Part shown: in pieces, positions 1 through 33,694 of the stretch
How the letters are laid out: every line of letters starts with the position of its first letter
Numbering within the stretch: position 1 is the stretch's first letter
Translations under genes and position numbers: made by a program
Source: Sulfurovum sp.
Lineage (GTDB): Bacteria; Campylobacterota; Campylobacteria; Campylobacterales; Sulfurovaceae
Direction: 5' to 3'
DNA length: 33,694 bases
NCBI GenBank assembly: GCA_026982075.1
Contig: JALSHU010000010.1
Span: 1-33,694 of the forward strand
Notes under the pieces: generated by a model
The model's database searches: none
What the model saw: only the letters and a program-made list of their open reading frames with translations
Told to the model about the DNA's origin: nothing

Positions 1-355
1 ACAGACGGATGTTTTTACGGTTCATGGTTTTGTTTACTGCTTCAGCGTTAGGGATGATGTGGAAGCCTTTTTCTTCAGCTTTAAAAAGTGCAGAGATAGA
101 GATGGCTTCCACTTCAGGCAGTACATAAGTAGGCTTCTCTTTTTCTATGAGTGCAAGTACAGATGCTTCATCTTTCATGTTGATGACATAAGATTTGTTC
201 GCTACTAAGTGTGCAGGTGCATTTTCATACTTGTCAACAGCTACGACTTCAATGCCAAGACGTTGAGCCTCAATGGCCACTTCTTTACCCAGTTCACCAG
301 AACCAAGAAGCATAATTTTGATGCTGTCTTTTTGTAAGGGAGTTGTAAATGTCAT
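1..355 (-). CDS. purT: Formate-dependent phosphoribosylglycinamide formyltransferase (GAR transformylase 2), N-terminal part
   Basis: This is the first 118 codons of PurT; the rest lies beyond the left edge of the window. PurT is an ATP-grasp enzyme that makes formyl-GAR from GAR, formate and ATP in cytosolic purine synthesis. The visible part is the N-terminal nucleotide-binding-like domain. It contains [20 protein letters not shown] near residues 15-34, the VINMKDE segment, PEVEAIS, and the conserved MNRKNIRL at the cut edge, all closely resembling Escherichia coli PurT. The ATG at 355 is preceded by AAAGGA about 10 bases upstream. The gene follows rpsU on the same strand but is separated by a 197-base spacer with a hairpin and its own likely -10 box. 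A second GAR transformylase, purN, lies nearby on the other strand. Confidence 0.93.
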
Positions 356-429
356 AAGAGGTTTCCTTTAGTATTTATCATCTTAGTGTCTGATATGCGT
401 ATTCAATATCGTGAAAGAGAATGATAAAA

Positions 430-435
430 ATTATA
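430..435 (-). promoter_or_regulatory. Probable -10 box for purT
   Basis: Reading the minus strand, TATAAT lies at 435-430 in an AT-rich context about 75 bases before the purT start codon. No convincing -35 box is seen, which is usual for Campylobacterota sigma-70 promoters. The rest of the 356-520 spacer holds no ORF or RNA gene that I can see. Confidence 0.4.
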
Positions 436-520
436 ATTAGAGTTATTTTATCAAAAAGTTAGACAAGTTGTAAGGATTCTAGAAATATTTGGAAGAATTT
501 TTGTAAAATTGTAGCGTGAT

Positions 521-543
521 AGGCAGAGTAAAAATCTCTGCCT
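521..543 (-). terminator. Hairpin downstream of rpsU, probable terminator
   Basis: There is a perfect 8-base inverted repeat, AGGCAGAG at 521-528 and CTCTGCCT at 536-543, with a 7-base AT loop. It starts 9 bases after the rpsU stop codon. There is no clear U tract on the minus-strand transcript, so it may be a weak terminator or a 3'-end stabiliser rather than a classical intrinsic terminator. Confidence 0.5.
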
Positions 544-552
544 TAGACTTGA

Positions 553-765
553 TTACAGTCTAGACTCGTATCTTCTGAGCATGAAGAGTTTTTTAAGAAT
601 TTTCTTGCGCGTTGCAATTTTTTCTTTTTTGTTCTTTTCAGTTTGAGTTTCGAAGTGTTGTCTAGCTCTTGCTTCAGTAACAATGAGGTTTCTGTCACAT
701 TGTCTTTTGAACTTTCTGTACGCATCATCAAATGAATCACGTGAAGTTAGTTTAATTCCTGGCAT
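553..765 (-). CDS. rpsU: 30S ribosomal protein S21
   Basis: A 70-residue, strongly basic protein, the usual size for bS21, a small-subunit protein involved in initiation on Shine-Dalgarno mRNAs. It begins [20 protein letters not shown] and ends in a Lys/Arg-rich tail ([13 protein letters not shown]), as expected for the family. An in-frame upstream ATG at 843 would add 26 residues. I reject it because the ATG at 765 has a strong AGGGGG ribosome binding site 8-9 bases upstream and matches the conserved N-terminus. A TATAAT at 838-833 on the minus strand gives a plausible promoter with a leader of about 60 bases. The gene is divergent from nnr and is followed by a hairpin. Confidence 0.95.
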
Positions 766-832
766 AAAAAGCACCCCCTTCCTATTGGAAATTTTCAGAC
801 CATATAATGTCCGAATGTCAATAAAGTGCAGA

Positions 833-838
833 ATTATA
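833..838 (-). promoter_or_regulatory. Probable -10 box for rpsU
   Basis: TATAAT on the minus strand at 838-833. It lies inside the longer in-frame ORF, which argues that the 843 ATG is not the rpsU start. Confidence 0.4.
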
Positions 839-860
839 TCCAAAGATTATTAAGTTGTGA

Positions 861-866
861 TAAAAT
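861..866 (+). promoter_or_regulatory. Probable extended -10 box for nnr
   Basis: TGATAAAAT (TGn plus TAAAAT at 861-866) lies about 26 bases before the nnr start codon and gives a leader of roughly 20 bases that includes the GAGGAG ribosome binding site. A further TATAAT at 803-808 is an alternative. Confidence 0.4.
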
Positions 867-891
867 AAATATTATCAGAGGAGTATCAAAA

Positions 892-2298
892 ATGCAAAAA
901 ATTTACCAAAATTGTTATGATTTAGATAAGAAATGTTATGAAAAGTTTGGACTTACAGAAGATATACTTATGGAGCATGCAGCCGCAGGTATAGCACAGT
1001 ATATTCGGAGCCATTTTAGTTCAGGAAGTTCTGTTTTGATTGTCTCAGGTGTAGGAAACAATGGGGCAGATGGTGTGGTGCTTGCACGACAACTTTATGG
1101 TGAGTATGACATACGGCTTTATATGCCTTTTGGCGTGAAGTCTCCTATGGCAAAAATCCAGCTTGAAAGAGCCCAAAAAGTGGGTGTCAAAGTGCTAGAA
1201 GATTTGGAGGGTGCTGATATTATTGTCGATGCATTGTTGGGTGCAGGGCTAAATAAATCTTTGGATGAAGAAACACAACATATTTTGCATCAACTCAACA
1301 GCTATGAAGGACACAAAATTGCTTGTGATGTACCTACAGGAGTGGGTACACATGGGTTAATGCCCATGGCTTTTATAGCAGATGTGACTGTAACGATGGG
1401 TGCTAGAATGGAAGCGCTGTATCTGGATGAAAATAAAGATGTTGTAGGAGAGGTGATTTGTAGTAATTTAGGTGTGAGTAGTAGGATATATGCATCTGAG
1501 TGTAAGACATATTTACTTGAGGAAAATGATGTAAAATTGCCTTCACGTAAAACACAAAACAGCCATAAAGGAAGTTATGGACATGCAGCCGTTTTTTGTG
1601 GGGAAAAAGAGGGTGCAGGTATCATCTCAGGGATGGCTTCTGTTGCCTTTGGGGCAGGACTTACAACATTGGTCGTGCATGAAAAGGTTTCTCCTCCGCC
1701 ATATCTGATGCATTCAACGGTCGTGCCTGATAATGCCACCGCTTTGGCAATAGGTATGGGACTGGGAGCTCACTTTGAGAGTGAGTTTTTAGAAAAATAC
1801 GTCCTCAAGAGTCATTTGCCCATCGTACTAGATGCAGATGCTTTGTTAAGTAAAGAACTTTTGTCCATACTTGAACAAAAAGACAGAGAGATAGTCATTA
1901 CCCCACACCCTAAAGAGTTTGTTATCATGTGGAAGATTCTTACCAAAAAAGTAATGACTGTATCCCAAGTACAGTCTAAACGTTTTGAGGTCATCCGTAT
2001 GTTCAATGCCAAATATCCACATGTCACACTTTTACTCAAAGGGGCAAATACACTCATCATGCAAGAAGAAGCGTTGTATATCAATGCTTTGGGATCTGCC
2101 AAACTTTCAAAAGGTGGCAGTGGAGATGTGCTTTCTGGGCTTATTGTCTCTTTACTCGCACAAGGGTATAGCGCGGTTGATGCTGCAATACATGCTTCGT
2201 TGGTATTAGTACTCGCGGCAAATGCTTACGATGGCGCTTCTTATGCTATGTTGCCCACAGACTTGATAGCACAAGTAGCTAAATTAGAGGTAAATTAG
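892..2298 (+). CDS. nnr: Bifunctional NAD(P)H-hydrate epimerase / ADP-dependent NAD(P)HX dehydratase
   Basis: A 468-residue repair enzyme that restores damaged hydrated NADH and NADPH. The N-terminal YjeF_N epimerase domain (about residues 1-200) shows VSGVGNNGADGVVLARQL near 51-68 and DALLGAGLN. The C-terminal ribokinase-like dehydratase domain shows SHKGSYGHAAVFCG, LLLKGANTLI and the phosphate-binding GGSGDVLSGL near 408-417. The glycine usual in the GNNGGDG motif is alanine here (GNNGAD). I chose the ATG at 892, not the in-frame ATG at 826, because GAGGAG lies just upstream and the conserved epimerase start fits. It is the first gene of a short plus-strand run with purN. Confidence 0.93.
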   Translation: MQKIYQNCYDLDKKCYEKFGLTEDILMEHAAAGIAQYIRSHFSSGSSVLIVSGVGNNGADGVVLARQLYGEYDIRLYMPFGVKSPMAKIQLERAQKVGVKVLEDLEGADIIVDALLGAGLNKSLDEETQHILHQLNSYEGHKIACDVPTGVGTHGLMPMAFIADVTVTMGARMEALYLDENKDVVGEVICSNLGVSSRIYASECKTYLLEENDVKLPSRKTQNSHKGSYGHAAVFCGEKEGAGIISGMASVAFGAGLTTLVVHEKVSPPPYLMHSTVVPDNATALAIGMGLGAHFESEFLEKYVLKSHLPIVLDADALLSKELLSILEQKDREIVITPHPKEFVIMWKILTKKVMTVSQVQSKRFEVIRMFNAKYPHVTLLLKGANTLIMQEEALYINALGSAKLSKGGSGDVLSGLIVSLLAQGYSAVDAAIHASLVLVLAANAYDGASYAMLPTDLIAQVAKLEVN

Positions 2299-2312
2299 AG
2301 TAAAATGCGCCC

Positions 2313-2873
2313 ATGAAAAAAATAGCGATTCTTTTTAGTGGTAGAGGCTCAAACTTTGCCCATATTGTTCAAACCTTACATGGCAGGGTCTGTGAGGTAG
2401 CTGTAGCGTTGACAAATAACCCAGATGCAGAGGGTATTTCTATAGCCAAAAAACATCATATCCCTTTGGAGGTCATAGACTCTAAAACATATCAAAACCG
2501 AGAGGATTTTGATACTATGCTGGTGCAAACACTTCAGACATATAGTCCAGACTTAACAGTATTGGCTGGATTTATGCGTATTTTAACACCGGTTTTTACA
2601 GAACAGATTAAGGCGATAAACCTGCACCCGTCACTACTCCCTAGACATAAAGGACTAAACGCCATCGAAAAATCGTATAAAGATACATACGATGAAGGCG
2701 GAGTTTCTGTCCATTATGTGAGTTCAGAACTTGACGGGGGTGAAGTGATTTTACAAATGACATTGTCTAAAGAAGGTTTGGATTTTGAAGCATATGACAG
2801 GCAAATCCGCACCATTGAAAAAGAAGCTTTAAGCAAAGCGATTTGCTTAGTAATAAAAGAAGAGAAGCAGTAA
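2313..2873 (+). CDS. purN: Phosphoribosylglycinamide formyltransferase (GAR transformylase 1)
   Basis: A 186-residue cytosolic enzyme that transfers a formyl group from 10-formyltetrahydrofolate to GAR in purine synthesis. It shows the phosphate-binding start KIAILFSGRGSNF, the catalytic INLHPSLLPRHKG segment (Asn and His) and the catalytic Asp in SELDGGEVI. The length is typical. It lies 14 bases after nnr and its TAA overlaps the next ATG (TAATG), so translation of the downstream membrane gene is probably coupled. The ribosome binding site is weak (AGAG about 12 bases upstream). A TAAAAT at 2301-2306 would place a transcript start almost on the ATG. Confidence 0.95.
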   Translation: MKKIAILFSGRGSNFAHIVQTLHGRVCEVAVALTNNPDAEGISIAKKHHIPLEVIDSKTYQNREDFDTMLVQTLQTYSPDLTVLAGFMRILTPVFTEQIKAINLHPSLLPRHKGLNAIEKSYKDTYDEGGVSVHYVSSELDGGEVILQMTLSKEGLDFEAYDRQIRTIEKEALSKAICLVIKEEKQ

Positions 2874-3193
2874 TGGAAAAGTATACTGACAAAGTGAACA
2901 AATCAGGTATGAAAGTGATTTTTATGATTGCGCAGATGTTGGTACTTTCCATTGTGTATATTATCATCTATACATCTTTTTTGGCGGTAGGCTACGCGAT
3001 AGAACAGCATGGGATAAGCCCAGTGATGTATTTCCCAGTTGTGATAGCGTTAGTGCTATTTCCTACCTTGCTCTACAAGTACAGGCAGATGTTTAATGCG
3101 GGACATATGTTAGTTGCTACCATATGGATGATGGGAACTGCCTCTTTAACGATAGTACTATTATACATTTATATTGCACAAATGACGGGGTAA
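2873..3193 (+). CDS. Small multi-pass membrane protein of unknown function
   Basis: A 106-residue protein I do not recognise. Three hydrophobic stretches are visible, about residues 13-37, 47-66 and 78-102, separated by short charged loops (KYRQMFNAGH between the second and third), so it is probably an inner-membrane protein with three helices. The start at 2873 overlaps the purN stop by one base. An upstream in-frame ATG at 2843 inside purN is rejected because AGAGAAG lies at good spacing before 2873. The downstream MATE transporter reading frame opens inside the last codons of this gene, so the two are probably co-translated. Confidence 0.75.
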   Translation: MEKYTDKVNKSGMKVIFMIAQMLVLSIVYIIIYTSFLAVGYAIEQHGISPVMYFPVVIALVLFPTLLYKYRQMFNAGHMLVATIWMMGTASLTIVLLYIYIAQMTG

Positions 3194-3266
3194 AGGCATC
3201 TTACGTTTTTTCCCAGCCAAACATCAAAAAATACTGAAGCTTTCTATTCCGGCAGCCATCAACTCT

Positions 3267-4523
3267 TTGTTAGATATGTTGCAAGTCATTACAGATCTTA
3301 TCATGGTAGGGCGTATTTCTGCCTTTGCCGTTGCTGCAGTGGGACTAGGGTTACAGTCACTTATGTTTGTATTTGCTGTACTGACATTACTCCATGTGGG
3401 TACCTCAGCATTGTTGTCACGTTTTGTAGGTGCAGGAAAGATAAAGCAGGCTTCTTTGGGACTTTCAACACTGCTGCGTTTTGCTTTGTCCTTGTCTTTG
3501 CCTATGATGCTGTTATGGTATGTCTTGTCATCTTATGTCTATGTATGGTTTGGTACGGCATCTCAAGTGGTAGTGTTGGGAGAAGACTATGTACAAATGC
3601 TAACATGGATGCTTCCTTTTGTGATGGTAAAACTTGTTTTTGTGACAGCACTTAATGCTGCAGGAGATACAAAAACCCCAATGTATATCAAGATAGCCTC
3701 TATCTTCCTCAATGTGTTTTTAAATTATCTTTTTATTTTTGGTAACTTTGGATTCCCTGAACTCGGAGTGATGGGCGCAGCCGTAGGTACAGTGATAGTG
3801 AATATTTTGGAACTGTGTGTCTATCTCTATTTGTATGTAAAAAACAAAATGCCGTACATCCCTTTGTGGCATTACTCTACATCACTCATGAAACGTGCGA
3901 TACGAGTGGGTGTACCCGCTTCATTTGAACGGACACTTACCTTTGGCTCATTTATGCTTTTTACGGTGATTATCACGCAGTATGGCACAGAGGTTCTCGC
4001 AGGGTATCAGATAGGGTTACGTGTAGAAGGTTTGGCTTTTATGCCAGGCGTTGGGTTTACGCTTGCAGCTATGGCACTTATGGGACAGGGACTAGGGGCT
4101 AAAAAACCTTTGCAAGCCAGAGAAGATGTGTTGCTTGTACTCAAATACACGGTGGGGCTTATGTTTTTCTTATCATTCTTTATGATATTTATGCCAGAGA
4201 AAATCGTATGGTTCTTTACCAATGACGCACAGACGATAGAAGAAGCCAGCCTATATTTACGCATCGTAGGTGTATCACAAATCCCTTTGGCATTTAACTT
4301 TGTACTTTCAGGTGCCTTAAGAGGTGCAGGTGATACAAAAAGGACGTTAAAAATAACCTTAACGTCCTTATGGCTGGTACGTATCCTCCCTGCTTTTTTA
4401 CTCTCTTGGTATTTTGAAAACATTATGGTGGTGTATTTTGCGATGATCTCAGACACCTTTGTTAAAGCCATTTGGTTATGGAGAACCTTTGATAAAGGGG
4501 AATGGCAGAAGATTAAGGTATAA
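3267..4523 (+). CDS. MATE family efflux transporter
   Basis: An inner-membrane antiporter of the MATE (NorM/DinF) family, expected to export drugs or toxic compounds using a cation gradient. The sequence has the duplicated MATE architecture: TDLIMVGR near the start, then GDTKTPMYIKIASIFLNVFLNYLF-type text in the first half, and GVPASFERTL and GALRGAGDTKRTL in the second. Only from a TTG at 3267 is there an ordinary start codon, giving 418 residues. The conserved family sequence (ILKLSIPAAINSLLDMLQ) runs open in the same frame back to about 3186 with no ATG, GTG or TTG, so the coordinates given probably cut the first helix. The true start may be a rare codon (ATC at 3198) or depend on the upstream gene. 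The C-terminus nearly abuts the convergent SDR gene. Confidence 0.88.
   Translation: MLDMLQVITDLIMVGRISAFAVAAVGLGLQSLMFVFAVLTLLHVGTSALLSRFVGAGKIKQASLGLSTLLRFALSLSLPMMLLWYVLSSYVYVWFGTASQVVVLGEDYVQMLTWMLPFVMVKLVFVTALNAAGDTKTPMYIKIASIFLNVFLNYLFIFGNFGFPELGVMGAAVGTVIVNILELCVYLYLYVKNKMPYIPLWHYSTSLMKRAIRVGVPASFERTLTFGSFMLFTVIITQYGTEVLAGYQIGLRVEGLAFMPGVGFTLAAMALMGQGLGAKKPLQAREDVLLVLKYTVGLMFFLSFFMIFMPEKIVWFFTNDAQTIEEASLYLRIVGVSQIPLAFNFVLSGALRGAGDTKRTLKITLTSLWLVRILPAFLLSWYFENIMVVYFAMISDTFVKAIWLWRTFDKGEWQKIKV
4340..4369. repeat. 11-base perfect inverted repeat inside the MATE gene
   Basis: AAGGACGTTAA at 4340-4350 and TTAACGTCCTT at 4359-4369 flank an 8-base spacer. The arms encode parts of KRTLKITLTSLW. 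It would form a strong hairpin in mRNA; its role is unknown. Confidence 0.8.
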
Positions 4524-4528
4524 AACAC

Positions 4529-5242
4529 CTAAAGTATCTCAATATCACTGTCAATCGCCCGTATATCTAAAAAACGACCACTTTCATACTGGAACAAAGT
4601 AGGAAAAATCTCTATCAAACGTTTTGCAGCACTTTGAGGTGTTTGGATGAGCCCTCTTTTGAGTTTTTTGGCTGAAGGAAATTCTTCTTCATCAACGGTA
4701 TCTATTATATGTTGCACCATAGGGGTACGAATGACACCTGGTGCGAGCGATGTAAAGTGGATGTCTGGCAACTCTTTTGCATAAAGATTTAGGAGCATAT
4801 TGAGTCCTGATTTAGAAAGAGAGTATGCACCCCATCCTTTGGAGCCATTAACCGAAGCTCCAGAAGAAATACCTACTATCTGTTTGACGTTTGCATAGGT
4901 AGACAGGACATCGATGAGTTCTTTGTTTGCCCATACATTAAGTTCCATCACTGTTTTTATTTGTGCTAAATCGGTTTGTTTCAAAGGTTTAATCTCCCCC
5001 AATACCCCTGCATTTAAAATGACAGTTTCAAACGTATGGTTCATAATAAAATCTTTTATCGTTTCTTGTATCATAAAGGTATTACTTAAGTCATAAGGGA
5101 AAAAGAAAAAGTGAGGATGGCTGTCTAAAACTTTAGGAAAAGTACGACCGATGGCATACACCTGATACCCCTCTGCCAAATATTCTTTTGCCAACGCTTC
5201 TCCCAAACCTGAGCCGATACCTGTGATAAGTATATTGCGCAT
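4529..5242 (-). CDS. Short-chain dehydrogenase/reductase (SDR) family protein
   Basis: A 237-residue classical SDR oxidoreductase with a Rossmann fold, substrate unknown. It has the cofactor motif TGIGSGLG (residues 7-14), NAG (77-79), and the catalytic Ser at about 126-127 in GISSGAS, Tyr140 and Lys144 in the YSLSK motif. APGVIRTPM (168-175) is the usual segment after the active site. The arginine in GRT after the second beta strand suggests NADPH preference. The ATG at 5242 has AAAGGA 7-8 bases upstream. The 3' end lies 5 bases from the convergent MATE gene, leaving no room for a terminator between them. Confidence 0.9.
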   Translation of the reverse strand: MRNILITGIGSGLGEALAKEYLAEGYQVYAIGRTFPKVLDSHPHFFFFPYDLSNTFMIQETIKDFIMNHTFETVILNAGVLGEIKPLKQTDLAQIKTVMELNVWANKELIDVLSTYANVKQIVGISSGASVNGSKGWGAYSLSKSGLNMLLNLYAKELPDIHFTSLAPGVIRTPMVQHIIDTVDEEEFPSAKKLKRGLIQTPQSAAKRLIEIFPTLFQYESGRFLDIRAIDSDIEIL

Positions 5243-5270
5243 CTTGTAATCCTTTCGTAATACTCTATGG

Positions 5271-5276
5271 TATAAT
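5271..5276 (+). promoter_or_regulatory. Probable -10 box for the 5308 gene and aroK
   Basis: TATAAT in the context GGTATAATTATG. The predicted transcript start near 5283 lies after the in-frame ATG at 5278, which supports the TTG at 5308 as the real start of the next gene. Confidence 0.55.
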
Positions 5277-5307
5277 TATGCCAAAATTTTATAACAAAGG
5301 ACACAGG

Positions 5308-5556
5308 TTGAGTAAAGAGGTCAAAGAAGTAAAAACCGTTGAACAAAGAATAGATCGCATCTATAAGTTAGCCATAGAACATTTTGGAGAAGTCCGTTTT
5401 GTTGGGATTAAAAAACACAAAAAAGAGTTATGGGTAGCGAAGATTCAGTTTGATGAGTTTGCTTCATTGATCGCAGAGGGCAAGAATGCGACAGATGCGT
5501 TAAAAAAGCTAAGAAATAGACTAAACAAAATTGTTGACCGTTACAATATGGTGTAG
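5308..5556 (+). CDS. Small conserved-looking hypothetical protein
   Basis: An 82-residue charged, soluble protein beginning at a TTG with AAAGGA 6 bases upstream. An ATG at 5278 in the same frame would add 10 residues but falls on the likely -10 box. I do not recognise the family. The order of segments, beta-like ELWVAKIQF then GKNATDALKKLRNRL, resembles the G-x-T-x-x-E-A-x-x-x-L pattern of small HicB-like domains, but the match is weak and no HicA partner is present. It lies 17 bases before aroK and is probably co-transcribed with it. Confidence 0.65.
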   Translation: MSKEVKEVKTVEQRIDRIYKLAIEHFGEVRFVGIKKHKKELWVAKIQFDEFASLIAEGKNATDALKKLRNRLNKIVDRYNMV

Positions 5557-5573
5557 GGTTTAAAAGTATCGTT

Positions 5574-6086
5574 ATGAAAAAAAATATTATTTTAATAGGT
5601 TTTATGGGGATAGGCAAGGGAACCACTGCACGGGCATTTTCTAAAAAATATGGAACCTATATTATAGATACAGATGATCTCATAGAGTCTAAAGAAAACA
5701 AAGAAGTAAAAAAAATATTTGCCAAACATGGCGAAGCATACTTTAGGGAACAGGAACAAGCTACTTCTGACTGGATAGAGGCTTGTGTCACGGGAACCTT
5801 CATCTCTTGTGGTGGTGGATTTTATAAGGTAAACAATCTTAAAAAACTGGGTACAGTGGTCTTGCTGGATGCTTCTTTTGAGTGGATACATAATCGTTTG
5901 AAAACAGCCAAAAATTCTAAAGCAAAATTGGCAAAACGTCCTTTATTTTCTGATGAAAAGAGGGCTAAGGCACTCTATAAAGAACGTAAAAAGGCGTATA
6001 AGGCTTTAGCAGATGTGGTTGTAGATGTTGAGAGGTTAACATTGGATGAACAGCTTACTTTTATTGCCAACAAATGTAAGGTATAG
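5574..6086 (+). CDS. aroK: Shikimate kinase
   Basis: A 170-residue kinase that phosphorylates shikimate at the 3-hydroxyl in chorismate synthesis. The Walker A is GFMGIGKGT (9-17), with Gly in place of the usual Ser of GKST. The shikimate-binding residues are Asp34 (DTDD at 32-35), Arg58 in FREQE, the GGG at 80-82, and Arg122 in KRPLF. A C-terminal Arg in KERKKAY (136-142) matches the adenine/ATP region. Length is normal. It follows the small 5308 gene closely and converges on a small minus-strand ORF 39 bases downstream. Confidence 0.94.
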   Translation: MKKNIILIGFMGIGKGTTARAFSKKYGTYIIDTDDLIESKENKEVKKIFAKHGEAYFREQEQATSDWIEACVTGTFISCGGGFYKVNNLKKLGTVVLLDASFEWIHNRLKTAKNSKAKLAKRPLFSDEKRAKALYKERKKAYKALADVVVDVERLTLDEQLTFIANKCKV

Positions 6087-6125
6087 GGACTGTTTTTCAA
6101 CGTATCTTGAGACTTAAATATGTGC

Positions 6126-6344
6126 CTAACCTTCTTTTCTCTCTCCATACTCTAAGCCTTTTAAACCCATAGATAGTAATCCAAATATCATCATCGTGCT
6201 CAACATACAGTAGGAGGCTTGTTCTGTAAAAGAAAGGGGGGATTTTGCGATACTGTAGATGATAAATACCCATAAAGAAATAGCTGTAAATCCAAATATA
6301 CGTTTTATCCAAAGAATGATTGTTGTTTTTTGTACTTTATCCAT
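6126..6344 (-). CDS. Small two-helix membrane protein, hypothetical
   Basis: A 72-residue ORF with two hydrophobic segments at about residues 13-32 and 42-60 and a charged tail (GLEYGERKEG). It is divergent from ispA and convergent with aroK. No clear ribosome binding site precedes the ATG at 6344, so the start or the gene itself is uncertain. The membrane-like composition and its fit between two neighbours without overlap support a real gene. Confidence 0.55.
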   Translation of the reverse strand: MDKVQKTTIILWIKRIFGFTAISLWVFIIYSIAKSPLSFTEQASYCMLSTMMIFGLLSMGLKGLEYGERKEG

Positions 6345-6367
6345 AGAAGTATTTTAGCCTATTTGGC

Positions 6368-6373
6368 TATAAT
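6368..6373 (+). promoter_or_regulatory. Probable -10 box for ispA-tkt
   Basis: TATAAT in the context TTTGGCTATAATTTCACC, very like the box before the aminotransferase at 13917 (TTTAGCTATAATCTCAC). It overlaps a 5-base inverted repeat (TAGCC-N5-GGCTA, 6355-6369). Confidence 0.55.
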
Positions 6374-6400
6374 TTCACCAATAAAAAACATAGGATGAGC

Positions 6401-7249
6401 ATGCAACGTTTTGAGACGTATCTTTCTGAAAATTTACCACAAGCACCAAGTTTCCATCCCGTCTATGAAGATGCTTTGGGGGTCATGCTCACCGCTGGTG
6501 GCAAACGTTTTCGTCCGATGTTGTTACTAAGCATTGTGGATGCCTATGAGCCTATGCTTTATGATGGTTCCTTACCTGTGGCTATGGCACTAGAGATGTT
6601 TCATACCTATTCACTTATACATGACGATCTTCCTGCTATGGATGATGCACCCTTGCGCCGAGGACATAAAACACTGCATGTCCGTTATGATGAGGTGACT
6701 GCTATTTTAGCGGGTGATGCATTGAATACTGATGCTTTTTTGATGATTTCTAAGGCACCATTACGCGAAGACATCAAGATAAAGTTAGTGACTCTTCTTG
6801 CCCAAAATGGTGGGGGACAAGGTATGGTGCTTGGACAAGCCATAGACTGCTACTTTGAGAATAAACCACTAGACATTGAGCAAATAAAAATACTACATAC
6901 CAACAAAACAGCCAAACTCATAGCCGCTTCACTACAGATGGGTGCGGTGATAGTTGGGTTAGATATCAAGACACAAAAAGCACTCTATGACTTCGGGATT
7001 GACCTTGGACTTTTGTTTCAGATACAAGATGATATTATAGATGAAACCCAAAGTGAAGATGAAGCAGGAAAACCTACAGGCAATGATGGCGATAAAAATA
7101 GCTTTATAAATCTTTTAGGACTTGAAAAGAGTGTTGAAGAAGCAGATATGCTTGCAAAAGATTTACAAAGACGATTTGAAACTTTTGATACGAAGCTGCA
7201 AATAGCTTTAAGACCCCTCATAACAAAATACTTAAACAGACACAAGTAA
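6401..7249 (+). CDS. ispA: Polyprenyl synthetase, probable farnesyl diphosphate synthase
   Basis: A 282-residue trans-isoprenyl diphosphate synthase that condenses isopentenyl diphosphate with allylic diphosphates to make the C15 precursor of quinones, undecaprenyl carriers and heme O. The first aspartate-rich motif is DDLPAMDD (75-82) and the second DDIID (210-214). GGKRFRP (33-39) and GNDGDKNSF are also family hallmarks. The ATG at 6401 is preferred over the ATG at 6395 because AGGA at 6393-6395 then has normal spacing. It is followed 12 bases later by tkt. FPP from this enzyme is the substrate of the CtaB gene at 24862. Confidence 0.92.
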   Translation: MQRFETYLSENLPQAPSFHPVYEDALGVMLTAGGKRFRPMLLLSIVDAYEPMLYDGSLPVAMALEMFHTYSLIHDDLPAMDDAPLRRGHKTLHVRYDEVTAILAGDALNTDAFLMISKAPLREDIKIKLVTLLAQNGGGQGMVLGQAIDCYFENKPLDIEQIKILHTNKTAKLIAASLQMGAVIVGLDIKTQKALYDFGIDLGLLFQIQDDIIDETQSEDEAGKPTGNDGDKNSFINLLGLEKSVEEADMLAKDLQRRFETFDTKLQIALRPLITKYLNRHK

Positions 7250-7261
7250 AAGGAACAACAC

Positions 7262-9256
7262 ATGGCAGTAATGACAGAGCAAAATAAAATGCGTAAAAAG
7301 ATGGCAAACACCATCAGGTTTTTAGCAGCAGATATGGTACAAAAGGCAAACTCAGGACACCCCGGTGCACCTATGGGACTAGCAGACATTGCAGTCGTGC
7401 TTTCTGAAAAGCTTAGCCATAACCCAAAAAATCCAAAATGGCTTAACCGTGACCGTTTGGTATTTTCTGGTGGGCATGGTTCTGCACTTATCTATTCACT
7501 TTTACACCTTTGGGGTTATGATGTGAGTTTGGAAGACTTGAAACAGTTTAGACAACTAGACTCTAAAACGCCAGGGCATCCAGAGTATGGACACACAGAA
7601 GGTATAGAAATCACCACTGGACCACTGGGACAGGGTATTGCCAATGCAGTTGGCTTTGCAGCTGCAGAAGCTTATACTAAAAATCAGGTAAATTCTGAGA
7701 CATGTGAGCTCATAGACCATAAAGTCTATTGTCTTTGTGGTGATGGTGATTTGCAAGAGGGTATTTCGTATGAAGCTTGTTCCCTTGCGGGGCACTTAGG
7801 ACTTAAAGACTTGGTGCTCATTTATGATTCTAACTGTATTACTATTGAAGGGGATACCAACATTGCATGGAGCGAAGATGTTGAAAAGCGTTTTGAAGCA
7901 CAAAACTGGGATGTAAAGAAGATAAATGGACATTGTTATGATGATATCGAAAAAGTCTTAGATGAAGTGAAAACGGCTACAAAACCTACCATCATCATTG
8001 CCAACACCATCATAGGAAAGGGTGCAGGCGATCTTGAAGGGACACATCATACACATGGTGCCCCACTGGGTGAAAAGATTATCGCAGAATCTAAAGAAAA
8101 AGAAGGCTTTGACCCTGAAGAGACATTTACCATCCCTGAAGATGTATTGTTACGATTCAGATGTGCATTGGAAAAAGGCGAACTTGCAGAAAAAGAGTGG
8201 ATACATAGACACAAAGAAGCACCACTGATAGAGCAAAATATTGCTCTGGAAAACCTGCAAAACCCAGATTTTACAGCGATAAAGTTTCCAGACTTCTCAG
8301 AAGATAAAGAGATGGCTACTAGAGACTCCAATGGTAAGATACTCAACGCCATTGCCACTGCTATTCCATCATTTATAGGTGGCTCAGCTGACCTTGCACC
8401 ATCAAACAAAACAGACCTTAAAAACCTAGGTGATTTCCCTAAAGGGCGCAATATGCACTTTGGTATCCGTGAGCATTCTATGGCAGCCATTACTAATGCG
8501 ATGGCGCTCTATGGCACGACTATACCTTTTAATGCGACATTTTTTATCTTTTCGGACTACTTAAAACCAGCTGCACGTATCGCGGCATTGACACAGATAC
8601 AAAACTTCTTTGTATGGACACATGATAGCATTGGTGTCGGTGAAGACGGCCCAACACACGAGCCTATAGAACAACTTAGCCAGTTTAGAGCTTTGCCAAA
8701 TTTTTATGTTTGGAGACCAGCAGATGCTACAGAAAACGTAGAAGCATGGAAAACGGCACTTGGTATGAAAACAGCACCACATGGTTTTGTACTAAGCCGT
8801 CAGAAGCTAAAAACACTCAAACCAAAACGTGACTTCGGAGAAGTAAGCAAAGGTGCATACCTTGTCAAAGAAAGAGAAGACGCAACACTCACACTCATGG
8901 CTTCAGGTTCTGAACTCATGCCATGTCTTAAAGCAGCGTGTTATCTAGCACCTCTTGGTATCAAAGCAAACGTAGTCTCGGTCCCATGTCTTGACCTCTT
9001 TAACGAACAAGATGCAGAGTACAAAGCAAGAGTCATCAGCGCTAACACCAAAGTACTAGCAGTAGAAGCAGCTACTGCTACAGAGTACTATCGCTACGCA
9101 GATGATGTACTAGGCATGACAACTTTTGGAGCCTCAGCACCAGCAAATTTACTCTTTGAAAAGTTTGGCTTTACGCAAGAAGGTATTATGAAGAGAGCTT
9201 GTGCTTTGATGGGTGTGGAGTATAAGGAAGTGGATATTGGAGAGTGTAAACTTTAA
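7262..9256 (+). CDS. tkt: Transketolase
   Basis: A 664-residue, full-length thiamine diphosphate enzyme of the non-oxidative pentose phosphate pathway, moving two-carbon ketol units between sugar phosphates. The TPP/Mg motif is GDGDLQEG (160-167) ending with the Asn in YDSNCI (189-193). HPGAPMG (33-39) and GPLGQGIA (120-127) line the cofactor site. The pyrimidine domain carries GVGEDGPTHEPIEQL with the catalytic Glu region in FGIREHSM. A good AAGGA precedes the ATG at 7262. It is downstream of ispA and ends at a symmetrical terminator. Confidence 0.97.
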   Translation: MAVMTEQNKMRKKMANTIRFLAADMVQKANSGHPGAPMGLADIAVVLSEKLSHNPKNPKWLNRDRLVFSGGHGSALIYSLLHLWGYDVSLEDLKQFRQLDSKTPGHPEYGHTEGIEITTGPLGQGIANAVGFAAAEAYTKNQVNSETCELIDHKVYCLCGDGDLQEGISYEACSLAGHLGLKDLVLIYDSNCITIEGDTNIAWSEDVEKRFEAQNWDVKKINGHCYDDIEKVLDEVKTATKPTIIIANTIIGKGAGDLEGTHHTHGAPLGEKIIAESKEKEGFDPEETFTIPEDVLLRFRCALEKGELAEKEWIHRHKEAPLIEQNIALENLQNPDFTAIKFPDFSEDKEMATRDSNGKILNAIATAIPSFIGGSADLAPSNKTDLKNLGDFPKGRNMHFGIREHSMAAITNAMALYGTTIPFNATFFIFSDYLKPAARIAALTQIQNFFVWTHDSIGVGEDGPTHEPIEQLSQFRALPNFYVWRPADATENVEAWKTALGMKTAPHGFVLSRQKLKTLKPKRDFGEVSKGAYLVKEREDATLTLMASGSELMPCLKAACYLAPLGIKANVVSVPCLDLFNEQDAEYKARVISANTKVLAVEAATATEYYRYADDVLGMTTFGASAPANLLFEKFGFTQEGIMKRACALMGVEYKEVDIGECKL

Positions 9257-9261
9257 GACTA

Positions 9262-9288
9262 TGAGTAAAAAGAAAATCTTTTTACTCA
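9262..9288. terminator. Bidirectional intrinsic terminator
   Basis: A perfect 12-base inverted repeat (TGAGTAAAAAGA / TCTTTTTACTCA) with a 3-base loop lies between convergent tkt and the 9282 gene. The stem is A-rich on one side and T-rich on the other in both directions. The stop codon of the minus-strand gene (9284-9282) is inside the stem. Confidence 0.8.
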
Positions 9289-9968
9289 GGGGGACAAACA
9301 AAATACCGCATATTGATATCTTGTAACGGTGTGCTCCACCCTACATAGTAATTTTTCCTACCATTTTTTACTATCATCACATTCTCTTCAAAATAATGTT
9401 TCATGACCGTAGATATGTTTTCATTTTTACCGTTTACTTCTACTATCCATATAAAGGCTATTTTTTTTAGCTGGTGGACTTCTTTACGTTTGCGTATGAT
9501 GGCACGTAATGTTTCTTCGGCTTCGCAGTCACTAGTTTCTGGGGTCAGTGTGGAGATGTCTATGACTGCTTCTAACCCTTCAACGGACTTTAGCTTTTTC
9601 CAGTAGTCACCTTTTAGTTTATTAAAAAAACTAGGTTCTGGCATCTTTTTTTCCGTAGAGAGCATATAGCTGACATTTTGGATGTATTGTGGTGTATTTA
9701 ACGAGATGTGAGCGAGGTCGCTAAGTGGGTACTCTTCATAGCTATACCCCTCTTCATCTAGCAAATAGTTTTCTTTGAAATACTTGAGTGCTTCGTCTTC
9801 TTTGATACGTTTGGTTTCATGTACAACAGCCACGGGATAGTCTTTTGCACAGCCATAAGGCGTTGAATTAAAAAGAATATGCAAACTTTGTTTTGCATCC
9901 ACAAGTACAGTATGAGAACTAAGGATAATCTCTAAATCATTGATAAAGTCAGGTACTTTTTTGTCCAT
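9282..9968 (-). CDS. Hypothetical protein co-encoded with the MFS transporter
   Basis: A 228-residue, probably cytosolic protein with no signal peptide or membrane segment. I do not recognise the family. It is moderately charged, with an alpha-rich middle (KRKEVHQLKKIAFIWIVEVNG) and a C-terminus ending YFVCPPE. Its ATG overlaps the stop codon of the MFS gene by one base (TAATG on the minus strand), so it is translationally coupled to that transporter and likely works with it or in the same response. A plus-strand 67-codon ORF inside it is a shadow. Confidence 0.8.
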   Translation of the reverse strand: MDKKVPDFINDLEIILSSHTVLVDAKQSLHILFNSTPYGCAKDYPVAVVHETKRIKEDEALKYFKENYLLDEEGYSYEEYPLSDLAHISLNTPQYIQNVSYMLSTEKKMPEPSFFNKLKGDYWKKLKSVEGLEAVIDISTLTPETSDCEAEETLRAIIRKRKEVHQLKKIAFIWIVEVNGKNENISTVMKHYFEENVMIVKNGRKNYYVGWSTPLQDINMRYFVCPPE

Positions 9969-11299
9969 TAGCTTAACATCCCTCTTACTTCATCTTCATC
10001 TATCAGGTCTTTATCATATTTAACCACCGCAATGTGCTCTGTTTCGTTTACATAGCTCTCTACGATAGCTTCATGTTCAGTAAGCGCGGCTACTTTTTCG
10101 CGGTCAAAGATGTCTAGTGAGAGGTAGACATTGCCTCTGTTATTGGGGCTAGGCATTGTGGCTACCCAGATGAACCAAATAACAGCTATAGCCAGTACTA
10201 CCATAGAAAGGACCGCTCGGTCATAGTGTTGCATGAGCCAGCCTGCCAGCATGCCTCCTGCAAAGATACCCAGATACCCAAAAGTATTGGCTACCCCTAA
10301 TGCAGCTCCCTTTTGGTGTACTTTAGCAAACTTGGCTACAAAACTTTGTAACAGAGGTTCAAACATATTGAATCCAATGAAGAAAAATATAACTCCTATG
10401 ACAAATACCCATGCTTCACCTGCAAAGCCCATTGCGAGAAAGGCAATCATAATACAGGCAACAGAAATCATAAATATTTCTTTTCCCTTACCATACTTTT
10501 CGCCAAATATAGCCGCAGGTGCCATAGAGATAACACCGATGACCATCGCAGGAAAATAGACCTTCCACAGCTCTGCTTTTTCCCAGCCAAAACCACCCTC
10601 AACTAGCGACTGTGTCATCACCAAAGGGATGATGAAAAATGCCATGGTCATGGTCAGCCAATGGAAAAAGAAAGTTACATACATACGTGTAAGTGCTTTG
10701 TCTTTAAAAACTTCAAAAAACTTAGACTCTTCTTCGCTGTAGGAATGTATGATGGTCGGAGGTTTGGGTACAGCTGTAAAAAGTATGCCTATAGCCATCA
10801 CAGAAAGTATGGCTGTAAGCCAAAAAAGTTTGTCTATCCCCCAGTTACCACCAACGATAGGAGCGATGATCATCGCTGCAGCAAAACTCATAGCGATAGT
10901 CCCACCCATGATGGCCATGGCATTGGCTCTTTGTTCTTCTTTTACAAGGTCAGCTATCATCGCAGATACTACAGATCCTATAGCACCAGCACCTTGTAAG
11001 AAACGTCCTGCCATGAGCATATATATGTTGTCAGAAAGTGCAGCTATGATGGAACCTACGATAAAGATAAGAAGACCAACCAACAGTATTTGTTTACGTC
11101 CGAATTTGTCAGACATCATTCCAAAAGGTACTTGAAAAATGGCTTGTGTCAGGGCATATCCACCCACAACAATCCCGGCTAAAAAAGGTGTAGCTCCTTC
11201 CATTTCAAGTGCATAAATGGAGAGTACAGGAAGGACAATGAAAAGTCCAAAGAAACGTAATGCAACGATAAGTGAGAGTGGCATGATTTGTTTAATCAT
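9968..11299 (-). CDS. MFS transporter with C-terminal ferredoxin-like domain, YajR-like
   Basis: A 443-residue inner-membrane transporter of the major facilitator superfamily, probably a proton-coupled exporter. Twelve hydrophobic segments fill residues 8 to about 385. Motif A is GMMSDKFGRK (60-69), and RFLQGAGAIGS is motif B-like. After the last helix is a soluble tail of about 55 residues (VYLSLDI, EKVAALTEH, IAVVKYDKD, EDEVRGML) whose beta-alpha-beta-beta-alpha order matches the YAM domain of Escherichia coli YajR. That is my inference from pattern. An AGAGG ribosome binding site precedes the ATG at 11299. It is divergent from rdgB across a spacer rich in inverted repeats. Confidence 0.88.
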   Translation of the reverse strand: MIKQIMPLSLIVALRFFGLFIVLPVLSIYALEMEGATPFLAGIVVGGYALTQAIFQVPFGMMSDKFGRKQILLVGLLIFIVGSIIAALSDNIYMLMAGRFLQGAGAIGSVVSAMIADLVKEEQRANAMAIMGGTIAMSFAAAMIIAPIVGGNWGIDKLFWLTAILSVMAIGILFTAVPKPPTIIHSYSEEESKFFEVFKDKALTRMYVTFFFHWLTMTMAFFIIPLVMTQSLVEGGFGWEKAELWKVYFPAMVIGVISMAPAAIFGEKYGKGKEIFMISVACIMIAFLAMGFAGEAWVFVIGVIFFFIGFNMFEPLLQSFVAKFAKVHQKGAALGVANTFGYLGIFAGGMLAGWLMQHYDRAVLSMVVLAIAVIWFIWVATMPSPNNRGNVYLSLDIFDREKVAALTEHEAIVESYVNETEHIAVVKYDKDLIDEDEVRGMLS

Positions 11300-11338
11300 A
11301 GTAAAACCTCTATTTAGATAAAATTATTATTTTTTAGG

Positions 11339-11416
11339 ACGTATATAGGGCAAATCCCTATATACTACGTTAGCACAGGGTTATCTTTATTAGATAGCCC
11401 ATGTAACTCGTTACAT
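11339..11416. repeat. Three consecutive inverted repeats in the divergent yajR-like/rdgB spacer
   Basis: Hairpin 1 is GTATATAGGG (11341-11350) and CCCTATATAC (11356-11365), extended by ACG/CGT after a 3-base bulge to 11339-11370. Hairpin 2 is GGGTTATCT (11378-11386) and AGATAGCCC (11392-11400), one G-U pair. Hairpin 3 is ATGTAAC (11401-11407) and GTTACAT (11410-11416). They could be operators for a regulator or a structured leader of either divergent transcript. A minus-strand TATAAT lies at 11423-11418 and plus-strand TAAAAT at 11319-11324. Confidence 0.8.
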
Positions 11417-11417
11417 C

Positions 11418-11423
11418 ATTATA
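11418..11423 (-). promoter_or_regulatory. Possible -10 box for the MFS transporter
   Basis: TATAAT on the minus strand at 11423-11418. A start about 7 bases on would give a leader of roughly 110 bases containing hairpins 2 and 1 of the spacer. Confidence 0.35.
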
Positions 11424-11444
11424 GTACGTAAAGGTTAAAAAACA

Positions 11445-12035
11445 ATGAAGTTAGTCCTAGCAACAGGGAACAAGGGTAAATTACGTGAGTTTAAACAGAT
11501 GTGTGAAGATGAAATTGTACCTTTTGCAGACTTGCTTGGTGAGTTTGAGATAGTAGAAGATGGTGAGACTTTTGCCGCTAATGCTCTCATCAAAGCCCAA
11601 ACTATTTATGAGAAGTTGGGTAGTGAGTATATTGTGATAGCAGATGATTCTGGTATCTCACTGCCTCTACTTGGTGGTGCTCCCAGTATCTACTCGGCAA
11701 GATATGCTGGAGAAAATGCCACGGATAAAGAAAATCTCTATAAACTTATAGATGAAGTGAAGAAAAAAGGTGTATCTTCCACATCTGCCTACTATACAGC
11801 TGCTATTGCCATCGTATCTAAGTATGGTGAGTATGTGGTGCATGGTTGGATGCATGGAGATGTTGTAGTGGAGCCTAGCGGCGAAAAAGGGTTTGGGTAT
11901 GACCCTGTGTTTGTGCCTAGTGGGTATGATAAAACACTTGGCGAATTGGACGATGACGTAAAGAGTAAAATTTCACATCGTTCTAAGGCTTTAGAGTTGG
12001 CAAAACCGATTATACAAATGTTAAAAAATAAATAA
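11445..12035 (+). CDS. rdgB: XTP/dITP diphosphatase (non-canonical purine NTP pyrophosphatase)
   Basis: A 196-residue cytosolic house-cleaning enzyme of the HAM1/RdgB family that hydrolyses dITP and XTP to monophosphates and keeps them out of DNA. It has the nucleotide-binding start [12 protein letters not shown] (5-16), the metal and catalytic IADDSGI (66-71), [10 protein letters not shown] (80-89), GFGYDPVF near 151, and the terminal SHRSKAL. Length is typical. AAAGG lies 10 bases before the ATG. It is 11 bases upstream of ciaB and probably in one operon with it. Confidence 0.95.
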
Positions 12036-12046
12036 AGAGACAATAT

Positions 12047-13882
12047 ATGAATAAACAAGATTTTATGAAAGACTTGCAACGTATCTATGATGAATTGCAA
12101 ACAAGACAAGCAGAACTTAACAGTTACTACGACCTTTTGGACAAAGATAAAGGGCATGAAAAAGCAGAAAAATTGATTAAGTTTTTCTTAATGATGCTTA
12201 ATATTCCCAGAGATGATGAAGGGTATATGGCAGGGCTTACACGACTTGTAGGTTTACGTGAAGATGCACTAGAGCAAGTGATGCAAAAAAATGGCTTTGA
12301 TAAAAAAAAGATACAGAAGAAAAAAGAGGTAGCCTATGGTTTTGTAAATGACTTTCATACACAACGCCATGAAGCACTTCTGCAGTGGATAGAAGAAGAA
12401 CAGCTTTTAACCCCTTTTTACCGTTCGCTCATTTATGGGGTTCATTATGTTGGCCTTTATATGACGATGTGGCAGAGTGATTGGACACGTCAGGTTATTA
12501 ATACGATTAATCCTGAACTCTCAGAAATGTTCAATAATGATGAGAGTAAAGTGCTTGAGATGCTTAAAGTTAAGTCGCTACTAGATAAAGATCCAGAAGG
12601 TAATTTAGGAGATAGGTGTTACTCAGTACTTCAAAAAGAGGAAGAGGGTTATAGGTCAGTAGCTTATGCAGAAGCATTTCCTCAGCATGTAAAGGCAGTG
12701 AGTGCATCACTCTCGCAGCTCATTAAACGTTTAGAGATAGAAGTAGATGATATTTTTGACCAAAAAGAAGAGTGGATAGCTTACTTGTCTGCACTTGAAA
12801 CGGCTTTTACGCATACAGTGACAGATGAACTCATCGGAAAGTGGGCAGAGGTAGACAGAAAATGGATGGCAGTCAAAACCCCTCTTCAAATTGGACATCC
12901 ACTAGAATACTATGAAGACCATTATAGAAAAGCAGTGGCATTAGAGTGGGATTTGCGCATTGTAAACCCTAATTTACAAGAGGGATCACCTACAAGACAA
13001 AATATTAAGAACTTTGCTTCACTTATGGCAGAGGGGTTTGGAGAAAATGCACAAACCATAATGGCTAAAAATCTTACGCAAGTAGACGAAACACAACTCT
13101 ACATAGGACAGCCTATACTCTACTACGGAGCAGAGTTTAACGGACTTTTTTCGGCACAAGTGGTTCCAAATGACGAACAGGTTTCTGTTGAACTTGGTAA
13201 GAAGATATTTGCTTATGCAGACTTTGTGATGGAGTCTAAAAAATCCAAACCTATCATGAAGCTCTCTGTAGAAACGATGGGAGAGGAATTTATAAAAACA
13301 CAACGTCATTTGATAGACACAGACCCTAAACTTTGGCAAGAGATTTATGACATTTCCACTGTGGGACATGAGTATGGGCATATCTTATGGCTAGATAGCG
13401 ATACTGAAAGTAAGATGAATGCTACAGGGCAGTTTAAAAACATAGAAGAGTTTAAAGCTACTTCTGGAGGGCTTATGGCATTTTTTCATAACGAACGTGA
13501 AGAGCTTAAAGCACATGTGGTAAATGATGTAGTATCACGTGCAGTAGGTCTCATGGCTTGGCGTGAAGTGGGGGAGGTGTTACCTTACTACTGTGAGGGG
13601 CTTATCCATTTAGATCTCCTTTTTGGCTCAGGTATTATCACCTATGATGGGCAAATAAAGATAGACTATAGCAAATATGATACCATGAAAGAAGCCTATA
13701 TCTCTGCCTATAAAGATTTAGCAAAAAATTACCTTGAAAAAGTAGATGCGAGTAAATATTTAGAGCAATATACTGTGAAAAATGAGGGTATTTTTTTACC
13801 AAAAAATGAAAAGATTAAATCTTTTGTAGAGCATTATTATACACGCTATAAGGAGGTTGGTCAACAGACAGTTTCTCTGTAA
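12047..13882 (+). CDS. ciaB: CiaB-family protein with zinc metallopeptidase motif
   Basis: A 611-residue protein that matches the length and features I know for Campylobacter invasion antigen B (CiaB), a family spread through Campylobacterota including free-living sulfur oxidisers. No signal peptide or membrane helix is seen. The notable feature is HEYGH at residues 441-445 followed by EEFKAT at 467-472. This is an HExxH-plus-glutamate zinc site resembling the HExxGH...EECRA arrangement of dipeptidyl peptidase III-type enzymes. The protein is therefore more likely an intracellular metallopeptidase than a host effector in this organism. It lies 11 bases after rdgB. The start has a weak AAAGAGA site. 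Confidence 0.82.
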   Translation: MNKQDFMKDLQRIYDELQTRQAELNSYYDLLDKDKGHEKAEKLIKFFLMMLNIPRDDEGYMAGLTRLVGLREDALEQVMQKNGFDKKKIQKKKEVAYGFVNDFHTQRHEALLQWIEEEQLLTPFYRSLIYGVHYVGLYMTMWQSDWTRQVINTINPELSEMFNNDESKVLEMLKVKSLLDKDPEGNLGDRCYSVLQKEEEGYRSVAYAEAFPQHVKAVSASLSQLIKRLEIEVDDIFDQKEEWIAYLSALETAFTHTVTDELIGKWAEVDRKWMAVKTPLQIGHPLEYYEDHYRKAVALEWDLRIVNPNLQEGSPTRQNIKNFASLMAEGFGENAQTIMAKNLTQVDETQLYIGQPILYYGAEFNGLFSAQVVPNDEQVSVELGKKIFAYADFVMESKKSKPIMKLSVETMGEEFIKTQRHLIDTDPKLWQEIYDISTVGHEYGHILWLDSDTESKMNATGQFKNIEEFKATSGGLMAFFHNEREELKAHVVNDVVSRAVGLMAWREVGEVLPYYCEGLIHLDLLFGSGIITYDGQIKIDYSKYDTMKEAYISAYKDLAKNYLEKVDASKYLEQYTVKNEGIFLPKNEKIKSFVEHYYTRYKEVGQQTVSL

Positions 13883-13891
13883 CGTTTTTTT
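13865..13891 (+). terminator. Possible weak terminator after ciaB
   Basis: ACAGA and TCTGT (about 13865-13881) form a 5-base stem overlapping the end of ciaB, followed after a few bases by seven T residues (13885-13891). The stem is short, so this is tentative. Confidence 0.35.
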
Positions 13892-13916
13892 CACTCATTC
13901 TTAACTTACTTTTAGC

Positions 13917-13922
13917 TATAAT
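13917..13922 (+). promoter_or_regulatory. Probable -10 box for the aminotransferase-hisZ-purA operon
   Basis: TATAAT in the context TTTTAGCTATAATCTCAC, a good match to the Campylobacterota extended -10 pattern. The inferred transcript start is near 13929, giving a leader of about 39 bases. Confidence 0.6.
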
Positions 13923-13933
13923 CTCACTAATTA

Positions 13934-13952
13934 CGCCGTCGTCATGATGGCG
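13934..13952 (+). promoter_or_regulatory. Leader hairpin before the aminotransferase gene
   Basis: CGCCGTC (13934-13940) and GATGGCG (13946-13952) pair with one G-U and a 5-base loop. The hairpin starts about 6 bases into the predicted transcript and ends 5 bases before the GAGGA ribosome binding site (13958-13962). It may stabilise the mRNA or modulate translation. Confidence 0.55.
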
Positions 13953-13967
13953 ATTGCGAGGATTTTT

Positions 13968-15077
13968 ATGTTACTTTTTACCCCAGGACCTACCCCTGTA
14001 CCAGAGTCAGTACGTTTGGCGATGGCTACACCGACACTTCACCATAGAACACCAGAATTTGAAGCGATATTTAAAGAAGCCAGAGAACGTTTACTCACAT
14101 TGCTTGGTATGGACGAATGTGTGATGCTCGCATCATCTGGCACAGGTGCCATGCAGGCATGTATGCTTAACCTTTGCAAAGTGAAGGCATTGACAGTGAA
14201 TGCGGGGAAGTTTGGTGAACGTTTTGGCAAACTGGCCGATGCTATGGGACGTGCAAAAGTCGAACTCAAATATGACTGGAATGTTCCCTGTTCTGTGAAA
14301 GATGTCGAAAATGCTTTAACGAATAACCCTGATATTGACGCAATTTTTATACAAGTATGTGAAAGTGCGGGTGGGTTACGCCATCCGGTAGAAAAGATAG
14401 CCAAAAGAGCAAAAGAACTCAACCCTGAAATCATGGTTATCGCTGATGGGATTACTGCAGTAGGTGTAGAAAAAATAGATGTTTCCAGCATAGATGCATT
14501 GATAACAGGCAGCCAAAAAGCCTTGATGCTCCCTCCTGGACTCTCGATGATAGGTTTTTCCTCGGGGGCGGTAGAAAAGATTGCTAAAGGTGAAGACTAT
14601 TATTTTAATTTAGCTTCTGAAATTAAAAAACAACAGCAAAATACCACAGCATACACAGCTGCAACAACTTTGATTATTGGATTGAATGCTATTTTTGATG
14701 CGATTGAAATCGAAGGTTTTGATGCTCTATATGACAATACACAAAGAAGAGCAGATGCAACGCAAACTGCATTGGAAGCCATAGGATTTTCGATGTTCCC
14801 CAAAGTACCGGCACTTGCTATGAGTACAGTTTTTGATGAAGATGCCGAACCTATTCGTAAACTGCTTAAAACAAAATATGGGGTCAATATGGCTGGTGGG
14901 CAAGACCATTTAAAGGGAAAACTTTTCCGTATTAACCAAATGGGGCTTATCCCTGTGTATGAATCAGCATGGGTAGTCAATGCCATAGAGTTGGCTTTGG
15001 CAGATATCGGTCGTAGAGATTTTGATGGTACAGCTTCTAGAGTTTTTAATGAAAAATATTTTAAAAAGAGTGAGTAG
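13968..15077 (+). CDS. Class V aminotransferase, alanine-glyoxylate / serine-pyruvate type
   Basis: A 369-residue pyridoxal phosphate enzyme of fold type I. The start FTPGPTPVPESV is the family hallmark. SSGTGAMQA (56-64) binds the cofactor phosphate, D160 in VIADGITAVG contacts the pyridine nitrogen, and K184 in TGSQKALMLPPG is the Schiff-base lysine. Substrates cannot be fixed from sequence; alanine-glyoxylate or serine-pyruvate transamination is typical. The ATG at 13968 has GAGGA 5 bases upstream. An in-frame ATG at 13944 lies in the loop of a leader hairpin with no ribosome site. The stop codon is immediately followed by the hisZ ATG. Confidence 0.88.
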   Translation: MLLFTPGPTPVPESVRLAMATPTLHHRTPEFEAIFKEARERLLTLLGMDECVMLASSGTGAMQACMLNLCKVKALTVNAGKFGERFGKLADAMGRAKVELKYDWNVPCSVKDVENALTNNPDIDAIFIQVCESAGGLRHPVEKIAKRAKELNPEIMVIADGITAVGVEKIDVSSIDALITGSQKALMLPPGLSMIGFSSGAVEKIAKGEDYYFNLASEIKKQQQNTTAYTAATTLIIGLNAIFDAIEIEGFDALYDNTQRRADATQTALEAIGFSMFPKVPALAMSTVFDEDAEPIRKLLKTKYGVNMAGGQDHLKGKLFRINQMGLIPVYESAWVVNAIELALADIGRRDFDGTASRVFNEKYFKKSE

Positions 15078-15926
15078 ATGATATTTGAACACGAAATCCC
15101 TTCTGGGTCTAAACTGTATTTTGGGGAGTCTGCAAAGATTAAAAGAGAGATAGAGTTTGTCTCTGCTGAGTTACTTGAAAATTTAGGATTTGAAGAGATA
15201 GTTACCCCACTATTTTCATATCACCAACATGAGAGTTTTGAAGATAAAAAGCCACTACTTAAGCTCAATGATGAAGAGAATCATGAGGTGACGTTACGTG
15301 CAGATTCTACAGCAGATGTAGTACGTATAGTGACAAAGAGACTAGGGCGTTCAACAGAGTCTAAAAAATGGTTTTATATTCAACCAACAGTGACTTTCCC
15401 TACCAATGAGCAGTACCAAATAGGTGCTGAAGTGATAGATGGAAGTTTTGAAGAGTGTGCAAAAACTACCATTATGCTACTTGCTGAGATGAATGCACAG
15501 CCTGTGATGCAAATAGCAAACATTCGCATACCACACTTACTGAATGAAAAGTATGGGGTCTCATTGGATGTCTTAAAATCTATGCATATAGAGCAGATTA
15601 TGGGGGCAGATTTTTCTTGGATAGAACAACTTGTTCGTATGAATGCAGTAAGTGACTTAGATGATATATCCGTATTTCCCACAGATATTAAGGTAGAGCT
15701 TGAAAAGATAAAAGAAGCAGCAGAAAGTGTGAAATATGATAACGTGGTTATTTCTCCACTTTTCTATGCGAAGATGAGGTATTATGACTCTTTAACATTT
15801 AGAATGTTTGAAGACAATACACTTTTAGCAAGAGGCGGTATCTATAATATCGATGGGATTGAAGCAGCTGGATTTGCACTGTATACGGATAAGTGCATTA
15901 TGAATAAAATGAATAAGGGTGAGTAG
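15078..15926 (+). CDS. hisZ: ATP phosphoribosyltransferase regulatory subunit
   Basis: A 282-residue HisRS-like protein without the tRNA-binding domain. HisZ forms a complex with the short-form HisG and is needed for the first step of histidine synthesis and its feedback inhibition. Visible class II synthetase-like features are the motif 2-like stretch around VTLRADSTADVVRIV and FYIQPTVTFP, then IGAEVIDGS, and a late ARGGIYN segment. It begins on the base after the aminotransferase stop and ends on the base before purA, so all three are tightly coupled. hisG is not in the window. A synthetase-like paralogue with another role is the alternative. Confidence 0.82.
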   Translation: MIFEHEIPSGSKLYFGESAKIKREIEFVSAELLENLGFEEIVTPLFSYHQHESFEDKKPLLKLNDEENHEVTLRADSTADVVRIVTKRLGRSTESKKWFYIQPTVTFPTNEQYQIGAEVIDGSFEECAKTTIMLLAEMNAQPVMQIANIRIPHLLNEKYGVSLDVLKSMHIEQIMGADFSWIEQLVRMNAVSDLDDISVFPTDIKVELEKIKEAAESVKYDNVVISPLFYAKMRYYDSLTFRMFEDNTLLARGGIYNIDGIEAAGFALYTDKCIMNKMNKGE

Positions 15927-17180
<1,254 letters not shown>

Positions 17181-17192
17181 AAGGAATTTATG

Positions 17193-17744
17193 ATGAGATT
17201 AAAACCACAACAAACAGGGTATGTAGCAACCAAAATTGGGATTGACTTAGCCAATGCACCTTTTATCACTATGCCTAAAGGAAAAGACGCAGTTGTTGAA
17301 GCGTGTAAAAAAATTATCGATGAAAACTTGGCGCAAGAACATGCATTGGATGAAAAAGTAAAAAAAATCTTAGATGAAAATTATGATGAGATAGAATTTC
17401 AACATGCGGATGAAAGACAACTGTTTTTTATGATTAAAAAGAAGTTGGCTCCTGAAGCAGGTGTCATTATGAATTATGATGACCGTTATAATGATTTGGC
17501 TCACTTGATACTTGATGAACTGTATGAAAATTATCTTGCTGAATATGATGTCAATGAAAACCAAGTCAAAAATGTTATTTTTAAAGCATTTAAGGCTTTT
17601 GCAGATGCGTATGATGAGATAGATGACATTGTTTATGAAAAGATTAGGGGTATGGAAAAAGAAGTTGTGCCAGGAAGTCAGGATTATGAACTGCTATATG
17701 AGAGATTTTATCAGGAAGAGTTGTCTAAAAGAGGTATGTTGTAA
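17193..17744 (+). CDS. DUF507 family protein
   Basis: A 183-residue acidic, all-alpha-looking protein of the DUF507 family, function unknown. The C-terminal half (DLAHLILDELYENYL through DIVYEKIRGMEKEVVPGSQDYELLYERFYQEELSKRGML) carries the family pattern. The N-terminal half repeats a similar IIDENLAQEHALDEKVKKIL element, so the Campylobacterota form looks double-length. I chose the second of two adjacent ATGs (17190 and 17193) because AAGGA then has 7-base spacing. Its TAA overlaps the carA ATG. The DUF507-carA pair is, as far as I recall, also found in Campylobacter. Confidence 0.82.
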   Translation: MRLKPQQTGYVATKIGIDLANAPFITMPKGKDAVVEACKKIIDENLAQEHALDEKVKKILDENYDEIEFQHADERQLFFMIKKKLAPEAGVIMNYDDRYNDLAHLILDELYENYLAEYDVNENQVKNVIFKAFKAFADAYDEIDDIVYEKIRGMEKEVVPGSQDYELLYERFYQEELSKRGML

Positions 17745-18862
17745 TGCAAAAGATATCACTTTATTTTGAAAATGGTTTGCTTTTAGAGGCTAAAAGTTTT
17801 GGAGCAGAGGGAACATCAGTGGGAGAGTGTGTTTTTAATACTTCTCTGACTGGATATCAAGAAATAGCAACAGACCCTTCTTATGCTGGGCAATTTGTAA
17901 CCTTTACCATGCCTGAGATTGGTAATGTGGGATGTAATGCTCAAGATATGGAGAGTCTGAGTGCACACTGTAAAGGTGTGCTTGTACGTACATATCAAGA
18001 TAGACCTTCGAACTTTAGATGTGAGGAAACACTCGCAGAACTTTTAAAAAAGCATGGGGTGCTTGGTATTACAGATGTTGATACAAGATATATTACCAAA
18101 ATGCTCAGAGATGAAGGTGCTATGATGATGGTAGCTTCCACAGAAGTACATGATGGAGTTGAACTTCAAAAAATATTGTCATTAACACCACGAATAGAAG
18201 AGATTAACTATATTGAAGAAGTGAGCACGAAAGAGACCTATATACATCAAGAGGCACGTTATAATATTTCAAGTTTCACCTATAATACTCCAAACACAAA
18301 TAAAAAAATAATTGCATTTGATTTTGGTATCAAAAGGAATATTTTAAACGAATTGACACATGCAGGCATGGAGGTGACTGTTGTTCCTAATTCTATGTCT
18401 GCTGAAGATATTATTACTAAAATTGAGTCTAAAGAGTATGATGGTGTATTTTTATCAAATGGCCCAGGTGATCCACTAATTTTAAAAGAAGAGCAAGAAA
18501 AAATAAAAAAACTTATCCAAGCCAAAGTACCTATGTTTGGTATTTGCCTAGGACATCAGTTGCTTTCTATTTCTCATGGTTTCGATACGTATAAACTTCA
18601 GTTTGGTCAACATGGTGGTAACCACCCGGTACAAAACCAAGAAACAGGTATGGTAGAAATTACCGCCCAAAACCACAACTATAACGTACCAGATAACATT
18701 TCTGAGGTAGCTACTGTGACACACATCAATTTGTTTGATAATACTATAGAAGGTGTAAAGTACAACAATGCACCTATTCTTTCAGTACAGCATCACCCAG
18801 AGGCAAGCCCTGGCCCACATGAATCGGCATATGTTTTTGAACAATTTGCTAAGATGCTATAA
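17744..18862 (+). CDS. carA: Carbamoyl-phosphate synthase small (glutaminase) subunit
   Basis: A 372-residue glutamine amidotransferase that releases ammonia from glutamine for CarB, feeding arginine and pyrimidine synthesis. The N-terminal domain has the conserved GTSVGECVFNTSLTGYQE (23-40). The class I glutaminase triad is Cys268 in FGICLGHQ, His351 and Glu353 in VQHHPEASPGP. The linking GQHGGNHPV motif is also present. carB is not adjacent, so the large subunit must be elsewhere. The start overlaps the DUF507 stop by one base. Confidence 0.96.
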   Translation: MQKISLYFENGLLLEAKSFGAEGTSVGECVFNTSLTGYQEIATDPSYAGQFVTFTMPEIGNVGCNAQDMESLSAHCKGVLVRTYQDRPSNFRCEETLAELLKKHGVLGITDVDTRYITKMLRDEGAMMMVASTEVHDGVELQKILSLTPRIEEINYIEEVSTKETYIHQEARYNISSFTYNTPNTNKKIIAFDFGIKRNILNELTHAGMEVTVVPNSMSAEDIITKIESKEYDGVFLSNGPGDPLILKEEQEKIKKLIQAKVPMFGICLGHQLLSISHGFDTYKLQFGQHGGNHPVQNQETGMVEITAQNHNYNVPDNISEVATVTHINLFDNTIEGVKYNNAPILSVQHHPEASPGPHESAYVFEQFAKML

Positions 18863-18871
18863 GGAGTCAAC

Positions 18872-19912
18872 ATGAATATTGCTATACTCTTTGGAGGTTC
18901 AAGTTTTGAACATGAGATAAGTATCGTCTCTGCCATTACCATGAAAAAAGTACTTAAAAAAACTAACATAATATATATCTTTGTAAGCCCAGATAGAGCA
19001 TTTTATCTAGTAGATACAGCTAAAATAAATTCTAAACTTTTTTCTTCTGGTGAATATAAAAAAGGAAAACAACTGACACTCAAGCAGGGCGGTTTTTTTG
19101 TAGATAGTATGTTTGGATTGAAGACTGTTTCTTTTGATGGGGTGTTAAACCTTATCCATGGTCGAGATGGTGAAGATGGTAAAATTTCTTCGATGATGGA
19201 GTTTTTTAATATTCCTTTTATTTCTCCCCGTATGGAAGCTTCCGCACTGTCCTACAATAAACTATACACAAAATTTTTGGCAGAAAGTTTAGGTGTGAAA
19301 ACGGTAGCCTATGAATATCTTTCGAAAAATGATAAGAGAAAAATAGTTATGGATTATCCTGTTATCATTAAACCGGTACGTCTTGGTTCAAGTATTGGTG
19401 TGAGTATTGTAAAAGAGCCATCTGAACTTGATTATGCTTTAGATATTGCTTTTGAATTTGACACAGATGTGATTATTGAACCATTTATCGAAGGGGTTAA
19501 AGAGTTTAATCTGGCAGGATGTTACACAAACAATTGGGAACTTTCTATTGTAGAAGAGCCACAAAAGGAAGCATTTTTAGATTTTGAAAAAAAATATATG
19601 GATTTTTCACGAGATTCACAAGTCCTTGCAGCAGATATTGATGATAGTTTAAAACAAAATATCCAGGAAAACTTCAAAAAAATTTATGAACCGCTTTTCT
19701 TGGGAAGCATTATCCGCTGTGATTTTTTTGTTGTCGATGGTGAAGTTTTATTGAATGAAATCAACCCAATTCCTGGTTCTATGGCAAATTATCTTTTTAA
19801 CGATTTTGAAGGTATGTTAGAAAGGTTATTCAAGAACCTACCGAAAGAACAAAAAATTTCTATTGACTATCAGTACATTCATTCTATACAGAGTGCAAAA
19901 GGAAAAGCCTAA
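18872..19912 (+). CDS. ddl: D-alanine--D-alanine ligase
   Basis: A 346-residue ATP-grasp ligase that makes the D-Ala-D-Ala dipeptide of peptidoglycan. The N-terminal GGSSFEHEIS (8-17) binds D-alanine, IIKPVRLGSSIGVS binds ATP, and LNEINPIPGSMANYLF near the end carries the metal ligands. The ATG has AAGGAG 6-7 bases upstream and is 9 bases after carA. It is the last gene of the cluster that began with the aminotransferase; its stop codon is in the loop of a terminator hairpin. Confidence 0.95.
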   Translation: MNIAILFGGSSFEHEISIVSAITMKKVLKKTNIIYIFVSPDRAFYLVDTAKINSKLFSSGEYKKGKQLTLKQGGFFVDSMFGLKTVSFDGVLNLIHGRDGEDGKISSMMEFFNIPFISPRMEASALSYNKLYTKFLAESLGVKTVAYEYLSKNDKRKIVMDYPVIIKPVRLGSSIGVSIVKEPSELDYALDIAFEFDTDVIIEPFIEGVKEFNLAGCYTNNWELSIVEEPQKEAFLDFEKKYMDFSRDSQVLAADIDDSLKQNIQENFKKIYEPLFLGSIIRCDFFVVDGEVLLNEINPIPGSMANYLFNDFEGMLERLFKNLPKEQKISIDYQYIHSIQSAKGKA

Positions 19913-19930
19913 GCTTTTTCTTGTTTGATA
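19901..19930 (+). terminator. Probable intrinsic terminator after ddl
   Basis: GGAAAAGC (19901-19908) and GCTTTTTC (19913-19920) form an 8-base stem with one G-U pair around a CTAA loop, followed by T-rich TTGTTTG. The ddl stop codon overlaps the loop. Confidence 0.65.
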
Positions 19931-20152
19931 TAGTATGTACAAGGTGTAGCAGTCTATAACTTCTTCTTTCTAAATCAATAGTATCAATGAATTATATAAA
20001 TAAAATATATGCTAAATATAAATACTTGTATTTTTTACTAAAGAATTTTGAATTAATTAAATTTAATAAGATTTCATTATCATTTAAGTTAGCTTTATCT
20101 AAAATCTAAAGACTATTTCTATAAATATGTAAAATAATGACAGGGAGCGTAG
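19931..20152. other. AT-rich spacer before the caa3-type oxidase operon
   Basis: This very AT-rich stretch holds no ORF. A promoter for sco must lie here. Candidate -10 boxes are TAAAAT near 20100 and TATAAA near 20120, but none stands out. Two direct ATCAAT copies (19974-19979 and 19983-19988) are present. I see no clear full regulator site. Confidence 0.4.
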
Positions 20153-20956
20153 ATGAAAAAACTTTTGATACTTGTATTAATGACATGGTCAATACAGGCT
20201 AATCAACTGGGGATAAATGAACATTTAGGTGAAACGGTTCCACTTGACTTAACATTCATCAATGAAAAAGGGGAGAGGGTTACATTAAAAAAACTCATGG
20301 ATGGGAAACCTACGATGATCTCCCTCAATTACTTTCGTTGTGCAGGTATCTGTACCCCTCAACTCAATGATATGGCAAAAATGCTTGGTCGCTTGGACTT
20401 GGCAGAAAATACAGATTATAAAGTCCTTACTATTGGCTTTGCAGAAGATGAAGGTTTTGAATTGGCCGCGGCCAAGCGTAAAACTATGCTTTCTAGCATA
20501 CAAAGACATTTTGTTCAAGATGCATGGCACTTTGTGATAGGCGAAAACAATTCTTCAGCTATATTGGCAAATAAAGTTGGTTTTACGTATGAAAAAACTG
20601 TTTCACCAGCAGGTGTTGTAGATTATGTACATCCAGCCGTACTCATAATGCTTTCCCCAGAGGGAAAAATAACCCGTTATCTTAATGGGATTGAACAGCT
20701 TCCTTTCGATGTTAAAATGGCTTTAATGGAAGCAGGAGAAGGAAAAGTAGGCCCAACTATAGCCAAAAATTTGTTATTTTGTTTTGCATATGATCCAAAA
20801 GCCAAGACATATATTTTTAAATGGGAAAAGATTGCGGGTGTTGTCATGACACTGATTATGATTACTTTCTTTATCTATCTTATAAAAACGAGTAGAAGAG
20901 ATGAAGATCAAGAAGAATATGAAAATCATCAAAAAAAGGAGACAAAAGATGAGTAA
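20153..20956 (+). CDS. SCO1/SenC family copper chaperone
   Basis: A 267-residue exported, thioredoxin-fold protein that delivers copper to the CuA or CuB site of cytochrome oxidases. A signal peptide or anchor occupies residues 1-17. The copper ligands are Cys63 and Cys67 in the FRCAGIC motif and His160 in DYVHPAV. Unlike short SCO proteins it has a second hydrophobic helix near residues 227-247 and a charged cytoplasmic tail, so it is probably anchored at both ends. GGGAG precedes the ATG. Its end overlaps the ctaD start by 8 bases, which ties it to the oxidase that follows. Confidence 0.9.
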   Translation: MKKLLILVLMTWSIQANQLGINEHLGETVPLDLTFINEKGERVTLKKLMDGKPTMISLNYFRCAGICTPQLNDMAKMLGRLDLAENTDYKVLTIGFAEDEGFELAAAKRKTMLSSIQRHFVQDAWHFVIGENNSSAILANKVGFTYEKTVSPAGVVDYVHPAVLIMLSPEGKITRYLNGIEQLPFDVKMALMEAGEGKVGPTIAKNLLFCFAYDPKAKTYIFKWEKIAGVVMTLIMITFFIYLIKTSRRDEDQEEYENHQKKETKDE

Positions 20957-22604
20957 AAGTTATTTCGACGAAACACACTGTGCTATAGGGCATCCTAAAA
21001 GTACATTCATGCAATGGATGCTTACAGTAGACCATAAGAGGATAGGTCTCATGTATGCAGCCGTGATGTTTACGTTCTTTTTCATTGCGGTATCTACAGC
21101 ACTGCTAATGCGTTTTGAATTATTTGCACCAGGACAACAGTTTATAGATGGGGATACATTTAACCAAGCATTTACGCTGCATGGAGTTATAATGATTTTC
21201 CTTTTTATTGTGCCAGGTATTCCTGCTGTATTTGGAAATATTGTTATGCCATTGATGATTGGAGCAAAAGATGTCTCTTTCCCTAGACTCAATTGGTTTA
21301 CTTTTTGGCTCTATATTTTTGGTTCTGCTATTGCTATTGCATCACTCTTTACAGATGCAGGATTTGCAGACACAGGTTGGACATTCTATGCACCGTATTC
21401 ACTAAATACAGGTACCAATGTTATTTTTACCCTTGTTGCAGCATTTGTACTTGGTATGGCGTCTATTCTTACAGGACTTAATTTCTTGGTGACGATTCAT
21501 AGACTCAGAGCACCGGGTATGACGTTCTTTAAAATGCCACTTTTTGTCTGGGGTATTTATGCTACAGCATGGATTCAACTCTTGGCAACGCCAGTTGTTG
21601 GGATAACACTTATTCTTGCGATTATGGAGAAATATTTTGGTATTGGTATATTTGACCCTTCAAAAGGAGGAGATCCTGTACTCTTTGAACATTTGTTCTG
21701 GATATATTCTCACCCAGCTGTTTATCTTATGATTCTCCCAGCATTTGGTATTATGTCTGAAATTATTCCTGTTTTCTCAAGAAGAGAAATTTTTGGGTAC
21801 AGAACTATTGCACTTTCTTCAGCATCTATTGCAGGGATTGGTTATTTAGTTTGGGGACATCATCTTTACACTTCAGGTATGGCGGACATTGCTAAAACTG
21901 TCTTTTCTCTATTAACCTTTTTCGTGGCTATTCCAACGGGAATCAAGTTTTATGACTGGATTGCTACAATGTATAAAGGTAAAATTATTCTCTCTACACC
22001 TATGTTGTGGGCGATGGGGACTATTATTACTTTTGCTATTGGTGGATTGACAGGCGTGACAATAGCGATGATTGGAGTAGATATTCACTTACAAGATACG
22101 TATTATACTGTTGCACACTTTCATTATGCGATGTTAGGTGGAGTTGTCTTCTTGTTTTTTGCTGGGATGCATTATTGGTTTCCGTTAGTGACGGGAAAAA
22201 TGTATGATGAATCTAAAGCAAAAATAGCATTTTATATGCAGTTTGTAGGGTTCAACTTATTATGGTTCCCTATGTTTATTGCAGGGTTCCTTGGGATGCC
22301 TCGTCGTTATTTTGATTATTTACCAGAGTTTCAAATTTACCATCAGTTTTCCTTTTTTGGGGCATTGTTATTTATAGCAGGCCTTGTTTTCATGTTTTGG
22401 GTCTTTTATAAAGGCTGGACAAAAGGTGAAAAAGTAGGACCAAATCCTTGGCATGCAACAACGTTAGAATGGCATATGCCAACTTCACCACCACCACTAG
22501 AGAATCATTCAAAGGTACCTTATGTTGACTTTGATCCCTATGAGTATCATCATGGTGAACCAGTTGTGAAATTTGATTACGAAACCATGAGGAGGATAGA
22601 CTAA
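20949..22604 (+). CDS. ctaD: Cytochrome c oxidase subunit I, A-type heme-copper oxidase (A2 subfamily)
   Basis: A 551-residue, twelve-helix catalytic subunit that reduces oxygen and pumps protons. Low-spin heme ligands are His79 and His392, the high-spin heme ligand is His390 (VAHFHY), CuB ligands are His255, His304 and His305, and Tyr259 would be cross-linked to His255. D108 (IGAKD) starts the D-channel and Lys333 (PTGIKFY) is the K-channel lysine. The usual GHPEVY is YSHPAVY (253-259): the D-channel glutamate is absent and a Tyr-Ser pair replaces it, the mark of A2 oxidases such as those of Rhodothermus and Thermus. The ATG at 20949 has AAGGAG upstream; an ORF extension to 20901 lies inside sco. 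Confidence 0.96.
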   Translation: MSKSYFDETHCAIGHPKSTFMQWMLTVDHKRIGLMYAAVMFTFFFIAVSTALLMRFELFAPGQQFIDGDTFNQAFTLHGVIMIFLFIVPGIPAVFGNIVMPLMIGAKDVSFPRLNWFTFWLYIFGSAIAIASLFTDAGFADTGWTFYAPYSLNTGTNVIFTLVAAFVLGMASILTGLNFLVTIHRLRAPGMTFFKMPLFVWGIYATAWIQLLATPVVGITLILAIMEKYFGIGIFDPSKGGDPVLFEHLFWIYSHPAVYLMILPAFGIMSEIIPVFSRREIFGYRTIALSSASIAGIGYLVWGHHLYTSGMADIAKTVFSLLTFFVAIPTGIKFYDWIATMYKGKIILSTPMLWAMGTIITFAIGGLTGVTIAMIGVDIHLQDTYYTVAHFHYAMLGGVVFLFFAGMHYWFPLVTGKMYDESKAKIAFYMQFVGFNLLWFPMFIAGFLGMPRRYFDYLPEFQIYHQFSFFGALLFIAGLVFMFWVFYKGWTKGEKVGPNPWHATTLEWHMPTSPPPLENHSKVPYVDFDPYEYHHGEPVVKFDYETMRRID

Positions 22605-23302
22605 TGGCACACGAATATATACCAGAAATTTCAACAGACCGTGATGGAAATGAACATGTTGTCCAAGGTTGGCAAGATGATTTTTATGGAGGAAAATTAG
22701 GGTTTTGGCTCTTTATGTTTACTGAAGTGTTGATGTTTGGGGCGATGTTTTTAGTTTTAACCTATTATAACATGCTTCACCCTGCAGATTTTGTTACAGC
22801 TTCAGCATCATTAAATAGGTTTCTTGGGGGTACCAATACGGTGATACTCCTTGTCTCAGCACTGACAATGGGACTTTCTTTACTTAAAATGAGAGCAGGG
22901 GATGTCAAGGGAGCCAAACTTATGATTTGGGCAACGATTATTCTTGCACTTATGTTCTTGAGTATTAAAGCTGTCGAATGGACCGCAGAGTACAATCATG
23001 GTGTTTTCTTAGGCTTGGATGCATTACAATCTGGGAATGCACATTCAAAACCATTTGGAGAGATATTATTTTTCGGAATGTATTTTACAATGACAGGGAT
23101 TCATGGTTTTCACATTATTATTGGTATTGGACTTATGGTATGGCTTCTTAAACGTATTAATGCGGGAAAAGTAAGTCCTGAACATCATATTTTACATTGG
23201 AATATTGCTTTATATTGGGATATCGTACACCTTATTTGGGTATTTGTATTCCCTTATTTTTATATGATTGGCGCAGCGTCAGGAGGAACAGGTGGACACT
23301 AA
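22604..23302 (+). CDS. ctaE: Cytochrome c oxidase subunit III
   Basis: A 232-residue membrane protein of the bacterial five-helix subunit III type, which stabilises subunit I and supports proton uptake. Family features include GKLGFWLFMFTEVLMFGAMF, the KAVEWTAEYNHG segment, FTMTGIHGFHIIIG, and the final YWDIVHLIWVFVFPYFY. The ATG overlaps the ctaD stop by one base (TAATG), so expression is coupled. Confidence 0.94.
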   Translation: MAHEYIPEISTDRDGNEHVVQGWQDDFYGGKLGFWLFMFTEVLMFGAMFLVLTYYNMLHPADFVTASASLNRFLGGTNTVILLVSALTMGLSLLKMRAGDVKGAKLMIWATIILALMFLSIKAVEWTAEYNHGVFLGLDALQSGNAHSKPFGEILFFGMYFTMTGIHGFHIIIGIGLMVWLLKRINAGKVSPEHHILHWNIALYWDIVHLIWVFVFPYFYMIGAASGGTGGH

Positions 23303-23303
23303 T

Positions 23304-23663
23304 ATGATAGATTATAAATCAGAAAGGGTAATGTATTACAAAGTACTTGTTGGTTTACTTTTATTGACAGCAGTCACTTTTGTTTTACCGTATTTATTTG
23401 AAGCAGGTGCAAATTTACCTGCACAAATGTTTATTGCAGTGATAAAAGCATGGTTGATTCTTATGTTTTATATGCATTTAAAGGGAGAAAAACTTATTTC
23501 AGTGATGGGTATATTTTCATTGGCGATTGTACTGGTTTTCTTTATTATTGTTCTCGTTGTAGATGTTGCTAACTTCCAATTTAAGGATGAAAGTCATATT
23601 ACAGCACCACAACATACAACTACAGGCGTAACAGAAAATGTTGCAGCGCCTGTGAAGCACTAA
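23304..23663 (+). CDS. ctaF: Cytochrome c oxidase subunit IV (prokaryotic type)
   Basis: A 119-residue protein with three hydrophobic segments (about 11-30, 38-56 and 65-88) and the WLILMFYMHLKGE motif typical of CtaF/CyoD small subunits. It is a structural subunit of the oxidase. The ATG at 23304 begins immediately after ctaE; AGGAGG and GGTGGA lie upstream within ctaE. An upstream in-frame start at 23268 lies wholly in ctaE and is rejected. The tail after the last helix is Thr/Ala-rich and probably disordered. Confidence 0.88.
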   Translation: MIDYKSERVMYYKVLVGLLLLTAVTFVLPYLFEAGANLPAQMFIAVIKAWLILMFYMHLKGEKLISVMGIFSLAIVLVFFIIVLVVDVANFQFKDESHITAPQHTTTGVTENVAAPVKH

Positions 23664-23674
23664 GGAGTTTTTAA

Positions 23675-24853
23675 ATGAGTAATACTTTAGAAGGGTTTAA
23701 CTCTCAAGCAGCCACATTTGCAGCAGACGTAGATCAGGCATTTTGGATAAATTTCTGGATTTCTATTATACTTTTTTTATCGGTTGTTGTACCTATGATT
23801 TATTTTGCATGGAAATATCGTGCCGACAAAGTGAAAAATGAAGACATATGCAAAGTAACACATAATACTTCCCTTGAACTTGCCTGGACACTGATTCCTA
23901 CAGCTATGCTGTTTGTACTTTTTTACTATGGGTACAGTTCTATGAAGATATTAAGAACAATGCCAGCAGAAAGTCAAAGTATCGTGGTGCATGTTGAAGG
24001 TAAAAAATGGTCTTGGAACTATACTTATCCAGCCAACAAAAGTGGTTATATACATAAAACAGCGGAACTTTATGTGCCGAAAGATCAAAATATCATTTTA
24101 AAAATGACTGCGCCTCTTAATGATGTGCTTCATGCTTTCTATGTACCTGCTTTTCGTATGAAAGAAGATGTTGTGCCTGGACGTATCACAAAACAGTGGT
24201 TTAATTCTGAGGTAATTGGTACCTATGATGTTGAGTGTGCAGAGTATTGTGGTACCCGTCACTCTTACATGTACTCAAAAGTACATGTCATTCCAAGAGC
24301 AGAATATGATGAGTGGTTTGAAAGTAAAAAACGTACCCCTGGTGCTCCGGATGTAAAAATATCTAAAGGGCAAGAGTTATATGAATCAAACGGGTGTGCA
24401 GGATGTCACTCTATTGATACAGATGCCGTATTGGTTGGACCATCTCTTAAGGGAATAGGTGCAAAATATGATGCAGGGTACTTAAAAGATGCTATTGTCA
24501 ATCCGGACAAAGATATACCTGAAGGGTTTACAGCAGGTGTGATGCCACCATTTACTTTACCAGATGCTGATATAGATGAGATTATTAACTATTTTAACAA
24601 TACAGACAAAGGAAAAGAATTATATGAAGCAAACGGATGTGCAGGATGTCACTCCATAGACAGTGATGCCATACTCGTAGGCCCTTCACTAAAAGGTATT
24701 GGAGGCAAGCGAGATGCAGCATATTTAAAAGATGCTATTCTTCATCCAGACAAAGATGTACCAGAAGGATTTACAGCAGGAGTAATGCCACCATTTACTT
24801 TACCAGATGCGGACGTTTCTGAAATTATCAGATATATGCAGTCGGCGAAGTAA
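23675..24853 (+). CDS. ctaC: Cytochrome c oxidase subunit II fused to two cytochrome c domains
   Basis: A 392-residue electron-entry subunit. Two helices (about 23-46 and 68-90) anchor a periplasmic cupredoxin domain whose CuA ligands are all present: His153, Cys188, Glu190, Cys192, His196 and Met199. After it come two class I cytochrome c domains in tandem. Heme attachment is at CAGCH 241-245 and 322-326, with Met290 and Met371 as axial ligands. Ordinary caa3 oxidases have one such domain. No lipobox is evident, and the N-terminus seems to lack a cleavable signal. The gene lies after subunits I, III and IV, whereas subunit II usually comes first. Confidence 0.95.
   Translation: MSNTLEGFNSQAATFAADVDQAFWINFWISIILFLSVVVPMIYFAWKYRADKVKNEDICKVTHNTSLELAWTLIPTAMLFVLFYYGYSSMKILRTMPAESQSIVVHVEGKKWSWNYTYPANKSGYIHKTAELYVPKDQNIILKMTAPLNDVLHAFYVPAFRMKEDVVPGRITKQWFNSEVIGTYDVECAEYCGTRHSYMYSKVHVIPRAEYDEWFESKKRTPGAPDVKISKGQELYESNGCAGCHSIDTDAVLVGPSLKGIGAKYDAGYLKDAIVNPDKDIPEGFTAGVMPPFTLPDADIDEIINYFNNTDKGKELYEANGCAGCHSIDSDAILVGPSLKGIGGKRDAAYLKDAILHPDKDVPEGFTAGVMPPFTLPDADVSEIIRYMQSAK
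24365..24850 (+). repeat. Tandem duplication of the cytochrome c domain in ctaC
   Basis: Two copies of exactly 243 bases (24365-24607 and 24608-24850) encode 81 residues each. By direct alignment 63 of 81 residues are identical, with no gap. The similarity covers the whole domain, which points to a fairly recent in-frame duplication. Confidence 0.95.
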
Positions 24854-24861
24854 GTTTTTTA

Positions 24862-25728
24862 ATGATTAAAGACTTTTTTGTTGTAACAAAGTTTGTTCTT
24901 TCCTTTGCCGTGAGCCTTTCCGCACTCTTTGCCTATATAATGGCAAAGGGAGAGGTGGGTCTGGATATGTTACTTGCTACCCTTTCTGTACTTTTAGTGG
25001 CTATGGGTGTTTCAACTTTCAACCAAGTGCAGGAGTATAAAGAAGATAGCAAAATGCAACGGACTAAAAACCGTCCTATAGCAGCAGGAAGAATGACACC
25101 ACGTACTGGCTTTATTATTGCGGGCAGTTTGATTATACTTTCCATGATACTTATTTACAGTCTGCTAGGACTTACGGGTATTAATATTTTTATGTTTGCT
25201 TTTATTTGGTATAACGCTATGTATACACCTTTGAAGAAAAAATCAGCACTGGCAGTTGTTCCCGGTGCAATTTTAGGTGTCATCCCGCCAGCTATTGGTT
25301 GGTTGGTCGCTGGGCACTCTTTAATGGAACTTGAGTTCATAGCAATAGCACTCTATTATTTCATTTGGCAAGTACCCCATTTTTGGTTACTTGTGATGTT
25401 GTTTCATGGAGATTACAAGGATGGTGGCTATCCAACAGCTATGAAATTATTTGGACAAGCAAGCTTGCAACGTCTCACATTTGTATGGTTGATTTTTACT
25501 ATACAATCAGGTATCTTTATGGTATCAGTCTTTGAAGTATATTCTATGATAACGATTGGGTTAAGTATTTTGGTAGGGATATGGGCTTTCATCTCTTCCT
25601 TGGAATTGTTAAACGCTACATTTAAACTCTCAAATGCACGTCGTGTATTTTGGAAGATTAATGCATCTTTTTTGGCCATTGTAATACTCTTAAGTATTGA
25701 TGAATATGTGAAACATCATATCTCTTAA
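24862..25728 (+). CDS. ctaB: Protoheme IX farnesyltransferase (heme O synthase)
   Basis: A 288-residue UbiA-superfamily membrane enzyme with about eight to nine helices that attaches a farnesyl group to heme B. The first prenyl diphosphate site is FNQVQEYKEDSKMQRTKNRP (a Glu replaces the first Asp of the usual NxxxDxxxD). YTPLKKKSA and the PGAILGVIPPAIGW loop are strongly conserved in CtaB. The second acidic site is GDYKDGGYP. It sits 8 bases after ctaC with a weak ribosome site. No ctaA (heme A synthase) is present in the window, so the product may be used directly as heme O. Confidence 0.93.
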   Translation: MIKDFFVVTKFVLSFAVSLSALFAYIMAKGEVGLDMLLATLSVLLVAMGVSTFNQVQEYKEDSKMQRTKNRPIAAGRMTPRTGFIIAGSLIILSMILIYSLLGLTGINIFMFAFIWYNAMYTPLKKKSALAVVPGAILGVIPPAIGWLVAGHSLMELEFIAIALYYFIWQVPHFWLLVMLFHGDYKDGGYPTAMKLFGQASLQRLTFVWLIFTIQSGIFMVSVFEVYSMITIGLSILVGIWAFISSLELLNATFKLSNARRVFWKINASFLAIVILLSIDEYVKHHIS

Positions 25729-25748
25729 ATGGATTTTAGGAAATAACT

Positions 25749-26270
25749 ATGGAACCTTCAGATTATACTTTAAATGAAATACTAGCATCGATAAGTACCT
25801 ATAAAAAACCAAAAGCTAAAAAACGGTTGATTTTTGACCAAGCACCCTTGGGTGGTATAGGGAGTAAATGGCTTATTTCATTTTTTTTCTTGTTACCTTT
25901 GATAGAATATGCAGGTATTTTTAATCCTTTCATATTTGGTATGTTAGGTATTGCGCAAGCAATTATTTTTTATGTTATTTTCTTCTCAATGATTATGATA
26001 TTGATTTTTGCTTTGTCCTTTATCAATAATACAAAAGTGATTAGACAAATAACCCCATCATGGCAAAACTATTTTCCTACTATTGATATAGATTTGATTC
26101 TTTCTTCGGGCGCATCTCCTTATAAGGATTTTTTTAAACATTATAGTGTAGCGTTAAATAAGGGACTTAAAAATGATGCATTATATCAGTATCTACAAGA
26201 AGCTTTTATATTAATGCAAGAAGAGAATAAAGACTTATTAGAAGCAATGGCTAAAAAGAGAGAAAGATAA
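25749..26270 (+). CDS. Hypothetical membrane protein at the end of the caa3-type operon
   Basis: A 173-residue protein I do not recognise. After a basic N-terminal segment (KKPKAKKRL at 19-27) come two or three hydrophobic helices between about 42 and 93, then a soluble alpha-helical C-terminal part of about 80 residues. It has AGGAAA upstream of the ATG and is 20 bases after ctaB, so it is most likely co-transcribed with the oxidase and could be an assembly factor. It has no copper- or heme-binding motif and is not a CtaG or CtaA homologue by eye. Confidence 0.75.
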   Translation: MEPSDYTLNEILASISTYKKPKAKKRLIFDQAPLGGIGSKWLISFFFLLPLIEYAGIFNPFIFGMLGIAQAIIFYVIFFSMIMILIFALSFINNTKVIRQITPSWQNYFPTIDIDLILSSGASPYKDFFKHYSVALNKGLKNDALYQYLQEAFILMQEENKDLLEAMAKKRER

Positions 26271-26273
26271 ATT

Positions 26274-26296
26274 AAGAGAATAAGACTCTTTATTTT
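26274..26296 (+). terminator. Possible terminator after the caa3-type operon
   Basis: AAGAG (26274-26278) and CTCTT (26286-26290) form a 5-base stem with a 7-base loop, followed by TATTTT. The stem is weak. Confidence 0.4.
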
Positions 26297-26328
26297 ATCA
26301 AAAATATTGATATACATATCAAAAATAT
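26296..26328. promoter_or_regulatory. TTGATA/TATCAA half-site cluster upstream of ccoN
   Basis: TATCAA (26296-26301), TTGATA (26307-26312) and TATCAA (26317-26322) alternate. They form two overlapping palindromes, TATCAA-N5-TTGATA and the perfect TTGATAT-AC-ATATCAA (26307-26322). They also include a 12-base direct repeat, TATCAAAAATAT, with copies exactly 21 bases apart. The half-site resembles those of FNR/CRP-family regulators, but the spacing differs from the usual N4. Confidence 0.55.
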
Positions 26329-26391
26329 ATTATCTATATTAATAGTAAATATTTTACTTAATTATACAATTACCCAAATAATGCGCTATTC

Positions 26392-26405
26392 TTGATGTAG
26401 ATTAA
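26392..26405 (+). promoter_or_regulatory. FNR-type box before ccoN
   Basis: TTGAT-GTAG-ATTAA differs from the FNR consensus TTGAT-N4-ATCAA at one base. Its centre (26398.5) is about 41.5 bases before the transcript start inferred from the -10 box at 26428-26433, the class II activator position. Confidence 0.6.
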
Positions 26406-26427
26406 GTTTTTGGTATATAAAAAATAT

Positions 26428-26433
26428 TATAAT
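26428..26433 (+). promoter_or_regulatory. Probable -10 box for the cco operon
   Basis: TATAAT in an AT-rich context, with an inferred start near 26440 and a leader of about 43 bases before the ccoN ATG at 26483. Confidence 0.55.
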
Positions 26434-26482
26434 TTAGATGTAATTGCTATTTTTAGTATATTTTTTACATAAGGGGGCATGC

Positions 26483-27949
26483 ATGCAAGCAAATGCAGCA
26501 TTGGAATATGATTATTCTTTAGCAAAAAAGTTTACATTTTTAACTATTTTGTTTGGATTTTTAGGTATGTTGGTCGGTACAATTATCGCCGCACAAATGG
26601 CATTTCCGGAATTAAACTATTTACTTGGTGAATATGGTACTTTTTCAAGACTTAGACCAATTCATACTAATACAGTGGTCTTTGGATTTACGGTATCAGC
26701 TATTTTTGCCACATGGTTTTATGTGGGACAGAGGGTACTGAAAGTATCAATGGCAGAGTCAAGATTTTTGATGGTTATAGGAAATATCCAGTTTTGGCTT
26801 TATTTTATAGGGGCACTTTTAGCAACTATCTCACTTCTTTTTGGTATATCTTCATCAAAAGAGTATGCACAATACGAATGGCCATTTGATATCGTGGTTG
26901 TGATTGTATGGGTACTTTGGGGTTTTAATATTATGGGGCTCATCGGTATCAGGAGAGAAAAAGCACTTTATATTTCTGTGTGGTACTATCTTGCATGTTT
27001 CTTAGGTATTTCTATGCTCTACCTCTTTAACAATATGGCAATCCCTACCTATTTCGCTACAGAAGGTCTTGGGAATATTTTTCATTCCGTTTCAATGTAC
27101 TCTGGTACCAATGATGCGCTAGTACAATGGTGGTATGGACACAATGCGGTTGCATTTGGGTTTACTGTGCCTATTGTTGCAATGATTTACTATTTCTTGC
27201 CAAAAGAGTCTGGGCAAGCTATTTACTCATATAAATTGTCATTACTTTCTTTCTGGGGATTAATGTTTGTCTATCTTTGGGCTGGTTCACATCACCTTTT
27301 ATGGTCAACAGTTCCTGACTGGATGCAGACGATGGGTTCAGCGTTTTCTATTGTACTTATCTTACCTTCTTGGGGATCGGCTATTAATATGCTTCTTACG
27401 ATGAAGGGTGAGTGGAATCAGGTAACAGAAAACCCACTGATTAAGTTTATGGTATTGGCATCAACATTCTATATGTTATCTACGATTGAAGGACCTATCC
27501 AGGCTATTAAATCAGTCAATGCGATTGCGCACTTTACAGACTGGATTCCAGGACATGTACATGATGGTGTTTTAGGATGGGTTGTGTTTATGGTTATGGC
27601 ATCTATCTTTCACATGGCACCTCGTATGTTTAAAAGAGAAATTTACTCTAGAAAATTGATGGAAGTGCAGTTTTGGTTACAAACTACAGCAGTTGTTTTA
27701 TACTTTACATCTATGTGGATTGCAGGTATCACGCAAGGTATGATGTGGAGAGCAGTAGATGAGTATGGTAATTTGATGTATTCATTTATCGATACCGTCA
27801 CGGTCCTTCATCCTTATTATACGATTAGAGCACTTTCAGGGGTCATGTACCTTACTGGTTTCTTGATGTTTGCTTACAATATTTATAAAACTATGACTGC
27901 AGGTAGAGAACTATCTGAAGAACCACAGTTTAGAACACCTATGGCATAA
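26483..27949 (+). CDS. ccoN: cbb3-type cytochrome c oxidase subunit I
   Basis: A 488-residue, twelve-helix catalytic subunit of the high-affinity C-type heme-copper oxidase. Family motifs are SRLRPIHTN (low-spin heme His), WWYGHNAVAFGFT with the CuB His, WAGSHHLLW with two CuB His, TIEGP with the conserved Glu, and HFTDWIPGHVHDGVLGW with the two heme His. The ATG at 26483 follows a strong AAGGGGG site; an in-frame start at 26444 is rejected. It heads the cco operon and is preceded by an FNR-like box. Confidence 0.97.
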   Translation: MQANAALEYDYSLAKKFTFLTILFGFLGMLVGTIIAAQMAFPELNYLLGEYGTFSRLRPIHTNTVVFGFTVSAIFATWFYVGQRVLKVSMAESRFLMVIGNIQFWLYFIGALLATISLLFGISSSKEYAQYEWPFDIVVVIVWVLWGFNIMGLIGIRREKALYISVWYYLACFLGISMLYLFNNMAIPTYFATEGLGNIFHSVSMYSGTNDALVQWWYGHNAVAFGFTVPIVAMIYYFLPKESGQAIYSYKLSLLSFWGLMFVYLWAGSHHLLWSTVPDWMQTMGSAFSIVLILPSWGSAINMLLTMKGEWNQVTENPLIKFMVLASTFYMLSTIEGPIQAIKSVNAIAHFTDWIPGHVHDGVLGWVVFMVMASIFHMAPRMFKREIYSRKLMEVQFWLQTTAVVLYFTSMWIAGITQGMMWRAVDEYGNLMYSFIDTVTVLHPYYTIRALSGVMYLTGFLMFAYNIYKTMTAGRELSEEPQFRTPMA

Positions 27950-27964
27950 GGGAGGTAGGTTATT

Positions 27965-28633
27965 ATGTTTTTTCATTGGTTAGAAAAAAATCCATTCTTC
28001 TTCGCTGCAGGAATATCGATTGTTATATCATTTGCTGGGCTTTTAGAAATAGTACCAAACTTTGCTGAGGCAGCTAGACCTTTGGTTGACCTAAAGCCTC
28101 GTACAGTACTTCAGCTCGCAGGTAAAAATGTGTATAAGAAAGACAACTGTATATCATGTCACTCACAAATGATTAGACCGTTTAAGTCCGAAACTGACAG
28201 ATATGGGGCATATTCACTTTCAGGTGAATATGTATATGACAGACCTTTTCTCTGGGGAAGTAAAAGAACGGGTCCAGACTTACACCGTGTAGGTAACTAT
28301 AGAACAACAGATTGGCATGAGAACCATATGTGGGATCCTCCTGCAATAGTTCCTGGTTCTATCATGCCAGCTTATAAACATCAGTTTACAAACTTAGCAG
28401 ATATTGAAACAGCTTATGCTGAAGCAGTTACTGTAAAAAATGCATTTAACACACCTTATGGTCCTGAATTTAAAGGAACAAGAGCAGCATGGGAAGCACA
28501 CAAACCAAAAGTGTTGGAAGAAGCAAAACGTATTGCTGATGACATGAAAAATAAAGATATTAAAGAAGCTGTTGCTAGAGGTGAAGTGCCTGAAGTTGTT
28601 GCTCTTATTGCTTATCTTAACAGTTTGAAATAG
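27965..28633 (+). CDS. ccoO: cbb3-type cytochrome c oxidase subunit II (monoheme cytochrome c)
   Basis: A 222-residue periplasmic cytochrome anchored by one N-terminal helix (about 10-30). The heme c site is CISCH near residue 60, in the conserved KKDNCISCHSQMIRPF context. The axial Met is in PGSIMPAY. Family motifs GPDLHRVGNYR and the WDPP segment are present. It carries electrons from CcoP to CcoN. GGGAGG lies upstream of the ATG. Confidence 0.96.
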   Translation: MFFHWLEKNPFFFAAGISIVISFAGLLEIVPNFAEAARPLVDLKPRTVLQLAGKNVYKKDNCISCHSQMIRPFKSETDRYGAYSLSGEYVYDRPFLWGSKRTGPDLHRVGNYRTTDWHENHMWDPPAIVPGSIMPAYKHQFTNLADIETAYAEAVTVKNAFNTPYGPEFKGTRAAWEAHKPKVLEEAKRIADDMKNKDIKEAVARGEVPEVVALIAYLNSLK

Positions 28634-28642
28634 TAGGATTGT

Positions 28643-28861
28643 ATGGATATTAGAGACTTACAAGGGTATGGGAGTTTCTTTATGACCATCTTTTTGGTTG
28701 TGATGTTATATGGGTATATTATACACTTGTATAGATCTGAAAAAAAGGGTGAGCGGGACTATGAAAAATATGGAAGAATTGCACTTGATGACGAAGTTAC
28801 AAGTACACCTGTAGAAGATAAACCTGCTTCAGAAAGAGAAAATGAGAAGGAAAATAAATGA
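28643..28861 (+). CDS. ccoQ: cbb3-type oxidase small subunit, CcoQ
   Basis: A 72-residue protein with one N-terminal helix (about 10-29) followed by a charged, acidic tail rich in Glu and Lys. That is the layout of CcoQ, which stabilises the cbb3 complex. It lies between ccoO and ccoP and overlaps ccoP by 4 bases (ATGA). Confidence 0.88.
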   Translation: MDIRDLQGYGSFFMTIFLVVMLYGYIIHLYRSEKKGERDYEKYGRIALDDEVTSTPVEDKPASERENEKENK

Positions 28862-29748
28862 ATGCATTAACAATCAAAGCATTGGCATTTGCAGCGATTT
28901 TAATTATAGCAACTATTGCTGTGGTAACGAGTTTAGATATAGATATCATGGGAGACTTTGTATATGCAGTGACAATGGGTGGTGCAATCGCTATTGCGGT
29001 TATCACAGCGTTTGTGACAACTAAATATATCAACCAAATGAAAACAGATACCCCAAGTGGTGACCTTGCGGATGAAAATTGGGATGGGATAGGAGAATAT
29101 GAAAATGAACTTCCTTCAGGATGGGCATATGCATTTCTTGCTACCTTCCTCTGGTCGATGTGGTATGGTTTTTTAGGTTATCCTACCAATGCGTACAGTC
29201 AAATAGGCGAATACAATGAAGAAGTACTTGCCTACAATGAAAAGTTTGAATCTTTACATAAAAATGCAGATGCAGCAACACTTTTAGAAATGGGTGAATC
29301 CATTTATCTAGTGCAATGTGCACCATGTCACGGTAATACGGGTGATGGTCTATCTGGGAAAGCACAAGACTTTACAGGAAGAATGACCAAAGAACAAGTC
29401 TTGTATGTGATTAATAACGGTTCAAATCAATTGGGTTACCCAATGGGGATGATGCCTCCAGGTATGGCAGCAGGGAAAGATGCTGAAGATATTGCAACCT
29501 ATGTTGCAGGTGGAATGCAAGGTGAGAAACCTGCATCTTTTGCAGCGTGTGCATCCTGTCATGGTGAAGATGGAAAAGGGATGAATGGTATGGCACCAAA
29601 TCTTGCCCAATACGATGATACACTTATGACACTCGTTTTAGAAAAAGGTAAAAAGGGGGTCATTGGAACAATGCCTTCTTTTAAAGATAGGTTAACACCA
29701 GTACAACAAAAAGCAATGACTGTGTATATCCAGTCATTGTCAAATTAA
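28858..29748 (+). CDS. ccoP: cbb3-type cytochrome c oxidase subunit III (diheme cytochrome c)
   Basis: A 296-residue membrane-anchored diheme cytochrome, the entry point for electrons from soluble cytochrome c. Two helices (about 5-25 and 32-54) precede the conserved WDGIGEYENELPSGW, and a further hydrophobic stretch follows near 83-102. Heme c sites are CAPCH (near 156) and CASCH (near 231), with Met ligands in MMPPGM and GTMPSF. Translation overlaps ccoQ. Confidence 0.96.
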   Translation: MNALTIKALAFAAILIIATIAVVTSLDIDIMGDFVYAVTMGGAIAIAVITAFVTTKYINQMKTDTPSGDLADENWDGIGEYENELPSGWAYAFLATFLWSMWYGFLGYPTNAYSQIGEYNEEVLAYNEKFESLHKNADAATLLEMGESIYLVQCAPCHGNTGDGLSGKAQDFTGRMTKEQVLYVINNGSNQLGYPMGMMPPGMAAGKDAEDIATYVAGGMQGEKPASFAACASCHGEDGKGMNGMAPNLAQYDDTLMTLVLEKGKKGVIGTMPSFKDRLTPVQQKAMTVYIQSLSN

Positions 29749-29758
29749 GGAGTGTAAT

Positions 29759-29998
29759 ATGGCAGAAAATACAAAAAGATCTGTATTTGGGTTTCATGGA
29801 ATCTTTGGAGTTCTGATCTCAATTGTTGGCTTATTGTCTATTCTTTTTACTTTAATGTATTATGCAGTAGGGGCACAAAGACATGCGCTAGAACGCCCTT
29901 ATGATCCCGCACCGATTAGAGATATCAATAATGTTAAAAAAATCTCTGTGGACAATAAACAGTTTTCATTTGTAGAAGCTAAAAATAAGGATAAATGA
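29759..29998 (+). CDS. DUF4006 family membrane protein
   Basis: A 79-residue protein with one long helix at about 12-38 and a C-terminal periplasmic or cytosolic tail with RPYDPAPIRDINN. It matches the small DUF4006 protein found directly after ccoP in Campylobacterota, so it is a likely accessory subunit or assembly factor of cbb3. AAGGAG precedes the ATG by about 7 bases. Its stop overlaps the start of the 33-residue ORF by one base. Confidence 0.85.
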   Translation: MAENTKRSVFGFHGIFGVLISIVGLLSILFTLMYYAVGAQRHALERPYDPAPIRDINNVKKISVDNKQFSFVEAKNKDK

Positions 29999-30099
29999 TG
30001 ATTAAATATATGGACAAAATACTTATGGCATGTATGATAGGTGCCGCAATTGGTGCTGTGTTTTTATCTGTTACTGACAGACTTCTTTACGTAGGTTAA
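29998..30099 (+). CDS. 33-residue membrane miniprotein in the cco operon
   Basis: An ORF of 34 codons, MIKYMDKILMACMIGAAIGA and on to VTDRLLYVG, filling exactly the gap between the DUF4006 gene (1-base overlap, TGATG) and the TPM-like gene (1-base gap). Residues about 8-25 form one hydrophobic helix. The start overlaps a stop codon and AAGGATAAA lies upstream, the usual coupling pattern in this operon. By size and place it resembles tiny cbb3 subunits such as Pseudomonas CcoM, but no sequence homology is claimed. Confidence 0.7.
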   Translation: MIKYMDKILMACMIGAAIGAVFLSVTDRLLYVG

Positions 30100-30100
30100 G

Positions 30101-30730
30101 ATGCTTAAAGTCATAGTAAGGGCAACCTTGCTTGCTTTAATTTCTACACATTTACTGCACGCTACGTATATTCTCAAAAATGATTTATTGAAGACAGAGG
30201 CTGTACAACTCATAGAAGGTATGGGTGTAGAACTTCACGAAAAAACTGGGGTAAACGTATACCTTATCGCAACCAATGAACATTTTCCCGAAAGATTTAA
30301 TTTGGTAGAGTATAGTAAAGTGTACGAAGAAAATTTGAGCAAGCCGTATGTTTTGTTTATTTTTGCACCTTTTGCAACGATAACGAAAAAGTCTGAAGCA
30401 CGAGGACGTGTTGGGATTATCCCTTCTTCGGAAGACATAAGGGCACTGTATGATTATGATGATGTACGAGATGCAGGTATTAATATCGTGGCGATAAAAG
30501 ACAGCAATACGCAAGAAGATAAGTTTAATATCGCCATACTGCAGACGTATTCAGAACTTGCAGATAATATAGCTACAGCCAAAGGTATAAAGCTAGAGAA
30601 GACTATTCCTGATGAAATGGGAACTATGGTAAGTATTTTAAGAGTCCTTGTGTATTCGGGGACACTCATATTATTGTGGATATTTATATTCAGACCACTA
30701 TGGATAAGGATGAAAAATGGCAGAGCGTAA
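30101..30730 (+). CDS. TPM-domain-like membrane-anchored protein in the cco operon
   Basis: A 209-residue protein with an N-terminal signal or anchor (about 5-22), a periplasmic domain that resembles the TPM fold (IEGMGVELHEKTGVNVYLIAT, then FIFAPFATITKK and GRVGIIPSSEDIR), and a C-terminal helix at about 183-203. Function is unknown; the equivalent position in Campylobacter has a similar periplasmic protein, so an oxidase assembly or maintenance role is inferred. It overlaps the next gene by 14 bases. Confidence 0.75.
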   Translation: MLKVIVRATLLALISTHLLHATYILKNDLLKTEAVQLIEGMGVELHEKTGVNVYLIATNEHFPERFNLVEYSKVYEENLSKPYVLFIFAPFATITKKSEARGRVGIIPSSEDIRALYDYDDVRDAGINIVAIKDSNTQEDKFNIAILQTYSELADNIATAKGIKLEKTIPDEMGTMVSILRVLVYSGTLILLWIFIFRPLWIRMKNGRA

Positions 30731-31265
30731 GCAAAAAACCTATTGGCCTCATATGATTGTAGGTTTTTTATTGTTGGCGATAACACTAAGTTATTGGACT
30801 GTGAAGTCAGCATCATCTATGCCAGTTCAAGAATCAAACACTTTTATGATGAAATATCAGATGACAGATATGAAGATCAATGAAATTACAAAAAGAAAAC
30901 AAGCATTTGATCGTGAATTTACTATAGATATAAAAAATGTTGAAACAATGGTTATGACTGACAATGTTAATTCCAATCGGCCTCAGCCAAATCCTGTGAA
31001 ATTATCACAAGGCTCAAATACTTTTATGTATGATGTACTGTCTAAAGATAATGATATTGTTTCTGATGCAAATGTGACCTTTTTACTGACGCAACCACAT
31101 AGCCGAAGAGAAGACCAACTGTTCAAGGATATTCCTTTTATGAATGGTCACTATATCGTTAAAGACGTGGTGATAACGAAACCAGGTAGATATACCTTGC
31201 AACTTAAAGTTGTCATTGACGAAAAAATTGGATATTCCGAAATCGCAGCCTACCTTAAACCATAG
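30717..31265 (+). CDS. FixH/CcoH-family-like protein
   Basis: A 182-residue protein with one N-terminal helix (about 12-30) and a periplasmic beta-rich domain ending in GRYTLQLKVVIDEKIGYSEIAAYLKP, which fits the immunoglobulin-like FixH layout. FixH/CcoH proteins take part in cbb3 assembly. The call rests mostly on this layout and on its place after ccoNOQP; the other cbb3 assembly genes (ccoG, ccoI, ccoS) are not in the window. AAGGATG lies upstream of the ATG inside the preceding gene. Confidence 0.75.
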   Translation: MAERKQKTYWPHMIVGFLLLAITLSYWTVKSASSMPVQESNTFMMKYQMTDMKINEITKRKQAFDREFTIDIKNVETMVMTDNVNSNRPQPNPVKLSQGSNTFMYDVLSKDNDIVSDANVTFLLTQPHSRREDQLFKDIPFMNGHYIVKDVVITKPGRYTLQLKVVIDEKIGYSEIAAYLKP

Positions 31266-31279
31266 CTTTATTTTTCTGT

Positions 31280-31315
31280 TTTGTAGGGTGTGTATGATAT
31301 ACTACACTCTATGAA
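31280..31315 (+). repeat. Imperfect hairpin covering the addB start codon
   Basis: TAGGGTGTGTAT (31284-31295) pairs with ATAC-T-ACACTCTA (31299-31311) around a GAT loop with a single bulged T and one G-U pair. Weaker pairs extend to 31280 and 31315. The ATG at 31311-31313 is in the outer stem, so the folded mRNA would hide it. Confidence 0.65.
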
Positions 31316-33668
31316 CAGTCTTCACATTTACCCTACTTCAAGAGCTTTACGAACTATCAGCCAACAATATAAAACCCAAGATGCCTTCTTGCCTACACTC
31401 ATGCGTATGGACGAGTTTGAACAACGTGCCATATTACTTGAAAATAAAATACAAATAGACCCACTACAACGCATTTTACTTTTACGTCAAGCAGCCTCAT
31501 TTGATGCTTTTGAAGACTTAAAACTGGATCTCTCCTTGGTACGGTTTTTTACTAAGAGTGATGCTCTGTTTAAGTTTTTTGAAGAGTTAGCAGGAGAAGG
31601 GGTAGGGTTTGGCACTTTAGCAGAGGCTGATGCCTATGCTGAGTTTGGCACCCACCTTGAGATACTGGAAAGATTGCTCTTAAACTATCATATGCTACTT
31701 GAGACAAAAGGACTGACAGATAAAGCATTCATCCCTAATAGTTACACACTCAATAAGGGTTTTTTAAGTGCCTATGAAAAGGTAGAGATACATCTAGAAG
31801 GGTATTTAAGCCATTTTGAGTTGGCACTTTTGGAGGAGATTGCACAAAAAATACCACTTACTCTCCACTACACGACAAGTAAGTTCAACATGAAAATGCA
31901 AGAGCGTTTTAAAGCACTGGACATTACACTCCCCAACAACAAACATACACACTTTTCTTTATCGACCAAAGAAGTCTTGAATGTAACAAATAATGACGAT
32001 AGCATAGATGCACAAGTTTATGCAGTAGAAGAGAGAGAAGAGCAGATAGCCGTAGCTTTTAAAGAGATAGAGCAGATGGTACGTTCTGGCATAAACCCAG
32101 AAGAGATAGTCCTCATCTTGCCTGATGAGAGCTTCAAGGAACACTTTACACTCTTTGACACACACAACAACCTAAACTTCGCTATGGGGTATGACTACAG
32201 CAACGGTCGTGTCTATAAATCTTTAGAGGCACTCTATAGGTATTGGCAAAGTAGGGAGGTGGAGAGTCAAAAGTTACTCGAACGCTATGGATTTAATATA
32301 GAAGCACTAGATACATTGGCGAATAGTAAAAAAATAAAGACAGTTGATTTTTTCTCTATCATAGACGGGTTAGGTTTACACGAAAGCCCGCTTGTTGATG
32401 GAGAAAAGAAAGAGAAGTTCAATGAGCGTGTCTATGAAAGGTATCTGCATTTCATCAAAGTACTAGAAGATGAAGAGATGAGCCAAAACGAGTGGCTCTT
32501 TTTGTGGCTAAAGTCACTAAGTAAAGTCACGATGGACGATGTACGTGGTGGCTTGGTGACGGTGATGGGTGTGTTAGAGACTAGGGGTGTAAGCTTTGAA
32601 GGTGTGGTTATCGTAGATTTCAACGAAGGTGTCGTCCCTGCGACATCGAGTAAAGACCAGTTTCTTAACTCACAAGTACGAGCCTTTGCCAACCTGCCTA
32701 CCAAACACGACAGAGAAGCCCTGCAAAAGCAGTACTATAAACGCCTACTGGAACAAGCCAAAAATGCAGTCATACTCTACAGTACCTCGGACAACAAGCT
32801 ACCCTCAAAGTTCCTCTATGAGTTAGGCTTGGGTGAAGCCAAGCCAGTACAAGCACAGTTTGACCTGCTCTATAGCGAAAAGAGTCAGATGCAAGCACAA
32901 AGTGATCCTGTGGTAGAAAACTTTGATGCCTCTGCCATCACATGGTCAGCCTCACGCCTAAAGACCTACCTAGAGTGCAAACGCAAGTACTACTACCGTT
33001 ACCTCCAAAAGCTACAAGCAAAGCCAGAAGAAGAGCTAAACGAGGGTGCATTTTTACATTCGCTTTTAGACCACTTGCACAGAGAACATGATAGCTATGC
33101 GAGCAAAGAAGAGATGCAAAAAAATATAGATATATTGTTAGACAAACTACTACCCTATGAGGATGCCTCTACTAACTACAAAAAACTCCTATGGAAAGCC
33201 AAACTAAAAGGCTACATAGCGTCACAGATAGACCACTTTAACGCTCACTGGAAAGTGATAGAGAGAGAAAAAGAGTTCTCAGGTGAGATAGGCGGACTTA
33301 TGTTTAAAGGACGCATAGACCGCATAGACCAAAACCCTACGCACACTTTAGTGCTAGACTACAAAAGCGGCAGCACCAAAGAAGCCCAAAAAACCAAAAA
33401 TTTTGAGACGCTTAACGACCTACAAATGAGCATCTACCACCACCTACTAAGCCCAAAGTACCCCAACATCACTTTGGCGTTTGTAAAGCTCTTTGAGGGT
33501 GGGGAAGTAGAGCAGATAACAGCACTTGAAGAGAAAAATGAAAGGTTAGCAGACGTTATCATTGAAGTAAAGCAAACTAAGAGCTTTGTAGCTGAAAAGT
33601 GTGAGGACTTGCAGAGGTGTAAGTGGTGTGAGTTTACTATGATGTGTGGGAGAGGGGAGTATATATGA
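31311..33668 (+). CDS. addB: AddB-type helicase-nuclease subunit with PD-(D/E)XK nuclease domain
   Basis: A 785-residue protein of the AddAB double-strand break repair complex, which resects DNA ends for RecA. The N-terminal part is an inactivated UvrD-like helicase: it begins MNSLHIYPTSRALRTI and lacks a Walker A. The C-terminal RecB-like nuclease has Asp670 (GRIDRID), Asp683 and Lys685 (VLDYKSG). Cys556, Cys770, Cys773 and Cys779 form the iron-sulfur staple of AddB nucleases. The ATG at 31311 fits the conserved start; a GTG at 31290 is possible. Neither has a clear ribosome site. The end overlaps the next ATG by 4 bases. The same order, fixH-like then a RecB-like nuclease, is known in Campylobacter. 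Confidence 0.88.
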   Translation: MNSLHIYPTSRALRTISQQYKTQDAFLPTLMRMDEFEQRAILLENKIQIDPLQRILLLRQAASFDAFEDLKLDLSLVRFFTKSDALFKFFEELAGEGVGFGTLAEADAYAEFGTHLEILERLLLNYHMLLETKGLTDKAFIPNSYTLNKGFLSAYEKVEIHLEGYLSHFELALLEEIAQKIPLTLHYTTSKFNMKMQERFKALDITLPNNKHTHFSLSTKEVLNVTNNDDSIDAQVYAVEEREEQIAVAFKEIEQMVRSGINPEEIVLILPDESFKEHFTLFDTHNNLNFAMGYDYSNGRVYKSLEALYRYWQSREVESQKLLERYGFNIEALDTLANSKKIKTVDFFSIIDGLGLHESPLVDGEKKEKFNERVYERYLHFIKVLEDEEMSQNEWLFLWLKSLSKVTMDDVRGGLVTVMGVLETRGVSFEGVVIVDFNEGVVPATSSKDQFLNSQVRAFANLPTKHDREALQKQYYKRLLEQAKNAVILYSTSDNKLPSKFLYELGLGEAKPVQAQFDLLYSEKSQMQAQSDPVVENFDASAITWSASRLKTYLECKRKYYYRYLQKLQAKPEEELNEGAFLHSLLDHLHREHDSYASKEEMQKNIDILLDKLLPYEDASTNYKKLLWKAKLKGYIASQIDHFNAHWKVIEREKEFSGEIGGLMFKGRIDRIDQNPTHTLVLDYKSGSTKEAQKTKNFETLNDLQMSIYHHLLSPKYPNITLAFVKLFEGGEVEQITALEEKNERLADVIIEVKQTKSFVAEKCEDLQRCKWCEFTMMCGRGEYI

Positions 33669-33694
33669 ATAATAAACTACTCATTAAGCATATG
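33665..33694 (+). CDS. Start of the next gene, possibly addA (partial)
   Basis: The first ten codons (MNNKLLIKHM) of an ORF whose ATG overlaps the addB stop (ATGA). The operon position suggests the AddA helicase-nuclease subunit, but no motif is visible in ten residues. Confidence 0.45.
   Translation, partial: MNNKLLIKHM

Follow-up and report, generated by a model that had tools for sequence, protein, structure and literature searches.

A complete A2-type heme-copper oxidase cluster upstream of cbb3 in Sulfurovum: probable cc(b/o)o3 identity and a subunit II arm that differs among relatives

Gene organization of the oxidase cluster

The DNA analyzed (hereafter, the window) is a stretch of 33,694 nucleotides from a Sulfurovum sp. 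(contig JALSHU010000010.1, assembly GCA_026982075.1). Positions 20153-26270 of its forward strand contain genes in the order sco-ctaD-ctaE-ctaF-ctaC-ctaB, plus a gene for a 173-amino acid protein, and ccoNOP lie directly downstream. A sequence-only reading had proposed these genes in the order sco-I-III-IV-II-ctaB, as well as a Campylobacterota host with an A2-motif oxidase adjoining cco, and this is borne out, the genes and their order by Pfam and NCBIfam profile matches in the window.

The first gene, sco (20153..20956, forward strand like all those below), encodes a SCO1/SenC copper chaperone (PF02630, E 1.2e-07) with CxxxC at residue 63, and its presumed role is CuA maturation. It is followed by ctaD (20949..22604), which encodes subunit I (PF00115, 502.6 bits). 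Translation of ctaD likely begins at 20949 (MSKSYF...), within the last bases of sco, and an upstream ATG at 20901 is disfavored. Subunits III and IV are encoded by ctaE (22604..23302; PF00510) and ctaF (23304..23663; PF03626); against TIGR02229, the profile of caa3 subunit IV, ctaF scores 37.0 bits, narrowly below the cut-off of 37.25. Subunit II is the product of ctaC (23675..24853), which matches COX2_TM, COX2 and two stretches of Cytochrom_C. The predicted heme O synthase gene ctaB (24862..25728) belongs to PF01040 (UbiA), and its best NCBIfam match is TIGR01473, heme o synthase, at 152.9 bits, under the cut-off of 210.3. The seventh gene, hyp173, occupies 25749..26270. In the cbb3 genes ccoN, ccoO and ccoP (26483..29748), TIGR00780 and TIGR00781 are over their cut-offs, and ccoP scores 119.1 bits against TIGR00782, below its cut-off of 179.95. 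Promoter-like sites (28, with 29.4 expected) and terminator-like sites (4, with 3.6 expected) are at chance level.

Subunit I belongs to the A2 class

In A2 oxidases, a YSHP motif in helix VI replaces the Glu of A1 enzymes. CtaD of the window contains FWIYSHPAVY, together with GHH, HFHY, TGIK, FGN and GAKDVSFPRLN; in CtaC, the CuA-site motif CAEYCGTRHSYM is found at residue 188, and PF00116 is also matched. We take these motifs to mark the CuB, heme, K-channel, D-channel and CuA sites, an assignment aided by alignment of CtaD to solved A-type subunits I, the three alignments shown representing one actinobacterial type. The YSHPAVY hallmark and the heme and CuB ligands predicted earlier for subunit I were recovered by motif scan, with K- and D-channel residues besides and a CuA site in subunit II. 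YSHPAVY was present in all 94 CtaD open reading frames examined, that of the window included, preceded by FWIY in 93 and by FWMY in one. In eight Bacteroidota loci (L065, L068, L073, L076 and L078-L081), the CuA motif expression had no match. The presence of D- and K-channel residues suggests that the A2 oxidase may pump protons.

Heme A synthase is not detected

The enzyme had been described as low-affinity and aa3-like; both qualifiers are doubtful. Heme A synthase (CtaA, PF02628) was not detected over the cut-off in any of 397 genomes of the phylum, 150 of the family, 50 genomes of operon loci or 39 further genomes (23 from outside the phylum and 16 Campylobacterota, some on one contig). 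The last two sets were reached mostly via operon loci, and many of the genomes searched are drafts. The search covered 73 of 80 loci (50 + 23), leaving out L047, L048, L057, L067, L070, L074 and L077. The window's own genome, a draft 92% complete (G000), gave no PF02628 match, that is, no CtaA to mark a heme A oxidase. Matches below the cut-off, of 14.8-18.0 bits, were found in seven phylum genomes including the operon-bearing G285, three of them in stop-free frames, and one of 18.2 bits was found in G469. SURF1, Caa3_CtaG and CtaG_Cox11 were each found in none of 14 operon-bearing genomes.

In the control of the CtaA search, PF02628 was positive in 7 of 14. Sulfolobus acidocaldarius was positive for the oxidase profile and negative for PF02628, and as its oxidases presumably contain A-type heme, this case suggests that PF02628 is fallible and can miss CtaA.

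As heme A synthase is seemingly absent from the phylum, CtaB probably supplies heme O. The lack of CtaA over the cut-off also indicates that the A2 oxidase is probably a cc(b/o)o3 enzyme, as in Desulfovibrio, rather than aa3 or caa3. The two tandem CXXCH motifs of CtaC (residues 241 and 322), which the sequence-only reading had left unmentioned, provide the two heme-c domains in subunit II that mark a cc(o/b)o3 oxidase of the Desulfovibrio vulgaris kind. A predicted CtaB and a CtaA that is not found are, in addition, consistent with subunit I binding heme b and heme o.

The cc(o/b)o3 oxidase of Desulfovibrio vulgaris Hildenborough, named for its b/o hemes, has a Km of 620 nM according to the available text of PMC4383621, and the D. 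vulgaris cytochrome c oxidase has a diheme domain in subunit II according to that of PMC3899249. The likeness to the window, with two subunit II heme-c domains in each, is one of published description. Given that Km, the label "low affinity", which implies a Km for O2 in the micromolar range, is unproven for the window oxidase.

The enzyme might alternatively be a true caa3 oxidase, a low-affinity, high-oxygen partner of cbb3 that obtains heme A from an unrecognized enzyme or from other cells. The Sulfolobus case is in line with this possibility, and the closest solved structure to CtaC of the window is subunit II of the caa3 oxidase of Thermus thermophilus (2yev_B, E 9.6e-39); that match spans CuA and the first c domain only, stopping at residue 308 of 392, and a Thermus control genome (T. 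composti) does have CtaA, unlike the window's genome. The name caa3 (A2-type) is also the one used by Molari 2023 (PMC10066037), where, in the text available, the oxidase is tied to oxygen-saturated plumes. The failure to detect CtaA in 397 phylum genomes and in 50 + 39 more, the lack of matches to the three assembly factors in 14 operon-bearing genomes and the Desulfovibrio precedent all count against a caa3 enzyme, which we regard as rather unlikely.

A protein of 173 residues accompanies the oxidase

No Pfam or NCBIfam family matched hyp173. The gene was found in 22 of 150 family genomes, and ctaD was also present in 21 of those 22, on the assumption that both searches drew the same 150 genomes (equal size, common handles). 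An AlphaFold2 model with a mean pLDDT of 90.3 predicts a mostly helical protein. When the model was compared with the PDB by Foldseek, 11 matches were obtained, with E values of 4.2 or worse and none at E <= 0.001; the predicted structure thus matches no solved fold.

The operon is patchily distributed

Of the 397 phylum genomes, 17 gave a CtaD match (E <= 1e-30); in the family, the count was 23 of 150. In the best 30 of 39 genus genomes with a ccoN match, the ddl-ccoN interval was occupied in 16, empty in 13 and truncated in one, so that the operon is patchy and its site between ddl and ccoN is clean, as a survey proposed in the sequence-only reading has now revealed. In many Sulfurovum and Sulfurimonas loci the cassette likewise lies just upstream of ccoN.

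In the CtaD tree, Campylobacterota sequences fall on one side of a branch with 100* support and are roughly ordered by genus label. The GC content of the operon is 0.365, compared with 0.360 in the 5-kb flanks, so that base composition does not support a recent foreign origin. Acquisition from another phylum, as first proposed, is thus unsupported as a recent event. A recent import into the window's genome, for instance from Ignavibacteriota or Bacteroidota, would agree with the fact that the outside homologues sampled come from those phyla with an identical gene order; with an identity of only 54-61%, a single Campylobacterota clade and native GC, it is nevertheless very improbable. In the outside loci with enough sequence (Ignavibacteria, Bacteroidales, Kapabacteria), the order is the same and ctaF is unrecognized. 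The tree is compatible with an ancient transfer between phyla in either direction, the outgroups being an uneven sample: the search used peptide patterns taken from CtaD of the window, and of 150 loci 80 were kept. The published cluster of Caldithrix abyssi, a heme-copper oxidase from a phylum that also holds a locus of the window type (L058, Caldithrix sp.), differs in its order, CoxII-I-III-IV, and in its heme a synthase gene (PMC5317091, text available).

It might also be considered that the operon was already present in an ancestor of Campylobacterota, was inherited vertically and was lost on a massive scale, the cassette being fixed upstream of ccoN and transfer unneeded. The single clade, its rough sorting by genus, the shared position upstream of ccoN and the flank-like composition would all fit. 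However, CtaD is present in just 17 of 397 genomes, and divergence between genera relative to that within Sulfurovum is only 1.35 for ctaD compared with 3.67 for the adjacent ccoN. The ratios for ctaE and ctaB are 1.38 and 1.95, and those of the other comparison genes are 3.17 (purA), 2.60 (ccoO) and 2.22 (carA). The value for ctaB is near that of carA. When the Sulfurimonas-side spread is used as reference, the contrast is smaller (ctaD 1.10, ctaE 1.40, ctaB 1.30; others 1.65-1.94). Another observation against purely vertical descent is that the chimeric subunit II arms of Sulfurimonas described below group with CcoP of the Sulfurovum side and not with Sulfurimonas CcoP. We consider this scenario unlikely. 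Patchiness, empty ddl-ccoN sites and low divergence between genera suggest, instead, a history of gain, loss and exchange inside Campylobacterota.

The electron-entry arm of subunit II is replaceable

The CXXCH motifs of CtaC in the window lie within tandem repeats. Repeat dissection delimits heme-c domain 1 (CAGCH) at 24353..24595 and domain 2 (CAGCH), its tandem duplicate, at 24596..24850; between the copies, identity is 77.8% at the protein level (81 residues) and 75.3% at the DNA level (243 bases). With 23.7% identity to the CcoP of its own genome over 169 columns, the window arm is not CcoP-like. Two subunit II heme-c domains, 61% alike and ascribed to duplication, are also found in the ccaa3 oxidase of Shewanella oneidensis, which differs from the window in being of the A1 type (GHPEV) and in having ctaA and surf1 in its cluster (PMC3899249, text available).

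Among 45 CtaC with a typeable arm, the window included, 13 were A, five AA, two AB and 25 P. L020, which runs off its contig, was omitted from this count, as were L005, L009, L021, L048 and L057 (contig end before ctaC), L047 (truncated), the duplicates L084, L085 and L095, and the four distant Campylobacterota loci that served as outgroup. Three changes would be the minimum for these states; the CtaD tree requires 14 and the CtaC-core tree 11. In 500 label shuffles on the CtaD tree, as few changes as observed were obtained 41 times for P, 33 for A, 66 for AA and 500 for AB. Judging from these sequences, the c-type arm changes type repeatedly and is evolutionarily replaceable: it can be a single domain, a tandem copy (as in the window) or a fusion with the CcoP diheme region.

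P arms are ctaC-ccoP chimeras

The 25 P-type arms are ctaC-ccoP chimeras joined within a heme domain. In all 25, the head scores higher with CtaC domain A than with CcoP (46-67 vs 20-26 bits), and the body scores higher with CcoP than with domain A (136-165 vs 19-30 bits). The best match of the body is a Sulfurovum-group CcoP in 25 of 25. Among 120 listed of 172 matches to a P arm, those that were not CtaC-like were all CcoP-like. By sequence, therefore, the family nearest to the chimeric part is Sulfurovum-type CcoP, and chimeric Sulfurimonas arms cluster with it rather than with their own CcoP. AU tests do not reject a tree with Sulfurovum CcoP as a clade separate from the arms (p 0.259 and p 0.309), so these tests single out no exact CcoP donor. 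The first value comes from a tree without L020 and the "ccoP" rows L023, L031, L033 and L042 that included the long-branched L038 CcoP; the second, from a tree that excluded the latter. CcoP rows in these trees derive from loci with ccoP inside the fetched flank only.

Because most of the 25 P-type loci are in records titled as metagenome-assembled genomes, the chimeras might be seen as assembly artefacts. However, all 25 have their junction in one and the same heme domain, P arms form one supported clade, and they occur also in single-cell genome records (L023, L054) and in Sulfurovum sp. AR (L026). An artefact is thus very unlikely. In some relatives, the electron-receiving arm appears to have been copied in part from the neighboring oxidase family.

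Discussion

The explanation that best accounts for these observations, and which we hold to be probable, is that the cluster encodes a complete A2 membrane cytochrome c oxidase, probably cc(b/o)o3, that is accessory, shared by recombination and endowed with a replaceable electron-entry arm. A periplasmic c-type donor would pass electrons to the pair of tethered heme-c domains of subunit II, from which they would reach CuA, the low-spin heme and the high-spin heme/CuB site, where O2 would be reduced; heme O from CtaB would make it a cc(b/o)o3 enzyme. Recombination may have passed the oxidase between bacteria of the Sulfurovum, Sulfurimonas and Sulfuricurvum kinds, in many cases to the site immediately upstream of the cbb3 genes.

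A more detailed scenario is offered tentatively, at somewhat less than even chances. Two adjacent oxidase operons would have swapped parts, recombination in a heme domain fusing A2 subunit II to a Sulfurovum-type CcoP diheme arm. The fused arm would later have reached Sulfurimonas, Sulfuricurvum and others, where it displaced the native arms. With a CcoP-derived arm, the A2 oxidase would share electron donors with cbb3; heme O would substitute for heme A, and hyp173 would act in assembly in place of the known heme A/CuB factors.

An A2-type "caa3" oxidase of the same kind and phylum has already been published in Sulfurimonas pluma and Sulfurovum sp. AR (a record of which is our L026), and horizontal transfer was proposed (Molari 2023, PMC10066037, text available). 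No S. pluma sequence was identified among the loci analyzed. The main text of that article has no occurrence of ctaA, ccoP or diheme; the present analysis contributes the arm types, the lack of CtaA matches over the cut-off and hyp173. For relatives, only cbb3 and bd oxidases are named in the available text of PMC7580541 and PMC4288042, and that of PMC11549363 has nothing bearing on this question.

If our interpretation is correct, "aa3" and "caa3, low affinity" would be misnomers in Campylobacterota genome papers, and ecological arguments resting on low oxygen affinity would require measurement. In turn, hyp173 would be a testable candidate for a new oxidase partner. With the ctaC-ccoP chimera there would be a tangible example of an electron-entry module common to two oxidase families, and arms with one heme, two by duplication or two by fusion would provide a natural series for the study of donor choice by a tethered cytochrome.

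The oxidase cluster

The cluster at 20153-26270 is real and of an already published kind. On the + strand it forms a compact sco-ctaD-ctaE-ctaF-ctaC-ctaB series plus hyp173, a 173-aa gene without family match, and it is flanked by ddl and ccoNOP. CtaD carries the heme-copper oxidase motifs, and its helix VI reads FWIYSHPAVY, in which we take YSHP to be the A2 mark. The sequence-only reading, an A2-type oxidase operon next to cco, is thus upheld. CtaB is encoded in the cluster, with a score under its NCBIfam cut-off. CtaC (subunit II) harbors CuA and two tandem heme-c domains with a mutual protein identity of 77.8%; among solved structures it matches subunit II of the Thermus caa3 oxidase best. 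In having two heme-c domains it resembles the diheme subunit II known, according to a passage of PMC3899249, from Desulfovibrio and Shewanella.

A caa3-type (A2-type) oxidase is reported for Sulfurimonas pluma and Sulfurovum sp. AR in text of Molari et al. 2023 (PMC10066037), where horizontal acquisition is proposed; the terms ctaA, ccoP and diheme have zero occurrences in its main text. With regard to the low affinity claimed from sequence, passages of PMC11406935 and PMC12403661 class the caa3/aa3 oxidases of a Sulfurospirillum and of mangrove isolates as low-affinity, and a passage of PMC4383621 gives a Km of 620 nM for the Desulfovibrio cc(o/b)o3 oxidase.

Arms of subunit II

Among 45 typed CtaC proteins of the close lineage, the arm that follows CuA is a single domain (A) in 13, a tandem (AA) in 5, an AB pair in 2, and a fourth type, P, in 25. 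The window's CtaC has the AA tandem and is not a chimera. The four arm states need 14 changes on the CtaD tree (minimum 3; mean of shuffles 17.8, with 3/200 reaching as few) and 11 on the CtaC-core tree (mean of shuffles 17.9, with 0/200 reaching as few). Starred branches require the P state to change at least 8 times on the former and at least 5 times on the latter. Because single-state shuffles on the CtaD tree were unremarkable (as low as observed in 41/500 for P, 33/500 for A and 66/500 for AA), the arms seem to follow the oxidase lineage only loosely, a pattern that fits mobile arms.

The number of heme motifs in CtaC is one, two or three in more distant Campylobacterota and none or one in loci outside the phylum. 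In the more distant lineage, locus L092 has a CtaC of 557 aa with three CXXCH motifs. CtaC proteins of the close lineage fall into a set with the first CXXCH at residues 237-244 and another with it at 253-264; the second set seems to carry an insert in the CuA domain (L017, L020). The CuA expression CxExCxxxHxxM is unmatched in eight Bacteroidota CtaC (L065, L068, L073, L076, L078-L081), either a variant site or a wrongly picked ORF.

Judged by its sequence, the P arm is a chimera of a CtaC domain A head and a CcoP body. When P arms were split at GPxL inside the first heme domain, the head matched domain A best in 25/25 (46-67 bits vs 20-26) and the body matched CcoP best in 25/25 (136-165 bits vs 19-30). 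The top body match was Sulfurovum-group CcoP in all 25, including loci labeled Sulfurimonas, Sulfuricurvum and Arcobacter. Identity of the whole P arm to the CcoP of its own genome was 28.4-37.8% in eight non-Sulfurovum genomes with both and 41.0-50.6% in seven Sulfurovum genomes. P-arm bodies form one clade (100/99, starred) that groups with Sulfurovum CcoP (100/99, starred) and is nested inside it at 96/92 (starred); an AU test did not reject Sulfurovum CcoP as a separate clade (p 0.309), so the donor is not pinned to a precise CcoP. Among the listed matches to one P arm (120 of 172), those that are neither CtaC nor fragments of it resemble CcoP, most with FixP_N domains. The protein match P0246 was rejected as a free-standing P-arm protein, being the terminal piece of CtaC from L017.

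Mis-assembly of metagenomes might create such chimeras, but this is unlikely, as the P arm is also carried by two single-cell-titled records (L023, L054) and by Sulfurovum sp. AR (L026). In the window ctaC and ccoP share a strand and are separated by about 4 kb, which would make local recombination a natural source of a genuine chimera.

Heme type

PF02628, the heme A synthase family (CtaA/Cox15), had no match over cut-off in 397 phylum genomes, 150 family genomes, 50 genomes holding operon loci, or 39 further genomes (23 outside Campylobacterota; possibly overlapping with the 50). The search was positive in 7/14 control genomes. Sub-cut-off matches were seen in seven phylum genomes (14.8-18.0 bits) and in genome G469 (18.2 bits). 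SURF1, Caa3_CtaG and CtaG_Cox11 were each found in 0/14 operon-bearing genomes (controls positive: 2, 2 and 1 of 14). The simplest reading is that subunit I would use heme O or B; in Bacillus oxidases, a passage of PMC9145763 states, heme A is replaceable by heme O. A divergent heme A synthase could nevertheless escape PF02628, as the Sulfolobus acidocaldarius control lacked a match despite its heme-copper oxidase match.

hyp173 and neighboring genes

The seventh gene, hyp173 (25749-26270), occurs in 22/150 family genomes, 21 of which also have ctaD (Fisher p 2.4e-22, counting genomes as independent of kinship). Exceptions to co-occurrence are G446, with only a 66% CtaD type; G515, whose CtaD match misses the first 28 residues; and G505, in which hyp173 lies ~2 kb from a contig end and CtaD is not listed. 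The gene is also found downstream of ctaB where the fetched flank has no ccoN. Its confident AlphaFold2 model (pLDDT 90.3) had no fold match in the PDB at E <= 0.001. We infer that hyp173 is a candidate oxidase subunit or assembly factor.

A 212-base spacer alone separates hyp173 from ccoN in the window, and a ~204-208-aa protein lies between them in three Sulfurovum loci inspected (L026:15440-16051, L006, L018), the L026 copy with a Sel1 repeat (PF08238). A Sulfurimonas locus has a second sco (PF02630) directly upstream of the cluster sco (L022:8299-9048). Two small genes lie between carA and sco in the Sulfurimonas-like L043 (6831-7799) and L030; those of L043 encode about 179 and 142 aa, the first with a sub-cut-off DUF2269 match.

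Distribution and origin

CtaD was detected at E <= 1e-30 in 17/397 phylum and 23/150 family genomes. In a locus sample from a peptide pattern search (80 kept of 150 confirmed loci), Campylobacterota CtaD 83-99% identical to the window's came from Sulfurovum-, Sulfurimonas-, Sulfuricurvum-, Arcobacter- and otherwise labeled loci; four further loci stood at 66-69%, and outside loci (Bacteroidota, Ignavibacteriota, Kapabacteria, Caldithrix-labeled) at 54-61%. Outside loci with enough sequence have the order sco-ctaD-ctaE-ctaC-ctaB, and the window's own CtaF as query found no ctaF in them.

In the genus sample ccoN is present in 39/41 genomes. Among the best-scoring 30 of the 39 loci, the site upstream of ccoN held hyp173 in 16 and ddl directly in 13, with 1 truncated; the ddl-ccoN interval therefore has one occupied and one empty form, both states being seen in relatives. 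The empty-site genome G446 has its 66% CtaD elsewhere, and G501, of the same genus, carries two CtaD genes whose identities to that of the window are 87% and 66%.

Of the proposal that the operon came from another phylum, homologues in other phyla (54-61%) do exist, but a CtaD tree of 93 rows places all 52 named Campylobacterota rows on one side of a branch with starred support of 100. Base composition of the cluster gives no indication of foreign origin.

Divergence was compared in 11 Sulfurovum-group and 9 Sulfurimonas-like genomes, each with all seven genes compared. Ratios of between-group to within-Sulfurovum distance were 1.35 (ctaD), 1.38 (ctaE) and 1.95 (ctaB), vs 3.67 (ccoN), 3.17 (purA), 2.60 (ccoO) and 2.22 (carA); relative to within-Sulfurimonas-like distance they were 1.10, 1.40 and 1.30, vs 1.89, 1.94, 1.85 and 1.65. 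Of the three cluster genes, ctaD gives the strongest signal and ctaB a weak one. Vertical descent with differing rate changes may produce such a contrast; we read the low ratios of the cluster genes as suggesting exchange between genera after their split.

No publication on a CtaC-CcoP chimera or a missing CtaA in Campylobacterota was found in the literature searched, which mostly excludes subscription journals, and this absence is a weak sign of novelty. Relative to what is published, the new parts are the phylum-wide setting without recognizable CtaA, the apparent arm exchange and chimerism in relatives, and hyp173.
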